Origin: an uncultured Coriobacteriaceae bacterium
Lineage (GTDB): Bacteria; Actinomycetota; Coriobacteriia; Coriobacteriales; Coriobacteriaceae
Assembly: GCA_944319885.1 (NCBI GenBank)
Contig: CALUFC010000006.1
Span: 1-64,000, forward strand
Direction of reading: 5' to 3'
DNA: 64,000 bases
In this document: in pieces, positions 1 to 64,000 of the stretch
How the letters are laid out: the number at the start of each line of letters is the position of its first letter
How positions within the stretch are numbered: the first letter of the stretch is position 1
The notes under the pieces: model-generated
What the model was told of the DNA's origin: nothing
What the model saw: the letters and a program-made list of their open reading frames with translations, nothing else
Database searches by the model: none
Position numbers and translations under genes: made by a program

Positions 1-22
1 TAGCTATCGCTGAAAAGCACAA

Positions 23-97
23 GGGCGTTTGGCTCAGGGGTAGAGCACTTCCTTCACACGGAAGGGGTCACAAGTTCAAATCTTGTAACGCCCACCA
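23..97 (+). tRNA. tRNA-Val (anticodon CAC)
   Basis: A complete cloverleaf is visible. The acceptor stem GGGCGTT (23-29) pairs with AACGCCC (87-93). The anticodon stem CTTCC/GGAAG encloses loop TTCACAC, giving anticodon CAC, which reads GUG valine codons. The T-arm is ACAAG/CTTGT (70-74, 82-86) around TTCAAAT. The discriminator A is at 94 and the CCA end is encoded (95-97). A terminator follows within 15 bases, so this looks like the last or only gene of its transcript. Confidence 0.96.
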
Positions 98-108
98 GAA
101 CTTGAACG

Positions 109-137
109 GGGCCGGGGAGCAATCGCCGGCCCTTTTT
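109..137 (+). terminator. Intrinsic terminator after tRNA-Val
   Basis: The 7-bp stem GGGCCGG (109-115) and CCGGCCC (126-132) is followed directly by five T residues. It ends the tRNA-Val transcript and separates it from the ABC-F gene. Confidence 0.88.
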
Positions 138-193
138 CATATCGAACGCTTCACAGTGCGGTAAGCGCTGCGCGTTGGGTGCGGGGTGAGCAG

Positions 194-2227
194 ATGATCC
201 TCAACGTAGACAAGATCGAGAAGAGCTTCGGTGCGCGCACGCTCTTTTCCGGTGCGTCCTTCCAGGTGAACCCCGGCGACCGCTTCGCCCTTGTGGGTCC
301 CAACGGTGCCGGCAAGACCACGCTTTTGAAGATCATCATGGGGCTCGACACCGCCGACGGCGGCACCATCACGTTCGCGAAGGACGTGAACGTGGGCTAC
401 CTCGAGCAGGAGACGAAGCTCGCGAGCGACGTCCCCGTGATCGAAGAGGTCATGGCCGCCGCGCACGAGATTCGCGCGTTCGGCGCGCGCGCCGAGGAGC
501 TCCAGCTCAAGATCGCCGAGGCGGGGGAGACGGGCGAGGTGCCCCAAGCGCTCCTCGATGAGTATGGGCGCGTGCAGGACCGCTTCGAGGGGCTCGGCGG
601 CTATGAACTCGAGAGCAACGCCCGCCAGATCCTCGCCGGCCTGGGCTTTCCCGTCGAGGACTTCGGCAAGCCCTGCGCCGAGTTCTCGGGCGGCTGGCAG
701 ATGCGCATCGCGCTCGCGAAGCTGTTCCTGCGCCACCCCGACCTGCTGCTCCTCGACGAGCCCACGAACCACCTCGACCTCGAGAGCGTCCAGTGGCTGC
801 GGAGCTTCATCTCGAGCTACGAGGGCGCCGTGCTCATCGTCAGCCACGACCGCGCCTTCATGGATGCCTGCGTGGACCACGTGGCCGCGCTCGAGAACCG
901 CCGCATCACGGTCTACACGGGCAACTACAGCTCCTACCTCAAGCAGCGCGAGGACAACCTCGAGCAGATGCGCGCCAAGCGCGCCGCCCAGGAACGCGAG
1001 ATTGCGCACATGCAGGTCTTCGTCGACAAGTTCCGCTACAAGCCCACCAAGGCCGCTCAGGCGCAGGAGCGCATGCGCCGCATCGAGCAGATCAGAAGCG
1101 AGCTCGTGATCCTGCCTGAAGGCCATAAGCACGTGGACTTCAAGTTCCCCGACCCGCCGCGCTCCGGTGACATGGTGGTGAAGCTCGAGGGCGTGTCGAA
1201 GTCCTATGCAGACAAGCACGTCTACAGCGGCATCGACCTCACGCTCTACCGCGGCGACCACGTGGCGCTCGTGGGTCCCAACGGCGCGGGCAAGTCGACG
1301 CTCCTGAAGATGCTCGCCGGCATCGAGGCGCCGAGCTCGGGCACGCGCGACCTCGGCGTGAACGTGGGCGTGGCCTACTACGCCCAGCACCAGCTCGAAG
1401 GCCTCAAGGAGGCGAACACGGTCCTCCAGGAGATCGACTCCGTGGCGCCCACATGGACGGTGCCCCAGCAGCGAAGCCTTTTGGGCGCCTTCCTCTTCTC
1501 GGGTGACGACGTCGACAAGCGCGTGGGCGTGCTCTCGGGCGGCGAGCGGGCGCGTCTGGCGCTCGCCAAGATGCTCGTGGCGCCCGAGGCGCTGCTCTGC
1601 CTCGACGAGCCCACGAACCACCTCGATATCGACTCGGTGGACATGCTCGAGAACGCGCTCAGGAACTTTCCCGGCACGCTCGTCCTCATCTCCCACGACG
1701 AGCACCTCGTACGCGCCGTGGCGAACCGCGTGATCGACATCCGCGACGGCAAGATGACCGTCATCGACGGCGACTACGACTACTACCTCTTCAAGCGCGA
1801 GGACCTCCCGCAGCGCGCCCTCGCGGCGGATCAGGAGGCCAAGCCCACTGCCGCCGCCCCGGCGCCCGCCGAGGGCTCTCGCACGCTCAGGCGCCACCAC
1901 GAGGGGGGAGAGGCCCCCGCGCGCGAGGGCAAGAAGACCCGTGAACAGCGGCGCGCCGAGGCCGAGGCGCGCGCGGCCTTGAACAAGCGCCTCAAGTCGA
2001 AGCGCGACCGCTTGAAGAAGGTCGAGGCCGAACTCGAGCGTAAGCGCGCCCGATATGATGAGCTCATGGAGCTCATGGCCTCCGAGGAGCTCTACGCCGA
2101 CCAGGCGCGTTTCAACGAGGCGTTGGGGGAATATAACGGCCTGAAGCAGGCGTTGCCTGCGCTCGAGGACGAATGGCTCGAGTTGTCGACCGAGATCGAG
2201 GAAGAGGTTACCCATGGAGGCGCGTAA
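194..2227 (+). CDS. ABC-F family ATPase (ribosome-associated, Uup/EttA-like)
   Basis: A 677-residue soluble protein with two ABC cassettes and no membrane segment, as in the ABC-F family that acts on the ribosome E site. Walker A motifs GPNGAGKT lie near residues 35-42 and 361-368. Signature motifs are FSGGW (about 164) and LSGGE (448), and Walker [12 protein letters not shown] is seen in both halves. A charged linker occupies about 243-320. A Lys/Glu-rich coiled-coil tail (about 580-672) resembles the Uup/ABCF3 C-terminal domain. The start is ATG 194, with GGGGTGAG just upstream; an in-frame GTG at 179 lacks such a site. Whether it is a translation factor or a resistance factor cannot be told from sequence. 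A housekeeping Uup-like role is favoured. Confidence 0.93.
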
Positions 2228-2510
2228 GGCGGGCGCGGTGGCGCTCAACATCCTGGCGTTCGTGCTCAGACTGTGCGGCATCGCGATGTGCCTCATCGTG
2301 ATCGCGCTGTGCTTCAGCGGCATCGCAGCGAAGCTCAATATCGTGGGGCTCGTGGTGGATCTCTCACGCACCATTCCCGGCGCCATCGCGGGCTACGGGG
2401 TGATCGCCTCACCGTTTGGCGGTGTGTTCCGCTTTGATTTCGCACTCGTTGCCGCGGTGTGCTTCGTGCTCGATTACGTCTGCATGCGCGGCTCGCGCGC
2501 GCTTCGATAA
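2214..2510 (+). CDS. Small hydrophobic membrane protein, unknown function
   Basis: A 98-residue protein that I do not recognise. ATG 2214 overlaps the end of the ABC-F gene by 14 bases and is preceded by AGAGG, so translation is probably coupled. It has hydrophobic stretches at about residues 8-37 and 42-60 and a last one at about 78-92, ending in a basic tail. It therefore looks like a three-helix inner-membrane protein. It ends 15 bases before a site-2-type protease gene, so it is co-transcribed with it and could be a partner or a substrate. That link is inference from position only. Confidence 0.7.
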
Positions 2511-2525
2511 AGCGGGGGATGCGCG

Positions 2526-3200
2526 ATGGGCAACCTGCAGTACCTTCTCGCCAGTGCGCTTGCCATCATACTGGGTATTACGGTGCACGAGAGCGCGCAT
2601 GCGTTGTGCGCCTACGCACTTGGCGACCATACGGCCCGTGCACGTGGGCGCGTCTCGCTCAACCCGCTCGCACATATCGATCCATTCGGCACCGTGATCC
2701 TGCCGCTCATCATGATCGCCTTGGGCGGACCGGTTTTCGCCTTTGCCAAGCCGGTGCCGGTGTATTTGGGAAACCTCAAGCATCCCAAGCGCGATGAGGT
2801 GCTGGTTGCCCTCGCCGGCCCCGCATCGAACATCGTGCTCGCTGTAATCGCAGCGGTGCTGGCGAGCACGCTCAATCCTGCCATCATGAACGGAGTACTC
2901 GACTATAGAACCGCCATGATCATACTGAACGTGCTGGTCACCGTGCTCTCGATAAATCTCTCCTTGGCGTTTTTCAACCTCATCCCCTTGCCACCGCTCG
3001 ATGGCTCGTCTATCCTCGTGCCGTTTCTCAAAGGGGAGGCGCTGCGAACGTATTACCAGATTCAGCAGTATGCCATGCCTATCCTCATCATCGTGCTGTA
3101 TCTGCTGCCGCAGCTCACCGGTATCGATCTTATCGGGCTCTACTTCAATGTCACGGTCTACCCCCTTGGAGATGCGCTGCTCTCGTGGGCGCTTGCGTGA
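2526..3200 (+). CDS. M50 (site-2 type) membrane zinc metalloprotease, YwhC-like
   Basis: A 224-residue polytopic protein. HESAH at residues 21-25 inside the first membrane segment is the HExxH zinc site, and LPPLDG with Asp159 supplies the third ligand. The order HExxH, then a loop with NPLAHIDP, then the xDG motif in the last helices is typical of the short M50B group that has no PDZ domain or cystathionine domain. Members cut substrates within the membrane, but the substrate is unknown here. The ATG is preceded by GCGGGGGATG. The gene sits between a small membrane protein and scpA; in many bacteria this short M50 type neighbours scpAB. Confidence 0.92.
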   Translation: MGNLQYLLASALAIILGITVHESAHALCAYALGDHTARARGRVSLNPLAHIDPFGTVILPLIMIALGGPVFAFAKPVPVYLGNLKHPKRDEVLVALAGPASNIVLAVIAAVLASTLNPAIMNGVLDYRTAMIILNVLVTVLSINLSLAFFNLIPLPPLDGSSILVPFLKGEALRTYYQIQQYAMPILIIVLYLLPQLTGIDLIGLYFNVTVYPLGDALLSWALA

Positions 3201-3261
3201 TGAAGCGCGACCTATGCGGTAAACTTTATAAGGTTAGATGCATACGAGGGGAGGGCGCGGC

Positions 3262-4062
3262 GTGTCATACAGGGTGACAACGCAGGCATACAGCGGGCCG
3301 TTCGATCTGCTGTTGCAGCTTGTCTCACGTCAGAAGGTCGATATCGGAGCTATCTCCATCAGCGAGGTTGCCGAGCAGTATCTCGCCGAGGTCGACCGTC
3401 TCGATACGCTTGACCTCGATGTGGCGAGCGACTTCCTCTTGGTCGCCGCCACCCTGCTCGATATCAAGGCCGCTTCGCTCGTCCCCGAGGACAAGCCCGT
3501 CTCTCAAGAGCTCGATGACGACTACGATGAATATGCCGGACTCGATGCGGACGCCCTGCGTGAGGTGCTCATCCAACGACTGATCGCCTATCGCCAGTTC
3601 AAAGGTGCGGCAGCTGCGTTGGGTGCGCGCATGGAGGCGGAGAGCCGCATGCACCCCCGCGTGGCGGGGCCCGATCCCGAGTTTTTGAATTTGATGCCTG
3701 ATTATCTGGCAGGCATCACCTTGCGCGGCCTTGCTGTCATCTGCGCCGATCTTGATGGGCGCCGCGAGACGTTTCTTCTTGAGGCGGAACATGTGGCCCC
3801 TCATCGCGTGCCGCTTGAACTTACGGTTGCCTCGGTCGATCGCCTCACCATCGCACGCGGTCACTGCACGTTCCATGACCTCTTGGATAACGGCGCCACA
3901 ACCGAGCAGATCGTCTCAACGTTTCTGGCCATCCTTGAGCTTGCGAAGCGCGGGTCGCTCACGCTTGCGCAGGATGAGAATTTTGGAGTTATCACCATCG
4001 ATCGCGTTGAGGGCGCGCCGGAATATCGTCCTGGCGACGCGCTCTTTGTTGAAGAGGAGTAA
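3262..4062 (+). CDS. scpA: Segregation and condensation protein A (kleisin)
   Basis: A 266-residue kleisin that bridges the SMC heads in the SMC-ScpAB complex and so helps chromosome condensation and segregation. The N-terminal motif SGPFDLLLQLV is the family hallmark, and the C-terminal part (about 200-260) is a winged helix. I chose GTG 3262 because AGGGGAGGG lies about 6 bases upstream and the family starts near YRV. An in-frame ATG at 3238 would add eight non-conserved residues and overlap the ribosome-binding site. scpB follows after 3 bases, so the two are clearly one operon. The smc gene itself is not in this window. Confidence 0.95.
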   Translation: MSYRVTTQAYSGPFDLLLQLVSRQKVDIGAISISEVAEQYLAEVDRLDTLDLDVASDFLLVAATLLDIKAASLVPEDKPVSQELDDDYDEYAGLDADALREVLIQRLIAYRQFKGAAAALGARMEAESRMHPRVAGPDPEFLNLMPDYLAGITLRGLAVICADLDGRRETFLLEAEHVAPHRVPLELTVASVDRLTIARGHCTFHDLLDNGATTEQIVSTFLAILELAKRGSLTLAQDENFGVITIDRVEGAPEYRPGDALFVEEE

Positions 4063-4065
4063 CCG

Positions 4066-4773
4066 TTGGAATCGCTGGAGCATCTTACGCCGCACTCGAT
4101 CAAGGGGGCACTCGAGGCATTGCTGCTTGTGTCGAGCGATCCGGTGAGCGCGAGCGCGCTCGCGCAGGCGCTCGATGTGGCTCCTGGAGAGGTTGCATCG
4201 CTGCTCGCCGAGCTCAAGGTGGAATATGAGGAGGCAAATCGGGGGTTCCAGCTTCGCGAGGTTGCTGGCGGCTGGCGCCTCTTTACCCATCCCGCGTTTC
4301 ACGACCAGGTCGAGGCGTTTGTGCTCTCCTGGGATACCCAGAAGCTCAGTCAGGCCGCGCTCGAGACGCTTGCGGTCATCGCCTACCATCAGCCCGCGAC
4401 GCGTGAGATGGTGCGCGGTATTCGCGGCGTCAACTCCGATGGCGTGATCTCCTCTCTTGTCGACAAGGGCCTTGTTCGCGAACTTGGTCGCGATGCCGAA
4501 CATGGCCAGGCCATCCTCTACGGCACCACGAATGCGTTTTTGGAAAAGTTTGGCTTGCGTTCGGTTCGCGATCTGCCCGATCTGGAGCAGTTCGCCCCTG
4601 ATGAGCAGGCGCGCCAGTTTATCCGCGAGCGCCTTTCGGGCCGATCCATCCAGTCCACCCTCGAGGAGACCGAAGAGGATCTTGAGGAAGAGCGCGAGCT
4701 CGTCGATACCTATGAGGACGAAGACGATGATCTCATGATCGTCGGGAATGCGTCGGATGTGTACGATGAGTGA
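4066..4773 (+). CDS. scpB: Segregation and condensation protein B
   Basis: A 235-residue protein with two winged-helix domains (about 10-85 and 95-170), including the conserved SQAALETLAVIAYHQPATR segment that marks ScpB. ScpB dimers bind ScpA and regulate the SMC ATPase. The C-terminal 50 residues are strongly acidic (runs of Glu/Asp). The start codon is TTG at 4066 with GAAGAGGAG eight bases upstream; no ATG fits. The stop overlaps the rluB start by 8 bases, suggesting coupled translation. Confidence 0.95.
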   Translation: MESLEHLTPHSIKGALEALLLVSSDPVSASALAQALDVAPGEVASLLAELKVEYEEANRGFQLREVAGGWRLFTHPAFHDQVEAFVLSWDTQKLSQAALETLAVIAYHQPATREMVRGIRGVNSDGVISSLVDKGLVRELGRDAEHGQAILYGTTNAFLEKFGLRSVRDLPDLEQFAPDEQARQFIRERLSGRSIQSTLEETEEDLEEERELVDTYEDEDDDLMIVGNASDVYDE

Positions 4774-5575
4774 GTCGCACCCGCATACCATGCGCCTGCA
4801 GCGCTTCTTGGCGCGCGCGGGCGTGGCGAGCCGCCGCGGTTCCGAGGCAATCATGACCGCGGGTCGCGTCACGGTGAACGGCAGGGTTGCCACTGAGCTG
4901 GGTACCAAGGTCGATACCGATCTCGATGTGGTCGAGGTCGATGGAAAGCGCGTGGTATGGGGCGACACGCCGGTGTACCTCATGCTGCATAAGCCTGCGG
5001 GCTTCATCACTACCATGAGTGATCCGCAAGGGAGGCGCTGTGTGGCGGAACTCGTGCCCACCGAGCGCTATCCGGGTCTCTTTCCCGTGGGGAGGCTCGA
5101 TTACGATACGACGGGGCTGCTTCTCTTCACGACCGACGGCGATCTGGCGCAGGCGCTCCTGCATCCTTCGCGCCATGTCGCGAAGCGCTACGTGGCGCTT
5201 GTTGATGGCGTTATGACCGATGCCGAGCTTGAGCCGCTCCGGCAGGGTATCATGCTCGACGATGGACCCTGCAAGCCCGCTCCCAGCCGCATCGTGAGCG
5301 CTCGTGCAGCACGTCGCATCTGGTCGGAGCCCGCACCGCCTCATAGCTCGGTGGTCGAGATAGAGTTGAGCGAGGGTCGCAAAAACCAGGTAAAGCGCAT
5401 GCTGGGTCGCGTCCATCATCCGGTGCTGAGGCTTCATCGACCGGCATTTGGACCGCTTGAGCTTGGTCAGCTGAAGCCAGGGACATGGCGATGCTTGACA
5501 GAGGAAGAAATTGGGCGCTTGCGCGCGGCTGCAGATGTGCGAGAGCCATATACGAGCGAGGAAGGAACGCGATGA
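4766..5575 (+). CDS. rluB: Pseudouridine synthase, RluB/RsuA family
   Basis: A 269-residue protein that isomerises uridine to pseudouridine in rRNA (23S position 2605 in the RluB group). It has an N-terminal S4 RNA-binding domain (about 9-65). The catalytic domain carries VGRLDYDTTG with nucleophile Asp112, and KNQVKRML near the C-terminus is typical of RsuA/RluB. ATG 4766 lies inside the scpB stop region (ATGAGTGA). A second ATG at 4790 is possible but has no better ribosome-binding site. The scpA-scpB-rluB-cmk order is widely conserved. RluB is favoured over RluF/RsuA by this context. Confidence 0.92.
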   Translation: MSESHPHTMRLQRFLARAGVASRRGSEAIMTAGRVTVNGRVATELGTKVDTDLDVVEVDGKRVVWGDTPVYLMLHKPAGFITTMSDPQGRRCVAELVPTERYPGLFPVGRLDYDTTGLLLFTTDGDLAQALLHPSRHVAKRYVALVDGVMTDAELEPLRQGIMLDDGPCKPAPSRIVSARAARRIWSEPAPPHSSVVEIELSEGRKNQVKRMLGRVHHPVLRLHRPAFGPLELGQLKPGTWRCLTEEEIGRLRAAADVREPYTSEEGTR

Positions 5576-6258
5576 TCGTTGCGATAGACGGGCCGGCTGG
5601 CTCGGGTAAGTCTACGATTGCGGGGCAGCTGGCTGCGCGTCTGGGCTTTGAGAAGCTCGATACCGGTGCGATGTACCGCGCGGTTGCACTGGCAGCCCTC
5701 GAGCGCGCGGCAAACCTGGATGACGAGGCGGCCATCGATGAGCTTGCACGCACGGTCCGCATCGACGTTGCGCGCCGTGCCGGCGCACGGGCACGCGTCC
5801 TGCTCGACGGTGTTGACGTCACCGACGAGATCCGTACCCCTGCCGTCGATGCCTGCGTATCCAAGGTTTCCGCATACCCGGGCGTGCGCCGTGCGATGCT
5901 CGATGTTCAGCGTCGTGCCGCCGATGGCCATGATGTGGTAGCCGAGGGTCGCGACATCGGGACGGTGGTGTTCCCCGCAGCCGAGGTCAAGGTGTTTCTT
6001 ACCGCGGACCCTGCCGAGCGCGCACGTCGCCGCGTCGCGCAGCGCCATGAGGCGGACGTTGATTCGCCAAGCAAAGAGGAGCTTGAGCAGGAGTTCACGC
6101 GTACGCTCGACGCCATCGAACGTCGCGACCAGCTTGATTCAAGCCGTGAGGTCGCTCCGCTTGTGCCGGCTGCCGACGCCGTGCATATCGATTCCACTGC
6201 CGCTTCCATCGACGAGGTGGTTGCACGCATCGCTGCGTTGATCAAAGAGAGGCGGTAG
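5572..6258 (+). CDS. cmk: Cytidylate kinase
   Basis: A 228-residue kinase that phosphorylates CMP and dCMP with ATP. The P-loop GPAGSGKS is at residues 7-14, followed by KLDTGAMYRAV (the CMP-binding region) and GRDIGTVVFP, both family signatures. The start is ATG 5572, which overlaps the rluB stop as ATGA and has GAGGAAGGAACGCG upstream. A longer frame from 5485 would run through rluB and is rejected. plsC follows after 3 bases; cmk next to plsC, or fused to it, is a common arrangement. Confidence 0.96.
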   Translation: MIVAIDGPAGSGKSTIAGQLAARLGFEKLDTGAMYRAVALAALERAANLDDEAAIDELARTVRIDVARRAGARARVLLDGVDVTDEIRTPAVDACVSKVSAYPGVRRAMLDVQRRAADGHDVVAEGRDIGTVVFPAAEVKVFLTADPAERARRRVAQRHEADVDSPSKEELEQEFTRTLDAIERRDQLDSSREVAPLVPAADAVHIDSTAASIDEVVARIAALIKERR

Positions 6259-6261
6259 CGC

Positions 6262-6990
6262 ATGAGCATGTCGTTCACCAAGCCAACGGATTTCTACTAC
6301 GACACCGCGATGCGTGCATATCCTTTGCCGCTCAGGCTGTTCTATTGGGTCGTCATCATGATCTTGTTCGTGTTCTCCAAGATCATGTGGCGCTGGAAGA
6401 TGGAAGACGCCGAGAAGCTCATGCCGCGCGGCGAACATGGCTCGGTCATCATCTGCAACCACACCTCGATGGCAGAGGTCATCGCTATCGTGACCCATGT
6501 CTATGTGTCGGGTCGTCGCATGCGCCCCATCATGAAGTCGGAGTTCAACAAGAACAAGATTATTGAGTGGTTCTTCGGGCGCGTGGGCGCCATTCCGGTG
6601 AATCGCGGCACGGCCGATATGAAGGCGCTGCGTCGGGCAAGCAAAGCGCTGCAGCGCGGCGAGGACATTCTCATTTTCCCCGAGGGCACGCGGATCCGTT
6701 CGGATGATCAGCCCGTCGAGGTGCATGGTGGATTCGCCATCATGGCGCAGATGGGCAAAGCGGATGTTATCCCCATGGCCGTCTGCGGTTTTCGCGACAT
6801 CACGCCGCTTGGCAAGAAGATCATGCGCCCGGTGAAGACGTGGATGCGTGCGGGCGATCGCGTTTCATTTGATGATGCGCCGTCCGATATCAAGCGCCGC
6901 GCGCGCACCGACTGGGTTGAGCGCGAGGCCATCGAGCGCATGTACGCCATTCGCGACGAGCTCCGCGATGAGCATCCCGGGAGGCGGTAG
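6262..6990 (+). CDS. plsC: 1-acyl-glycerol-3-phosphate acyltransferase (PlsC family)
   Basis: A 242-residue membrane-associated acyltransferase that should convert lysophosphatidic acid to phosphatidic acid. It has a hydrophobic N-terminal helix (about 23-40). The acyl-acceptor block GAIPVNRG and the FPEGTR motif (139-144) are intact. The catalytic motif is unusual: CNHTSMAE reads His67-X4-Glu72, where the family has HX4D. The Asp-to-Glu change is conservative but rare. AGAGGCGG lies 6 bases before the ATG. The same operon holds plsY and gpsA, giving a complete route from dihydroxyacetone phosphate to phosphatidic acid apart from PlsX. Confidence 0.9.
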   Translation: MSMSFTKPTDFYYDTAMRAYPLPLRLFYWVVIMILFVFSKIMWRWKMEDAEKLMPRGEHGSVIICNHTSMAEVIAIVTHVYVSGRRMRPIMKSEFNKNKIIEWFFGRVGAIPVNRGTADMKALRRASKALQRGEDILIFPEGTRIRSDDQPVEVHGGFAIMAQMGKADVIPMAVCGFRDITPLGKKIMRPVKTWMRAGDRVSFDDAPSDIKRRARTDWVEREAIERMYAIRDELRDEHPGRR

Positions 6991-6992
6991 CG

Positions 6993-7838
6993 GTGCCGCG
7001 CGTCATCATCGCCGAGCATGCGGGTGCCTGCTATGGAGTTGAGCGGGCGCTTTCGATGGCTCTCAAGGCCGCCCACGACGCACGCCAGCCCGTTCATACG
7101 CTCGGTCCCTTGATCCATAACCCCCTGGTTGTCGCCGATCTCGAGCAGCGGGGTGTCTCACCTGCGGCAACGCCCGAAGAGGCCGGTACCGGTACGCTGG
7201 TGGTACGCGCCCATGGCGTCACCCCGCAGGTTTCGGCCCATGCGCGGGAGTTGGGACTCGATGTGATCGATGCCACGTGCCCGTATGTGAAACGCGTGCA
7301 CCATGCCGCCGAGAAACTCGCGCGCGAGGGGTATCAGGTGCTCGTGATCGGTGAGAGCGGACACCCCGAGGTTCAGGGCATCATGGGCCATGCCGGTGAG
7401 GACGCGCTCGTGGTTTCGAGCGAGGCGGAGATCGATGATATTGCGCTTAGCAAGCGCGTAGGCATCGTGGTGCAGACGACCCAGACCATCGAACTGCTTC
7501 GCCGTATCGTTGCGCGCCTGGTGGGTCGCGTCGAGGAGCTGCGCGTGGTGAACACCATCTGCGAGGCAACCTCCGAGCGTCAGAACGCGGCGCGTGCAAC
7601 GGCCCGCGAGGCTGACTGCATGATCGTCGTGGGCGGACGTGAGAGCGGTAACACGCAGCGCCTTGCGCAGATCTGCCATGAGGCCTGCTCCCAAACGTAT
7701 CATATTGAGGATGCGGACGAACTTGATCCGGCTTGGTTTGCCGGCGTAGAAACCATCGGCATCACGGCCGGTGCCTCGACGCCCGCCGAGCATATCGAGC
7801 GGGTGCGCGTGCGCATTCACGAGATCGTGGGTGCCTGA
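6993..7838 (+). CDS. ispH: 4-hydroxy-3-methylbut-2-enyl diphosphate reductase
   Basis: A 281-residue 4Fe-4S enzyme making IPP and DMAPP in the last step of the non-mevalonate (MEP) isoprenoid pathway. Cluster ligands are visible: Cys13 in AGACYGV, the Cys of DATCPYVKRVH, and the Cys of NTICEATSERQ. GESGHPEV and the SGNTQRL motif are also typical. GTG start with GGGAGGCGG upstream. It overlaps the next gene as TGATG. Isoprenoids made here feed undecaprenyl phosphate and quinone synthesis. Confidence 0.96.
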   Translation: MPRVIIAEHAGACYGVERALSMALKAAHDARQPVHTLGPLIHNPLVVADLEQRGVSPAATPEEAGTGTLVVRAHGVTPQVSAHARELGLDVIDATCPYVKRVHHAAEKLAREGYQVLVIGESGHPEVQGIMGHAGEDALVVSSEAEIDDIALSKRVGIVVQTTQTIELLRRIVARLVGRVEELRVVNTICEATSERQNAARATAREADCMIVVGGRESGNTQRLAQICHEACSQTYHIEDADELDPAWFAGVETIGITAGASTPAEHIERVRVRIHEIVGA

Positions 7839-9262
7839 TGAGCGGCACCGTTCCGCCCTATGCAGCCGCGCGTGCCGACTACGGCGGCTCGCACACGACA
7901 GGCAATCCCGGTGGCGCCGTCGTTACCTCCGTACGCGTAGACTCACCCGCGTGGGACGCAGGTATCGAGGCCGGCATGGTTGTCACCTCGGTCGATGGCG
8001 TGGCGCTGACCGACATGATCGAGTGGCTCTGGCATGCCGATGGCGATTCCGTGGCGCTCGAGGTCTTCGACCCCGCCGATGCCACCACCTCAGCCTGCGA
8101 GCTCGAGCGATTCCCCGGCGAGGACTGGGGGCTCGAGTTTGCCGGTGCGGTGTTCGACGGCATGCGCACCTGCGTGAACGCCTGCTCGTTCTGCTTCATG
8201 GCGATGCTGCCGCCCCATATGCGCGGAACGCTCTACATTCGCGATGATGACTATCGCCTGAGCTTTTTGCAGGGAAACTTCGTCACGCTCACCAACATGA
8301 GCGAGGCGGATGTGGCGAACGTCATCGAAAAGCAGCTGAGCCCCATGAACGTCTCGGTGCACGCGGTCTCACCCGAGGTGCGGCGCCGCCTCATGGGCAA
8401 AAACGCTCAGCGCGGGATGGATGTGCTCGAGCAGCTGCTGGCTGCGGGTATCGAAGTCCACGCGCAGATCGTGCTCTGCCCGGGCATCAACGACGGCGAA
8501 GAGCTAACGCGCACGCTCAGGTATTTCGAGGAGCATCCGCTCATCACAAGCGTCGGGATCGTTCCGTTGGGCTACACGCGCTTTCAGAAGCGCTTCAGCT
8601 CGTCATATTCGGATGATCCGGCGGCAGCGCGCCGTGTTATCGATCAGGTGGCGCCGTTTCAGATGCGTGCCCGCACTCGTACGGGCCGGAGCATCTTCCA
8701 GCTCTCTGACGAGTTCTACCTCGACGCGCAGCTTACCGTGCCGCCTGCAGGGGAATACGATGGGTATCCGCAGTTCTATGACGGCATCGGGATGATTCGC
8801 TCGTTTCTCGACGAGACGGATGCCCTGCTTGCGACCGATGCCGCACGGCTGCGGTGCATCCGCGACGAGCTTGCCGAGCGGGGCAGGCATCTGCTCGTTG
8901 TTTCCGGCTGCGCCGCTCGTGAGACCGTGGCGCGACTGGTTGCGCATCCCGCACTCGGCGGTGAGGTCATAGCCATCGAGAACCGCTATTTCGGTGGCAA
9001 CGTCGATGTGACGGGACTCATCTGCGGCTGTGATCTGCTCGAGCAGCTTCCTGCTGCACTCGATGATGTTATGCTCTTTCTACCGGACATCATCTTCAAC
9101 GCCGACGCGTGTACCCTCGACGGTTATCATCGAGATGATATCGAGCGCGAGCTCGGCGCTCGGGGTGCGCATGTCGTCGTGTGCCCCACGACGCCGTATT
9201 CGCTTGTGGAGCGCATCGAGGATGGGCTTCACGCATTTGATTTACCTCACGAGTCGCTTTAG
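7838..9262 (+). CDS. PDZ-radical SAM-DUF512 protein of unknown function
   Basis: A 474-residue protein with three parts. A PDZ-like domain spans about 24-80 (DSPAWDAGIEAGMVVTSVDG). A radical-SAM segment carries CVNACSFC (Cys112, Cys116, Cys119), the CX3CX2C ligand set for the SAM-binding iron-sulfur cluster. A C-terminal DUF512 domain follows. The combination matches the FeS-dependent DUF512 family usually encoded directly before der. No biochemical function is established to my knowledge. Ribosome- or RNA-related chemistry is a guess from the der linkage. ATG 7838 overlaps the ispH stop. A longer upstream frame runs inside ispH and is rejected. Confidence 0.9.
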   Translation: MSGTVPPYAAARADYGGSHTTGNPGGAVVTSVRVDSPAWDAGIEAGMVVTSVDGVALTDMIEWLWHADGDSVALEVFDPADATTSACELERFPGEDWGLEFAGAVFDGMRTCVNACSFCFMAMLPPHMRGTLYIRDDDYRLSFLQGNFVTLTNMSEADVANVIEKQLSPMNVSVHAVSPEVRRRLMGKNAQRGMDVLEQLLAAGIEVHAQIVLCPGINDGEELTRTLRYFEEHPLITSVGIVPLGYTRFQKRFSSSYSDDPAAARRVIDQVAPFQMRARTRTGRSIFQLSDEFYLDAQLTVPPAGEYDGYPQFYDGIGMIRSFLDETDALLATDAARLRCIRDELAERGRHLLVVSGCAARETVARLVAHPALGGEVIAIENRYFGGNVDVTGLICGCDLLEQLPAALDDVMLFLPDIIFNADACTLDGYHRDDIERELGARGAHVVVCPTTPYSLVERIEDGLHAFDLPHESL

Positions 9263-9273
9263 GAGCACGCTCA

Positions 9274-10608
9274 ATGAAACCTATTGTTGCCGTTGTCGGT
9301 CGCCCCAACGTGGGTAAGTCCACGTTGGTGAACCGCCTCGCCCAAACCCAAGATGCCATCGTGCACGAGAGCCGCGGCGTCACGCGCGATCGCTCGTATC
9401 ACGACGCCGACTGGAACGGACGCACGTTCACGCTCGTCGATACCGGCGGTATCGAACCCATGAAGAGCGACGACGTCTTTGCCACGTCCATCCGCGATCA
9501 GGCGCTCGCCGCCGCGGAAGAAGCCGACGCGATCCTCTTCGTCGTCGACGGCACGGTGGGTGTCACCGAGGAAGATGAGACGGTGGCGCGGCTGCTCAAG
9601 CGCGTGAAGAAGCCCACGTTCCTCTTGGTGAACAAGCTCGATAACCCCGAGCGCGAGGAGGAGCGCCTCTGGGAGTTCTACTCGCTCGGCGTGGGCGACC
9701 CGCGTCCGGTCTCGGCGGTGCACGGTCATGGCACGGGCGATCTGCTCGATGAGGTGGTCGCGGTTCTGCCCGAGGAGGTCGAGGAGGACGATCCGTATGG
9801 GGACCTCTTGAGCATCGCGATCATTGGCCGTCCGAACGCTGGCAAGTCATCGCTGTTCAACAAGGTGATCGGCTCAGATCGCTCGATCGTCTCCGATGTC
9901 GCCGGCACCACGCGCGACGCCATCGACACCATTATCGAGCGCGATGGCAAACACTATCGCCTGGTCGATACGGCGGGCATCCGCAAAAAGAGCACCGTTT
10001 ATGAGAACATCGAGTATTATTCGATGGTGCGCGGTCTTCGCGCCATCGACCGTGCCGACGTCGCGCTGCTCGTGGTCGATTCGAGTATCGGCGTGACCGA
10101 GCAAGATCAGAAGGTTGCCGGCCTCGCCATCGAGCGCGGGTGCGCGCTCATCGTCCTGCTCAACAAGTGGGACCTGCTCAAGGACGACCGCGCCCGCGAG
10201 CAGGTTATGGAGACCGTCGCGCGTCGCCTCACCATGGCGCCCTGGGCGCCGCAGCTGCGCATCTCGGCGCTTACCGGTCGTTCAGTTGAGAAGATCTGGA
10301 ACCTCGTGGAGAAGGCCGCTGCCTCACGAGCCTCCAAGGTCTCGACCTCGCGTCTCAACCAGTTCCTGACCGAGCTGCGCGAGTTCGGTCATACCATCGT
10401 CGATGGCAAGCGTCGTCTTCGCATGCACTATGTCACGCAGACGGGTGTGAAGCCGCCAACGTTCACGTTCTTCGTCAACCATGCCGACATGGTCGACGAT
10501 ACCTATCAGCGCTATATCGAGAACCGTATGCGCGGCGCCTTTGATTTCGAAGGCACACCCATTCGCCTGCGGTTCCGCAATAAGAGCTCACGCGACGAAG
10601 GGAGGTAG
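9274..10608 (+). CDS. der: Ribosome biogenesis GTPase Der (EngA)
   Basis: A 444-residue GTPase with the diagnostic tandem G domains followed by a KH-like domain. The first G1 motif is GRPNVGKST (about 9-17) and the second GRPNAGKSS (about 185-193). DTGGIE and DTAGIRKKS are the two switch regions, and NKLD and NKWD the two G4 motifs. Der acts in maturation of the 50S subunit. It lies 11 bases after the DUF512 gene and 3 bases before plsY, so it belongs to the same transcript. Confidence 0.97.
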   Translation: MKPIVAVVGRPNVGKSTLVNRLAQTQDAIVHESRGVTRDRSYHDADWNGRTFTLVDTGGIEPMKSDDVFATSIRDQALAAAEEADAILFVVDGTVGVTEEDETVARLLKRVKKPTFLLVNKLDNPEREEERLWEFYSLGVGDPRPVSAVHGHGTGDLLDEVVAVLPEEVEEDDPYGDLLSIAIIGRPNAGKSSLFNKVIGSDRSIVSDVAGTTRDAIDTIIERDGKHYRLVDTAGIRKKSTVYENIEYYSMVRGLRAIDRADVALLVVDSSIGVTEQDQKVAGLAIERGCALIVLLNKWDLLKDDRAREQVMETVARRLTMAPWAPQLRISALTGRSVEKIWNLVEKAAASRASKVSTSRLNQFLTELREFGHTIVDGKRRLRMHYVTQTGVKPPTFTFFVNHADMVDDTYQRYIENRMRGAFDFEGTPIRLRFRNKSSRDEGR

Positions 10609-10611
10609 ACC

Positions 10612-11289
10612 GTGCTGGGATCTGAGCTTATCGTGTCGCTTATCGCGTGCATGGTCGCGACGTACTTCATCTGCGGTATCCCCTTCGGACTCATCATCGG
10701 AGAGCTCTTTGGCAAGGGCGATATCCGTAAATCCGGTTCGGGCAACATCGGAACTACGAACGCGTTGCGCGTAGGTGGCAAGCTCGTGGGAGCGCTCACG
10801 CTGCTATGCGATGTGCTCAAGGGCCTCATCTGCGTGATCGTGTCGCATGTGGTGCTCTCGTGGTTCTGCGATCCGTTGCCCTCGTTGTTGCTGCCCGGCG
10901 GAGGGTGCGATTGGGCGCTCTCGCTCGTCACGTTCGCCGGCCTCGCCGGCCACATGTTCACGCCGTATCTGCATTTCAAAGGTGGTAAGGGCATCGCGGT
11001 CGGTTTCGGCGTGTGCCTAGGGTGGATCTGGCCTGTGGGGCTCGCGCTCTGGATTCCGTTTTTAATCGGCGTCATCGCAACCCGCTATGTCTCGGTGGGC
11101 TCTATCGCGGCGGCCATCTCGCTGCCGTTCTGGACCATGGCGTTCTATCCCACCTCGTCGCTTGCCATGCGCATCATCTACGCAGTTATGGCGATCCTTG
11201 TGGTCTGGGCGCATCGCTCGAATATCAAGAAGCTTATGCACGGCAACGAGTCGAAGCTCTCGTTTTCAAGCAAGAAAGGGGAGAAGTAG
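10612..11289 (+). CDS. plsY: Acyl-phosphate:glycerol-3-phosphate acyltransferase
   Basis: A 225-residue polytopic enzyme that puts the first acyl chain on glycerol 3-phosphate, using acyl-phosphate from PlsX. The three PlsY loops are visible: GIPFGLIIG with KSGSGNIGTTNALR, then HMFTPYLHFKGGKGIA, and the basic segment HRSNIKKL near the end. GTG start with GGGAGG seven bases upstream. The next gene, gpsA, starts at the base after the stop and makes the glycerol 3-phosphate substrate. plsC lies upstream in the same operon. Confidence 0.95.
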   Translation: MLGSELIVSLIACMVATYFICGIPFGLIIGELFGKGDIRKSGSGNIGTTNALRVGGKLVGALTLLCDVLKGLICVIVSHVVLSWFCDPLPSLLLPGGGCDWALSLVTFAGLAGHMFTPYLHFKGGKGIAVGFGVCLGWIWPVGLALWIPFLIGVIATRYVSVGSIAAAISLPFWTMAFYPTSSLAMRIIYAVMAILVVWAHRSNIKKLMHGNESKLSFSSKKGEK

Positions 11290-12297
11290 ATGAACATCAC
11301 CGTCATCGGTGCCGGCTCCTGGGGCACCGCCATTGCAGGCGTGGCGGCGCGGCGCTCTGATAGGGTTACGCTCTGGTCGCACGATATCGAGTCATGCGAG
11401 GGCATCAATGAGCGCCATGTCAACCCGCTCTACCTCTCCGATTACACGCTGCCCGATAACGTTGTCGCCAGCTGCGATTATGCCGAGGCACTCGATGGGG
11501 CGGACGGCATCATCGTGGTGGTTCCCTCGCCGTTTCTGCGCTCAACGATCCATGAGGCGGCGAGCTCTATTGCTCCAACCACGCCCGTGCTCTGCCTTAC
11601 GAAGGGCATCGAGGCAAACTCCGGCAAGCTTATGAGCGAAGTGGTCTCGGAGGAGATCGGGCATCCCGAGCGCGTCGCGGCGCTCTCTGGCCCCAACCAT
11701 GCCGAGGAGATCTGCAAGGGAAGCCTTTCGGCCGCGGTTATCGCCTCCGAGCAAGCCGAGATCGCCGAGTTCTTCAAGACGCTGCTCATCTCGCCGGAAT
11801 TCAGGATCTACACCACGAACGATATGGTGGGTATCGAGACCTGCGCTGCCGTGAAGAACGTTATCGCTATCGTATGCGGTATCGCCGCGGGGATGGGATA
11901 CGGCGACAACACGCTCGCGCTCATCATGACGCGCGGCCTTGCCGAGATCAGCCGTGTTGTCTCGGCGCGCGGAGGTGACCCTATGACCTGCATGGGCCTT
12001 GCCGGCATGGGCGACTTGGTGGCAACCTGCACCTCGCCGCATTCTCGCAACCGCTCCTTCGGCGTGGCGTTCGCAGGCGGTGAGTCCCTCGACGCATACC
12101 AAGCTCGAACCCATATGGTGGTCGAGGGTGCGGCTGCCGCACTGTCCTGTGCCCAGCTGGCATGCACGCTCGGCGTCGACGTGCCCATCACCTTCGCGCT
12201 CGAATCGGCGCTTTATAAGGGCGTGGACAAGTTGCAAGCTATGAAGGTTCTTCTTGAACGGTTCCCCACCGAGGAGTTCTACGGAATCAATCGTTAG
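11290..12297 (+). CDS. gpsA: Glycerol-3-phosphate dehydrogenase [NAD(P)+]
   Basis: A 335-residue cytoplasmic enzyme reducing dihydroxyacetone phosphate to sn-glycerol 3-phosphate for phospholipid synthesis. The N-terminal Rossmann motif is GAGSWGTAIAG (residues 6-16). SGPNHAEEI and the catalytic-lysine region AAVKNVIAI are present, as is GLAGMGDLVATCTSPHSRNRSFG, the GpsA signature. Length is normal. It abuts plsY exactly. Confidence 0.96.
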   Translation: MNITVIGAGSWGTAIAGVAARRSDRVTLWSHDIESCEGINERHVNPLYLSDYTLPDNVVASCDYAEALDGADGIIVVVPSPFLRSTIHEAASSIAPTTPVLCLTKGIEANSGKLMSEVVSEEIGHPERVAALSGPNHAEEICKGSLSAAVIASEQAEIAEFFKTLLISPEFRIYTTNDMVGIETCAAVKNVIAIVCGIAAGMGYGDNTLALIMTRGLAEISRVVSARGGDPMTCMGLAGMGDLVATCTSPHSRNRSFGVAFAGGESLDAYQARTHMVVEGAAAALSCAQLACTLGVDVPITFALESALYKGVDKLQAMKVLLERFPTEEFYGINR

Positions 12298-12310
12298 AAA
12301 GGAAATATAC

Positions 12311-12991
12311 ATGGCAGCTCAGGCTCGAATCGCCCCGTCCATCCTCTCCGCTGATCTTGCTCATATGGCTCGTGATCTCGACGCCATCTCGGGCGCCGAC
12401 CTCATCCATATCGACGTGATGGACGGTCACTTTACCGGCAACCTCACCTTTGGCGTGGAGATGGTGCGCATGTGCAAGCGCATCTCGAACGTTCCGCTCG
12501 ATGTGCACATGATGGTTACGAACCCCGATGAGACAGCGCTGTGGTATGCCGATGCCGGCGCAGATTACGTCACCGTGCACATCGAAGCCGCTACCCACCT
12601 GCATCGCATCATCAAGAACCTTCAAGATCGCGGCGTGAAGGCGGGCGTCGTGCTGAACCCCGCAACGCCGGTATGCTCACTTGAGAGCATCATCGAAGAT
12701 GTCGACATGGTGCTCGTGATGAGCGTCGATCCGGGCTTCGGTGGTCAGTCGTACATTCCGGGCACGGATGCAAAGCTGCGTCAACTTCGTGCGCTCTGCG
12801 CCGAGCACGGCGTATCGCCGCTCATCGAGGTGGACGGCGGCGTCTCCGCGAAAAACGTTCGCCGCGTGTGTGCCGCCGGCGCCGATGTCGTTGTCGCCGG
12901 TTCGGCGGTCTTCGGCTCGGCCGATCCCGCTGCCGAGATCGTGACCATGCGCGAGCTGGGCACCCAGGGCATCGTCGATCGCGATGCATAG
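12311..12991 (+). CDS. rpe: Ribulose-phosphate 3-epimerase
   Basis: A 226-residue TIM-barrel enzyme interconverting ribulose 5-phosphate and xylulose 5-phosphate in the pentose phosphate pathway. IAPSILSAD at the N-terminus, HIDVMDGHF (metal ligands), HMMV, SVDPGFGGQ and EVDGGVSAKN are family motifs in the expected order. The start is ATG 12311 with AAAGGAAA upstream. A frame beginning at 12254 would overlap gpsA and is rejected. The last 8 bases overlap the following desulfurase gene. Confidence 0.96.
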   Translation: MAAQARIAPSILSADLAHMARDLDAISGADLIHIDVMDGHFTGNLTFGVEMVRMCKRISNVPLDVHMMVTNPDETALWYADAGADYVTVHIEAATHLHRIIKNLQDRGVKAGVVLNPATPVCSLESIIEDVDMVLVMSVDPGFGGQSYIPGTDAKLRQLRALCAEHGVSPLIEVDGGVSAKNVRRVCAAGADVVVAGSAVFGSADPAAEIVTMRELGTQGIVDRDA

Positions 12992-14171
12992 CTGCCTTCC
13001 ACGCGAACAGGATCGCATCAACCTCGATTATGCTGCCTCCACACCCTTGCGCTCAGAGGCGCTTGAGGCGATGCGCGCCTATGATGTCTCTGCCATCGCC
13101 GGTGCGAACCCCAATTCGCTCCACACATTGGGACGTGCTGCCGCGCAGGAACTTGAGCGCGCGCGCGGCATGGTTGCCGCATCGCTCGGCGCACGCGTGC
13201 GCTCGAACGAGATCATCTTCACCGGCGGCGGTACCGAGGCAAATGCCATGGCGCTATTCGGCATTGCCGAGGGCGTGCGAACGCGTACGAAGCGCTCCAG
13301 AATCCTTGTTTCGGCTATCGAGCACGACTCGGTGCTCGACAACATCGCCTCCTTGCGTAGCCGCGGATTCACGGTCGAGACGGTTCCGGTGTGTGCTCAG
13401 GGCTACGTGGAGCCCCAGACGCTTGCCGCGCTGATGGATGACGACGTGGCGCTCGTCTCGATCATGCTTGCCAATAACGAGACCGGCGTGGTGCAGCCTA
13501 TTCGCGAGCTGTCCGATGTGGCGCACGCGCACGGCGCCTGTTTCCACACCGATGCCATCCAGGGCTATCTCCACATTCCGTTCGATGTCGGTGAACTCGG
13601 CGTCGATGCGCTTTCGGTTGCCGCGCACAAGGTAGGCGGGCCGGTTTGTGTTGGTGCGTTGTACCTGAAAGGGCGAACTCCGTTTGCGCCGCTCATCAAA
13701 GGCGGCGGTCAAGAATTCGGAAAGCGGCCTGGCACGCAGGATCTCCGGTCCATTGTTGCCTTCGCTGCCGTTGCCGAGCTGCTCGCATCCCAGGTGGCTA
13801 CGCAGCGCGCCCGCGTCGAGGCTGTGCGCGATGAGCTGTATGCCCAGCTGCTCACTTCATCGCATATCGCTCCGACCGTAGATTCGCTTGACGAGGTAGA
13901 GCGCTTGCCGGGCATCGTTTCGATTGTCGTTGCCGGCATGGACTCGGAGGAGCTCATCTTGCAACTCGACGCGGCGGGGTTCGAGGTCTCTGCAGGCTCA
14001 GCGTGCTCAAGTGCCTCGCTCGACCCGAGCCATGTGTTGCGCGCCATGGGGATTCCCGCCCGTCTCGCCTTTGGTTCGCTGCGTATCTCGTTCGACGATC
14101 GCGTTGCTCCCGATGACGTGCGTGCCTGCGGGCAGGCATTGCTCGATATCGTAGAGAGGGGAGAGCGGTGA
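12984..14171 (+). CDS. Cysteine desulfurase (NifS/IscS-like)
   Basis: A 395-residue PLP enzyme taking sulfur from cysteine for iron-sulfur clusters or thio-modified tRNA. The PLP lysine is Lys216 in SVAAHKVGGP, and the persulfide cysteine is Cys341 in AGSACSSASLDPSHVL. NNETG and HTDAIQ also fit the NifS/IscS group. No IscU-type scaffold or ThiI/MnmA gene is adjacent, so the sulfur acceptor is unknown. The window encodes several FeS enzymes (IspH, three methylthiotransferases, HemW, the DUF512 protein) that would need clusters. It overlaps rpe by 8 bases and Nif3 by 4. Confidence 0.93.
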   Translation: MHSCLPREQDRINLDYAASTPLRSEALEAMRAYDVSAIAGANPNSLHTLGRAAAQELERARGMVAASLGARVRSNEIIFTGGGTEANAMALFGIAEGVRTRTKRSRILVSAIEHDSVLDNIASLRSRGFTVETVPVCAQGYVEPQTLAALMDDDVALVSIMLANNETGVVQPIRELSDVAHAHGACFHTDAIQGYLHIPFDVGELGVDALSVAAHKVGGPVCVGALYLKGRTPFAPLIKGGGQEFGKRPGTQDLRSIVAFAAVAELLASQVATQRARVEAVRDELYAQLLTSSHIAPTVDSLDEVERLPGIVSIVVAGMDSEELILQLDAAGFEVSAGSACSSASLDPSHVLRAMGIPARLAFGSLRISFDDRVAPDDVRACGQALLDIVERGER

Positions 14172-14962
14172 TAGTCGAGGAACTTGAGCGCGCACTCTTC
14201 ACAGCCTTTCCCGCCGAGGATGCGGAAAGCTGGGACCATGTCGGCCTTTCGGTGGGCGATCGCGCGGCGAAGGTGACGGGTGTCTTTGTGACACTCGATG
14301 CTACGGTCGATGATGTGCTCCGCGCGCATGAGGCGGGCGCCAACGTCCTTGTGACGCATCATCCCGTCTACATCAAGGCGCCTTCATGCTTCTCTCCTAC
14401 GCCCGGAGTCGCCACGCCTCAGGCCGCCGCAGCCGTCTACGAGGCCGCACGCGTAGGCATGGCGGTCATCTCGATGCATACGAATCTCGATCGCTCGGTT
14501 GCCGCTCGCGATATGCTCGCACAGCGGTTGGAGCTGCAGTCAATCGGGTCGTTGGAACATCCTGACCTGCGAGATGTGACAGGGTTTGGCTGTATTTTCG
14601 ATACGTATGACGGAACCTTGCATGATCTTGCCGTGCATGCGTCACATGTCTTTGACACCGAGCCACGCGTCTGGGGTGACCCGCATCGACGCGTGAGGCG
14701 CGTGGGGATGTTGGGGGGATCGCTCGGCGACCTTGGTGAGCTTGCCGTGAAGGCGGGTCTTGATGCCGTGCTGTGCGGCGAATGTGGATACCATATCTGT
14801 CAAGATTTGAACGCGCGCGGGGTAAGTGTTGTGCTGTTGGGTCACGATGCGTCAGAGGTAGCCTTTGTTGAGGTGCTTGCGCACGCGCTCATCGAAGCGG
14901 GTGTGGCACCCGAGTCCATGACAATCAATGTTCCGCCACGCGGTTGGTGGACGTGCAGGTAA
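14168..14962 (+). CDS. Nif3-like dinuclear metal-binding protein (DUF34)
   Basis: A 264-residue member of the NIF3/YqfO family, formerly labelled GTP cyclohydrolase I type 2, whose cellular role is unresolved. The metal-binding motifs are visible: ESWDHVGLSVGD near the N-terminus, LVTHHPVYIKA in the middle and LGHDASEVAFVE near the C-terminus. It is the short form without the inserted PII-like domain. GTG 14168 overlaps the desulfurase stop as GTGA, with GAGAGGGGAGAGC upstream. The gene downstream is a zinc-ribbon coiled-coil protein that commonly pairs with Nif3. Confidence 0.9.
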   Translation: MIVEELERALFTAFPAEDAESWDHVGLSVGDRAAKVTGVFVTLDATVDDVLRAHEAGANVLVTHHPVYIKAPSCFSPTPGVATPQAAAAVYEAARVGMAVISMHTNLDRSVAARDMLAQRLELQSIGSLEHPDLRDVTGFGCIFDTYDGTLHDLAVHASHVFDTEPRVWGDPHRRVRRVGMLGGSLGDLGELAVKAGLDAVLCGECGYHICQDLNARGVSVVLLGHDASEVAFVEVLAHALIEAGVAPESMTINVPPRGWWTCR

Positions 14963-14972
14963 GGAGAGCACT

Positions 14973-15689
14973 ATGAACGTAGGCGAGGCCTTGCACGACC
15001 TTCAGTCGATCGACCTTGCGCTCAATCGCAGCAAGCAGGCGTTGCACGACATTCCACAGATCAAGGATCTTGCCAAGCGCCGTAAGCAGCTCATGCGCCT
15101 GAAGGCAGACCATACCGATCTCGTGGCGCGCCGCAAGGATCTCGAGCTGGAACTCATCGATCTCGAGGACGATGAGCGTCTTGCCCAGGCGGCTGTCGAG
15201 GAGGCGCAGGCATCTTCGGAGGATATGAGCGATTACCGTCGCGTCCAAGAGCTCGAGCAGCGTCTGAGCGACCTTGCCAAACAGCTTGACAAAGCTGCGT
15301 ATGGCCAGCGTGAGAAGCGCGCTCAGATCGACCAGCTGCTTGCCGACGAGCACGCGCTCGAGGGTCGTATCAAGCGGGTCGAGCAAGCCATTCTCGACCT
15401 TGCCAAAGAGGCACGCGCCTCGGCGGAGAGCATTCAGGACGAGGTTACCACGCTTGAGGCTAAACGGGAGCGCGCCGCCGGCTCGCTTTCCGACGATGCG
15501 CTCAAAGCATATGCGGTGGCATCCAAGCGATTCAAAGGGCTCGCTGTCGAGAAGCTTGAGGGCAGGGTACCCAGCATCTGCCGCATGACGCTTACCGAGT
15601 CGTCGCTATCCGATCTCGAACGCAAGGGCGGCATCACCACCTGCCCGTACTGCCATCGTATTCTCGTGCGCGATACGGAAGCGCTGTAA
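14973..15689 (+). CDS. Coiled-coil protein with C-terminal zinc ribbon (DUF164)
   Basis: A 238-residue, mostly helical protein. Residues about 1-170 form long coiled coils rich in Glu, Lys and Leu. The C-terminus carries TTCPYCHRILVR, the second half of a zinc ribbon. The first half reads PSICRMTL, so one cysteine of the usual CxxC pair is missing. The family is linked with nucleic acid or translation processes, but no function is established. ATG 14973 has AAGGAGAGC upstream. It directly follows Nif3 and touches coaBC, in the same operon. Confidence 0.85.
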   Translation: MNVGEALHDLQSIDLALNRSKQALHDIPQIKDLAKRRKQLMRLKADHTDLVARRKDLELELIDLEDDERLAQAAVEEAQASSEDMSDYRRVQELEQRLSDLAKQLDKAAYGQREKRAQIDQLLADEHALEGRIKRVEQAILDLAKEARASAESIQDEVTTLEAKRERAAGSLSDDALKAYAVASKRFKGLAVEKLEGRVPSICRMTLTESSLSDLERKGGITTCPYCHRILVRDTEAL

Positions 15690-16906
15690 TGGGCAGGAGA
15701 GCGGAGCGGCGCACGATCCTGCTGTGCGTCACGGGCTGCATCGCCGCATATAAGTCATGTGAGATCTTGCGCGCGCTGCAGAAACAGGGCTATCGGGTGA
15801 AGGTGCTCATGACCGAGCACGCTGCACAGTTCGTCGGTCCCACCACCTTCCGAGCGCTTACCCACGAGAAGGTCGCGATTGGCCTGTTTGACGATCCGGA
15901 GGATCCGATTCATCATATCTCGCTCGCCCAGGAAGCCGATGCCGTGCTGGTGGCGCCCGCCACGGCGAACATCATTGCAAAGATGGCGCATGGCATCGCC
16001 GACGACCTCATGTCCACCACGCTATTGGCCACGGACGCCCCGGTGTTCGTGGCCCCTGCCATGAATGCAGGCATGTTGCGAGCCGCAGCGACGCAGGAGA
16101 ACCTCGAGTGCCTTGGCCAGCGCGGCGTCACCCTCATCGCGCCCGGCACCGGATATCTCGCATGCGGTACGGTTGATGCCGGTAGATTGGAAGACCCTGA
16201 GGTCATCGCAGATGTTGTTATTGACGCACTCGAGGCGAGCGAGGACCTTGCCGGTTTGCACGTGCTGGTAACGGCGGGACCCACGCACGAACCCATCGAT
16301 CCCGTGCGCTATATCGCGAATCGATCCTCGGGCAAGATGGGATACGCCATCGCCCGCGAGGCGCGACGCATGGGGGCCCAGGTCACGCTTGTCACAGGGC
16401 CGACCGAGCTCGAGGCTCCTCGTGACGTTGATGTTCGCCATGTTGAGACGGCGGCGCAAATGTATGAAGCTGCCGCAGCGGCATTCGATGCTGCCGATGT
16501 GGCCATCTGCGCGGCCGCCGTTGCAGACTATACGCCCACTCGCGTCGCGTCTCGCAAGCTTAAGAAGCGCGATGGCAAGCTCGATGCGATTGCGCTCACG
16601 GAAACGGTCGATATCCTTGCGTCGCTCAGCTCGTGCAAGGGAAGACGCGTGGTTATCGGTTTTGCCGCCGAGACGAACAGCCTGCTCGATAACGCACGCG
16701 CGAAACTTGCTTCAAAGGGTTGTGACGCCATCGTTGCCAATGATGTCTCGCGAGCCGATTCGGGTTTTGGTAGCGATACCAACAAGGCATGGTGGCTTGA
16801 TGCATGCGGCGTCGACGAACTTCCTTTGCTTGAAAAACACGAGCTTGCACGTGAGATCTTACGTCGTGCAGGCGCTATGGCACGAAAAGATTTTTCGCAG
16901 TCGTGA
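15689..16906 (+). CDS. coaBC: Bifunctional phosphopantothenoylcysteine decarboxylase/phosphopantothenate-cysteine ligase
   Basis: A 405-residue fusion enzyme of coenzyme A synthesis. The N-terminal flavoprotein CoaC part has GCIAAYKS, active-site His75/His76, PAMN (123-126) and Cys159 in [11 protein letters not shown]. The CoaB ligase part begins near residue 190 with [21 protein letters not shown] and contains the KLKKRDG nucleotide-binding segment. The ATG overlaps the upstream TAA by one base. It is the last gene of the long plus-strand run. A short A/T-rich stretch with weak hairpin potential (16881-16912) follows. Confidence 0.96.
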
Positions 16907-16914
16907 TTTTTTAC

Positions 16915-16943
16915 TTGCACTGAGCGTCGGAGTTGAGTAAAGT
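16915..16943 (+). promoter_or_regulatory. Candidate promoter of tRNA-Pro
   Basis: TTGCAC (16915-16920) and TAAAGT (16938-16943) are separated by exactly 17 bases and lie 30 bases before the mature tRNA. The match to the housekeeping sigma consensus is fair only. Confidence 0.5.
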
Positions 16944-16973
16944 ATCTTGTGCTGTCCGAGAGGATAGCCGTTT

Positions 16974-17050
<77 letters not shown>

Positions 17051-17059
17051 GAATGTTCA

Positions 17060-17087
17060 GGGCATCGGGCAACCGGTGCCCTTTTGT
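17060..17087 (+). terminator. Intrinsic terminator after tRNA-Pro
   Basis: GGGCATCGG (17060-17068) pairs with CCGGTGCCC (17073-17081), nine pairs with one G-U, around a GCAA tetraloop. TTTTGTTT follows. Confidence 0.87.
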
Positions 17088-17100
17088 TTACATATTGATG

Positions 17101-17129
17101 TTGTTAAGGTGATGCAAGCTGGGTATCAT
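17101..17129 (+). promoter_or_regulatory. Candidate promoter for the phospholipid synthase gene
   Basis: TTGTTA (17101-17106) and TATCAT (17124-17129) are spaced by 17 bases. The hexamers match the housekeeping consensus at 4 and 5 of 6 positions. It lies just after the tRNA-Pro terminator and about 40 bases before the next start codon. Confidence 0.6.
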
Positions 17130-17172
17130 CCCTGTCAGTGCATCTTGTTGGCGATAGGATCTGAGGAACATC

Positions 17173-17880
17173 GTGGGCCTGAAACAGAAGATCAAACGGG
17201 AGCTCATAGGCACCCCAGATTACCCGTCGAATCAGATCTTCACCATCTCGAATTTCATCACCGCACTGCGCCTCGTGTTGACGTTCGTCTTTCTGTATCT
17301 CTTCGTCACCGATTTCAATCGCTATGTCGCGCTCGTTATCTACGCTGTGGCCGCCTCAACCGACTGGCTGGATGGCCAGATCGCCCGTATGACCAAAACG
17401 GTGAGCTGGCTTGGCAAGATGATGGATCCCGTGGTCGATCGCGCTTTGCTCTTTACCGGCGTCGTGGGTCTGGTAGTTCGCCACGAGCTGCCCATGTGGA
17501 TCTGCCTCGTGATCATCCTGCGCGATGTCTATCTCGCGGCGGGAAACATCGTTGTTCGCCGTTATCACAAGCGTCCCATCGATGTGGTGTACACGGGCAA
17601 GGCTGCCACGGCCCTGCTTATGACCGGCTTCTCCTTCATGCTGCTCGGCATGCCTGTTATTCCCGGCCCCGCGCTCGTGGACGGACCTTCGCCCATGCTT
17701 CCCGGTCTTGATGGAACGGCTGCCCCGCTTGGCATCTATCTTGTGTATCTCGGTGTCGTGTTTTCGCTCATCACCGCCGTCGTCTACACCGTCAAGGGCG
17801 CGTGGGCAATCAAGCGGGCGCTCGACCACCCCGAAGAGGAGGATGAGGACTTCCTCAATCCCGAAATCGTGGAGTCCTAA
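17173..17880 (+). CDS. CDP-alcohol phosphatidyltransferase family membrane enzyme
   Basis: A 235-residue polytopic protein. The catalytic CDP-alcohol motif DGx2ARx8Gx3Dx3D is complete: Asp67, Gly68, Ala71, Arg72, Gly81, Asp85, Asp89. Such enzymes transfer the phosphatidyl group from CDP-diacylglycerol to an alcohol. A second, more PgsA-like member lies at 38940. This one may be a cardiolipin or phosphatidylinositol-type synthase or a second PgsA; sequence alone does not decide. GTG start with TGAGGA upstream. It precedes an FHA-MerR pair, as a pgsA gene does near garA in mycobacteria. The C-terminal tail is acidic. Confidence 0.88.
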   Translation: MGLKQKIKRELIGTPDYPSNQIFTISNFITALRLVLTFVFLYLFVTDFNRYVALVIYAVAASTDWLDGQIARMTKTVSWLGKMMDPVVDRALLFTGVVGLVVRHELPMWICLVIILRDVYLAAGNIVVRRYHKRPIDVVYTGKAATALLMTGFSFMLLGMPVIPGPALVDGPSPMLPGLDGTAAPLGIYLVYLGVVFSLITAVVYTVKGAWAIKRALDHPEEEDEDFLNPEIVES

Positions 17881-17977
17881 GTTACGGAGTGCGGCATGCC
17901 GCGCATATCGGTGGGCAGTGGGGTAGAATAGAACGCAGTATGTAACCTGCTATCCACAAGCTACGATAGGGGAGTTC

Positions 17978-18412
17978 ATGGCAGATATGACGCATGACAT
18001 GCACGATGGTGCCCAGGGAACCGACGCGACGCGCGTCTTCCGCATCCCCTTCGACGATGCAACGGCGCCCGACCTTATGAAGAGCATGCCCATTGTTCAG
18101 CCCGTTGTCACCATCATCAAGGGCCCGCAAACCGGCAATACCTTCGAGCTCGACGCGAACGAGACCACCATCGGACGCGATCCGTCGAATTCGATTTTCC
18201 TGAACGACATGACGGTTTCGCGTGCCCATGCGAAGATTGTTCGCGGTCCGCAGGGCATGGTGATCGAGGACCTCGGTTCGCTCAATGGCACGTGGGTCGA
18301 TGGCGCCATCGTCAACTCAGCACCGCTGCATGATGGCTCTTCGATTCAAGTCGGCACGTTTACGTTGATCTATCACGAAAGCAAGCCGGAGCGCATCGAA
18401 ACGGGTGAATAG
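17978..18412 (+). CDS. FHA-domain protein, GarA/OdhI-like
   Basis: A 144-residue soluble protein with one forkhead-associated domain (about 46-135). TTIGRDPSNSIFLNDMTVSR, then AHA and DLGSLNGTWVDG, are the phosphothreonine-binding loops. The N-terminal tail contains DATRVFRIPF, with Thr18 just before VFR. This resembles the ETTSVFRADF segment that PknB/PknG phosphorylate in GarA/OdhI, which controls 2-oxoglutarate metabolism. The following MerR gene strengthens the GarA assignment, since garA and its MerR neighbour are adjacent in mycobacteria. GGGGAG precedes the ATG. No kinase gene is in the window. Confidence 0.88.
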   Translation: MADMTHDMHDGAQGTDATRVFRIPFDDATAPDLMKSMPIVQPVVTIIKGPQTGNTFELDANETTIGRDPSNSIFLNDMTVSRAHAKIVRGPQGMVIEDLGSLNGTWVDGAIVNSAPLHDGSSIQVGTFTLIYHESKPERIETGE

Positions 18413-19277
18413 CTTGGCCGAACGCAGTTTCCTCAGTATCGGCCAGGTCGTCAACCTTCTGCGCGGTTCCTATCCCGATCTTTCCAACTCGAAGATTCGC
18501 TTCCTCGAAGACGAGGGGCTCATCACACCGCATCGCACGCCTAAGGGGTATCGACAGTACTCAAAAGAGGATGTTGATCGCCTTGAGGTCATCTTGCATC
18601 TGCAGAAGACCCGCTATATGCCGTTAAACGTAATCAAGCAGCGCCTCGATAACGCCGAGGATCTCTCAACGCTCGCCTATGAGGTGGGGTTGCTTTCTGA
18701 TGTACCGCTTAAGGCGGAGCCAAAAGAAACCAAGCAGAAGCTACATCCCATCGAGGACATTCCCGATCTCTTGGGTGTGAACATCTCGTTCGTGCGCCAA
18801 CTTGCCGAGAACGATCTGGTGCGCATCATCCGCAGCCCCCAGAATCGTGAACTTATCGATGGTCGCGATTTCGAGATCATCCGGTATTGCTCGGAGCTTG
18901 CGCGTTTCCATATCGAGCCGCGCAACCTGCGTCAGTATGTCCTTTCGGCCAATCGCGAGTCCACGATGTTCGAACAAGTGCTCATAGGCATGCTCGGCAA
19001 CGACAACAGCGATGAAGACCGCGATGCCAAGCTCGAACGGGCCTTCAAGAAGTTGCACGATCTCACCGACGGCGTGCACACCGCGCTGCTGAAAAACCGT
19101 GTCTTCGAATCGCTCCATGCCATTGTTGAGGACGCTGATGTCGATGTCATCGATGCCGAGCTCGCAAAAAGCGAGCAGCGCAAGCACGCTCTGGAGCACG
19201 AGGGCGCATCGTCGAATGCAGCGACGAAGCAACCGGCCAAACGCACGCGTTCCACGCGCGGCACGCGTCGATCTTAG
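18405..19277 (+). CDS. MerR-family transcriptional regulator, FtsR-like
   Basis: A 290-residue regulator. The N-terminal winged helix (FLSIGQVVNLLRGSYPDLSNSKIRFLEDEGLI, in pieces, about 8-75) is MerR-type. A second DNA-binding-like segment sits at about 115-165, and the C-terminus is a basic tail rich in Arg and Thr. This matches actinobacterial Rv1828/FtsR, which activates ftsZ in Corynebacterium. GTG 18405 overlaps the FHA gene by 8 bases; TTG 18414 is an alternative start with GGGTGA before it. No metal- or drug-sensing cysteines are evident. Confidence 0.85.
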   Translation: MNSLAERSFLSIGQVVNLLRGSYPDLSNSKIRFLEDEGLITPHRTPKGYRQYSKEDVDRLEVILHLQKTRYMPLNVIKQRLDNAEDLSTLAYEVGLLSDVPLKAEPKETKQKLHPIEDIPDLLGVNISFVRQLAENDLVRIIRSPQNRELIDGRDFEIIRYCSELARFHIEPRNLRQYVLSANRESTMFEQVLIGMLGNDNSDEDRDAKLERAFKKLHDLTDGVHTALLKNRVFESLHAIVEDADVDVIDAELAKSEQRKHALEHEGASSNAATKQPAKRTRSTRGTRRS

Positions 19278-19308
19278 TTCTGTCGATACTTCTACATGAG
19301 GAGAACCC

Positions 19309-19842
19309 ATGGCTCAATTCCCGTTTGAATCGTATATTGCGAGCATTCCCGACTACCCTGAGCCCGGTGTTGTCTTCAAGGACATCACGCCGCTGTTTGC
19401 CGACGCCGATGCGCTGAAGCACGCTATCCAAGAGATTGCCGATGCGTTCCGGTCCTATGGCATCACCAAGGTCATCGGGCCAGAGGCGCGTGGCTTCATG
19501 GTTGGCGTTCCCGTAGCGATCGAGCTCGGTGCAGGCTTTGTACCGGCTCGCAAGCCCGGCAAGTTGCCGCGTAAGACCATTTCGATGAGCTACGAGCTTG
19601 AGTACGGTACCGATACGCTCGAGATCCATGAAGACGCGCTCAATCCTGAGGACCGCGTGCTCATCATCGATGATCTCATTGCAACAGGCGGAACGGTACG
19701 TGCTGCCGGCAAGCTCGTTCATGAAACCGGTGCCCAGCTCATCGGTTTCGGCTGCATCCTTGAACTTGCCTTTCTGAATCCGCGAACCGCGCTCACCGAG
19801 CTTGGCGATCTTGCCTTTAAGAGCCTTGTGGTGGTCGATTAG
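19309..19842 (+). CDS. apt: Adenine phosphoribosyltransferase
   Basis: A 177-residue purine-salvage enzyme making AMP from adenine and PRPP. IPDYPEPGVVFKDITPLF near the N-terminus and the PRPP loop VLIIDDLIATGGT (about 122-134) are diagnostic. GPEARGF and RKPGKLP are also typical. The ATG follows ATGAGGAGAACCC. In actinobacteria apt often lies next to relA; here it follows the MerR gene by 31 bases. Confidence 0.96.
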   Translation: MAQFPFESYIASIPDYPEPGVVFKDITPLFADADALKHAIQEIADAFRSYGITKVIGPEARGFMVGVPVAIELGAGFVPARKPGKLPRKTISMSYELEYGTDTLEIHEDALNPEDRVLIIDDLIATGGTVRAAGKLVHETGAQLIGFGCILELAFLNPRTALTELGDLAFKSLVVVD

Positions 19843-19979
19843 CCCGTGCTTCTCGGTGCTCAGCAAAACTTTGAGGGTTATTCGATGATGCAGGCGGCTG
19901 TCTGGCGCGCAGTCGATGCGCTGGCTATACTTGTTGTACGAACATGTACGCGTCGAACCTTACACGGGGGGACGATTCG

Positions 19980-21068
19980 ATGATTTCTAGTCCTTGCGCG
20001 CGCAAGGCGCTTTCTTTTGTTTCTGCCGGCTTGGTGTCTGCCTCGCTCATCTGCTCGGCGCTTCCGGTTACCGCGGTAGCCGATCCTCAATCTGAGCTTG
20101 ATGCGGCGCGCGCCCGGCTTGAGGAGATCGGCACGCAGACCGATTCGATTATGGGCACCTTGGCTGAGTTGAATGATCAACTCGAGCAGACCGATTACCA
20201 AATCGCTGAGAAGCAGACGCAGCTCTCCGATTATCAAGTGCAGCTGTCCAACTATGTTGCGAACGAATATAAGCACGGGAGCAACGGGCTCGTTCGCGCC
20301 GTTGTGGGCGTCGACACGCTCGATGACATGGTGAATCAGCTGTTCTATTTCTCGAAGGTCGCAGATTCCCAGGCCGATGCCATCGAGAACATCAAAACCA
20401 TCAAGGCTGATCTCGAGGAGCAGCGCTCGCAGCACCAGCAGGCTATCACGGATACGCAGTCCCAGATCGATAGCCTGAACGCCCAGCAGTCCGAGGCTTC
20501 CGCATTGGTTGACTCGCTCAGCGCCGAGGTACGTGCGCAGCTCGAGCAAGAGGCCGAGGAGAATGCTGCGCTCCAGGCTGCTATCGAGGCGAGCCAGGCC
20601 GAAGAGACGCCGCAGCCCGAGGTCGATGAGCCCCAGGTGGTCGAAGAGCAGCCAGCTCCTTCAGAGCCAGCCCGTGACGAGCAGGAGGATACTTCCCAGA
20701 CGCCGTCGAACGATGACAAGCCTTCGCACCAGGAGCCTTCGTATAGCCCCTCAACCGGCAACGCTATCGTCGATCGTGCCTATAGTTGCCTTGGTATCCC
20801 GTATGAATACGGTGCCGTTGGCCCCGGTTCCTATGACTGCTCTGGTCTGGTGAGCTACTGCGTGACGGGCCGCCACACGCGTGCCTTCACCTCGTCTAGC
20901 CTATGCGGATATCCCTCGGTTTCCAATCCGCAGCCCGGTGATATCTGCGTACGCCCCGGACACGTTGGCGTCTATATTGGCAACGGCCAGATGATCCATG
21001 CCCCGTCGCCCGGCAAGTCCGTCTGCATCACATCGGTACAGAGCGGCATGTGGTACGTCCGCGTGTAG
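19980..21068 (+). CDS. Secreted NlpC/P60 peptidoglycan endopeptidase with coiled-coil domain
   Basis: A 362-residue exported protein. A signal peptide ends near AVA-D (about residue 34). Residues 36-205 form a PcsB/RipA-like coiled coil. A Glu/Pro/Gln-rich linker spans about 205-258, and the NlpC/P60 domain spans 259-362. The catalytic triad is Cys287 (YDCSG), His328 (PGHVGVY) and His340 (MIHAP). Such enzymes cut peptidoglycan stem peptides during cell separation, and the coiled coil usually gates the active site. ATG 19980 has GGGGGGA seven bases upstream; an earlier ATG at 19944 would spoil the signal peptide. A clear terminator follows. Confidence 0.93.
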   Translation: MISSPCARKALSFVSAGLVSASLICSALPVTAVADPQSELDAARARLEEIGTQTDSIMGTLAELNDQLEQTDYQIAEKQTQLSDYQVQLSNYVANEYKHGSNGLVRAVVGVDTLDDMVNQLFYFSKVADSQADAIENIKTIKADLEEQRSQHQQAITDTQSQIDSLNAQQSEASALVDSLSAEVRAQLEQEAEENAALQAAIEASQAEETPQPEVDEPQVVEEQPAPSEPARDEQEDTSQTPSNDDKPSHQEPSYSPSTGNAIVDRAYSCLGIPYEYGAVGPGSYDCSGLVSYCVTGRHTRAFTSSSLCGYPSVSNPQPGDICVRPGHVGVYIGNGQMIHAPSPGKSVCITSVQSGMWYVRV

Positions 21069-21100
21069 CTTCAGGCCGCTAATTCATAGGTTGAGAATAA

Positions 21101-21126
21101 AGGACCGCTCGTTGGCGGTCCTTTTT
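21101..21126 (+). terminator. Intrinsic terminator after the NlpC/P60 gene
   Basis: AGGACCGC (21101-21108) and GCGGTCCT (21115-21122) form an 8-bp stem with loop TCGTTG, followed by a T run. Confidence 0.92.
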
Positions 21127-21174
21127 CTTGTGCACGACAATGCGAAAGCAGCAATTACTTCGCGTGTACACATC

Positions 21175-21206
21175 ATTGGCTATGAGGCATCACCCTCATA
21201 GCCAAT
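21175..21206. repeat. 13-bp perfect inverted repeat over the DUF1836 stop codon
   Basis: ATTGGCTATGAGG (21175-21187) and CCTCATAGCCAAT (21194-21206) are perfect complements around CATCAC. On the minus strand the stem contains the last codons and the stop of the DUF1836 gene. There is no T run on that side, so it is not an ordinary intrinsic terminator. Confidence 0.8.
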
Positions 21207-21797
21207 ATAGTGAAGATATCCGACGAGATATGCCTTGGCAGCGAAGGCGATCACGGCATTGCGGACGAGGAGCGATTCTCTCGTCACTAAGCGGGCGGTA
21301 TCGTTCGGTAGGCTTCCATTGGGCCCAAAGGTACCATGGAGCGCATTCTCCATCTCGGTTGCGACATAGTTGAACGCGGTATCAACCTCGTATGTCATGC
21401 GTTGAATCTTGAAGAGCGATGCTATCGCTGAAATGGAAAGCACCTGTTTGAAAAAGCAGATGACGAGCAGTCGTGCAATATGCTCGCGTCCATAGAGCTT
21501 TTTACGTGGTGACGGAACGAGGCCGACCTTAACGTAATTGTTGATCATGGAAGGGGAGAGCCAGGGGCCTTCGGTGCATTGCTCAAGCGGGCGCAACACC
21601 GCATCGATAAACGATACGACTTGGTCGCGATAGAGCTCAACATCCGGTAGCTCCTCATAACGCGGAATATGAATCGCATGAACGGCGTTGCAGATATCCG
21701 ATTGTAAAAACGCATCCGGCAATAAGGTGGGTGTCACATCTTGTGGTGTGATCGGCTTGGAGGAATCAGACATCGGAATAACTTTAGGAGCCTGCAT
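21180..21797 (-). CDS. DUF1836 family protein, MerR-like DNA-binding fold
   Basis: A 205-residue protein recognised as DUF1836 by LSPSMINNYVKVGLVPSP, then YGREHIARLLVICFFKQVLSI. This part (about 75-125) looks like a helix-turn-helix of the MerR type, so a transcription factor is plausible; function is not established. The chosen ATG at 21797 has AGAAGGTG five bases upstream. An in-frame ATG at 21854 has no ribosome-binding site. It is divergent from degV across an A/T-rich 130-base gap and isolated from other minus genes. A 13-bp hairpin covers its stop. Confidence 0.82.
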   Translation of the reverse strand: MQAPKVIPMSDSSKPITPQDVTPTLLPDAFLQSDICNAVHAIHIPRYEELPDVELYRDQVVSFIDAVLRPLEQCTEGPWLSPSMINNYVKVGLVPSPRKKLYGREHIARLLVICFFKQVLSISAIASLFKIQRMTYEVDTAFNYVATEMENALHGTFGPNGSLPNDTARLVTRESLLVRNAVIAFAAKAYLVGYLHYIGYEGDAS

Positions 21798-21927
21798 ATG
21801 AGCACCTTCTCGGTCAAGCACGAAACGACATCCTAGCGGAATATCCTGTATCATATCATCTAGTAATTAATACTATCTATGGAATATACTGCTATCAGGT
21901 GGTAGATCATGTTGGAAAGGTTAAACC

Positions 21928-22776
21928 ATGAGCTGGGCAATCGTTGCTGATTCAAGTTGCAATCTGCGCGGATTCACCCCGACGGCACCAGACACTGTCT
22001 ACGCCATCGCACCCCTTAAGGTGCTTGTTGGATCTCAGGAGTATGTTGATGACGAGCAACTGGATGTGAGTGCTCTTAACAAAGCGGTAGCCGCTGAAAG
22101 CACGGCATCGTCGAGCGCATGCCCCAGCGCGGGGGAGTGGGCTGAGCGTTTTCGACTGGCAGACAATGTCATCGTCATAACGATATCTGCGAACCTTTCC
22201 GGCAGTTACGAAGCCGCGGTCATGGCCAAAGGGTTGGTTGAAGAAGATGGCCCTCGGAACATCCATATCGTCAATTCCCGTGCTGCGGGCGGCAAGCTTG
22301 AGTATCTCGTCATGCAATTAGATAGGTACCTTACGAAGAATCCTTCCTTTGCAGATGCATGTGCGTTCATCGATCAAGCCGAGCAAGCGTCTCAGGTGCT
22401 CTTCTCGTTAAGCAGCTACGACAACCTTATCAAGTCAGGTCGTATGCCTAAAGCCGCGGGCCTCATCGCCAATAAGCTCAGCATCCGCATCTTGGGTATT
22501 GCGAGCAACGAGGGAACGATTAAGATCGTTGCCCCAACACGAGGTTCAAAGAAGACCATAGCCAAAATCGTGCAGGCCATGCAGGGCGATGGCTATCAAG
22601 GCGGTCTGGTCTGCATCGATCATGTTGAGAATGAAAAAGGTGCGCAAGAGCTCGCCGACAAAATACGCGAGACATGGCCGACGGCAGAGATCAAGATACT
22701 GCCATGCGGCGGTCTTTGCTCATATTATGCCGAGCAATCAGGTTTGATCATCGGCTACGGAAGATCGAGCGCGTAA
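21928..22776 (+). CDS. DegV family fatty-acid-binding protein
   Basis: A 282-residue two-domain protein of the DegV/FakB family. These bind a fatty acid that is then phosphorylated by the FakA kinase. The N-terminal AIVADSSCNL corresponds to the usual DSxADL motif; TISANLSGSYEAA and NSRAAGGKLEYLV are conserved fatty-acid-site segments. The C-terminus ends in GLIIGYG. No fakA is in the window. GGAAAGG lies upstream of the ATG. It is divergent from the DUF1836 gene, which could regulate it; that is inference. Confidence 0.92.
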   Translation: MSWAIVADSSCNLRGFTPTAPDTVYAIAPLKVLVGSQEYVDDEQLDVSALNKAVAAESTASSSACPSAGEWAERFRLADNVIVITISANLSGSYEAAVMAKGLVEEDGPRNIHIVNSRAAGGKLEYLVMQLDRYLTKNPSFADACAFIDQAEQASQVLFSLSSYDNLIKSGRMPKAAGLIANKLSIRILGIASNEGTIKIVAPTRGSKKTIAKIVQAMQGDGYQGGLVCIDHVENEKGAQELADKIRETWPTAEIKILPCGGLCSYYAEQSGLIIGYGRSSA

Positions 22777-22788
22777 GGCATAAGACAA

Positions 22789-22820
22789 AAAGGGCGGTAT
22801 CACAACCGCCCTTTCTTCTT
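22789..22820 (+). terminator. Intrinsic terminator after degV
   Basis: AGGGCGGT (22791-22798) pairs with ACCGCCCT (22805-22812) around ATCACA, preceded by A residues and followed by TTCTTCTT. The flanking A/T run could also serve the convergent trxB side. Confidence 0.88.
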
Positions 22821-22888
22821 ATTGATAATAACTTTACATAAGATATATTATCGTGAATATGAAGCTGAATGATTTCGACTTTAGGATT

Positions 22889-23830
22889 CTAGAGTGCCTT
22901 GATGTACTCATAGGCCGATGTAGCAGCTATAGCACCATCGGATGCCGCGGTAATAACTTGACGCAATCGCTTTGACCGAACATCGCCCGCGGCAAACAGT
23001 CCGGGCGTCTTCGTTGCCATCGATTCATCGGTTTGAATACCGCCGTCTCGACCGAGGTCGACAAAATCGGTCACGAGGCATGTCACTGGATCTGTTCCGG
23101 CGAATACGAAGATACCGAACGAACCCGGTTTAAACTCCTCGTTATAGCATGTTCCCGTCGCATTGTTTCTAAACGTGATTGTCGATGGCAACGCATCACC
23201 CGAGAGCTCAACGATCGAGGTTTCGTATTTTACCGAGATCTTTTCATGTGCGAGTACGCGGTTCACAACGCCCTGTGGCGCACGAAAATCATTGCGTCGA
23301 ATGACCATGCAAACATGGCTTGCAAAGTTCGTAAGGAATAACCCCTCTTCACAGGCGGCATTTCCGCCACCGATAACGAACACCTGTTTGTCTTTATAGA
23401 ACATGCCATCGCAAGTTGCGCAATATGAAACGCCGCGCCCTTTATACGTATCCTCGCCCTTGAAGCCAACAGGTCGAGGCACGGCACCCGACGCGACAAT
23501 CAATGCCTTCGCAGTGAGCTTAGTTCCAGCATCGTAGGACAAGTTGAAGGAACCGTCTTCGTTATGAGAAACAGCCTCGACAGAAACATACCGCGTTTCG
23601 GCACCTGTAGCTTCTGCATGCTCCTGGAAGCGCATACCCAGTTCTGCACCGGAGATACTCGTGATGCCCGGATAGTTCTCTATGATATCCGTGGTCGTAA
23701 TCTGCCCACCGGGCATAGCCTGCTCGAACACTACGGTGGAAAGATTTGCACGCGCCGCATAGATGGCGGCGGAATACCCGGCAGCGCCGCCTCCGAGAAT
23801 GGCAAGATCAACATCGGTCTGCATGGCCAT
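22889..23830 (-). CDS. trxB: Thioredoxin reductase (NADPH)
   Basis: A 313-residue FAD/NADPH flavoprotein reducing thioredoxin. The FAD motif is GGGAAGYSAAIYAARA (about 13-28), the redox pair Cys137-Cys140 lies in YCATCDG, and the NADPH region has GGGNAACEE with IRRNDFRA. The basic RR argues for NADPH rather than ferredoxin use. The chosen ATG at 23830 sits five bases after AAAGG; a GTG at 23836 is in frame. No thioredoxin gene is next to it. It is divergent from the glycolipid synthase gene. Confidence 0.93.
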   Translation of the reverse strand: MAMQTDVDLAILGGGAAGYSAAIYAARANLSTVVFEQAMPGGQITTTDIIENYPGITSISGAELGMRFQEHAEATGAETRYVSVEAVSHNEDGSFNLSYDAGTKLTAKALIVASGAVPRPVGFKGEDTYKGRGVSYCATCDGMFYKDKQVFVIGGGNAACEEGLFLTNFASHVCMVIRRNDFRAPQGVVNRVLAHEKISVKYETSIVELSGDALPSTITFRNNATGTCYNEEFKPGSFGIFVFAGTDPVTCLVTDFVDLGRDGGIQTDESMATKTPGLFAAGDVRSKRLRQVITAASDGAIAATSAYEYIKAL

Positions 23831-23838
23831 CGACACCT

Positions 23839-23852
23839 TTCAAACGTTTGAA
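23839..23852. promoter_or_regulatory. 14-bp perfect palindrome before trxB
   Basis: TTCAAACGTTTGAA is perfectly self-complementary and lies immediately upstream of, and touching, the trxB ribosome-binding site. It could be an operator or a short leader hairpin. No known regulator is assigned. Confidence 0.45.
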
Positions 23853-23951
23853 TCGAACTTGTACGTTCTCTTAATATATCGACTGAGCGTTGCTGGCAGC
23901 CTGAGCAGATGACGTACAATATCTATTCGTGTACCCGTCTGAGGAGAACCT

Positions 23952-25205
23952 ATGTCAGACAAGTTGGAAGATGATGCCGCGCCATCTCAGCGCCCTGTCA
24001 TCACCATCATGCATGCCTCGGTTGGCTCTGGCCATAAAGCCGCAGCGAACGCCGTTGCACAGGCATTTGATCGACTTCGTGGGCAACTTGGGGTACCCGA
24101 GGATGTAGAGATTGATGTTTTAGACATCCTAGATTTCGGTCGCATCAAATTCGATGGCAATAAGACGGCTGCATCATTTACCGGCGCTACGCGACCCATC
24201 TATGACATCACCTGGCGCTATACCTTGACGGGCAGAATTCTATGGGGCGGAGGGACCGGTTGGTCGCGCATCATGTTCCCCAGCTTCAATGAGTATGTTG
24301 AGAAGCGGAGACCCCGAGCGATTATCGCAACGCACATTACCGCCGCAAATGTCGCGGTTGGCGCACGTATGATCTGCGATATCGACTACCCTATCGTCTG
24401 CGTGCCCACCGACTATGAGATCGAGGGGTGGTGGCCCCATCTCGAAACCGATCTATTCTGTGTTGGCACTGAGTTTATGGCCGAGACCTTGCGTCCCCGC
24501 AAAGTGCCGGAATCCTGCATCAAGATCACGGGCATTCCTGTTCGTCATGGCTTCGAGGTTTCTGAGTCTGCTGACGTATGCCGCAACACATTTGGATTGC
24601 CTCAGGATAAGACGATCGTCCTCGTGCTTGCAGGTGCAAGTCTCCCCCAGCCCTATGTTAGATTCCGTACGGCAATCGAGCAGACGATTCCGTTTTTGCG
24701 CGGGCTTGAAGATATGTACTTCCTATTCTTGCCGGGTAAAGATGCGGATTATTCGAACCGCCTCAAGACGCTCTTCGACGCCATGAAACTTGAAAATGTG
24801 CGCGTCATGGATTATGTCGAAGACATGGCTACGCTTATGCACGCTTCAGACCTCGCGATCCTCAAACCCGGAGGTCTTTCGGTTACAGAATGCCTGTGCG
24901 CGCAGCTGCCCATGATTCTTTTAGGCAAATCATATGGCCAGGAGAAGGCAAATACCACGATGCTTACGTCGTTTGGCGCGGCCATGCATGCCACAACCGC
25001 TCGAGAGCTCATCATCGCGTTAAAGCATCTCCACAAGAATCCTGAGTCGATTCGAGCGATGCTAATCAATGCGAACGCGCTGCGTAGGCCAACCGCTGCA
25101 GACGATATCGTAGCGGCGACGATGCAGCTCGTCGGAACAACGAAAGAGCGTGAGAAACATTTTGCCGAGTTTTACCTTGGTGGTAAACCGGCCCACACGC
25201 GCTAA
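23952..25205 (+). CDS. Diacylglycerol glycosyltransferase (MGDG synthase/UgtP-like, GT28)
   Basis: A 417-residue MurG-like glycosyltransferase. HASVGSGHKAAANAV near residue 21 is the N-terminal motif of monogalactosyl/glucosyl-diacylglycerol synthases, and the C-terminal half has the GT28 sugar-nucleotide site (ILKPGGLSVTECLC). It probably makes membrane glycolipid, or a lipoteichoic-acid-type anchor, from diacylglycerol and UDP-sugar. The sugar cannot be predicted. GAGGAGAACCT precedes the ATG. A TACAAT -10-like hexamer lies about 40 bases upstream. It is followed by a strong GC hairpin and the convergent permease gene. Confidence 0.88.
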   Translation: MSDKLEDDAAPSQRPVITIMHASVGSGHKAAANAVAQAFDRLRGQLGVPEDVEIDVLDILDFGRIKFDGNKTAASFTGATRPIYDITWRYTLTGRILWGGGTGWSRIMFPSFNEYVEKRRPRAIIATHITAANVAVGARMICDIDYPIVCVPTDYEIEGWWPHLETDLFCVGTEFMAETLRPRKVPESCIKITGIPVRHGFEVSESADVCRNTFGLPQDKTIVLVLAGASLPQPYVRFRTAIEQTIPFLRGLEDMYFLFLPGKDADYSNRLKTLFDAMKLENVRVMDYVEDMATLMHASDLAILKPGGLSVTECLCAQLPMILLGKSYGQEKANTTMLTSFGAAMHATTARELIIALKHLHKNPESIRAMLINANALRRPTAADDIVAATMQLVGTTKEREKHFAEFYLGGKPAHTR

Positions 25206-25217
25206 CCGAAAACGAAT

Positions 25218-25239
25218 GAGGGGCCCGCATGGGCCCCTC
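25218..25239. terminator. GC-rich hairpin between convergent genes
   Basis: GAGGGGCCC (25218-25226) and GGGCCCCTC (25231-25239) form a perfect 9-bp stem with loop GCAT. Neither side has a good T run, so any terminator or transcription-collision role is uncertain. Confidence 0.5.
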
Positions 25240-25268
25240 AAATCGAAACGATAGCAGAGCTCCGTTGT

Positions 25269-26582
25269 TTAGAGCATCAAGAAGTACACCAAGAACGCGA
25301 CGCCCGCAACCCACATGAGCGGACGAATCTCCTTGACCTTGCCGGTCACCACCGCAACGATGATGTAGGTGATGAACCCGAGGCCAATGCCGTTCGAAAT
25401 GGAATACGTGAACGGGATACCGGCGATGATCATGAACGTCGGGAAGCCCTCGAGCACATCGCTCCAGTCGATATCAACGACATCGCTCATCATCAAGAAG
25501 CCAACGAACACGAGTGCTCCGCAGGTCGCAGCAGAAGGAATGCAGCTGATAACCGGCGAGAGGAACGCAGCGAGCAGGAAGAGCACACCGGTGACGACCG
25601 AGGTGAGGCCCGTGCGACCGCCGTCAGCGGCGCCCGAAGAGCTCTCGACGAACGTGGTGATGGAAGATGCACCGAAGAAGCCGCCCACAGCAGCAGCAAT
25701 CGAGTCGACGATGAGGATAGGACGAATGTCCTCGACCTTACCGTCCTCAGTCAGGAACTCACCCTGCTTCGCCACGGCCATAGCGGTGCCCATGGTGTCG
25801 AAGAAGTCGCTCATCATAAGCGAGAACGCGAACAGCAGCAGCGAGGGCGTTGTCGCTGCCTCGATGATGCCCATGACACCGTTGCCATTGTCCTGCATGG
25901 GTGCGGCAAACGTCGCAAAATCAAGCGGAGCGACCACACCGGTTGGAATCGGCGTAACCTGAAGCGGAATACCGATGATGGCTGCGATGACGATGCCCCA
26001 CAGCAAGGCACCCTTAACCTTCATCGAGTACAGAATGACCGAAAGCACGATCGAGATGACGCCAACGATGAATGCGCCGGAGGTGACATCGCCGAGCGCG
26101 ACCATCGTGGACTCATTGGCCACGATGATGCCTGCATCCTTCAGGCCGATCATGGCAATGAAGAGACCGAGACCGATCGAGATGCCATGACGCAAGGAAA
26201 CCGGAATCGCATCCATGATCGCTTCGCGCAAGCCGCACAACACCAAGATGAGGATTGCAATACCCTCGATGAAGATGACAGCCATGGCGGTCTGCCAGCC
26301 ATATCCCATAGCGCCGCACAGCGTGAAGGCTACGATCGAGTTGATGCCCATGCCGGAAGCGCAGGCGAGCGGTCGATTCGAGAAGACGCCCATGGCGATC
26401 GTCATAATCGCCGCGCCGATGCATGTTGCCGTAACGGCGGCACCGCTCGGAATACCCGCAGCAGCAAGAATGCTCGGGTTGACCACGATGATGTAGGCCA
26501 TGGCCAAGAACGTGGTCAGGCCGGCGCGCACCTCAGTTGCTGAGCTCGATCCGCGCTCGGATAATTTGAAGAACGTATCCAT
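25269..26582 (-). CDS. NCS2 family purine permease (guanine/hypoxanthine, AzgA/PbuG-like)
   Basis: A 437-residue polytopic transporter with about 12-14 membrane segments. TEVRAGLTTFLAMAYIIVVNP near the N-terminus, ACASGMGINSIVAFT and the FGASSITTFVESSSGAADGGRTGL region are typical of the AzgA-like branch carrying guanine, hypoxanthine or adenine. AAAAGGGGAG lies before the ATG. It is the last gene of a LysM-nrdR-dut-permease run, with 48 bases after dut. With apt elsewhere in the window it fits purine salvage. No purine riboswitch fits the short gap. Confidence 0.92.
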   Translation of the reverse strand: MDTFFKLSERGSSSATEVRAGLTTFLAMAYIIVVNPSILAAAGIPSGAAVTATCIGAAIMTIAMGVFSNRPLACASGMGINSIVAFTLCGAMGYGWQTAMAVIFIEGIAILILVLCGLREAIMDAIPVSLRHGISIGLGLFIAMIGLKDAGIIVANESTMVALGDVTSGAFIVGVISIVLSVILYSMKVKGALLWGIVIAAIIGIPLQVTPIPTGVVAPLDFATFAAPMQDNGNGVMGIIEAATTPSLLLFAFSLMMSDFFDTMGTAMAVAKQGEFLTEDGKVEDIRPILIVDSIAAAVGGFFGASSITTFVESSSGAADGGRTGLTSVVTGVLFLLAAFLSPVISCIPSAATCGALVFVGFLMMSDVVDIDWSDVLEGFPTFMIIAGIPFTYSISNGIGLGFITYIIVAVVTGKVKEIRPLMWVAGVAFLVYFLML

Positions 26583-26630
26583 CTACTCCCCTTTTCCTTG
26601 ATGTTTGTTCTTCGATCTATGTTCCGGCGT

Positions 26631-27074
26631 CTACGAAACGCCGCTGGAACCAAAGCCTCCCGTACCACGATCGGTCTCGTCGAGCTCATTGACCTCGACG
26701 AGGGTGACCGTCGGTACCGCCTGAATCACAAGCTGCGCGATCCGTTCACCGCGCTCGATGTGAATCGTGGTATGGGCATCGAGATTGATTGCGATGATCT
26801 TGAGCTCACCGCGGTAATGCGCATCGATCAGACCCGGCGTATTGACAATAGAAAGGCCTTGTTTGAGCGCCATACCGCTACGCGGCTGCACGAACCCGGC
26901 ATAGCCGTCAGGCAGCGCTATCGCAATACCGGTCGGAATGAGCACGCGTTCGAACGGCAGGATGTCAACTGTTGCATTCGATCGCAGATCAAGACCGGCA
27001 TCGCCGGCGTAGGCATAGCTCGGAAGCTCGACGGCTTCATCGAGACGTTGAATGCGCACATTGATAGCAGTCAT
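26631..27074 (-). CDS. dut: dUTP diphosphatase
   Basis: A 147-residue trimeric dUTPase that removes dUTP and supplies dUMP. The five motifs are visible: AGDAGLDLRS, PRSGMALK, NTPGLIDAHYRGEL, RGERIAQLVI and the C-terminal RGTGGFGSSG that closes the active site. It starts 3 bases after the nrdR stop, so the two are co-transcribed, grouping deoxynucleotide control with dUTP clearance. Confidence 0.96.
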   Translation of the reverse strand: MTAINVRIQRLDEAVELPSYAYAGDAGLDLRSNATVDILPFERVLIPTGIAIALPDGYAGFVQPRSGMALKQGLSIVNTPGLIDAHYRGELKIIAINLDAHTTIHIERGERIAQLVIQAVPTVTLVEVNELDETDRGTGGFGSSGVS

Positions 27075-27077
27075 AGG

Positions 27078-27521
27078 TCACCTTAACTTATCGAGTTCAT
27101 CAAGAAACTCATCAATGTCTTTAAAATCGCGATAGACCGATGCGAACCGGATGTATGCAACCTTATCCAGCCGTTCAAGACGCTTGAGGACCATATCGCC
27201 GATATCGTGTGAAGACACAGCTCGAAGCGTGCGACCTCGAAGCTCAAGCTCGATGTCGTCAATCAGCGCGTTGAGCTCAGTAAGATCGATATCGCGCTTT
27301 GACGTGGCTCGCATGAGACCAACCAATAATTTATTTCGGTCGAACGGCTGGGTCGAACCATCGCTCTTAATGACCTCAATAGGGTCCTCGCAACGTTCGA
27401 ACGTGGTAAACCGGTATCCGCAAGAACGGCATTCGCGCCGACGTTTGATAGCGTTCGTTGTGTCCTGCATGCGGGAATCGATGACTCTCGTATCCTCATG
27501 TCCACATTTAGGACAGCGCAT
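27078..27521 (-). CDS. nrdR: Transcriptional repressor NrdR
   Basis: A 147-residue repressor of ribonucleotide reductase genes. The N-terminal zinc ribbon has Cys3, Cys6, Cys31 and Cys34. An ATP-cone domain spans about 46-136 (VIKSDGSTQPFDRNKLLVGL) and binds ATP/dATP. ATG 27521 follows GAGGAGG; the family starts MRCPxC. No ribonucleotide reductase gene lies in the window. A good NrdR-box match sits about 65 bases upstream. The lexA-LysM-nrdR arrangement is the actinobacterial one. Confidence 0.96.
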   Translation of the reverse strand: MRCPKCGHEDTRVIDSRMQDTTNAIKRRRECRSCGYRFTTFERCEDPIEVIKSDGSTQPFDRNKLLVGLMRATSKRDIDLTELNALIDDIELELRGRTLRAVSSHDIGDMVLKRLERLDKVAYIRFASVYRDFKDIDEFLDELDKLR

Positions 27522-27585
27522 CAAACCTCCTCGCCGGAAATGAACTCGTCAAGGATAGCACAGGTTGATTCGATTGCGCTGAATT

Positions 27586-27601
27586 TCACTACATATTGTG
27601 C
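27586..27601. promoter_or_regulatory. Candidate NrdR box upstream of nrdR
   Basis: TCACTACATATTGTGC agrees with the NrdR consensus ACACWATATATWGTGT at 13 of 16 positions. It lies between the LysM stop and the nrdR start. Only one box is seen, whereas functional sites usually come in pairs, so autoregulation is tentative. Confidence 0.45.
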
Positions 27602-27619
27602 TCAGTAGAAACAATGGCC

Positions 27620-28048
27620 TTATGAAACAGGAACGTTCAACACCATACCAGGCTGCAGCGTACCCGAATCAAGTGCATTGATTGCCTGGATAGCGTCTGC
27701 CACAGCAGCCGTATCGAGGCCTTCGAGAGGATGGGCGGCGGCAATCGACCAGAGGGAATCACCGGGAGCAACCGTAACAGCTTCAAGCTGCTCGCTCGTT
27801 ACCGCTGCATGATATGCAGTCTGCTCGCTCTGAAGAACCGTATACGCTGTGAAGATGCAACTAACAACAATGCCAATCGCAATCGCAACGGCAAGGATGC
27901 GCGGTAGATGCAGATGCGGACATGACGGAGCCTGTACGTGCTCCAGATGCGGCGCAGCGGCCGATCCGTTGATAACGGTAAAACGAGATACAGGTTCGAC
28001 GGGTTTAAGGGCAAGATTGCCGTGAACGGTTGGATATGACATGGACAT
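27620..28048 (-). CDS. Membrane-anchored LysM protein, probable SOS cell-division inhibitor (YneA/Rv2719c-like)
   Basis: A 142-residue protein with a single membrane helix (about 51-72) and a C-terminal LysM domain (about 90-141; VAPGDSLWSIAAAHP). Divergence from lexA and a LexA box inside its own promoter match B. subtilis YneA and mycobacterial Rv2719c, which delay division during DNA damage. It has no recognisable hydrolase domain, so binding peptidoglycan or blocking the divisome is more likely than cutting. AAAGGAG precedes ATG 28048. nrdR lies downstream. Confidence 0.87.
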   Translation of the reverse strand: MSMSYPTVHGNLALKPVEPVSRFTVINGSAAAPHLEHVQAPSCPHLHLPRILAVAIAIGIVVSCIFTAYTVLQSEQTAYHAAVTSEQLEAVTVAPGDSLWSIAAAHPLEGLDTAAVADAIQAINALDSGTLQPGMVLNVPVS

Positions 28049-28112
28049 GCGATGCTCCTTTCATCAGTGATATGAGGTATATCGCACCGTCCGGACAAAT
28101 TCTTCTAGCGCG

Positions 28113-28126
28113 AGAACGAGTGTTCG
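28113..28126. promoter_or_regulatory. LexA (SOS) box 1
   Basis: AGAACGAGTGTTCG matches the Gram-positive/actinobacterial LexA consensus CGAACRNRYGTTYG at 13 of 14 positions. It lies between the divergent lexA and LysM genes, just downstream of the LysM -10. Confidence 0.75.
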
Positions 28127-28130
28127 TATA

Positions 28131-28160
28131 TTATTATGCTCGAACAGTTGTTCCTGTCAA
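28131..28160 (-). promoter_or_regulatory. SOS-controlled promoter of the LysM gene, with LexA box 2
   Basis: On the minus strand TTGACA (28155-28160) and TAATAA (28131-28136) are spaced by 18 bases. CGAACAGTTGTTCC (28141-28154), a LexA-box match with two deviations, fills the spacer. Bound LexA would block this promoter directly. Confidence 0.7.
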
Positions 28161-28167
28161 GAAAAAA

Positions 28168-28181
28168 CGAACAAATGTTTT
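28168..28181. promoter_or_regulatory. LexA box 3, next to lexA
   Basis: CGAACAAATGTTTT fits the LexA consensus at 13 of 14 positions. It ends 21 bases before the lexA start codon, where binding would cause autorepression. Confidence 0.7.
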
Positions 28182-28202
28182 GTTCGAGTGAGAGGAGTCA
28201 CC

Positions 28203-28844
28203 ATGGCCCGCAAGATCACCAAGCGCCAGCAGCAGATCTATGACTTCATACGCTCGTATCAACTTGAAAAGGGTTATCCGCCAAGCGTACGCGAGATGGC
28301 TGCAGCAGTTGGCCTCTCCTCCCCTTCCACGGTTCACGCGCATCTATCCGCCCTGGAAGCACGTGGCCTGATCAAGCGCGACGCCACGAAGCCACGCGCT
28401 CTCGAGCTCTTCAACGAGGACGGCACATCGGCCACGCTTGCCGAGGTCAAAGAATCCCCTGACCGCGGTACCGTTTCATTGCCCCTTGTTGGGAGGGTTG
28501 CCGCGGGCATGCCAATCCTTGCCGAGCAGAATGTAGAGGACACCTTCACCCTACCGACCGAGATCACGACCGACGCTTGTTCGTTTGTACTCGAAGTCCA
28601 TGGTAATTCAATGGTCAACGTCGGTATCTATAATGGTGATTACATCGTAGTCCGCGAGCAAAAGAGCGCAATGACCGGAGAGATCGTCGTCGCGATGATC
28701 GATGGCGAGGCAACGGTTAAAACCTTTTATAAAGAGCAGGGCGTCGTTCGCCTGCAGCCGGAAAATGACACGATGGAGCCGATCTATGTCAAGAATCCGG
28801 TCATCTTGGGCAAGGTCGTTGCCCTCATGAGGCGTTTTTCATAA
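28203..28844 (+). CDS. lexA: SOS repressor LexA
   Basis: A 213-residue repressor and self-cleaving peptidase. The N-terminal winged helix includes GYPPSVREMAAAVGLSSPST. The cleavage site is Ala101-Gly102 in GRVAAGMP, and the Ser136/Lys173 dyad lies in HGNSMVN and ATVKTF. On DNA damage RecA filaments trigger cleavage. ATG 28203 follows GAGAGGAG; a GTG at 28188 overlaps that site and is rejected. Three LexA boxes lie upstream, shared with the divergent LysM gene; recA in this window carries another. Confidence 0.96.
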   Translation: MARKITKRQQQIYDFIRSYQLEKGYPPSVREMAAAVGLSSPSTVHAHLSALEARGLIKRDATKPRALELFNEDGTSATLAEVKESPDRGTVSLPLVGRVAAGMPILAEQNVEDTFTLPTEITTDACSFVLEVHGNSMVNVGIYNGDYIVVREQKSAMTGEIVVAMIDGEATVKTFYKEQGVVRLQPENDTMEPIYVKNPVILGKVVALMRRFS

Positions 28845-29578
28845 TGGCAGGCACTGTCGCTGATTCACCCAGGAGCTTCGATACGCGGCGCATCGTATTT
28901 TTCGATGCGCTGCGTGGCTTTACCATCATCTCGATGGTGCTCTTTCATCTTTGTTATGACCTTGCCTATCTGTATGGGATAGCGATGCCATGGTTTACCG
29001 GGACCGTGCTGCAATCGATATGGCGTGCGTCGATTAGCTGGATGTTTCTCTTGCTCGCCGGTTGGATGACATCGCTCTCACGCAACAACCTGAAGCGAGG
29101 CTTACTGTACGGCGCGGCCGCGCTGCTGGTCTTTTGTGTTACATCGGTCGCAAGTGTCGATACGGCGGTGAACTTCGGGATTCTCTTTTGCATGTGTGCC
29201 TGCACGCTGCTGTGGTGCCTGCTCGAACGGCCATTGGGACATCTTGACGCTCGCATACTTGTCGCGGTATGTCTCATCCTGTTCGTGGCGACTTACACCA
29301 TCCCGCTCGGCCGTTATGATTTTGACGGCTTTGCGTGGCTTGGATTTCCCTCAGCTACATTTCGGTCGGGAGATTATTACCCTCTGATCCCCTATTGCTT
29401 TCTCTATCTTGCAGGAGCGCTGTCAGCTCGTTGGCATCATGAACGAGGCAGCGGCTATCCTGCATGGATGTACAACGACGTCATTCCACCCCTTGCGGGT
29501 ATCGGTCGTCACAGCTTGGCCATCTACCTTCTCCATCAACCGCTTCTACTTCTGTTATGCACCGTCCTCTTGAGCTGA
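28844..29578 (+). CDS. DUF1624 acyltransferase-like membrane protein
   Basis: A 244-residue polytopic protein of the DUF1624/heparan-alpha-glucosaminide acetyltransferase-like group. FDALRGFTIISMVLFHLCYDL at the N-terminus (RG...H motif) and HSLAIYLLHQPLLL at the C-terminus are characteristic. Members are thought to acylate cell-envelope glycans; no substrate is known here. Its ATG overlaps the lexA TAA, so it may be co-transcribed with lexA and thus damage-inducible. Its 3' end overlaps the convergent hflX by 24 bases. Confidence 0.85.
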   Translation: MAGTVADSPRSFDTRRIVFFDALRGFTIISMVLFHLCYDLAYLYGIAMPWFTGTVLQSIWRASISWMFLLLAGWMTSLSRNNLKRGLLYGAAALLVFCVTSVASVDTAVNFGILFCMCACTLLWCLLERPLGHLDARILVAVCLILFVATYTIPLGRYDFDGFAWLGFPSATFRSGDYYPLIPYCFLYLAGALSARWHHERGSGYPAWMYNDVIPPLAGIGRHSLAIYLLHQPLLLLLCTVLLS

Positions 29579-30865
29579 ACGGACTCCGAATGAAGTGAGC
29601 TGCGCCGCGATGCGTTGCGGAGCGCGGGCTATGATATGGTAGCCATCAGCTTCGAACGTCTCCACCATAACGGTGCCTTGGTCGTGAAGCATCGTCCGGA
29701 GCGCGCCTTCACGGTACGGCAAGAGCACGTCGAGTGCCACGTCTGACGCTGTCGCGGTACATGCGATCTGTTCACAGAGACCATCGATTCCAAATCCGGT
29801 TGCAGCGGAAACGAAGCAAGCCTCTCGATAGCGCATCTGAAGCAACGCAAGCTCGTCTGGAGGAAGAAGATCAACCTTGTTAAAGACGATAACAAGGGGA
29901 ATATCGTGCGCATCGATTTCACGGAGCACATGGTCGACCGCGTTGATATGACGTTGATAATCATCATCTGAGGCATCGACCACAGAAAGAATGAGATCGG
30001 CATCGCAAACCTCAGAAAGCGTCGATTTAAACGCCTCGACTAAACCGTGCGGTAGCTTTTGAATGAAACCAACCGTATCGGTGATGGTGATCATTCTGCC
30101 ACCAGGCAGTTTGAATGCGCGCGTTGTGGGGTCAAGCGTTGCGAAAAGCTTGTCCTGTGCAAGGACAGAAGATCCAGTCAGCCTGTTGAGTAGGGAAGAT
30201 TTCCCAGCATTCGTATAGCCAGCGAGCGCAACGCGGAAAGCAGGCGATGCCACGCGGCGTTTCGATTGAACTGATCGGCGCTTCTCCAATGCTCGTAATT
30301 CGCGCCTCAGCGAAGCGATGCGATTTCGAATTAAGCGGCGATCGACCTCGAGCTGGCTTTCACCCTGTCCAAAGCGCGAACCGATACCGCCGCGCGTCTG
30401 CTCTTTTGCAAGATGACTCCACATGCCACGCAAACGAGGCAGAAGATATTGCAGCTGGGCAAGCTGAACCTGGAGGCGCCCCTCGCGCGTCATAGCGTGC
30501 AAGCCAAAAATATCGAGAATCAGCGCCGTGCGGTCGATGATTTTGACCGGTTCCCCTACCGTGCGCTCGAGATTGGACTGTTGAGAAGGAGTAAGATCGT
30601 CATCGAAGATAACGACATCCGCTTCAAGTTGACGAACCAACCTGCAAAGCTCCTCGACCTTCCCCGAGCCAATGAGCGTACGGGGATGAGGCCGATCTAA
30701 TCGCTGCGTGATGCGCGCCACCTCACGTGCCCCAGCGGTCTCGGCAAGTCGACATAGCTCATCGAGCGAGCGCTCAGATGGCCACGTATCATCGTTGCGT
30801 TCAACACCAACAAGAACCGCCCGCTCTTCTTTTGGCGTAGTAGATACAAGCGGAAATCGAGACAT
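29555..30865 (-). CDS. hflX: Ribosome-splitting GTPase HflX
   Basis: A 436-residue GTPase that splits stalled or hibernating ribosomes. The N-terminal HflX domain includes GSGKVEEL and FDDDLTPSQQSNLE. A helical Arg-rich linker follows, then the G domain with GYTNAGKSS (about 216-224), DTVGFIQKLPHGLVEAF and NKVD. ATG 30865 has AAGGAC upstream; an in-frame upstream extension to 31015 lies inside miaA and is rejected. It starts 4 bases after miaA, a common pairing. Its last 24 bases overlap the convergent DUF1624 gene. Confidence 0.95.
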   Translation of the reverse strand: MSRFPLVSTTPKEERAVLVGVERNDDTWPSERSLDELCRLAETAGAREVARITQRLDRPHPRTLIGSGKVEELCRLVRQLEADVVIFDDDLTPSQQSNLERTVGEPVKIIDRTALILDIFGLHAMTREGRLQVQLAQLQYLLPRLRGMWSHLAKEQTRGGIGSRFGQGESQLEVDRRLIRNRIASLRRELRALEKRRSVQSKRRVASPAFRVALAGYTNAGKSSLLNRLTGSSVLAQDKLFATLDPTTRAFKLPGGRMITITDTVGFIQKLPHGLVEAFKSTLSEVCDADLILSVVDASDDDYQRHINAVDHVLREIDAHDIPLVIVFNKVDLLPPDELALLQMRYREACFVSAATGFGIDGLCEQIACTATASDVALDVLLPYREGALRTMLHDQGTVMVETFEADGYHIIARAPQRIAAQLTSFGVRSAQEDGA

Positions 30866-30869
30866 GTCC

Positions 30870-31787
30870 TTACACCTCGATTCCAGCAAGGATGGCCTGT
30901 GCAGCAGCATCGATGGAGCACGCATCCATATCGATCCACGTGATGCGCTCATCACGGCGAAACCACGAAAGCTGGCGTTTTGCATAGCGGCGCGAGCGCA
31001 TCTTAATGAGGTCAACCGCCGCTTCGAAGGATATCAAGCCATTGAGATAGTCGATGAGCTCCTTATAACCGATTGCCTGCTGCGCCGTGAGCGCCTCTGC
31101 GAGCCCCCGGCCAACAAGGCAACGGACCTCATCAAGCAGGCCGCGCTCCATCATGAGATCAACGCGCTCGTCGATGCGCTGGTAGAGCACCGCGCGATCC
31201 ATGGTTAGACCGAAATAACGCGTGGTATACCAAGGTTTGGGAGCAGAAAAACCCCGTTTCTGCTGAGCGTATGACACGCCTTCGTCATGCATCTCGAGTG
31301 CGCGGATCGTGCGCTTGACATTGTGCGGATGAATCTCAGCGGCGCTCGCGGGATCACGTTGAGCCAACAGGTCATGTAGGCCCTGTGCCCCGAGTTTTCG
31401 AGCCAGCTTATCATAGTGTCGGCGAGATGAGGAATCGACCTCGCCTGACGGGAAGGACATATCATCAAGCGCGGCACGGAGATACAAACCGGTTCCGCCG
31501 CAGACAACAGGAAGCTTCCCGTCATGGATCAAGCTGTCGATGCATAGCCTGGCATCATGCTGAAAGAGCGCGGCAGAATACGGGGTACCGGGATCGACAA
31601 CATCGACCATGAGCAAAGGTACGGGACGCTCTTCCTGCGGGGTCTTTGCGGTACCGATGTCCATACCCCGATAGACCTGCATCGAATCGGCGGAAACAAC
31701 ACTTGTATCAAGCTGAAGCGCTACGCAATCGGCAACGGCACTTTTACCAACTGCCGTGGGACCAACGATGGCAACAGCATCGATCAT
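30870..31787 (-). CDS. miaA: tRNA dimethylallyltransferase
   Basis: A 305-residue enzyme adding a dimethylallyl group to A37 of tRNAs that read UNN codons, giving i6A. The P-loop GPTAVGKS (9-16), DSMQVYRGMDIGTAK and VCGGTGLYLRA are family motifs. The start is ATG 31787, overlapping the miaB stop as ATGA. A longer frame from 31823 lacks a ribosome-binding site. MiaB, encoded directly upstream, methylthiolates the same base, so the operon builds ms2i6A in two steps. Confidence 0.94.
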   Translation of the reverse strand: MIDAVAIVGPTAVGKSAVADCVALQLDTSVVSADSMQVYRGMDIGTAKTPQEERPVPLLMVDVVDPGTPYSAALFQHDARLCIDSLIHDGKLPVVCGGTGLYLRAALDDMSFPSGEVDSSSRRHYDKLARKLGAQGLHDLLAQRDPASAAEIHPHNVKRTIRALEMHDEGVSYAQQKRGFSAPKPWYTTRYFGLTMDRAVLYQRIDERVDLMMERGLLDEVRCLVGRGLAEALTAQQAIGYKELIDYLNGLISFEAAVDLIKMRSRRYAKRQLSWFRRDERITWIDMDACSIDAAAQAILAGIEV

Positions 31788-33142
31788 CGTGGGTCGCTCG
31801 CCAACTGACCGGAAAGATACCATGTACGAGCCGTATCGATATCGACGTCTACGATACGACCAAGATATGCATCAACGGAAACGCCATCGGGCAAAGGCGC
31901 GTGAACGGTCTGGTTCTTAGGACTCTTGCCTTGCAGCATATGAGGGTTCTTTTTCGACGTTCCCTCAACCAGCACAGGAACACGCCGCCCACGCTCGATT
32001 TGATTGAACGCATAGGCGGTATCTTCGATCACGGAAACGAGCCGATCGAAGCGATCGAGAATGACATCACGCGGGGTGTCATCGGGAATGCGTGCGGCAG
32101 GCGTACCTTCGCGACGCGAGTAGATGAAGGTGAATGCCTGGGCATAGCCCACCTCGCGCGCAAGCGAGAGCGTTTCCAAAAAGTCTTCCTCGGTCTCACC
32201 GGGAAATCCAACGATGATGTCGGTAGTCAGAGCGATTTCGGGTATACGCTCGCGCACGCTACGAACGAGCGCAAGGTAGTCCTCGCGCGTGTAGCGCCGG
32301 TTCATCTCACGAAGAATTCTCGTCGACCCCGATTGAACGGCGAGGTGCAGATGAGGCATGACGGCAGGTACGTCTGCCATGGCAGCAATGGTTTCGGGCA
32401 GCAAATCCTTGGGATGAGACGATGTGAAACGGATTCGTTCGACACCGGTGTCGCCAACGGCTCGTAAGAGCTCAGCGAACCGCGGAGCTCCGTAGCGATC
32501 GCGTCCATAGGAGTTGACGTTCTGGCCAAGGAGCGTGACTTCGCGCACGCCGGAACGAGCCAGACCAGTCACCTCATCGACGATCTCCTCGAACACGCGG
32601 CTCTTCTCCCTGCCGCGCACATAGGGAACGATGCAGTAGCTGCAAAAGTTATTGCATCCCGTCATGATGGGAACCCAAGCATGATAGGACGTGGCACGAT
32701 GCCAAGGCATGGTTGTCGCAGAACCCGTTGCATCCTCGGCGGTCAAAACATGCCGCTCATCATCTTCGAACGCAGCCTCGATCAGCTCGGATACATGCGC
32801 TATCGCATGCGTACCGAAGATCACATCGACGTTATCTACATTTACGAGCAGGCCATCGCCGTCGCGCTGCGCGATGCACCCGCCAACAGCGATGACGCGC
32901 TTGCCCGATGGAGGTTGCGGGAGGCTTTTACAGGAGTTGCACTGGCCATAGAGCCGCTGGTCCGCCGCTTCGCGAACACAGCAGGTCATGAATATGACGA
33001 TATCCGCATCCGCCGGATCTGAAACCGAGAGACATCCGCATGCATCAAGTTCGCCGCTCACTCGTTCGGAGTCATGAAGGTTCATCTGACAACCGAACGT
33101 ACGGATGAAATAGGTTTTTCCCTGCAGGGCGCGCGTGGACAT
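31784..33142 (-). CDS. miaB: tRNA-2-methylthio-N6-dimethylallyladenosine synthase
   Basis: A 452-residue radical-SAM methylthiotransferase. The N-terminal UPF0004 domain has Cys18 (RTFGCQMN), the Cys pair in MTCCVREAAD and GGCIAQ for the auxiliary cluster. The SAM cluster motif is CNNFCSYC followed by VPYVRGREKSR. A C-terminal TRAM-like domain ends the protein. ATG 33142 follows GGAGGGGAGAG. It is one of three methylthiotransferases in this window (also rimO and mtaB). spoVS lies 13 bases upstream. Confidence 0.95.
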   Translation of the reverse strand: MSTRALQGKTYFIRTFGCQMNLHDSERVSGELDACGCLSVSDPADADIVIFMTCCVREAADQRLYGQCNSCKSLPQPPSGKRVIAVGGCIAQRDGDGLLVNVDNVDVIFGTHAIAHVSELIEAAFEDDERHVLTAEDATGSATTMPWHRATSYHAWVPIMTGCNNFCSYCIVPYVRGREKSRVFEEIVDEVTGLARSGVREVTLLGQNVNSYGRDRYGAPRFAELLRAVGDTGVERIRFTSSHPKDLLPETIAAMADVPAVMPHLHLAVQSGSTRILREMNRRYTREDYLALVRSVRERIPEIALTTDIIVGFPGETEEDFLETLSLAREVGYAQAFTFIYSRREGTPAARIPDDTPRDVILDRFDRLVSVIEDTAYAFNQIERGRRVPVLVEGTSKKNPHMLQGKSPKNQTVHAPLPDGVSVDAYLGRIVDVDIDTARTWYLSGQLASDPR

Positions 33143-33155
33143 ATGCTCTCCCCTC

Positions 33156-33476
33156 CTATGCTGCAGGGTAGGCATCGTCGATGTGCTCGATACGATCCGA
33201 GCCGGACATCGAAAGCGGATGGACATAGACCGCGAGCCGGATCGCGGTTCGCGACTCGCCGTTGATGAGAATATCGGAGAACGTGGGGGCACAGGAGATG
33301 TCAAAGCCCGTGGGGATGAGGAAGCCGCGCGCGATGGCCATGGCCTTGATCGCCTGATTGACGGCACCCGCACCCACGCATTGCATGTTGACGGGCACGC
33401 CATCTTTCACCATACCGGCGATGGCTCCAGCAACCGATGCCGGAGACGACTTACTCGAGACCTTCAGATATTCCAT
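33156..33476 (-). CDS. spoVS: SpoVS-like Alba-fold protein
   Basis: A 106-residue protein. MEYLKVSSKSSPASVAGAI and the GAGAVNQAIKAMAIARGFL region match SpoVS, a small Alba-like nucleic-acid-binding protein. In Bacillus it affects sporulation stage V, but it is found in many non-sporulating bacteria, so that label says little here. The C-terminal 20 residues go beyond the 86-residue Bacillus protein. It stands between an orphan GHKL ATPase and miaB, in an order close to rny-ymdB-spoVS in Bacillus. Confidence 0.92.
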   Translation of the reverse strand: MEYLKVSSKSSPASVAGAIAGMVKDGVPVNMQCVGAGAVNQAIKAMAIARGFLIPTGFDISCAPTFSDILINGESRTAIRLAVYVHPLSMSGSDRIEHIDDAYPAA

Positions 33477-33551
33477 GATACTCCTGCGAATATAGTTCAG
33501 ATAATGTGCAGCTCTTTGAGCTTACCGTAAGGTTGAGACCGGCACAAGAAA

Positions 33552-34634
33552 TCATTCTTCCTTGGCTACCTCGAAGGTAATAGTGATCCGATCATGGCCC
33601 ACACGGACCTTTGGATCAGCGGTTGTAGATAAGTAATACTTCGAGGCGAGCTCGGAAAAGTCGCGCTCAACAGCTCGTGAGAATGCAGCGATATCTTCAC
33701 GCGAGATCTTGAGTCCGCGACGATCACGGGCAAGATCAACCGGTTTTTGCGAAGACGGCTTGGTGCGCTCGCGCAACAGGCGCGCCGACACGCTGCGCAG
33801 CGGCTTGATCGTACCGCTGAGAATGCGATGGGCGGTACGCTCGGAGATCTCTATACCGATCGAGCGGGCGATATCGATAAAATCCTGAGCGTCGGTGGCA
33901 AGTCCAAGGCGATCAACGACCGGTAACACAGAAGGGTCATCCACGAACAGCATCTGCGTGGCGTCTACCGCGGTATTCGCATGGGAATAGAGCGTCGCGG
34001 CGATTTCGGTCGGTGTGCCCAGATAGACATCGCACCCATGAAGCTCATCGAGTGCGACGGCGCAAGCAGCGCGAATGATGTTATGGGGCCCGCGAACAAG
34101 GTGAAAGGCGCCCGCATCATCTTTTTCAACCTCGGGCCAGGTGGATTGATCGGCACGCTCGGGGAGCACCGAGACATCGGCGCGAACGACAAATGCCGAG
34201 CCAAGTCCAGTATCCGAGGAGACCACGCGCGCTTCACGCACATTCTGGCGAATCGAAAAGAGGGCCATACCACGACCGTGCACGCCCCATCGATCCATCT
34301 TCATGCTCTCAAGCTTCGACGTGACGCGGGCCTCGAAGATCGCATCATGCATATCGACGGGAACTCCGCAGCCATCATCAAAAAAAAGGAGCGTACGCTC
34401 AGAATCGCTGCGGCTCGTTGCGAGGTACAGGCGTTTTGCACCGGCATCGCGCGCGTTGCGCAGCATCTCGATCACAATATCCTCTACATGCTGGATATCA
34501 TGCTTGGCCTGACGACGCTCCGCCTCCGAGACACGCAAACGAACATATCCTTCACCAAGGTTCTCCTCAACTCTGAGGTTACCCTCGCCGGTCATGGAAG
34601 CGATGAAGGATATGAGTTCGTTTGCGTCGGACAT
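33552..34634 (-). CDS. Stand-alone MutL-type GHKL ATPase, unknown function
   Basis: A 360-residue protein with a GHKL ATP-binding fold in its first half. The N box is EMLRNARDAGA (Glu56, Asn60, Asp63), motif II is FDDGCGVP (86-92), and GVHGRGMALFSI (117-128) resembles the GFRGEALxSI of MutL. VTSKL before it matches the MutL ATSKI segment. There is no MutL C-terminal domain, no histidine-kinase H box and no HSP90 middle domain. The second half (about 150-360) is unrecognised and contains a helical basic stretch (265-310). It occupies the place of ymdB between rny and spoVS. A DNA- or RNA-remodelling switch is a guess. Confidence 0.85.
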   Translation of the reverse strand: MSDANELISFIASMTGEGNLRVEENLGEGYVRLRVSEAERRQAKHDIQHVEDIVIEMLRNARDAGAKRLYLATSRSDSERTLLFFDDGCGVPVDMHDAIFEARVTSKLESMKMDRWGVHGRGMALFSIRQNVREARVVSSDTGLGSAFVVRADVSVLPERADQSTWPEVEKDDAGAFHLVRGPHNIIRAACAVALDELHGCDVYLGTPTEIAATLYSHANTAVDATQMLFVDDPSVLPVVDRLGLATDAQDFIDIARSIGIEISERTAHRILSGTIKPLRSVSARLLRERTKPSSQKPVDLARDRRGLKISREDIAAFSRAVERDFSELASKYYLSTTADPKVRVGHDRITITFEVAKEE

Positions 34635-34639
34635 AGAAG

Positions 34640-36190
34640 CTACTTCGCGATATCGACCGCGCGACTCTCGCGGATAACAACGACGCGAACCTGACCGGGA
34701 TACTCCATCTCTTCCTCGATCTGGTGCGCGATGTCATGCGCGAGGACGGTGGATTGGGCGTCGGAGATCTTATCGGGCTGCACCATAACGTGGATCTCGC
34801 GACCCGCCTGCATGGCATAGGTCCGCTCGACACCGTCGTGAGCGTTTGCGATCTCCTCAAGTTTCTCAAGGCGCTTGATGTAGTTCTCGGCAGATTCACG
34901 CCGCGCGCCCGGACGAGACGCGGAGATGGCATCGGCAGCCATCACGAGCACGGCAAGCACGGAGTCGGGGTCGACATCGCCATGATGGGCTTCGATTGCA
35001 TGGACGATGAAGGGCTTTTCACCATATCGACGGGCAAGGTCGGCGCCAATCACCGCATGCGGGCCCTCAACATCATGGTCGATGGCCTTGCCGAGGTCGT
35101 GAAGCAGGCCGGCACGACGGGCGATCTTGGCATCGAGTCCCAGCTCGGAGGCCATGATGCCGCAAAGCTCGGCAACCTCGCGGGAATGATTGAGGACGTT
35201 CTGTCCGAACGAGGTACGGTACCGGAGCGCACCAAGCGTCTTGATGATCTCGGGATGGAGGTCATGAATGCCCGTATCAAACGCCGCCTGCTCGCCGGCT
35301 TCGCGCACGCGCTGCTGCACGAGATCGGAAGCCTTTTGATACATCTCCTCGATGCGCGCGGGATGAATGCGGCCGTCGGCGATGAGATTCTCGAGCGCGA
35401 CGCGCGCCGTCTCGCGACGAACGGGATCGAAGCTCGAGAGCACCACCGTTTCAGGCGTATCGTCGATAACGAGGTTCACGCCCGACACCTGCTCGAACGT
35501 GCGGATGTTGCGCCCCTCGCGGCCGATGATGCGGCCCTTCAAATCATCCGACGGGATATGCACCGAGGTAACAGTGACCTCAGCGGTATGATCTGCCGCG
35601 CAACGCTGGATGGCTAGCGAGATGATCTCCTGGGCAGTCTTATGGCACTCAGCCTTAACCTGTTGCTCGGACTCGCGAATAATAGCCGCTGCCTCGTGCG
35701 TCACCTCGCCACGAACCTTGTCGAGAAGCTCTTGATGTGCGTCCTCACGCGTGAGGTCGGAGATGCGCTCGAGTTCGGCGGTCTGCTTGCTTACGAGTTC
35801 CTCGAGTTCACGGCTGCGCTTCTCAACCTGACCTGCTTGGCTCGAAAGCTGATGCTCGCGCTTGTCGAGCGCATCGTTACGACGGTCAAGCGACTCCTCG
35901 CGCTGCATCATCCTGTTCTCAAGCGTGCGAAGCTCGCGCTTGCGCTGCTTCTCTTCCGCCTCGGCGGCCTGCTTGCTTTGGATGATCTCCTCTTTCGCTT
36001 CGAGAAGCGCTTCTTTCTTCAAGGTCTCTGCCTGTCGCTGCGCGTCGCCGAGCAGTTGATCGGCCTGTGCGCGCGCCGACTCAAGACGCGAGTCGGCTTC
36101 ACGAAGGCTTCCCTGCTTAGCGGTGCGCATAGCGATCACGGCAGCGATGGCACCGACAACCAGGCCAACGATACCGATTACGATCTCCAT
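34640..36190 (-). CDS. rny: Ribonuclease Y
   Basis: A 516-residue membrane-anchored endoribonuclease that starts mRNA decay. A single N-terminal helix spans about 3-21. A long coiled coil (about 25-190) has regular Glu/Lys/Gln heptads. A KH domain ([15 protein letters not shown]) and an HD domain ([22 protein letters not shown]) follow. ATG 36190 has AAGGAG five bases upstream; a GTG at 36196 overlaps that site. A promoter and a terminator-like hairpin lie in the leader. The window also encodes RNase J and PNPase, its usual partners. Confidence 0.96.
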
Positions 36191-36215
36191 GTCCACTCCT
36201 TATCAATGCTCAAGA

Positions 36216-36245
36216 CAAAAAAGACTGCTCGACATAGTCGAGCAG
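36216..36245 (-). terminator. Intrinsic terminator or attenuator in the rny leader
   Basis: On the minus strand CTGCTCGAC (36245-36237) and GTCGAGCAG (36233-36225) form a perfect 9-bp stem with a three-base loop, followed by TC and TTTTTT. It can end recA-recX transcription. Because a promoter lies upstream of it, it can also act inside the rny leader. Confidence 0.85.
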
Positions 36246-36340
36246 GACATTTGCGTGGTATGGTCCCCGCAATGAATATCTCATGTGTTATATCGATCTC
36301 ATCTACGATGAGCGCATATCACAAAACAAATGACATATTC

Positions 36341-36369
36341 ATCCTACGTGGAAGATTCACGGGTGTCAA
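36341..36369 (-). promoter_or_regulatory. Promoter for rny
   Basis: On the minus strand TTGACA (36369-36364, a perfect -35) and TAGGAT (36346-36341) are exactly 17 bases apart. Transcription would start near 36334. That gives a leader of about 145 bases containing a 6-bp hairpin (36298-36312) and the terminator-like stem at 36216-36245 before the rny ribosome-binding site. Confidence 0.7.
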
Positions 36370-36403
36370 TTGTAAGGAGCACATCAAACCACCAGCTTCG
36401 TGC

Positions 36404-37072
36404 CTATGAATCGGCATCGATTCGATCACGCGCAGCTTGAGAGGCAATTGCGTACTCAAATCCCTTTCCCATAAGAAATCGCATGAGCTTAGGATACGGA
36501 TCGCGCTCGGGAATCCGTTTTCGCTCGAGCAGCGCCCGCGCCCGTTGAAGATCGTCTTCATGGGAAAAGTATGATTCAGGATAACCGGCGATCGTCGTAG
36601 GATCGATGCCTTTTCGCCGCAATTCAAGCTCGATCTTGCGCCTCCCCCAACCGCGCTGCAGGCGCTCTCGGATGAAGTACTCGCAAAAACGTTCGTTATT
36701 CAAGAAGCGATGCTGTCGTGCTTGCGCTATGGCCGATTCGATCGAGGCGCGACGGAATCCTGACCGAGCAAGCTTTTGCTCGACTTCACGTTCCGCATGA
36801 TCGCGACGAGCCAGCATCTCAAGCGTTGCGGCATAGCATATCTGTTCGTCGAGTCCGAGGAGCCACTCCGAAAGCTCATGGAGCTCACATGGCACATCTG
36901 GAAGCTCCTTTCGAGCTGCACGCGCAACTCTGGGCGGAACCGAGTAGGCATGATCGACACCGGATGGCTCTATGAACCGAACGGTTGCAAGCGGCTTCTT
37001 TGATCGATACTGAGCAGCGAGTGATTCTGCGCGCTGGGGTAGCTCGATGGCGATGTCGGCAATACGCGGCAT
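36404..37072 (-). CDS. recX: Regulatory protein RecX
   Basis: A 222-residue helical protein that binds and restrains RecA filaments. The repeated three-helix units are seen in AEREVEQKLARSGF, IESAIAQARQHRFLNNERFCEYFI and RGWGRRKIELELRRKGI. The N-terminal 70 residues are an extension with little similarity to the short RecX form. ATG 37072 starts 3 bases after the recA stop, so expression follows the SOS-controlled recA promoter. Confidence 0.9.
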   Translation of the reverse strand: MPRIADIAIELPQRAESLAAQYRSKKPLATVRFIEPSGVDHAYSVPPRVARAARKELPDVPCELHELSEWLLGLDEQICYAATLEMLARRDHAEREVEQKLARSGFRRASIESAIAQARQHRFLNNERFCEYFIRERLQRGWGRRKIELELRRKGIDPTTIAGYPESYFSHEDDLQRARALLERKRIPERDPYPKLMRFLMGKGFEYAIASQAARDRIDADS

Positions 37073-37075
37073 GGC

Positions 37076-38158
<1,083 letters not shown>

Positions 38159-38187
38159 CTGCTTCCTCCTTGAACTGCGTTGATTTG

Positions 38188-38216
38188 ATACTAAACGAAC
38201 AGCTGTTCGCGGTCAA
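38188..38216 (-). promoter_or_regulatory. recA promoter with LexA box in the spacer
   Basis: On the minus strand TTGACC (38216-38211) and TAGTAT (38193-38188) are 17 bases apart. The spacer holds CGAACAGCTGTTCG (38196-38209), a perfectly symmetric LexA site, so bound LexA would exclude polymerase. From here to the cinA stop (38217-38445) I see no further gene or clear element. Confidence 0.85.
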
Positions 38217-38445
38217 GAACGATATTGGAAGCATACAGCGCCCATCTCACACATCGACAAGGACATCCAACACAGCAAGCAGTGAAGCTCACAAGGGATT
38301 CCGGCTCATCTAACACGGCGTGGCGCACGGAGAGCTTTTACGCCTTAATGCAGGTAGAAAGCGTGCGCTTAACATGGATACTCTGGCGAGAACCAAACCG
38401 GTGCAGCACGCCCTCCATAGAAGCCGCATGAAAAGAAGCGACGCA

Positions 38446-38934
38446 TCATGAAGATTGCACACACGCGTCGATCATAAGCTGGAGCGCGGCGCAGGTTGCG
38501 GCCTCTCGAACGTCGTCCCGCGAACCGGAAAACACGAACCGTTGCACGGTGACGCCCTGAAGCATCGCTCGTCCGAGGTACACCGTTCCCACAGGGTCGT
38601 CTTCGGTGCCGCCATCGGGCCCCGCGTAACCGGTAAGGCTCACCGCGATATCGGCGCCAAACAAGCGCCGAGCACCCTGCGCCATCTCATACGCGGTCTG
38701 TCGCGACACGGCGGTATATGTAGAAAGCGTTGCTTCGGAAACTCCGAGCACCCGATGCTTCACGGTGTCGGTATAGGTGACCGCCCCACCGTTCAATACC
38801 ATGGATGCCCCCGGAATCGAGGCGATGGTCGCTGAAACCATACCGGCGGTAAGTGATTCGGCGGTTGCCAGAGACAGACCTCGTGCACGCGCCGCATAAA
38901 CGAGGCTGCTCGCGAGCTCGATACGGTTTTCCAT
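38446..38934 (-). CDS. CinA C-terminal domain protein (nicotinamide-nucleotide amidase, PncC-like)
   Basis: A 162-residue protein containing only the CinA C-terminal domain, which deamidates nicotinamide mononucleotide to nicotinate mononucleotide. TAESLTAGMVSATIASIPGAS, then GGAVTYTDTVKHRVLGV and SLTGYAGPDGGTEDDPVGTVYLG, are conserved. The N-terminal molybdopterin-binding-like half of full CinA is absent, and the start is clean, so this is a natural short form. The pgsA-cinA-recA order is conserved widely. Confidence 0.93.
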   Translation of the reverse strand: MENRIELASSLVYAARARGLSLATAESLTAGMVSATIASIPGASMVLNGGAVTYTDTVKHRVLGVSEATLSTYTAVSRQTAYEMAQGARRLFGADIAVSLTGYAGPDGGTEDDPVGTVYLGRAMLQGVTVQRFVFSGSRDDVREAATCAALQLMIDACVQSS

Positions 38935-38939
38935 GCCTG

Positions 38940-39551
38940 CTACACCCGAAACACGATCTCGCGGCAGTTCCAGAAGTACTGGACGCCCGATACCACGGTG
39001 AGCACGACAGCGGCGATCATGAGCGCCTGACCGAGAATCCAGAGCTCATACGCCACACCGAAAAATGCCGCAGCGCGAACGAACAGCAGCGTGCAGAGGG
39101 CGACCATGGTCACCGCGGTCTTCGCCTTGCCGAGAGAATCGGCAGCGATCACGCAGCCATTGGCGCTGGCAACCATGCGCAGCGCGCTCACCAAAAACTC
39201 TCGTAGCAAGATGATGAACACGACCCACACGTCAACCATACCCTGAGCAAGGAAGACAAGCAGAGCCGAGAAAACGAGCAGCTTATCGGCGATGGGATCA
39301 AGAAACTTGCCAAAATCGGTGATCTCGTTGCGGCTTCGGGCGAGCGAGCCGTCCACTTTGTCGGTGAGACTCAGCACCACGTAGACGATGAAGGCAACGA
39401 TGGCCTGCACATGGGCGGGCATGCCGAACGCCGAGAACGCGTCGGTGGCAAAGAGCATGAAAATGGGAATGAAGAGGATGCGAACGCAGGTGACGATATT
39501 CGCCGGCGTCCAGATGCTGGTGAGCTCTCCCTGCTCGTTACGAGAAGACAC
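38940..39551 (-). CDS. pgsA: CDP-diacylglycerol-glycerol-3-phosphate 3-phosphatidyltransferase
   Basis: A 203-residue polytopic enzyme making phosphatidylglycerol phosphate. The motif DGx2ARx8Gx3Dx3D is intact (Asp67, Gly68, Ala71, Arg72, Gly81, Asp85, Asp89), and TPANIVTCVRILFIPIF at the N-terminus and REFLVSALRM are typical of PgsA. The location directly before cinA-recA is the standard pgsA place, so this copy is the likely true PgsA. The GTG start has only a weak ribosome-binding site. rimO ends 4 bases upstream, suggesting coupling. Confidence 0.93.
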   Translation of the reverse strand: MSSRNEQGELTSIWTPANIVTCVRILFIPIFMLFATDAFSAFGMPAHVQAIVAFIVYVVLSLTDKVDGSLARSRNEITDFGKFLDPIADKLLVFSALLVFLAQGMVDVWVVFIILLREFLVSALRMVASANGCVIAADSLGKAKTAVTMVALCTLLFVRAAAFFGVAYELWILGQALMIAAVVLTVVSGVQYFWNCREIVFRV

Positions 39552-39555
39552 GGTG

Positions 39556-40902
39556 CTATCTCACAACCTTTCCGATCAGCTCATAGCAAAAGCTGTCCGT
39601 GAACTCGACCTCAAGGATATCGCCCACGCTCGCCTCGTCAATATCAAGGTGGACGGCACCGTCTGAATCAGGTGCCTGGAACCATGCATGACCAATGAGC
39701 TCGGGACCATCCTCGGTTTCCTCGATACCGTCGACGATCACCTCGGCGGTCTTCCCCACATGCTCCGCCGTCGCGGCAAAACCGAGCGCTTCGGCAAGAT
39801 CGGTCGCAGCCTGGGCGCGTTCAAGCTTGATGTCTTCAGGAACCTGCCCGTCCATACGCGCGGCACGCGTACCATCTTCCTGAGAATACGCGAACACGCT
39901 CGTGTAATCGAAGCCGATGCGATCCATGAACGAGAGCAGTTCCTCGAACTCTTCATCGGTCTCGCCGGGGAAACCGACAAGTGCGGTGGAGCGAATCACC
40001 ATACCGGGGATCTGCTCACGAAGCCGTGCAAAGAGCTCCTCGTATTCCTCGGGCGAACCCTCGCGGCGCATCTGCTTGAGCACGCGCGACGAGCAATGCT
40101 GGATGGGGATATCGATATAGGGCAGGACCTCAGGTGTGTCGCGAATGGCGGCGACCAGCTCGTCGGTCATGCCCTCAGGCTGGAGATAGAGCACGCGAAT
40201 CCACACGTGATGCGGGCGAAGGGCGCCCGCTACAGCCTGCAGAAGCTGAGCCAGGTTGCCTGGACCCGAGCCGCGCTGCTCGTCGGTGAAATCGGTGCCC
40301 CACACGCCGGTATCCTGTCCGATGAGCACGATCTCCGATACGCCGCCGGCAACGAGTTCGCACGCCTCGGCGATGATGTCCTCTGCAAAGCGGGAATGGT
40401 AACGGCCGCGAATATAGGGAATGGCGCAGAAGCTGCACATGCGATCGCAGCCATCGGAGATCTTCACATAGGCAACCGCGCCTTCAACGGTGCGCTTCAC
40501 CTGGGGAACGTGAGCGGGCTCGGCACGCGAAACCCCAAGCAGCTTATCGACCACGCCAACGATGCCATCCTCCTCATCGGTCTTCACGAAGGCGGCCACC
40601 TCGGGAAGCTCGGGAGGGAGATCGTCACCATAGCGCGAGGGAACGCATCCGCACATGACGATCGGCGTCGTGCGGACGCCTTCGCTCACCTCGTCTGCAA
40701 GCTCGAGCGTGCATTCGATGCTCTCCGAGGTTGCCGACGCAAGGAACGAGCACGTATTGATGATGGCGAGATCCGCCTCGTCAGCGGAGGTTGCCTCGGT
40801 ATAGCCCGACGAAGCGAGCAGAGAACGCATGCGGTCGGTATCGACTTCGTTTTTCGCACAACCCAGCGTTACATAGAGTATCGAGCCCAGGCTCGTTTCC
40901 AT
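39556..40902 (-). CDS. rimO: Ribosomal protein S12 methylthiotransferase RimO
   Basis: A 448-residue radical-SAM enzyme that methylthiolates an aspartate of ribosomal protein S12. The N-terminal cluster cysteines are Cys15 (TLGCAKNEVD), the Cys of NTCSFLASA and that of CGCVPSRY. The SAM motif is CDRMCSFCAIPYIRGRYHSR, in which SFCAIPxIRG distinguishes RimO from MiaB. A TRAM domain ends the protein. ATG 40902 follows AAAGGATC; a GTG at 40917 is in frame but overlaps that site. Confidence 0.95.
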   Translation of the reverse strand: METSLGSILYVTLGCAKNEVDTDRMRSLLASSGYTEATSADEADLAIINTCSFLASATSESIECTLELADEVSEGVRTTPIVMCGCVPSRYGDDLPPELPEVAAFVKTDEEDGIVGVVDKLLGVSRAEPAHVPQVKRTVEGAVAYVKISDGCDRMCSFCAIPYIRGRYHSRFAEDIIAEACELVAGGVSEIVLIGQDTGVWGTDFTDEQRGSGPGNLAQLLQAVAGALRPHHVWIRVLYLQPEGMTDELVAAIRDTPEVLPYIDIPIQHCSSRVLKQMRREGSPEEYEELFARLREQIPGMVIRSTALVGFPGETDEEFEELLSFMDRIGFDYTSVFAYSQEDGTRAARMDGQVPEDIKLERAQAATDLAEALGFAATAEHVGKTAEVIVDGIEETEDGPELIGHAWFQAPDSDGAVHLDIDEASVGDILEVEFTDSFCYELIGKVVR

Positions 40903-40926
40903 CGAAGATCCTTTCACACAACGCTC

Positions 40927-41424
40927 TTAGCGGTAATTGGTGAATTGCAGCGGCTGTCCGTAGTCTTGGTCGCGCAAAAAGGCGATGACGCTTTGCAACG
41001 CATCTTTCGACGCGGAGGACACGCGCAGTTTATCGGCCTCGATCGTAACCTTCACCTTCAGCTTGAGATCCTTGACGTCCTTATTGATCTTCTTCGCTGT
41101 CGGCTGGTCGATGCCCTCGACGATATGTCCCACCACGCGCACGGTGCCGCCCGACGCAGCTTGCGGGGCATCCCAGGTAAGCGCCTTGATATCGATGCCG
41201 CGCTTGATGAGCTTGGTATTCAAGATATCGCTTACTTGCTTCGCTACAAAATCAGCCGGCGCGTTAATCGTCACCATACGGTCGGCCTTCGAGAGCTCGA
41301 TCGTGGCGCCCGAGCCCTTAAGGTCATAGCGCTGAGAGAGCTCGCGAGCAGTTTGCTGATAGGCGTTATCGACCTCCTGCATGTCGACCTGCGAGACGAC
41401 ATCGAAGCTTGATTCCTTAGCCAT
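40927..41424 (-). CDS. YajQ family nucleotide-binding protein
   Basis: A 165-residue protein of the YajQ/UPF0234 family with two RRM-like halves. SSFDVVSQVDMQEVDNAYQQ, then QRYDLKGS, and the C-terminal KLRVSSASKDALQSVIAFLR, DYGQPLQFTNYR are highly conserved. Members bind nucleotides; cyclic-di-GMP has been reported for a Xanthomonas homologue. The role here is unknown. ATG 41424 has AAAGGAT upstream. It lies between the RodZ-like gene and rimO in one run. Confidence 0.93.
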   Translation of the reverse strand: MAKESSFDVVSQVDMQEVDNAYQQTARELSQRYDLKGSGATIELSKADRMVTINAPADFVAKQVSDILNTKLIKRGIDIKALTWDAPQAASGGTVRVVGHIVEGIDQPTAKKINKDVKDLKLKVKVTIEADKLRVSSASKDALQSVIAFLRDQDYGQPLQFTNYR

Positions 41425-41441
41425 GACGTATCCTTTCCGTA

Positions 41442-42785
41442 TCAACCCTCGGTCGTCGACGCGTCATCCGAGGTGCTATCCGTTCCTGTCGCGTCTCCAG
41501 AAGCGTCCTGTGCATTGGCATCCGATGCGTTCTGGTCGTCGGTTGCGGTCGGTGCCGGCTCGGGCGCGGTGATGCTGATCCGCGCAACGCCCGACGTGCT
41601 GGTATCCCAGCGAACCTTCTCGCCGTTATGGGTCACCGTCACCTTATTGGGATCGGTCACGGTGATCCGAATAGAATCGGTCACCGTATATGCCTCCTCG
41701 AACGGACCGATCGCATCGTCCGCATAGACCGATTTGCCATCGAGCATAATCTCGATCCACGTCGATTCGCCATCGGCAACGGAAACGGTCACGATGGTTT
41801 CCTGCGGCTCAGTAGGTTCAGTTGTCGCGTTAGAATCGTTGGCAGCAGGATCGGACGCATCGGGGTCGGCGGCCGCATCATCATTCGTAGTGTCATCGGT
41901 ATCGTCCTGCGATTGCACAACGGTTGCAGACGGGTTCTGCGTGACAGGCTGCTCCTCTTGGGGGGCGCAGCCGCGCATAGTGATCACAATCAGCGCAATG
42001 AGCAGAACGGCGATGATGCCGAGACCCCCGAGCAGGATGCGATTATCAATTCCGATCGTGGGCGAAGATCCAGATCTGTTTGAACCTTGGCCGCGCGGCG
42101 GACGTGATGTCCCCCGACGGTCGCGCGTCGCCTGCGGCGAACGCCGCGCATCCGCAGGGCGGCGGGATGCGCTTCGATCGCGAGCGGGCCTATCGCCTGC
42201 CTGTCGAGGGCGCCGGTCGATCCGAGTCCTATCGAGCTGCGAGGTTACGGCCGGGTGATCGCCGCGCCCTCCGAACGATTCTCCGGTGCGCCGCGGCGCA
42301 CCGCGCCGCGCAGCCGCCGATGGGGCGAGCGCCGCAGAGCTCCGACGCGTCGCGAGGCCGCGCTGCGGTTCATGGGGCGATGCTGATTCTGAGACATAGC
42401 CCGCTTGCGGGGGGCGCTGGCCGTAACGCGAGGGGGGCTTCGGATTGTTGACCATCATGAATCGGCCGGTTACAGAGGAAGACCGAGGGTTCACATAGCC
42501 CGCGGCATCCTGAAGGCGGCCGCCGGGTCGATCGTTCGCCTGCTCGTAGGCATAGAGATCGTCGAAATAGGCGTTTACCACCTCGCGCGGATTCAGCCCC
42601 AGATAGCGCGCATAGCTCGAAATCATGCCCTGGGCATAGCCGCGCGGCGGCATGGCGGCGAAGTCGCCCATCTCGAAGAACTCGATGATCTGGGGGCGAA
42701 TCTTGATGACGTTCGCGACCTGCTGAATCGACATGCCGAGCTCGCGCCGTCTGTTCAACAGCATTTCGCCAAAGCGCGCAGCCAT
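41442..42785 (-). CDS. RodZ-like membrane protein with N-terminal helix-turn-helix and DUF4115-type domain
   Basis: A 447-residue bitopic protein. A cytoplasmic HTH (about 5-70) with [20 protein letters not shown] is the RodZ/HTH_25 type. An unusual Arg/Pro/Ser-rich linker (about 120-240) follows, then one membrane helix (250-270). Outside are an Asp/Thr-rich segment (about 285-330), a beta-rich DUF4115-like domain (about 330-405) and an acidic tail. RodZ proteins link MreB to cell-shape control; no mreB is in the window. ATG 42785 overlaps the ftsK stop, with TTAGGAGG upstream. Confidence 0.87.
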
Positions 42786-45415
42786 CAGATGCCTCCTAAC
42801 CCATCTTCGCGAGCTTGCTGCTCAAAGGATTGAAGCTCGGCAAGCCCCTCTTCATCGAGCAGGACCTCGCGAGGCTTCGAACCATCCGGCGGACCAACGA
42901 TACCCTTCTCTTCGAGCATATCCATAATCCTACCAGCACGAGCATACCCGACCTTGAGCCTGCGCTGCAAACCGGAGGTCGACCCAAGCCCGGATTCCAC
43001 CACGATATGGGCAGCCTCCCACACCAGAGGATCATCATCGGAAGACTCACGGCCTCCCCCACCGCCCGCCATGGCAGCGGGAGCCACCGCAGATAGAATC
43101 TCCTCATGGTATTCGGCCTCGCCTTGGCTCTTAACGAACTCGACGATCTCGTTGATCTCCTCGTCTGAGACGAAGCAGCCCTGGATGCGCTTGGGCTTGC
43201 CCCAATCAACCTTGGAGAACAGCATGTCGCCATAGCCGGTGAGCTTCTCGGCACCAACTTGATCGATGATCACGCGGCTATCGATACCGGTTGCGACATT
43301 GAACGCGATACGGTTGGTGATGTTCGCCTTGATGAGACCCGTGACCACGTTGGAACTGGGGCGCTGCGTAGCCACGATGAGGTGGATGCCGGCGGCGCGA
43401 CCGAGCTGGGCGATGCGAACGATCGACGCCTCGACATCTTTTCCCGCCACCATCATGAGGTCCGAGAGCTCGTCGATAATGATCACCAGGTAGGGCATCT
43501 TAGCAGGTGGATTGTCGTAGTGCTCGAATGCGCCGGCCTGCTGCTTGGCATTGAACGTCGCGATGTTGCGCACGCCGATGCGCTCGAAGACCTTGAGACG
43601 GCGCTCCATCTCGGATACGCCCCACTGCAGCGCGCTCGCCGCCTGCTTGGGCTCGGTAACCACCGGAACATAGAGGTGCGGTAATCCGTTGTAGCCTGCC
43701 AGCTCGACGCGCTTGGGATCCACCATGATCAGGCGCACGTCGTCGGGGCGCGTCCGCATAAGCAGCGTCGTGACGATCGTGTTGATCATCACCGATTTAC
43801 CCGAGCCGGTGGTGCCCGCGATAAGCAGGTGTGGCATCTTCGCAAGATCCGCCACGATGGGAGAACCTTCGGCGTCGCGGCCGATGGCGAGCTCGAGCGG
43901 ACCGCCCTTCACATACGGCAGCACATCGCCCAAATAGACGTTTTGGCGCTTGCGGTTGGGAATCTCGATGCCGACAAGCGAGGTCCCCGGAATGGGGGCG
44001 AAGATACGCACCGACTGCGCCGCCAACGTGAGGGCGATATCGTCCTCGAGGCTCGAGATGCGGCTTACGCGCTCGCCCTCGCCGGGCTGCACCTTGAAGG
44101 TGGTCACCGTGGGGCCGGAGATCCAGCCAACCACACGCGAATGCAGGTTGAACTCCGCAAGCGTGGACTGGAGCGATTCGGCGGTTTGAGCAAGCTCGCT
44201 ATCGGAAGAGGCCGATGTAGCGGACTGCGGATTATGGCGAAGCATCGTCACTGGCGGCAGCTTGAGCGCGGCATCGTCTTCGTCGCACGCCGTCGACGCA
44301 TCGGGCTGCACAAGCGGCTCCCGAGATGCTGCAGTCGCCTCTTCCGGCTTATCTGCGTCGGACTCAGACAGGGGGCGAGCGTCTTCATCCACAGGCGAGG
44401 ACGCGCCTGCCGCTTTGCGCAGAAACGCTGGGATGGGCGGCTCTTCGGCACGCTCGATACGCGTGGTGGGGGCAGCCTCAGCATCGTTCCCAAGCACCGT
44501 GGTGGGAGCGGCGGAGGCGGCAGGGTAGCGATCTTCGACGGGGATGAGCGTCGTCTTCGCACACTCCCGCTCAACCTGTTCAGAGACATCTACGAAGGGG
44601 TCTTCGTCCTCGTCTTCCACCTCGAGATCATCCAGCAGCGTCGTAGGGGCATCGTCGAGTACGGTCGTCCCTGCAGCATCTTCAGCATGTGTGAACGGAC
44701 GATGCGGCAGATGCACCGAGAAACCCCGGCGCGGAGCCTCCTTGGGAGGTTCATCGCCCCAGGGCCGTTCGTTGACATCGATATGCCAGCGATCGGAGAG
44801 CCCGCGCAACCGCTCGCCAACGCTGCGCGCGCATGAGGTCAGCGAGAACCCGATGAGCATCGCACCGGCGAGCAAGGTGCCGATGAGCACCACGATTGCA
44901 ATCGGCTTGCCGACCGCGCCCGCCAGCGCGGCAGCAATGAAAAAGCCGACGTATCCCCCGCTTGTCGCGATCTCCCCCTCTGCGACTGTCATGGCGAGCG
45001 AGAGCTCTCCCGGCACGAGCAGAAGCGCGAGCAGCGCGATAACCGAGAGAAAGATGATGAGCACGCCGACGGTCGTACGGAGCGTTAAGGCCGATTCGTG
45101 ACGTGCGAATACGAGCGCGGCAACGAACAGCAGCGCAATAGGCAGCACAAAACCGCCTAAACCGAATCCCAGATGATAGAACGATGCGATGGCGCTGGTA
45201 ACCGGTGCCGTCGACGGCGCCACCACGGCGATCAGAGAGGCGACGGCAAAGACCGCCATCACAAGACCGGCGATATCGCGGCCAAAGGTCGCATCGACAA
45301 GCGGCTCCGCATCGACAGCATGCTTGGGCTGCTGTGCATTCGCACGCAGCTTGTTCGAAGCACTCGCTCCGTTCCGTTTCGCTTGTCCGGAAGCCGTGTT
45401 CTTGCGCTGCGCCAC
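42785..45415 (-). CDS. ftsK: DNA translocase FtsK/SpoIIIE
   Basis: An 876-residue translocase clearing chromosome ends from the division septum. Four to five N-terminal membrane helices lie within about 45-200. An acidic, low-complexity linker (about 220-390) leads to the motor. [21 protein letters not shown] is Walker A and [14 protein letters not shown] is Walker B. The C-terminal gamma winged helix ([20 protein letters not shown]), which reads oriented KOPS-type sequences, is present. GTG start with GGAGGT that overlaps the rnj stop region. Confidence 0.95.
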
Positions 45416-45416
45416 C

Positions 45417-47084
45417 CTAGACCTCCATGACGACCGGAATGATCATGGGACGCGTATGCGTACGATTCCAGATGAAATTCGACACCGAATCGCGCACCGC
45501 CTTGCGGAGCGCGTCCGTACCGCTGCTGGTGAAGTTGAAGGAGCCCTTGGCAACCATCTTCTGAATCGCAGCTGTGGCATCGCTTGAGAAATCGTCGTCG
45601 ATGATGAAGGAGACGCCGCGCCCGGAGAACTCGACCGCATCGATCTTCTTGTGCTTCTGGGAAACCGTGGCGACGACGGTGACCATGCCGTCGTTCGCAA
45701 GCTTCTGACGATCGCGCAGCACGATGGGATCGGTATCGCCGATGCGCAGGCCGTCGACATACACCACGCCGGACTCCACAGCCGGTCCGAGCTTCACGAC
45801 ACCGCCGCGCATCTCGAGCGTATCGCCGTTATCGAGGATGAAGATGTGATCGGCGGGGATGCCCATCTTGCGGCCGAGCGCGGCATGCGCACGCAGGTGC
45901 ACGGCCTCGCCGTGCACGGGCATGAAGTACGTGGGCTTCGCCATGGCGAGCATGAGCTTGAGCTCCTCCTGGCTGCCGTGTCCCGAGACATGTACGAGCG
46001 TCCGGCTCTTATCGTAGACATCGCAGCCGATCTTCGCGAGGCTGTTGATCACCTGCTGGACGCCCTTCTCATTGCCCGGAATGGGGGTCGCGGAGATGAT
46101 CACGGTATCGCCCTCATGCATGGAGAGCGTCTTATGCTCGCCGTTCGCCATGCGTGAGAGCGCCGAGAGCGGCTCGCCCTGCGAACCGGTGCACATAACA
46201 ACGATCTGATCTTCGGGAATATTGTTGATCTCGTAAGCGTCGATGAGATCCTTCTCATCGATCTTGAGGTATCCCAGCTCGCGCGCGACGCGCGTGTTCG
46301 TGAGCATCGAACGGCCCGTCACGACAACCTTGCGTCCGCAGCGCTTCGCGGCATCGCAGATCTGCTGCAGGCGATGGATATGGCTTGAGAAGCTCGCGAC
46401 GAACACGCGACCCGGCGCGTTTTTAATGGCAGCGTACAGCGATGGGCCAACCTCGGCCTCCGACTTCGTGAACCCGGGAACCGTTGCGTTCGTGGAATCG
46501 GAAAGCAACAGGTCGACGCCTTGCTTGGCAAAACGATTGATGGCGGCGTAGTTGGGGCGCACGCCGTCGATGGGCGTCTGATCGAGCTTGAAGTCGCCCG
46601 TATGCATCACGGTGCCCTGCGGTGTCTTGATATAGACGCCCAAGGCGCCGGGGATGGAATGCGTCATCGAGAAGAAATCGAGCGAGATCTGCCCCAAGGA
46701 GATATGCGATCCGTCTTTGACCTCACGGAACTTGGGTGCCTTGATGCGGAACTCGGATAATTTGCCCTCGATGAAGCCCAAGGTGAGCTTGCTGGAGAAG
46801 ATGGGCACCTTGTTGTTCAGATCCTGCAGCAGATACGGCAGGGCGCCGGTATGGTCCTCATGGCCATGCGTCACCACGATGCCGCGAAGCTTGTCCTCGT
46901 GCTCGAGCACATACGTGTAATCCGGCAGCACCAGGTCGATGCCGGGCTGAGAATCATCGGGGAACATAAGACCGGCATCGATGAGCACCATATCGGGACC
47001 GCATTCGATCACGGTCATATTCTTGCCGATGCCGTCCAAGCCACCAAGGGGAATAACGCGCAACGGCGGATTCTTTTTTGCCAT
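45417..47084 (-). CDS. rnj: Ribonuclease J
   Basis: A 555-residue metallo-beta-lactamase-fold nuclease with 5'-exonuclease and endonuclease activity in mRNA decay and rRNA maturation. The metal motif is THGHEDH (His73, His75, Asp77, His78). The beta-CASP part has SDSTNATVPGFTKSE and VMCTGSQGEPLSALSRMA, and the VSGHGSQEEL motif follows. The start is placed at ATG 47084, matching the family N-terminus. AAAGGA lies rather far (about 12 bases) upstream, and GTG 47123 is possible. rnj-ftsK adjacency is common in actinobacteria. Confidence 0.94.
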   Translation of the reverse strand: MAKKNPPLRVIPLGGLDGIGKNMTVIECGPDMVLIDAGLMFPDDSQPGIDLVLPDYTYVLEHEDKLRGIVVTHGHEDHTGALPYLLQDLNNKVPIFSSKLTLGFIEGKLSEFRIKAPKFREVKDGSHISLGQISLDFFSMTHSIPGALGVYIKTPQGTVMHTGDFKLDQTPIDGVRPNYAAINRFAKQGVDLLLSDSTNATVPGFTKSEAEVGPSLYAAIKNAPGRVFVASFSSHIHRLQQICDAAKRCGRKVVVTGRSMLTNTRVARELGYLKIDEKDLIDAYEINNIPEDQIVVMCTGSQGEPLSALSRMANGEHKTLSMHEGDTVIISATPIPGNEKGVQQVINSLAKIGCDVYDKSRTLVHVSGHGSQEELKLMLAMAKPTYFMPVHGEAVHLRAHAALGRKMGIPADHIFILDNGDTLEMRGGVVKLGPAVESGVVYVDGLRIGDTDPIVLRDRQKLANDGMVTVVATVSQKHKKIDAVEFSGRGVSFIIDDDFSSDATAAIQKMVAKGSFNFTSSGTDALRKAVRDSVSNFIWNRTHTRPMIIPVVMEV

Positions 47085-47245
47085 GGGTTCTGGTAGTCCT
47101 TTCGTTTGATCTACGATACGCACACGGGAACAGCCCGTGAATCAATGCAAATAAGCAGCACAGGTGTTCTTATTCTATCCATGTTGACGCCACCGAATCA
47201 TACGACGAGCGTTGTACCACAGGATTAGCGTATGAAACGCACGAG

Positions 47246-47281
47246 AAAAGGCAGCTGTACGCCTTCGCATACAGCTGCCTT
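47246..47281 (-). terminator. Intrinsic terminator after pnp
   Basis: AAGGCAGCTGTA (47248-47259) and TACAGCTGCCTT (47270-47281) form a perfect 12-bp stem. On the minus strand it is followed by TTCTC, so it ends pnp transcription and separates it from rnj. Confidence 0.85.
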
Positions 47282-47325
47282 CAACGCATGGTGGATGGCT
47301 GCACACCGCAACCTACATGCGGCGC

Positions 47326-49569
47326 TTACCCCTCGTGATGCCGACGCGGAGCGCGATTGCCGTTATCGCCCGGGCGACGGCGGGGACGGTGCTCACGGTC
47401 CTTGGAATCGCGGCGCGGGCGGCCGCCGAAGCCGCGTCCATCGTCGCGAGCGGAGCCGTGGCCGGACCCGGCGGGAGCGGCGGGCTTGTCGAGGCGATCA
47501 AGCGAGACCTTGCCATCATCGTTGACCTCGATGACCTTCACCTTGACCTCGTCGCCGACATTGAGGACGTCCTCGACGCGATCGACGCGGCCCTCGGCGA
47601 CGCGGGAGATGTGCAAGAGGCCGTCCTTGTCGCCAAAGAGGCGCACGAAGGCACCGAACTTCTCAACCGTCACCACGCGGCCGTCGAAGACCTCGCCCAC
47701 CTCGGGCTCGCGGACGATCTCCTTGATGCGCGCGATGGCAAGATCGGCGGCCTCGCCGACGCCGCCAACGACAACGGTGCCGTCCTGCTCGACGTTGATC
47801 GTCGCACCCGTCTCATCCTGGATGCTGCGAATCGTGTCGCCGCCCTTGCCGATGATGTCGCGGATCTTGCCCACCGGGACGGTCATGGTCTCGATGCGCG
47901 GCGCGCTCGAGCGGAGCTGCTCGCGCGGCGCGGGAATCACGTCGAGCATCTTGCCCAAGATGAAGGCGCGGCCCTCCTTGGCCTGCTGGAGCGCAGCCTT
48001 GAGAATGTCGAACGTGAGGCCGGTTGCCTTGTTGTCCATCTGGAGCGCCGTGATGCCGCGCTCGGTACCGGTCACCTTGAAGTCCATGTCACCGAGGAAG
48101 TCCTCGATGCCCTGGATATCGGAGAGGACGACGGTCTTGCCCTCCTCCTGGATGAGGCCCATGGCGATGCCGGAGACGGGGCGCTTGATGGGCACGCCGC
48201 CGTCCATGAGCGCCAGGCAGCTCGCGCACGTGGACGCCATGGAGGAGGAGCCGTTGGACTCCATGACCTCGGAGACCACGCGGATGGCGTAGGGGAACTC
48301 GTTCTCATCGGGGAGAACGGGCAGCAGCGCGCGCTCAGCGAGATTGCCATGGCCGATTTCGCGGCGCTTGGGAGCGCCGATGCGACCGGTCTCGCCGGTG
48401 CAGAACGGCGGGAAGTTGTACTGATGCATATAGCGCTTGCCATCGACCGGCTCGATGGTGTCGAGGCGCTGGCCCTCGTTCAGCATGCCGAGGGAGAGCA
48501 CCGAGAGCACCTGTGTCTGACCGCGCTGGAACAGACCGGATCCATGGACGAGCGGCAGGTACGAATCTTTCACCATGATGGGGCGAATCTCGTTCGCGGC
48601 ACGGCCGTCCACGCGCTCACCGGTCTCGACGACCATGGTGCGCATGGCCTTCTTCTCGAGCTTCTTGAGGTTCACCGGAATCTCGCGCTCCCATGCGAGC
48701 TGCTCCTCCTCGGTGAACTCGGCGCGGATGCGCTCTTTGAGCTCTTCGACATGAGCTATGCGGGAGAGCTTGTCGGCATCGGAGAGCGCGGCGTACATCT
48801 CGTCGTAATGGGCGAAGATGCGCTCCTCGACCTCGGGTACGGGCTCGTCGAGGATATACTCCTTGGCCTGAATGGGGCCGTTCACGCGCTCCCACTCCTC
48901 CACGAACGCGAGCTGCGCATCGCAGAAGGCGCCAATGGCCTCCTGGCCAAAACTCATGGCAGCGAGCATGTCATCCTCGGTGACCTCCTTGGCGCCGGCC
49001 TCGACCATGGAGATGAAGTCACGCGTACCAGCGAGCTCGAGATCGAGATCCGAGGCCTCGCGCTCCTCGTAGGTGGGGTTCACGATGAACTCGCCCGTCT
49101 CGATGTTGCGCGCGATGCGGACGCACGCGAGCGGGCCCTCGAACGGCACGCCGCCGAGTGTGAGCGACAGCGATGCGCCCATCGTGCAGATGACGTCGAT
49201 GGGGTTCACCTGATCGGCTACGAGCGAGGTCGCGACGATCTGCACCTCGTTGCGAAAGCCGTCGGGGAAGCTCGGGCGGATGGGTCGGTCGATCATGCGC
49301 GCGGTGAGCGTCGCCTTCTCGGACGGACGGCCCTCGCGCTTGAGATAGCCGCCGGGAATGCGGCCGACCGCATACATCTTCTCGTTGAAATCGACCGTGA
49401 GCGGGAAGAAGTCGTAGTTCTTACGCTCCTTGGACACCACGACGGTGACGAGTGCCGTGGTGTCGCCCTGCTTCACGAGCGTGGCGCCGGTTGCCTGCTT
49501 GGCCAGCTCGCCCGCCTCGAGCGTATAGGTCTTGCCGTAGAGCTCGAATGTTTTGCTTACACGTGACAT
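47326..49569 (-). CDS. pnp: Polyribonucleotide nucleotidyltransferase (PNPase)
   Basis: A 747-residue trimeric phosphorolytic 3'-5' exoribonuclease. Two RNase PH domains, a KH domain (GKIRDIIGKGGDTIRSIQ) and an S1 domain (FDGRVVTVEKFGAFVRLF) appear in the normal order. The GRPSEKATLTARMIDRPIRP segment and SNGSSSMASTCASCLALMD are conserved. The last 40 residues form an Arg/Gly/Asp-rich basic tail beyond S1. The leader between rpsO and pnp is heavily structured. It works with RNase Y and RNase J. Confidence 0.97.
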   Translation of the reverse strand: MSRVSKTFELYGKTYTLEAGELAKQATGATLVKQGDTTALVTVVVSKERKNYDFFPLTVDFNEKMYAVGRIPGGYLKREGRPSEKATLTARMIDRPIRPSFPDGFRNEVQIVATSLVADQVNPIDVICTMGASLSLTLGGVPFEGPLACVRIARNIETGEFIVNPTYEEREASDLDLELAGTRDFISMVEAGAKEVTEDDMLAAMSFGQEAIGAFCDAQLAFVEEWERVNGPIQAKEYILDEPVPEVEERIFAHYDEMYAALSDADKLSRIAHVEELKERIRAEFTEEEQLAWEREIPVNLKKLEKKAMRTMVVETGERVDGRAANEIRPIMVKDSYLPLVHGSGLFQRGQTQVLSVLSLGMLNEGQRLDTIEPVDGKRYMHQYNFPPFCTGETGRIGAPKRREIGHGNLAERALLPVLPDENEFPYAIRVVSEVMESNGSSSMASTCASCLALMDGGVPIKRPVSGIAMGLIQEEGKTVVLSDIQGIEDFLGDMDFKVTGTERGITALQMDNKATGLTFDILKAALQQAKEGRAFILGKMLDVIPAPREQLRSSAPRIETMTVPVGKIRDIIGKGGDTIRSIQDETGATINVEQDGTVVVGGVGEAADLAIARIKEIVREPEVGEVFDGRVVTVEKFGAFVRLFGDKDGLLHISRVAEGRVDRVEDVLNVGDEVKVKVIEVNDDGKVSLDRLDKPAAPAGSGHGSARDDGRGFGGRPRRDSKDREHRPRRRPGDNGNRAPRRHHEG

Positions 49570-49592
49570 TTTTCTCCTTCATCTCCGTGCGC

Positions 49593-49661
49593 CCCGTTGC
49601 GCACGGGCTTCTTCGGGCCCGGCAACAGAACCGGGCGGTGTAGGGCCGGTCATTCCGGCCC
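49593..49661 (-). promoter_or_regulatory. Structured pnp leader with three stem-loops
   Basis: Three consecutive stems precede pnp on the minus strand: 49643-49661 (GGGCCGG/CCGGCCC, 7 bp), 49617-49636 (GCCCGG/CCGGGC, 6 bp) and 49593-49607 (CCCGT/ACGGG, 5 bp). They lie between the rpsO terminator and the pnp start, the place of the autoregulatory leader in enterobacteria. Confidence 0.6.
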
Positions 49662-49666
49662 TTACA

Positions 49667-49691
49667 TGAAAAGGAGCCCCGTGGGGCTCCT
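49667..49691 (-). terminator. Terminator between rpsO and pnp
   Basis: AGGAGCCC and GGGCTCCT within 49672-49691 form a stem with a very short loop, followed on the minus strand by TTTTC. Partial read-through would supply pnp. Confidence 0.75.
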
Positions 49692-49702
49692 GCATGCACG
49701 AC

Positions 49703-49981
49703 TTACTGGATGTTGTCGCGGATACCGAGCTTCGCGATGAGTTCACGATACTCGATGATGTCGTTCTTCTTGATGTAGGACAGAAGACGACGACGGCGAC
49801 CAACGATCATGAGCAGACCGCGGCGGGTGTGGAAGTCCTTCGGGTGGGTCTTCATGTGCTCGGTGAGCTCGCGAATGCGCTCGGTGGCGATGGCAACCTG
49901 AACCTTGGGGTTGCCGGTGTCCTGGGCGTTCTTGCCGAACTCGGCGGTGAGCTCCGCCTTGCGCTCCTTGGATACGGTCAT
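49703..49981 (-). CDS. rpsO: 30S ribosomal protein S15
   Basis: A 92-residue primary-binding protein of the 30S subunit. The KTHPKDFHTRRGLLMIVGRRRRLLSYIKK region is the S15 rRNA-binding signature (given here only as a landmark near residues 45-73). ATG 49981 has AAAGGTG five bases upstream. A frame reaching 50104 adds unrelated residues and is rejected. rpsO-pnp adjacency is very widely conserved. Confidence 0.96.
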   Translation of the reverse strand: MTVSKERKAELTAEFGKNAQDTGNPKVQVAIATERIRELTEHMKTHPKDFHTRRGLLMIVGRRRRLLSYIKKNDIIEYRELIAKLGIRDNIQ

Positions 49982-50067
49982 CTGTACACCTTTCTCTCGT
50001 ATCCGCCCGTCACTGGGAAGCCGCCGGTGCAGCGAACCTCTAAGTGCGGGTAAACCAACAGCTCGAT

Positions 50068-50097
50068 ATAGTATCACAACGCACGTCGTTCTCGTAA
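50068..50097 (-). promoter_or_regulatory. Weak candidate promoter for rpsO
   Basis: On the minus strand TTACGA (50097-50092) and TACTAT (50073-50068) are 18 bases apart in the gap after recO. The -10 is good and the -35 poor. Confidence 0.3.
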
Positions 50098-50110
50098 CCT
50101 GCACATATTC

Positions 50111-50869
50111 CTAAAAACCCAGGAGAAATTCGAACGCGCGCAGATGGGCATCGAGATGGGTGGCGCTCCAGGTATGAGCGAACGCGAGCAGCAAGGTTGC
50201 CTGCGCGGCATCGATCGAGCACGTTGCGAGCTCATCGAACCGATATCCAATCAGGGCACGCAACCAGGCGACCGTTGAGACATCGATCTCTTCGGCCCCG
50301 GGCACGCTTGTGGCGCACGATGCGCACAAAAGACCTCCCGCCGCAGGCGAGAAATAGGTCACCGCCTCGTCGCCGCACGCAACGCAGCACGAAAGATCGG
50401 GGCGATACCCCATATGCGACAGCAACTTGAATGCATAGGCAGCAACGACGAGGTCGAGATGCGCGCTATCAAGCACACCGCATACACTGCCCCCCAGCAC
50501 TTCGAGCGCACGAGCCGTGATGGGATAGACGAATGGATCTTGTGCATCCTCAAACGAGCAGATGCGCGCGATCTCGAGCACGGCGCTGGCTGCCGAAAGC
50601 AGCGCAAACGACGGCGCGGCACCGAGCGGAGCGGCAACCAGTTCAGCTTGCGAAACGATATCCAGGCTTTTGCCATGAGCGAACAGTATGTCGGCAGAGC
50701 ATCCGAGCTCGAGCCTGGCCGCCAAGCGACTTCCCGGCTTGCGCGCGCCCTTACCCACGGCACGAATCTGCTCGCCCGAATCGGCAAGCAACGTGAAGAT
50801 GAGATCGCTCTCCCCCAACTTCGTCTTGTCGAGAACGAGCGCCTCGCAGCGATACGTCTTACTTGCCAT
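50111..50869 (-). CDS. recO: DNA repair protein RecO
   Basis: A 252-residue mediator that helps load RecA on SSB-coated DNA. The N-terminal OB fold begins YRCEALVLDKTKLGESDLIFTLL. A helical part follows, with a zinc finger at CCVACGDE and LLCASCA. ATG 50869 lies just after the era stop and lacks a clear ribosome-binding site, so coupling to era is likely; TTG 50875 is an alternative. The era-recO order is conserved. Confidence 0.93.
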   Translation of the reverse strand: MASKTYRCEALVLDKTKLGESDLIFTLLADSGEQIRAVGKGARKPGSRLAARLELGCSADILFAHGKSLDIVSQAELVAAPLGAAPSFALLSAASAVLEIARICSFEDAQDPFVYPITARALEVLGGSVCGVLDSAHLDLVVAAYAFKLLSHMGYRPDLSCCVACGDEAVTYFSPAAGGLLCASCATSVPGAEEIDVSTVAWLRALIGYRFDELATCSIDAAQATLLLAFAHTWSATHLDAHLRAFEFLLGF

Positions 50870-50871
50870 GA

Positions 50872-51873
50872 TCAATCATCGGCGCTATAGCCAAACCGGC
50901 GGATCTCACGTGCATCCTGGCGCCAATCGGGTTTGACGCGCACCTCGAGCTCGAGTGAGACCGTGCAGTTAAAGAGGCGTTCCAGATCGCGGCGCGCGTC
51001 GATGCCGATCGATTTCAGCACGTGCCCGCGCTTACCGATGATGATGCCCTTCTGGCCCTCGCGCTCCACATAGATGGTTGCACGCGCCACGAGCACACGG
51101 CCGCCCTTCTTGAACGACAGCTCGTCGCAGGCGACACCGACCGCGTGGGGCACCTCTTCCTTCGTGCGCAGCAGCACTTTTTCGCGCACGAACTCCGCCA
51201 CAATGGACTCATCGCTTGCATCGGTTGCCATGCCCACGGGGAACCAGTGCGGTCCATACGGCAGGTACTTCGCAACGACATCGGCAAAGACATCGACGTT
51301 GAACCCGGCAACCGAGGACGTGGCGATCTCGTCGTCGAACTCCATGAGCTCGCGAGCGGCATCGAGCTGCCGCGCCACCATATCGGGCGTCGCAAGATCG
51401 ATCTTAGTTAGCACCAAGACCTTGGCGGCGGGGCTATGCGCGACGCGCTCGGCAACCCAGGTGTCGCCGCGTCCGATTGGCTTCGTGGCATCGATGAGCA
51501 GCGCCACCACATCGACATCGCCGAGTTCGGCAAGAGCGCTGCGGTTGAGCTCGCTCCCGAGCGAATCCTTGGGTTTATGCAGACCGGGCGTATCGACGAA
51601 AACGATCTGGCAGTCGTCGCGATTGATGACGCCGCGCATGCGGCGACGCGTGGTCTGCGCCACCGGCGAGGTGATGGCAACCTTCTCACCGAGCAACGCG
51701 TTCAGCAGGGTCGATTTACCCGAATTCGGCCTGCCTACGAGCGCGACGAAGCCGCTGCGAAAACCGGTCGCGTCGTCCGGCGCGAAGCACGGGACCTCCG
51801 CCTCTGAAGCCATGGCATCGATCTCGTCGTCGCTCATGCCCTCAAACGGATCGAACTCGATCATCTCGTCCAC
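50872..51873 (-). CDS. era: GTPase Era
   Basis: A 333-residue GTPase for 16S rRNA maturation and 30S assembly. G1 is GRPNSGKST, G3 is VDTPGLHKPKDSLG and G4 is TKID, with a C-terminal KH domain (GQKGIIIGKRGHVLKSIG). An acidic N-terminal extension of about 38 residues precedes the G domain, longer than usual. GTG 51873 is chosen because GAGGAGA lies six bases upstream; ATG 51864 is the alternative. It follows dgkA by 17 bases. Confidence 0.94.
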   Translation of the reverse strand: MDEMIEFDPFEGMSDDEIDAMASEAEVPCFAPDDATGFRSGFVALVGRPNSGKSTLLNALLGEKVAITSPVAQTTRRRMRGVINRDDCQIVFVDTPGLHKPKDSLGSELNRSALAELGDVDVVALLIDATKPIGRGDTWVAERVAHSPAAKVLVLTKIDLATPDMVARQLDAARELMEFDDEIATSSVAGFNVDVFADVVAKYLPYGPHWFPVGMATDASDESIVAEFVREKVLLRTKEEVPHAVGVACDELSFKKGGRVLVARATIYVEREGQKGIIIGKRGHVLKSIGIDARRDLERLFNCTVSLELEVRVKPDWRQDAREIRRFGYSADD

Positions 51874-51890
51874 GGTGTTCTCCTCATCTG

Positions 51891-52268
51891 CTAGCACAGG
51901 CCAAGCGCATGGCCAAACACGATCACACCTACAATCGCCGCCATGATGGCAAGCATGAACACGCTCGCAGCCGCGATATCCTTGGCCCGCTTCGCCAACG
52001 GATGGATTTTCTGCGTTGCCAAGTCGACAATCGCCTCGATCGCGGTGTTCACCAGCTCGGCAAAAAGCACCAAGCCGATGCACAGCGTGATAAGCACCCA
52101 CGACAACGCATCGATCTTGAGCACGATGCCCGCGATGACGGCACACGCGCCCACGAGCAGCTGAACCTTGATGTTTCGCTCGGTTGCAACCGCAGTGACA
52201 AAGCCTTCGAGCGCATAGCGAAACGATTCGAGAAATCCTGGGTGGTCTTTATTCGATCCGGGAATCAT
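51891..52268 (-). CDS. dgkA: Diacylglycerol/undecaprenol kinase (DgkA family)
   Basis: A 125-residue membrane kinase with three helices. FRYALEGFVTAVATERNIKVQL and ELVNTAIEAIVDLAT (the ENTAIE-type active-site motif) are typical. Gram-positive members phosphorylate undecaprenol, recycling the cell-wall lipid carrier, and some act on diacylglycerol; sequence does not separate the two. GGTGGGGAG precedes the ATG. The phoH-ybeY-dgkA-era-recO order is classical. Confidence 0.93.
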   Translation of the reverse strand: MIPGSNKDHPGFLESFRYALEGFVTAVATERNIKVQLLVGACAVIAGIVLKIDALSWVLITLCIGLVLFAELVNTAIEAIVDLATQKIHPLAKRAKDIAAASVFMLAIMAAIVGVIVFGHALGLC

Positions 52269-52282
52269 GACGTCTCCCCACC

Positions 52283-52792
52283 TTAATCATGCGCATGATT
52301 CGTTGTTGGACCCACGCGCACCGTATCCATATCGACACCTCGTCGGGTTGCCAGCTCACGCAAGAGCGCGTCCTCACGAGCCTCCATGACAGCAGCATCA
52401 TCATCTTCGATATGGTCGTAGCCCAAGAGGTGCAGCAATCCATGTACGAGCATAAGGCGGCATTCATCGGCCGGCGTGTTGCCAAACCCGGGTGCCTGGC
52501 GGGAAATCTGTGCCGGCGCGAGGATGATATCGCCGAGCTCGATGGGCTCGTCGGCGGGAACCGTCGGATCGTCCACGGCGTCGCACTCGAAGGACAAGAC
52601 ATCCGTCACGCGATCGATGCCGCGCCAAGTACGGTTAAGCTCATGGATGACGTCGTCGACCACGAAGCTCACCGAGATCTCAACGGGGCGCTCAACCTGT
52701 TCAGCCACTAAAACCTGTGCGCAGATATCGCGCACCTCGACATCTTCCAGCAAGAGCTCGGTATCTTCATCGCGTGCGATGAGCACGTTCAT
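52283..52792 (-). CDS. ybeY: Endoribonuclease YbeY
   Basis: A 169-residue zinc-dependent rRNA maturation factor. The zinc site is His117, His121 and His127 in HGLLHLLGYDH. VSFVVDDVIHELNRTWRGIDRVTDVLSF is the conserved beta-sheet region. ATG 52792 follows AGGAGGGACGTC and overlaps the phoH 3' end by 26 bases. A frame extended to 52912 lies inside phoH and is rejected. Confidence 0.95.
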   Translation of the reverse strand: MNVLIARDEDTELLLEDVEVRDICAQVLVAEQVERPVEISVSFVVDDVIHELNRTWRGIDRVTDVLSFECDAVDDPTVPADEPIELGDIILAPAQISRQAPGFGNTPADECRLMLVHGLLHLLGYDHIEDDDAAVMEAREDALLRELATRRGVDMDTVRVGPTTNHAHD

Positions 52793-53756
52793 GACGTCCC
52801 TCCTCTGCGGTCGCCTCAAATGCATCATAGGCCTCGACGATGCGCCCCACGAGCGCATGGCGCACCACATCGGCGCGGTCGAGATGTATAAAGGCAATAT
52901 CGCGAACGCCATCGAGAATGCGCTCGATATCGGTCAGCCCGCCCTTGCGGCCCATCAGATCGCGTTGGCTGGAGTCGCCGGTGATGATAAAGGTCGAATT
53001 GAAGCCGAGCCGCGTGAGGAACATCTTCATCTGCTCCGGCGTCGTGTTCTGCGCCTCGTCGAGCACGACGAAGGCGTCGTTCAGGGTGCGGCCGCGCATA
53101 TACGCCAGCGGTGCGATCTCGATGATGCCCTGCTCTATAAGCTCACCGGCTCGCTCCATGTCGGTCATATCGAAGAGCGCATCGAAGAGCGGGCGCACAT
53201 AGGGGTCGATTTTTTCCTGAAGCGTACCCGGTAGATACCCCAGGTTCTCCCCCGCCTCAACGACCGGACGCGTGAGCACGATACGCCCCACCTCATGTCG
53301 CTTGAGGGCGGCAACCGCCATGGCCATCGCAAGATAGGTTTTTCCCGTACCGGCCGGACCCATGCAAAACGTGACCGTGTTGTGCCGAATCGCGTCGATA
53401 TAGCGTTGCTGGCCGACGGTTTTGGGTCGAATCGCCTTGCCGCGATACGTGAGCAGGATGTCATCGCGCAGCCCGGCAAGACCCTGCTCGCGCTCACGGA
53501 GGGTATCGAGCAGGCGCAGGCAATCATCCTCAGACACAGCGTCTCCCGTTGCCGCCGCCTTCATGATGTAGGTAAACACCCTGGTCAGCAGCTCGACTTC
53601 ATCAGGGGTTCCGCTGATGGAGATGGCATCGCCGCGAACAACGACCGACGCAGCAGAAGCACGTTCTATGGCGCGCAGCAGGACGTCGCCGCTCCCCGTC
53701 ACATCGACGGCGTTGAGATCGGACGGAATGCTCAGACGCACCTTGGCCTGCTCCAT
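52767..53756 (-). CDS. phoH: PhoH-like ATPase (PhoL)
   Basis: A 329-residue P-loop ATPase with an N-terminal KH-like part (about 1-70). Walker A is GPAGTGKT (133-140), Walker B is VVLDEAQN, and GDSSQRDL is a helicase-like sensor motif. PhoH/PhoL proteins are linked to RNA processing and genetically coupled to ybeY, which overlaps it here by 26 bases. mtaB ends at the base before its ATG region. Confidence 0.94.
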
Positions 53757-55055
53757 CTATCGCCTCCCGCTCTTGTTGGCATCGCACATCCGTGCATGCA
53801 GCAACCCATCATCATCAATACCGATGATAGCAACATCTACGATACGCGGACGCTCGAATGCAGGCGCATCATCAATCCGTACCTTGTGAAAGGATGCAAG
53901 CGTGCCGATGGCACCCTGCTCGATAACCGCCCGCTCGCAGGTTCCCACACGCGCACGGGCATCACTCTTCGCAAGCTCTAAGGCAAGTGCGCGCAGGCGC
54001 TGCGAACGCGCCGCCATTATCTCGGGCGGTACCTGGTTCGGCATGGCCGCCGCCGGAGTCCCGGGACGCGCGCTGTAGCGGAAGACATGGATGCGCGAGA
54101 AGCCCACGGCACGAGCCACTTCGAGCGTCGCCTCAAACTCATCATCGGTCTCACCCGGAAACCCGACGATCATATCGGACGAGAGCGAGGCGCCGGGAAC
54201 CTTGGCGCGAATGCGCGCGGCAAGGTTCATCACGTCGTCCGCCGTATAGGGCCGTCCCATGCGCGCCAGCACCGATGAGCTGCCCGATTGGACCGGAAGA
54301 TGCAAAAACGGCGCGACGCGCCCAGGATGCGCCGCCATCTGATCGAGCAGACGCTCGGATACATCCATGGGTTCGATCGAAGAAAGGCGCACGTGCTCGA
54401 TGTCGGTCGCCTCGAGGATGATGCGCAAGAGCTCATCGATCTCGACGTGCATGTCCGAAGCACTGGTGCCATCATAGGCGCCAAGGTTCACGCCCGTCAG
54501 CACAACCTCGGGAATACCGGCGGCATGAGCCTCGCGCACCTGATCGAGGACCGCGTCAACCGGCACCGAGCGCTCTGGGCCGCGCGCCTTCCACACGATG
54601 CAGTACGTGCAGCGGTTGTTGCAGCCATCCTGGATTTTCACACCCCAGCGCGACCTGCCCAGCAGCTCGGCGACATCATGTGCATCGAGCTCGGCCTCCT
54701 CGCCATCTGAGGTATAACCCAAGAGCTCCAGAGCGCGCGACGCGATATCGGTTTTAAGCGGCTCAACACGTACGCGCGGGGAAAGCTCGCTGAGCATCTC
54801 GGGGTGAAGGTTCGCTGCGCACCCGGTTGCGATCACATACGGCTCGCGCGCACGACCGAGCGCATGGCGAACGGCCTTGCGCGTCTTCGCCTCGGCTTCG
54901 CCGGTAACTGCGCACGTGTTGACAACGATCAAGTCGGCTTCATCGGCATCAACCAAGGTGAGACCCGCACGTGCGAGCGCCTCGGAGATGCGATCGCTCT
55001 CCACGCGGTTCACACGGCAGCCGAGGTTGACGACGCAAACAAATGGGCGTGCCAC
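53757..55055 (-). CDS. mtaB: tRNA threonylcarbamoyladenosine methylthiotransferase MtaB
   Basis: A 432-residue radical-SAM enzyme turning t6A37 into ms2t6A in tRNAs reading ANN codons. N-terminal cluster cysteines lie in NLGCRVNRVESD, VNTCAVTGEAE and TGCAANL. The SAM motif CNNRCTYCIVWKARGPERS is MtaB-like, as is the NLGAYD element. The C-terminal TRAM is short. The GTG start lies 3 bases after the dnaJ stop. The dnaJ-mtaB link is conserved, although rsmE, often between them, is absent. Confidence 0.94.
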   Translation of the reverse strand: MARPFVCVVNLGCRVNRVESDRISEALARAGLTLVDADEADLIVVNTCAVTGEAEAKTRKAVRHALGRAREPYVIATGCAANLHPEMLSELSPRVRVEPLKTDIASRALELLGYTSDGEEAELDAHDVAELLGRSRWGVKIQDGCNNRCTYCIVWKARGPERSVPVDAVLDQVREAHAAGIPEVVLTGVNLGAYDGTSASDMHVEIDELLRIILEATDIEHVRLSSIEPMDVSERLLDQMAAHPGRVAPFLHLPVQSGSSSVLARMGRPYTADDVMNLAARIRAKVPGASLSSDMIVGFPGETDDEFEATLEVARAVGFSRIHVFRYSARPGTPAAAMPNQVPPEIMAARSQRLRALALELAKSDARARVGTCERAVIEQGAIGTLASFHKVRIDDAPAFERPRIVDVAIIGIDDDGLLHARMCDANKSGRR

Positions 55056-55058
55056 GGG

Positions 55059-56210
55059 CTAGTCCAAGATATCGTCGATCGCGTCGCGGATCTTTTCGCC
55101 CACGCTGCGCTTGGTGTCGGAGACCTGCTCGCCCGCAGTCTTAGCATACCTCGTGAGCAGCTCGCGCTGCTCGCCTGTCAGGCGTCGCGGAATCACAACC
55201 TTGACGCTGCCGAGTGCGCGCCCGCGCGATCCACCGCCGCCCATGCGCGGCATGCCGCAGCCATCGACCGCGATGGTGTCTCCAAACTGGGTGCCGGCAG
55301 GGACGGTGAACTCGATGCGCTCATCGGGCATGATGCCGGCAACCTCGACCGTGCAGCCCAGCGCAGCCTGAACCATCGAGATCTCGAGCGTGCAGATGAG
55401 GTCGTCGCCCGCGCGCTCGAAGCGCTCATGCGGCTCGACGCTCACCGAAACGATCAGGTCACCCGAAGCGGCGCCACGGTATCCCGCCTCGCCATAACCG
55501 CGCACTCGCAGCTGCCTGCCGCTTGAGATGCCGGCGGGAATCTTCACGTCAACCTTCTCGTGGGTTGGTGTGCGACCCTGGCCGTCGCACATCTCGCACG
55601 GCGTATCGATGACCGTACCCTCACCGCCGCAATCGGGGCATGGCGCAGACGACTGCACCTGGCCGAAGATGGAGCGCTGCACGGTGGTAACGAATCCAGT
55701 ACCGTGGCAACGCGGACACGGCTTCTCAGACGAGCCTTCGGGACTGCCGGTTCCATGGCAATCCTCGCACGGCGCCAAGCGGTCATAGCTGATGGTCTTG
55801 GTGCAGCCGAGCGCAGCCTCCTCGAGCGTAACCGACATGCTGATGGCCATATCGCGACCCTGGCGGCGTGCCTGACGCCCGCGCGATCCCCCGCTGGCAG
55901 CACCGCCGCCGAAGAACGAGGAGAAGATGTCGTCCATACCCATGCCGCCGAAGATGTCGCTGAAGTCGACATATCCCGAGCCCATGGGACCGTCGGCCGT
56001 GCCGTAGCGGTCGTAGTTGGCGCGCTTCTGCTCATCAGAGAGCACGGAATACGCCTCGTTCAGCTCCTTGAACTTCTCCTCAGCGTGAGGATCATCCGAA
56101 ACATCCGGATGAACCGTGCGCGCCTTCTTGAGAAATGCGCGCTTGATCGTACGCTGATCGGCATCGCGATCGACGCCGAGTACCTCGTAGTAATCTCGCT
56201 TATCAGGCAC
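55059..56210 (-). CDS. dnaJ: Chaperone DnaJ (type I J-protein)
   Basis: A 383-residue Hsp40 co-chaperone. The J domain (about 5-70) carries HPD at 34-36. A Gly/Phe region (about 70-110) contains an RGRQARRQGR basic patch. Four CxxCxGxG zinc motifs use Cys148/151, 165/168, 191/194 and 205/208. Both C-terminal substrate domains are present, then a short tail. GTG start with GGGGGAAGG upstream. No dnaK or grpE is in the window. A second, membrane-bound J-protein gene lies 111 bases upstream. Confidence 0.96.
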   Translation of the reverse strand: MPDKRDYYEVLGVDRDADQRTIKRAFLKKARTVHPDVSDDPHAEEKFKELNEAYSVLSDEQKRANYDRYGTADGPMGSGYVDFSDIFGGMGMDDIFSSFFGGGAASGGSRGRQARRQGRDMAISMSVTLEEAALGCTKTISYDRLAPCEDCHGTGSPEGSSEKPCPRCHGTGFVTTVQRSIFGQVQSSAPCPDCGGEGTVIDTPCEMCDGQGRTPTHEKVDVKIPAGISSGRQLRVRGYGEAGYRGAASGDLIVSVSVEPHERFERAGDDLICTLEISMVQAALGCTVEVAGIMPDERIEFTVPAGTQFGDTIAVDGCGMPRMGGGGSRGRALGSVKVVIPRRLTGEQRELLTRYAKTAGEQVSDTKRSVGEKIRDAIDDILD

Positions 56211-56321
56211 CGTTGGAACCTTCCCCCACCAATCATCTTGCTATCGTCCACGCGCGCCACCGCGCATGCGGACCATCTGTGATGGTACCCCGACCAGAAT
56301 CGCTGAAACAGGTCGTGTACG

Positions 56322-57431
56322 CTAGAACAGATACGGTCGATACAGCAAACCGGAGCTGCAGCTGATGAACCACACCGCGATCAGCGCGTAGAACAGCGCT
56401 TGCGTGAAGCCGTTGAGAAACCGGGCGCCGCCGCGCTTCCACCACAGCGACGTGCGATGGCGAATGTCGGCCGTGATGACGAGATAGGCTCCAAAGACGA
56501 ACGGCACGAGACAGATGAGCGCCATGATGGAAAAGACACCCGATAATGCCGCGAGTGCCAGAAACGGCGTCATGAAGCCCATGATATGAAATCCTTGCGC
56601 CGGCTTGCCCTCGAGGCGCTCGGCAGCCACCCGCGCGCGCCCCACAAGATCGCCCGCGGCAGCGCCGTTGGTGCCCGCATGCCCCATGCCGCGCACGCGA
56701 ACGGTATCCCCATCATGCGTGCCCGCGGGGAACTCGATCACAGCTTCGGACATAACCTGGCTGCGCCCCGAGCCGCCGCACGAGGGGCACGGGTCGGCGA
56801 CGACCTTGCCGCTGCCCCCGCATTCGGGACACACCATCTGAAACATGCCGCCCCCGAAGAGGAATGACATATCGACGCCGATGGCGCCGGTGCCGCCGCA
56901 GCTCGGACAGGTGTGGGCATGCTCGGAGGAAACCGAACCAGAACCCCCGCACCGCGTGCACGCCTCGTACCGACGATATTTGACGCCCTTGCGCGCACCC
57001 TCCTTAACCTGATCTGCCGTGAGCTCGACATCGACGATGATGTCGGAACCTTCCTCCGGGTTATACGCAGAGCTGCCCTGGCGCCCCTGACGGCGCGTCG
57101 ACCACGCCCCGCCGAAGGGAAAGCCATCGAACGGCACACCGCCATAGCCGCCCGCATACCCACCGCCGTACGGAGCGGTGCTCGGGCCGGACGCGCCCGC
57201 AAAGGGATTGCCCGAACGCATCGCATCGTAGCGTGCGCGCTTCTGCTCGTCGGAGAGCACCGCGTAGGCCTCGGAAACCTCTTTGAACTTCTCCTCGGCA
57301 TCGGGCGCTTTGTTCACGTCGGGGTGCAGCTTTCGCGCTTTCTGCTGGAAGGCTTTTTGTATCTCTTTAGCGGTGGCGTCTTTGGATACGCCGAGAATGG
57401 CGTAGTAATCTTTCTCGTTCATCGTCGCCAT
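56322..57431 (-). CDS. Membrane-anchored DnaJ-like protein
   Basis: A 369-residue J-protein of unusual build. The J domain (8-72) has HPD at 36-38, followed by a Gly/Phe/Tyr-rich region (73-110). A zinc domain has Cys158/161, 175/178, 201/204 and 215/218. A first C-terminal beta segment (about 223-270, [21 protein letters not shown]) is kept. The second substrate domain and dimerisation region are missing; instead two hydrophobic helices (about 283-320) and another (342-357) follow, with basic residues between. It should deliver Hsp70 activity to the membrane. hrcA, often found after hemW, is not here. Confidence 0.88.
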
Positions 57432-57475
57432 AACGCGATGTTCCTCCCATGGAGTCTCAAAATCAGCCGTGGGCT

Positions 57476-57506
57476 ATTGTACCCAACGCACCGACGCGCA
57501 CATCAA
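57476..57506 (-). promoter_or_regulatory. Candidate promoter for the membrane J-protein gene
   Basis: On the minus strand TTGATG (57506-57501) and TACAAT (57481-57476) are separated by 19 bases. The -10 is strong but the spacing is long. GGTACAATAGC here is identical to the sequence before lepA. No CIRCE or HAIR heat-shock operator is seen. Confidence 0.4.
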
Positions 57507-57532
57507 TCTCGACTGATTCCCCAGATGATGCC

Positions 57533-58738
57533 TTACGATGGGTCGGCGAGACCCCAGAAGATCCCGTAGAGCTCGTTTCCGAGCAACCAGCCCCGCTCCG
57601 TAGGCGCCAGACATCGCGCGCCGCCGTCTTCGTCCACCCACCGCGCAAGCCCAAGATCACGCGACGCCCGCACCGCCTCGTCAACGGCATGCGAGCCGCA
57701 TAGATGCGTGGCGTGCTCGAGATCGACTGCTGCGACGCCGCGCGAGAGACGCATGCCAAGCATGAGATCCTCTGCCACGGCTTCACGCTCCGTGAGGCAC
57801 TCGAAATCAAACCGCTCGGCAGCATCGTCGCGCTGGACAAACCGCACGCGCGCCGCATCGGGTTCGGCTTCAAGGCGTCCGGCGAGCCCGGGAAACAGAC
57901 CCGCCAGGCGATCGGCGCAGGCGCGGTCAACCATACCGGCTGACGACCGACCGATGCCGAGATACCCGCGCCCGGTCCAATAGGCCAGATTATGACGGCA
58001 CGCATGCCCGGGCTGCGCATAGCTGGCGACCTCGTAGCGATGAAATCCAGCGCAGACAAGCTGACGCTCGGATTCTTCCATGCAATCAGCCTGGAAGTCC
58101 TCGCTGGGAACGAGCGCGGGCTCACGTTCCGCGCGACGCGCGAGCGGCGTCCCCTCCTCGAGGGTGAGCGGATACACCGACACATGGCACGGCCGCTCCG
58201 CGATGAGTCGCTGCAGCGTTTCCCGCCAGCTTGCACGCGTCTGCCCGGGCAGTCCGCACATGAGATCGCACGACACGTCGAATCCCGCGTCCCGCGCACA
58301 GCGCAGCGCCTCGAGCGCCCGCGCACTGGTGTGCAGCCGTCCTATCCCAACGAGCTCCGTATCGTCGAGGCTTTGGACACCCAGCGAGATCCGCGTCACG
58401 CCGGCGCACGCCAGCGCATCCGCCAACGAGCCATCGAATGATTCCGGATTCGCCTCGCAGGTAACCTCGACAGGATCGCACCACGAGCGCACACGTGCCA
58501 CGATATCCGCAAGCGCCCATCCGAGCACCGTAGGCGTACCGCCCCCGATATACACCGTATCAACGAAACGAAGCGCGCCCGCGCAACCGAAGGCATCGAT
58601 CCGGTCGATGAGCCGGGGGACGTAGTCAGCGAGCGCGCGCTCGAGCGCAGATCCGCGCAAGCCGCGCGAATCGAAATCACAGTACGCGCATTTTGCATGG
58701 CAGAAGGGAATATGCAGATAGAGCGCGCTTATCGACAT
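57533..58738 (-). CDS. hemW: Heme chaperone HemW (radical SAM, coproporphyrinogen III oxidase-like)
   Basis: A 401-residue radical-SAM protein. CHAKCAYC (Cys13, Cys17, Cys20) is the cluster motif; the following DF and the C-terminal HemW domain fit HemW. True HemN has an extra cysteine right after the motif (CxxxCxxCxC), absent here. It is thought to insert heme into proteins rather than make it. GGGTPTVL and ANPESF are conserved. The ATG overlaps the dus stop by 10 bases. The usual lepA-hemW linkage is interrupted here by dus. Confidence 0.92.
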   Translation of the reverse strand: MSISALYLHIPFCHAKCAYCDFDSRGLRGSALERALADYVPRLIDRIDAFGCAGALRFVDTVYIGGGTPTVLGWALADIVARVRSWCDPVEVTCEANPESFDGSLADALACAGVTRISLGVQSLDDTELVGIGRLHTSARALEALRCARDAGFDVSCDLMCGLPGQTRASWRETLQRLIAERPCHVSVYPLTLEEGTPLARRAEREPALVPSEDFQADCMEESERQLVCAGFHRYEVASYAQPGHACRHNLAYWTGRGYLGIGRSSAGMVDRACADRLAGLFPGLAGRLEAEPDAARVRFVQRDDAAERFDFECLTEREAVAEDLMLGMRLSRGVAAVDLEHATHLCGSHAVDEAVRASRDLGLARWVDEDGGARCLAPTERGWLLGNELYGIFWGLADPS

Positions 58739-59715
58739 GTCGAGACATCCGCCTCGATCTCATCGATGAGAGCCATGAACTCCTCGTACGTGCTGCAGCG
58801 CACCACACTTCCACGCCATGCAGCGGCATGCGGCATCCCTTTGAGATACCACGTGGCGTAGGTGCGAGCGCGCGACATGAGCGGCAGGTAGCGATGCGTG
58901 AGACCCAAATGTTCGCGCAGGGCACCAAGGCGCTCGGCATAGCTTCTCACGACCGGCGGCATGCCTTCGCACGCGAGCGCACGGGCATCGTCGAAGATCC
59001 ACGGATTGCCGTAGGTGCCGCGCGCGATGAAGACGCCCGAGGCGGCGGTCTCATCAAGCATGCGAACCGCATCGGCCGCGGAGAACACGTCGCCCGAACC
59101 GATCACCGGGATATCCACCGCATGCGCAACGTCGTCGATAATCGACCAGTCCGCCTGCCCGGTATAGAGCTGCTTGGCGCTCCTGCCATGAACCGCCACG
59201 GCCGCAGCCCCCTGGGCCTCGAGACGGCGCGCGAAATCAGGCGCGGTGCGCTCGCCCGTCGTGAACGACGTGCGCATCTTCACCGTCACGGGAACCCGCG
59301 CCTCGCCCACACAGGCGCGCACGATCTGCTCGGCGCGTTCCGGCGCTTCCATGAGGGCGCAGCCCTCGCCTTTCGTGATGACCTTGCGGGCGGGGCACGC
59401 CATATTGATATCGATGAGCGTGAGCCGATCACCCACCCGCTCCTGCACCGCCGCAACGGCGGCGGCAAATTGCTCGGGTTTGGAGCCGAAGAGCTGCACG
59501 CATATCTGCGGCTCCTCGTCTTCGGGCAGCACGAGACGCCATGTCTTGTTGCTCGCATAGGCAAGTCCCGCGACGCTCACCATCTCAGAATAGGCCAAGC
59601 GAGCGCCGCGCCGACGGCACATGATGCGATACGCGGCGTCGGTGACGCCCGCCATGGGAGCGAGCAAGAACGGCTGCTCAGCGAGCAATCCGCGGATCGT
59701 ATCGGCAAAGTCCAT
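58729..59715 (-). CDS. dus: tRNA-dihydrouridine synthase (DusB-like)
   Basis: A 328-residue FMN enzyme reducing uridines in tRNA D-loops. LAPMAGVTDAAYR near the N-terminus and the catalytic Cys107 in NMACPARKVITKGEG are diagnostic, with KMRTSF, VHGRS and GSGDVFSA for FMN and substrate binding. ATG 59715 has GAGG five bases upstream; a GTG at 59721 overlaps it. Which D position is modified cannot be predicted. Confidence 0.93.
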   Translation of the reverse strand: MDFADTIRGLLAEQPFLLAPMAGVTDAAYRIMCRRRGARLAYSEMVSVAGLAYASNKTWRLVLPEDEEPQICVQLFGSKPEQFAAAVAAVQERVGDRLTLIDINMACPARKVITKGEGCALMEAPERAEQIVRACVGEARVPVTVKMRTSFTTGERTAPDFARRLEAQGAAAVAVHGRSAKQLYTGQADWSIIDDVAHAVDIPVIGSGDVFSAADAVRMLDETAASGVFIARGTYGNPWIFDDARALACEGMPPVVRSYAERLGALREHLGLTHRYLPLMSRARTYATWYLKGMPHAAAWRGSVVRCSTYEEFMALIDEIEADVSTCR

Positions 59716-59762
59716 GAACACCTCGTATCGAATGCCTGGGACGGATCGGGAACGCGCCGTCG

Positions 59763-61571
<1,809 letters not shown>

Positions 61572-61578
61572 GGGCGCT

Positions 61579-61584
61579 ATTGTA
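61579..61584 (-). promoter_or_regulatory. -10 hexamer directly before lepA
   Basis: TACAAT on the minus strand ends 7 bases before the lepA ATG, so transcription would start at or next to the start codon. No -35 consensus is visible because the position falls in the rpsT terminator. Confidence 0.4.
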
Positions 61585-61596
61585 CCGGATTCAAAC

Positions 61597-61622
61597 GAAA
61601 AGAGCCCGCATAAGCGGGCTCT
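61597..61622 (-). terminator. Intrinsic terminator after rpsT
   Basis: AGAGCCCGC (61601-61609) and GCGGGCTCT (61614-61622) form a perfect 9-bp stem with a four-base loop. On the minus strand it is followed by TTTTCG. Confidence 0.9.
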
Positions 61623-61646
61623 CAAACAACACGTATTCGATCGTGC

Positions 61647-61913
61647 TTAGGCGTTCATGCCATTGACCAGATGAGCCACGCCGGACTTGCGGTTCGAAGC
61701 CTGATTCTTATGGATGATGCCCTTGGAAGCAGCCTGATCGAGGCGCTTGTAAGCACGGCTGGCAGCAGCCTGAGCAGCCTCGACGTTGCCCTCCTCGACA
61801 GCCTCGTGCACGCGACGAACGAGCGTCTTGAGCTCAGAGCGGACAGCGCGATTGCGGACGCGAGCCTTCTCGCTGGTGCGGATGCGTTTCTTCTGCGACT
61901 TGATGTTTGCCAC
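61647..61913 (-). CDS. rpsT: 30S ribosomal protein S20
   Basis: An 88-residue helical protein of the 30S subunit. [20 protein letters not shown] at the start and [21 protein letters not shown] at the end are S20 signatures. The start is GTG 61913, placing Val/Met before ANIKSQ as in the family; the upstream AAAGGA is about 10 bases away. A frame to 61976 is rejected. It has its own terminator. Confidence 0.96.
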
Positions 61914-62032
61914 TTGCGGTGTTCCTTTCATAAGATAGCTATCAACTATCCGGCCTCTGAGACACGGTGAGGTCACGATTGCCTAGTGTAGCACGTTGCC
62001 TGCAACAGATAAAGTGCAGATGATGTGAAGAA

Positions 62033-63013
62033 TTACCTGGTTTGCATGGTGCGTGACCCACCGGCGATCTGGGCGATCCACACCGTGAGGGCGTTCTGAG
62101 AATCGCGCGATCCCTTGAGGGCCTGTTCGACCTCTACCGCGCTCCTCAGCGCTTCCTCGAGCTCCTCAGCAGAAAACCGCCGCGCCCAGGTAAGATGGTT
62201 GCGCACTTGCCATTGCTGCATGCCGAGATGCGCGGCGAGCTCGCGCCCTCTCCCACGTGCATCGAGGGCCTTTGCACACATGAGCTCCCGCACACGGGTG
62301 AGCAGCAGCGCATAGATGCGCACCTCGCTGCGCGCGGGCTGCAGGCGCAGCAACTCGAGCGCACGCGGCAGGTCGCGGGCGCTGACCGCATTCAGCAGAT
62401 CCCACGGCTTCACCTCGGCCGTGCGCACGACATGACGCTCGACATCTGCCTTGTGGATGGTATCCGCAGCGACCATGCTCGCAAGCTTCTTGAGCTCGTT
62501 ATCGAGCATCCGGGTGCCCTCGCCCGCGCGCGAGATAAGCTCCTCGGCGGCGTCAAGCGTGATAGCTCGCCCATATCTGCGCGCCATCCCCTGCACGAGC
62601 ACGGGCAGGTCGCGGCGCTTCTTAGCAGAGCAGTCGATTACGGCCTTCGCCCCGAGGCTCGCGACGGCCTTGTAGAGCTTCGTGCTCTTTGCGAGCGTCG
62701 TCGCCGTGAGCAACGCCACCGTGGCGGGAGCAGGGTTTGCAAGATACGCTACGAGCGCGGTGCGCACCGGCTCGGGCAACCGATCGCATCCGTCGAGGAT
62801 GACGAGCCGAAAGTCCGCTCCCATGGGAAAGGTGTTGAGCGACGAGACGAGCGCATCGACATCCTGGTCGCGCGTCATGTCGCGCACGTCGAGGTTGAAA
62901 TCCGCCATACCCGACGCCTCAAGGCGTTTGATCAAGCGGTCGCGCGCAGCATCGCGCTTCACCTCATCGGCGCCGACCGCAAGATATGCAGGAAGCAAGG
63001 CACCCTGCGCCAC
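62033..63013 (-). CDS. holA: DNA polymerase III subunit delta
   Basis: A 326-residue clamp-loader subunit that opens the sliding clamp. PAYLAVGADEVKRDAARDRL begins the AAA+-like domain I. The LVILDGCDRLPE, LANPAPATVALL and LDNELKKLASM segments match HolA, and the C-terminal helical collar follows. The GTG start has GGGGAGG five bases upstream. It follows comEC by 34 bases, and comEC-holA-rpsT-lepA is a conserved order. Confidence 0.93.
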   Translation of the reverse strand: MAQGALLPAYLAVGADEVKRDAARDRLIKRLEASGMADFNLDVRDMTRDQDVDALVSSLNTFPMGADFRLVILDGCDRLPEPVRTALVAYLANPAPATVALLTATTLAKSTKLYKAVASLGAKAVIDCSAKKRRDLPVLVQGMARRYGRAITLDAAEELISRAGEGTRMLDNELKKLASMVAADTIHKADVERHVVRTAEVKPWDLLNAVSARDLPRALELLRLQPARSEVRIYALLLTRVRELMCAKALDARGRGRELAAHLGMQQWQVRNHLTWARRFSAEELEEALRSAVEVEQALKGSRDSQNALTVWIAQIAGGSRTMQTR

Positions 63014-63047
63014 AGCAACCTCCCCATAGCTCAGACAGTAATCTGCT

Positions 63048-64000
63048 TCATTCTAACGTTCCACGATGCTGTGTCGACACCCCAACGCCCCGCGGGGCAG
63101 CACGCAGCGTGATGTCGCCGCATGCGATCGTGCACATGAAGCGCGCCCCGGATCGCTGGACCGCCTCGATGCATGCTGGATCGGGGTGCCCGTAGTTATT
63201 GCCCTCCCCCGCGCTCGCAATGGCGACTGCAGGGTCAAGCACCTTGAGCACCTCATCATCGACCGATGCGGCAGAACCATGGTGGCCGAGCTTCAGCACC
63301 TCGATGCGCCCCACGTCGTCAGCGAACAGCGCAGCCTCGGGAGCTTCGGCGTCGCCGGTGAGCAGCATATCGAATGATCCTGCAGCACCACTGCAATGCG
63401 CTTCGAGCACGAGCGAATCGGCGTTCTCGGTACCCACGACCTCATCGCGCGGCCAGATGGCGACAAGCTCGATCGAACCGACCTTGAAGGTATCGCCGCG
63501 GGCGAGCTCTGCGGTCGACGCGATGTCGAGCTCCCGGACCTCGTCGGGCATCGCATCGAGCGCGCCCGCGGCGACAACCAGCTGCCGAACCGGGATGGTC
63601 TCGCAGATACGTGCAAGGCCGCCCCAATGGTCGCGATCCCAATGCGTAACGATCACCGCATCGAGGCTCAGGACGTTGTTGCGCGCCAGGGCGCTCACCA
63701 CGGCATTGTCGACGCCCGCGTCGACGAGCACGCATCGCGATCCGCTTCTCACGAGGATCGCATCGCCTTGCCCCACATCGAGCACCGTGATCGACGTGGG
63801 CGCAAACCACGTCCACCGAATAACATGGCCGCCGGCGAGCACCGCGAGCAGAACGGCTGCCACCATGATCGAGCGTGGCGGTGGCGGACGCCAGATACGG
63901 TAGACCACCGCTGCCGCAGCAAGCGCAATGAGCGCAAGCGGTGCCCACAGGCTCGTGCCGTCAACGGCAACGGAAGCAAACGGAAGACCTGCGAGCACCT
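63048..64000 (-). CDS. comEC: ComEC/Rec2 DNA-uptake protein, C-terminal part (cut by window edge)
   Basis: At least 316 residues of the C-terminal part are in the window; the 5' end lies beyond 64000. Two hydrophobic segments (about residues 15-35 and 42-62 of the visible part) precede a metallo-beta-lactamase domain. Its start is ITVLDVGQGDAILVRSG, then VDAGVDN, and the metal motif THWDRDHWGG follows. KLGHHGSAASVDDEVL near the end is the ComEC signature. ComEC forms the channel for single-stranded DNA uptake; its MBL domain may degrade the other strand. Other competence genes are not seen here. Confidence 0.92.
   Translation of the reverse strand, partial: VLAGLPFASVAVDGTSLWAPLALIALAAAAVVYRIWRPPPPRSIMVAAVLLAVLAGGHVIRWTWFAPTSITVLDVGQGDAILVRSGSRCVLVDAGVDNAVVSALARNNVLSLDAVIVTHWDRDHWGGLARICETIPVRQLVVAAGALDAMPDEVRELDIASTAELARGDTFKVGSIELVAIWPRDEVVGTENADSLVLEAHCSGAAGSFDMLLTGDAEAPEAALFADDVGRIEVLKLGHHGSAASVDDEVLKVLDPAVAIASAGEGNNYGHPDPACIEAVQRSGARFMCTIACGDITLRAAPRGVGVSTQHRGTLE

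Follow-up and report, generated by a model that had tools for sequence, protein, structure and literature searches.

A GHKL ATPase gene linked to rny in Coriobacteriia and other Actinomycetota, and its possible role as an accessory of RNase Y

We found that a gene for a GHKL ATPase of 360 amino acids is genetically associated with rny. This gene encodes RNase Y, the enzyme with which mRNA decay begins in many Gram-positive bacteria and whose known specificity factors, RicA, RicF, and RicT, come from work on Bacillus. Our best explanation, to which we give a probability of about 0.45, is that the ATPase is an ATP-gated dimer of the GHL type that assists or regulates RNase Y. We infer an interaction of the ATPase with RNase Y, an ATP cycle, and an effect on RNA. 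The kind of domain is known; the ATPase family and its linkage to rny appear to be undescribed. A literature search for GHKL together with RNase Y gave no paper naming both.

The gene lies in the window (the whole stretch of DNA analyzed, 64,000 nucleotides) in the order recA-recX-rny-ATPase-spoVS-miaB, as the first-pass annotation had read it. The genes of the block are as follows.

31784..33142, minus strand: miaB (TIGR01574, E 1.5e-133); the probable start is MSTRALQ, within a longer open reading frame.
33156..33476, minus strand: spoVS, 106 amino acids (PF04232, E 6e-34).
33552..34634, minus strand: the GHKL ATPase gene, 360 amino acids (open reading frame, Pfam HATPase_c and HATPase_c_3 above cut-off, orthologues, and annotation in Collinsella).
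34640..36196, minus strand: rny, RNase Y, 518 amino acids (TIGR03319, E 6e-216), 5 nt upstream of the ATPase gene.
36404..37072, minus strand: recX (NCBIfam RecX models).
37076..38158, minus strand: recA (TIGR02012).

The ATPase gene was next to rny wherever this could be assessed. We collected 145 ATPase loci, and in all of those with upstream DNA (143/143) rny was the closest same-strand gene detected upstream. This number comprises 139 loci found by a strict rule, three with longer gaps, and one with an over-long predicted start; two more loci end at a contig edge. The locus counts include some species twice, and 57 representatives remain under 72% identity. Spacing between rny and the ATPase gene was usually 0-25 nt (median, a few nt), and the two sometimes overlapped. 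On the other side, spoVS was the next downstream gene in 125 of the 145 loci. The genes beyond the ATPase (spoVS, then miaB) were lost, moved, or split off by insertions in several lineages; rny never was. Families f39 and f48 have kept rny and the ATPase, and SpoVS is missing both at the locus and genome-wide. In two genomes (G205 and G206) the ATPase gene is still beside rny, and spoVS is elsewhere or about 2 kb away. Thus rny and the ATPase gene are the tightest pair of the block.

Two other genes were seen in this region. A gene for a PHP-domain protein like RNase RNM / nucleoside bisphosphate phosphatase lies between spoVS (or the ATPase gene) and miaB in several orders, and is a further RNA-related gene in the block:

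L104:9486-10331, PHP-domain gene.
L109:5737-6579, PHP-domain gene.
L115:6715-7563, PHP-domain gene.
L112:7131-7967, PHP-domain gene.

In family f48, which lacks SpoVS, an open reading frame of about 310 amino acids directly follows the ATPase gene (L116:7054-7986 and L117:9077-10009); the L116 copy had no match in Pfam or NCBIfam.

The first-pass annotation had given the Bacillus order as recA-rny-ymdB-spoVS and had placed the ATPase in the position of ymdB. The order holds, except that one extra gene, for a serine hydrolase, lies between recA and rny: the Bacillus order is recA-(serine hydrolase)-rny-ymdB-spoVS-tdh-kbl-miaB, and B. velezensis shows rny-ymdB-spoVS. The idea of a replacement did not hold up, as some lineages have neither gene: f38, f50, and others have rny-spoVS without the ATPase, and f29, f35, and f53 have rny-miaB with neither the ATPase nor spoVS. 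YmdB, a phosphodiesterase (TIGR00282), resembles the ATPase in that its gene separates rny from spoVS in Bacillus, but has no sequence relation to it, and we did not find it in the Actinomycetota loci examined.

The ATPase is a core gene of Coriobacteriia. It was present in 196/199 Coriobacteriia genomes, nearly always in single copy; the genome of the window has one copy. Outside Coriobacteriia, we found a strong match in 92 of 270 Actinomycetota genomes, which belonged to an evenly drawn sample of 296. The positive families represent several other deep lineages; one of these families, f39, has a shorter form of about 300 amino acids. The whole-genome survey covered Actinomycetota. In records of Bacillota, Fusobacteriota, and Bacteroidota, the family profile had no match near rny. 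A tblastn search of a plasmid collection (72,556 records, some of them chromosome-sized) gave a relative only in a Collinsella record, and among viral contigs 14 pattern matches were seen, none of which was confirmed. The window comes from a Collinsella-like member of Coriobacteriia, and in the nearest named record, CALUIM010000004, the protein is 91% identical. Against this relative, dN was 0.056 and dS 1.7; dS is near saturation, and the ratio is clearly low. The gene is real, and purifying selection on it is strong. In a record of Collinsella aerofaciens, the orthologue is named only "ATP-binding protein".

Presence of the ATPase tracks presence of RNase Y. Among the 270 genomes outside Coriobacteriia, 91 had both, 1 had the ATPase alone, 90 had RNase Y alone, and 88 had neither. 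That is, RNase Y was found in 91/92 ATPase-positive genomes, as expected of an accessory that occurs only with RNase Y, and in 90/178 ATPase-negative genomes. The sole exception (G431) is an assembly that is 79% complete. In the same 270 genomes, the ATPase occurred with SpoVS in 57 and without it in 35, and 11 had SpoVS without the ATPase. Fisher tests were strong for both pairs, with shared ancestry ignored. Four genomes (G276, G351, G413, and G452) have two spoVS genes each, one of them off the rny locus where visible.

In a chosen set of 40 genomes, we also looked for RicT, RicA/RicF, and MutL. PSP1 (RicT) was found in 23/23 ATPase-positive and 7/17 ATPase-negative genomes, and Com_YlbF (RicA/RicF) in 0/23 and 1/17, respectively. 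RicT without RicA/RicF was found in ATPase-negative lineages too, which counts against a role of the ATPase with RNase Y. MutL was found in 3 of the 40 genomes, all of family f39, and is absent from the genome of the window. Three members of f39 (G219, G247, and G259) have two MutL homologues each, and there were none in the other Actinomycetota tested.

Further observations count against such a role. In many lineages, as in the 90 genomes that have rny alone, RNase Y does its work with this ATPase missing. In addition, one genome in the same order, G163 (locus L162; one contig, 1.45 Mb, listed as 99% complete), has lost the ATPase and kept rny, spoVS, and RicT. Its gap between rny and spoVS is approximately 210 nt with no detectable remnant of the ATPase gene; recX was not detected there either. 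Because G163 lost the gene, the ATPase is dispensable in a reduced genome.

The N-terminal half of the protein is a GHKL ATPase domain. The regions of the protein are as follows.

34500..34577, minus strand: N-terminal segment, residues 20-45, with the family signature EAERRQA (alignment A1).
34155..34499, minus strand: GHKL (Bergerat) ATPase domain, residues 46-160 (Pfam, profile, alignment, and model).
33552..34142, minus strand: C-terminal half, residues 165-360 (secondary structure of the model and invariant columns).

The MutL-like motifs that the first-pass annotation had picked out by eye (EMLRNARDAGA, DDGCGVP, VTSKL, and GVHGRGMALFSI) are all present in the product of the open reading frame. 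Pfam gave HATPase_c (E 4e-7) and HATPase_c_3 (E 2e-5) at residues 46-153, both above curated cut-offs, and no further match in the 360 residues. The N box is E56..N60, the G1 box D86-G88-G90, the TSK lid T105-K107, and the G2 box H119-G-R-G122. The catalytic Glu (E56) and the Mg-binding Asn (N60) are conserved in 50/50 aligned members, and among 51 diverse members D86 is conserved in 50, T105 in 51, and G122 in 51. Residues N60, D86, G88, G90, G120, and G122 are conserved as in the GHKL (Bergerat) fold, with which the model and the fold match agree. The lid (T105-S/T106-K/R107) is also conserved, and the Glu sits four residues before the Asn, as in hydrolyzing GHL-type ATPases. In a profile alignment E56 aligns with the Glu of the MutL motif KELVEN, which is the catalytic base in MutL, so ATP hydrolysis is expected. 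From its sequence, then, the ATPase is expected to be a hydrolysis-competent protein of the GHL type (gyrase/Hsp90/MutL-like).

The most conserved part of the protein begins just ahead of this domain. Column entropy was lowest at residues 21-60, which include the EAERRQA segment, and E37, R40, and R41 are invariant or nearly so (alignment A1). In GyrB, Hsp90, and MutL, N-terminal segments swap in the ATP-bound dimer. By analogy, we infer that the N-terminal segment is a dimerization strap.

An AlphaFold2 model of the ATPase (pLDDT 87, mostly 75-98 over residues 46-160; pTM 0.74) gave a MutL N-terminal domain as its best match in a fold comparison with VIA-align (Z 13.7, rmsd 4.3, 151 residues aligned), followed at Z 11-13 by further entries for MutL, topoisomerase VI, and gyrase. 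Among viral structures, all Foldseek matches were to histidine kinases or topoisomerases and were confined to the GHKL part. The C-terminal half, which the first-pass annotation had not recognized, had no Pfam match over 51 members. In the model it consists of a beta-beta-alpha-beta-alpha unit (residues 165-222), helices at residues 225-290, and a long helix with strands at residues 312-358. Its invariant residues are N185, S264, and R270, the latter two within the helices at 225-290. As to an S5-type transducer domain, residues 165-222 have the beta-beta-alpha-beta-alpha arrangement in the model with no sequence match, and the fold alignment stops inside the MutL GHKL domain. Predicted separately without an alignment, the C-terminal half gave a pLDDT of 45; that model was left unused, and the fold comparison refers to the full-length model only. 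A helix-turn-helix at residues 245-272 was seen by eye only, and no such family was convincingly matched. Basic segments for nucleic-acid binding were considered and rejected, every segment having an acidic to neutral pI. Because all segments are acidic to neutral, protein contacts are favored over non-specific binding of nucleic acid.

We found no characterized family behind the ATPase, in agreement with the view that it is undescribed. Searches of Pfam, NCBIfam, PHROGs, and PADLOC matched no family model more specific than the generic ATPase domain. PHROGs gave a single weak match of unknown function at residues 314-350, and PADLOC a match to MzaB (E 0.003) at the GHKL part only. With a profile of 51 members, the best PDB matches were N-terminal domains of MutL (E 1.3e-9), at residues ~49-136 only. 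The N-terminal ATPase of MutL (LN40; PDB 9n2k, 1b63, and 6lzj) has its N box (E..N), G1 box, TSK lid, and G2 box in register with ours, but the similarity stops at the end of the GHKL domain and the C-terminal half of the ATPase is unmatched. The score to the MutL family model TIGR00585 was 25 bits, compared to a cut-off of 180. Unlike MutL, the ATPase has the extra EAERRQA segment, and it is linked to RNase Y rather than to mismatch repair. As the first-pass annotation had claimed, it lacks the endonuclease and dimerization domains of MutL, for which Pfam and NCBIfam gave no match in the ATPase of the window, and no match was seen in any of the 51 members. The prokaryotic GHKL-S5 ATPases of the MORC/paraMORC group are likewise GHKL ATPases outside mismatch repair, but they are sporadic and occur in restriction-modification-like systems with helicases and nucleases (PMC2292703). 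In contrast, our ATPase is core, vertically inherited, and linked to rny, with no helicase neighbor; in the lineages read, its neighbors are recA-rny-(spoVS)-miaB.

The proposed function is closest to that of the Y-complex. In B. subtilis, RicT is passed on by RicA and RicF to RNase Y and binds it, and RicT together with RNase Y has been proposed to be the processing enzyme; RicA and RicF share Fe-S clusters with RicT, and neither is an ATPase (PMC10470536). The ATPase is unrelated to RicA and RicF in sequence, and YlbF-domain proteins are absent from the ATPase-positive genomes of the chosen set, but RicT always accompanies it there. We suggest that, like other GHL proteins, the ATPase would close as a homodimer via its N-terminal segment when ATP binds, and that its C-terminal half would contact RNase Y (or RicT) and not naked nucleic acid, as would suit the acidic to neutral regions of the protein. 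The ATP cycle might load, release, or re-target RNase Y, perhaps with RicT, in a role comparable to that of RicA and RicF in Bacillus. Somewhat more doubtful is the broader notion of an undescribed family of ATP-driven RNase Y cofactors, in which a GHL clamp would load or re-target the main endonuclease of mRNA decay in Actinomycetota that lack RicA and RicF.

The main rival to an RNase Y accessory is a GHL ATPase that hitchhikes in the conserved block. It would have a housekeeping task that does not involve RNase Y, such as DNA topology or repair near recA or tRNA modification near miaB/miaA, and slow rearrangement and co-transcription would have held it there. We consider this unlikely, though it deserves serious weight. 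recA, rny, miaB, miaA, and hflX stay together across the phylum whether the ATPase is present or not, and the closest folds are GHL proteins that act on DNA. Because the recA-rny-miaB block is syntenic even without the ATPase, background synteny explains part of the adjacency. Against a hitchhiker stand the pairing with rny, which is tighter than any other in the block and outlasts changes on the spoVS/miaB side, and the co-occurrence with RNase Y (91/92). The first-pass annotation had named SpoVS or RNase Y as the partner. The comparative data favor RNase Y, rny being adjacent in all assessable loci and its linkage kept among relatives; they speak against SpoVS, which is absent, and its linkage lost, in several lineages. 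SpoVS is a protein of the Alba superfamily (PMC11621453), and an ATP-driven switch acting on it would fit spoVS being next downstream in most loci and co-occurring above chance, shared ancestry ignored. Such a switch is improbable: 35/92 ATPase-positive genomes outside Coriobacteriia lack SpoVS, 11 genomes have SpoVS without the ATPase, and rny and the ATPase gene are still adjacent in the two genomes in which spoVS is displaced. Because the rny linkage persists without SpoVS, this switch is not well supported. As a whole, the earlier reading of the ATPase is partly supported.

We think it very improbable that the ATPase is a GHKL-fold protein kinase, like anti-sigma-factor kinases or SpoIIAB, that phosphorylates a neighbor such as RNase Y or SpoVS. 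SpoIIAB-type kinases likewise use a Glu in the N box, so the Glu-Asn N box alone is compatible with such a kinase, and some histidine-kinase models match the domain weakly. However, the Pfam models assigned are HATPase_c and HATPase_c_3 rather than that of anti-sigma kinases, the TSK and HGRG..L.SI forms of the lid are MutL-like, and MutL and topoisomerase ATPases top the fold ranking. A phospho-acceptor histidine domain (HisKA/DHp) was not found at E 0.1 in 51 members, in which only HATPase_c was matched. There is very little to be said for the idea that the ATPase is a cut-down MutL standing in for the full protein in mismatch repair. MutL is the best match in sequence and fold, and the genome of the window lacks MutL, but so do nearly all Actinomycetota tested, whether or not they have the ATPase. 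Moreover, family f39 carries the ATPase plus two MutL proteins, and the C-terminal domain of MutL was not detected in the ATPase.

The leader of rny contains a conserved hairpin. In the window, the relevant features are as follows.

36225..36245, minus strand: terminator-like hairpin in the rny leader (covariance model match at 36216-36253, 27.8 bits; the window is among the training sequences).
36341..36369, minus strand: promoter-like site TTGACA-17-TAGGAT upstream of the hairpin (recognized only by its likeness to the consensus; such sites are as frequent in the region as chance would give).

Many families have the hairpin, GCCGAGC-loop-GCTCGGC with a U run after it, at about 25-100 nt upstream of rny (L109-L126, L128, L144, L145, L165, L166, L171, L174, L175, and others). 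A strict pattern for it was found in 6/24 whole genomes, once each and always in the rny leader; a reversed control pattern was found nowhere. All 7 pairs of the stem have changes on both sides, with 97.4% of cells paired, which exceeds every shuffle for most measures. On 84 loci (1.33 Mb), the covariance model matched almost solely rny leaders, including those of lineages without the ATPase; most of the matches were training sequences, and L083, L119, L123, L127, L146, L148, L173, and L174 were not. Rfam had no match in the rny leader of the window. Related families of the same order (L087, L088, and L092-L094) have a different conserved element upstream of rny, GGCGGGTTCC...GGTCTCCTGAAC, in place of the GCCGAGC hairpin. 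Autoregulation or attenuation of the rny-ATPase operon is one possible function of the hairpin; termination of the preceding gene is another. In B. subtilis, RNase Y regulates its own mRNA by cutting it within a 164-nt leader and at the beginning of the reading frame (PMC10303841), and the hairpin is a candidate cis-element for such autoregulation.

These findings concern a nearly universal gene of Coriobacteriia that has no assigned function and is firmly tied to rny, against a genomic background of RicT without RicA and RicF. To our knowledge, no one has looked for energy-dependent control of mRNA decay in gut Actinomycetota. If the proposed role is correct, the ATPase would be, as far as we know, the first GHKL ATPase acting in bacterial RNA decay, and there would be an energy-dependent control step in the mRNA decay of gut Actinomycetota such as Collinsella.
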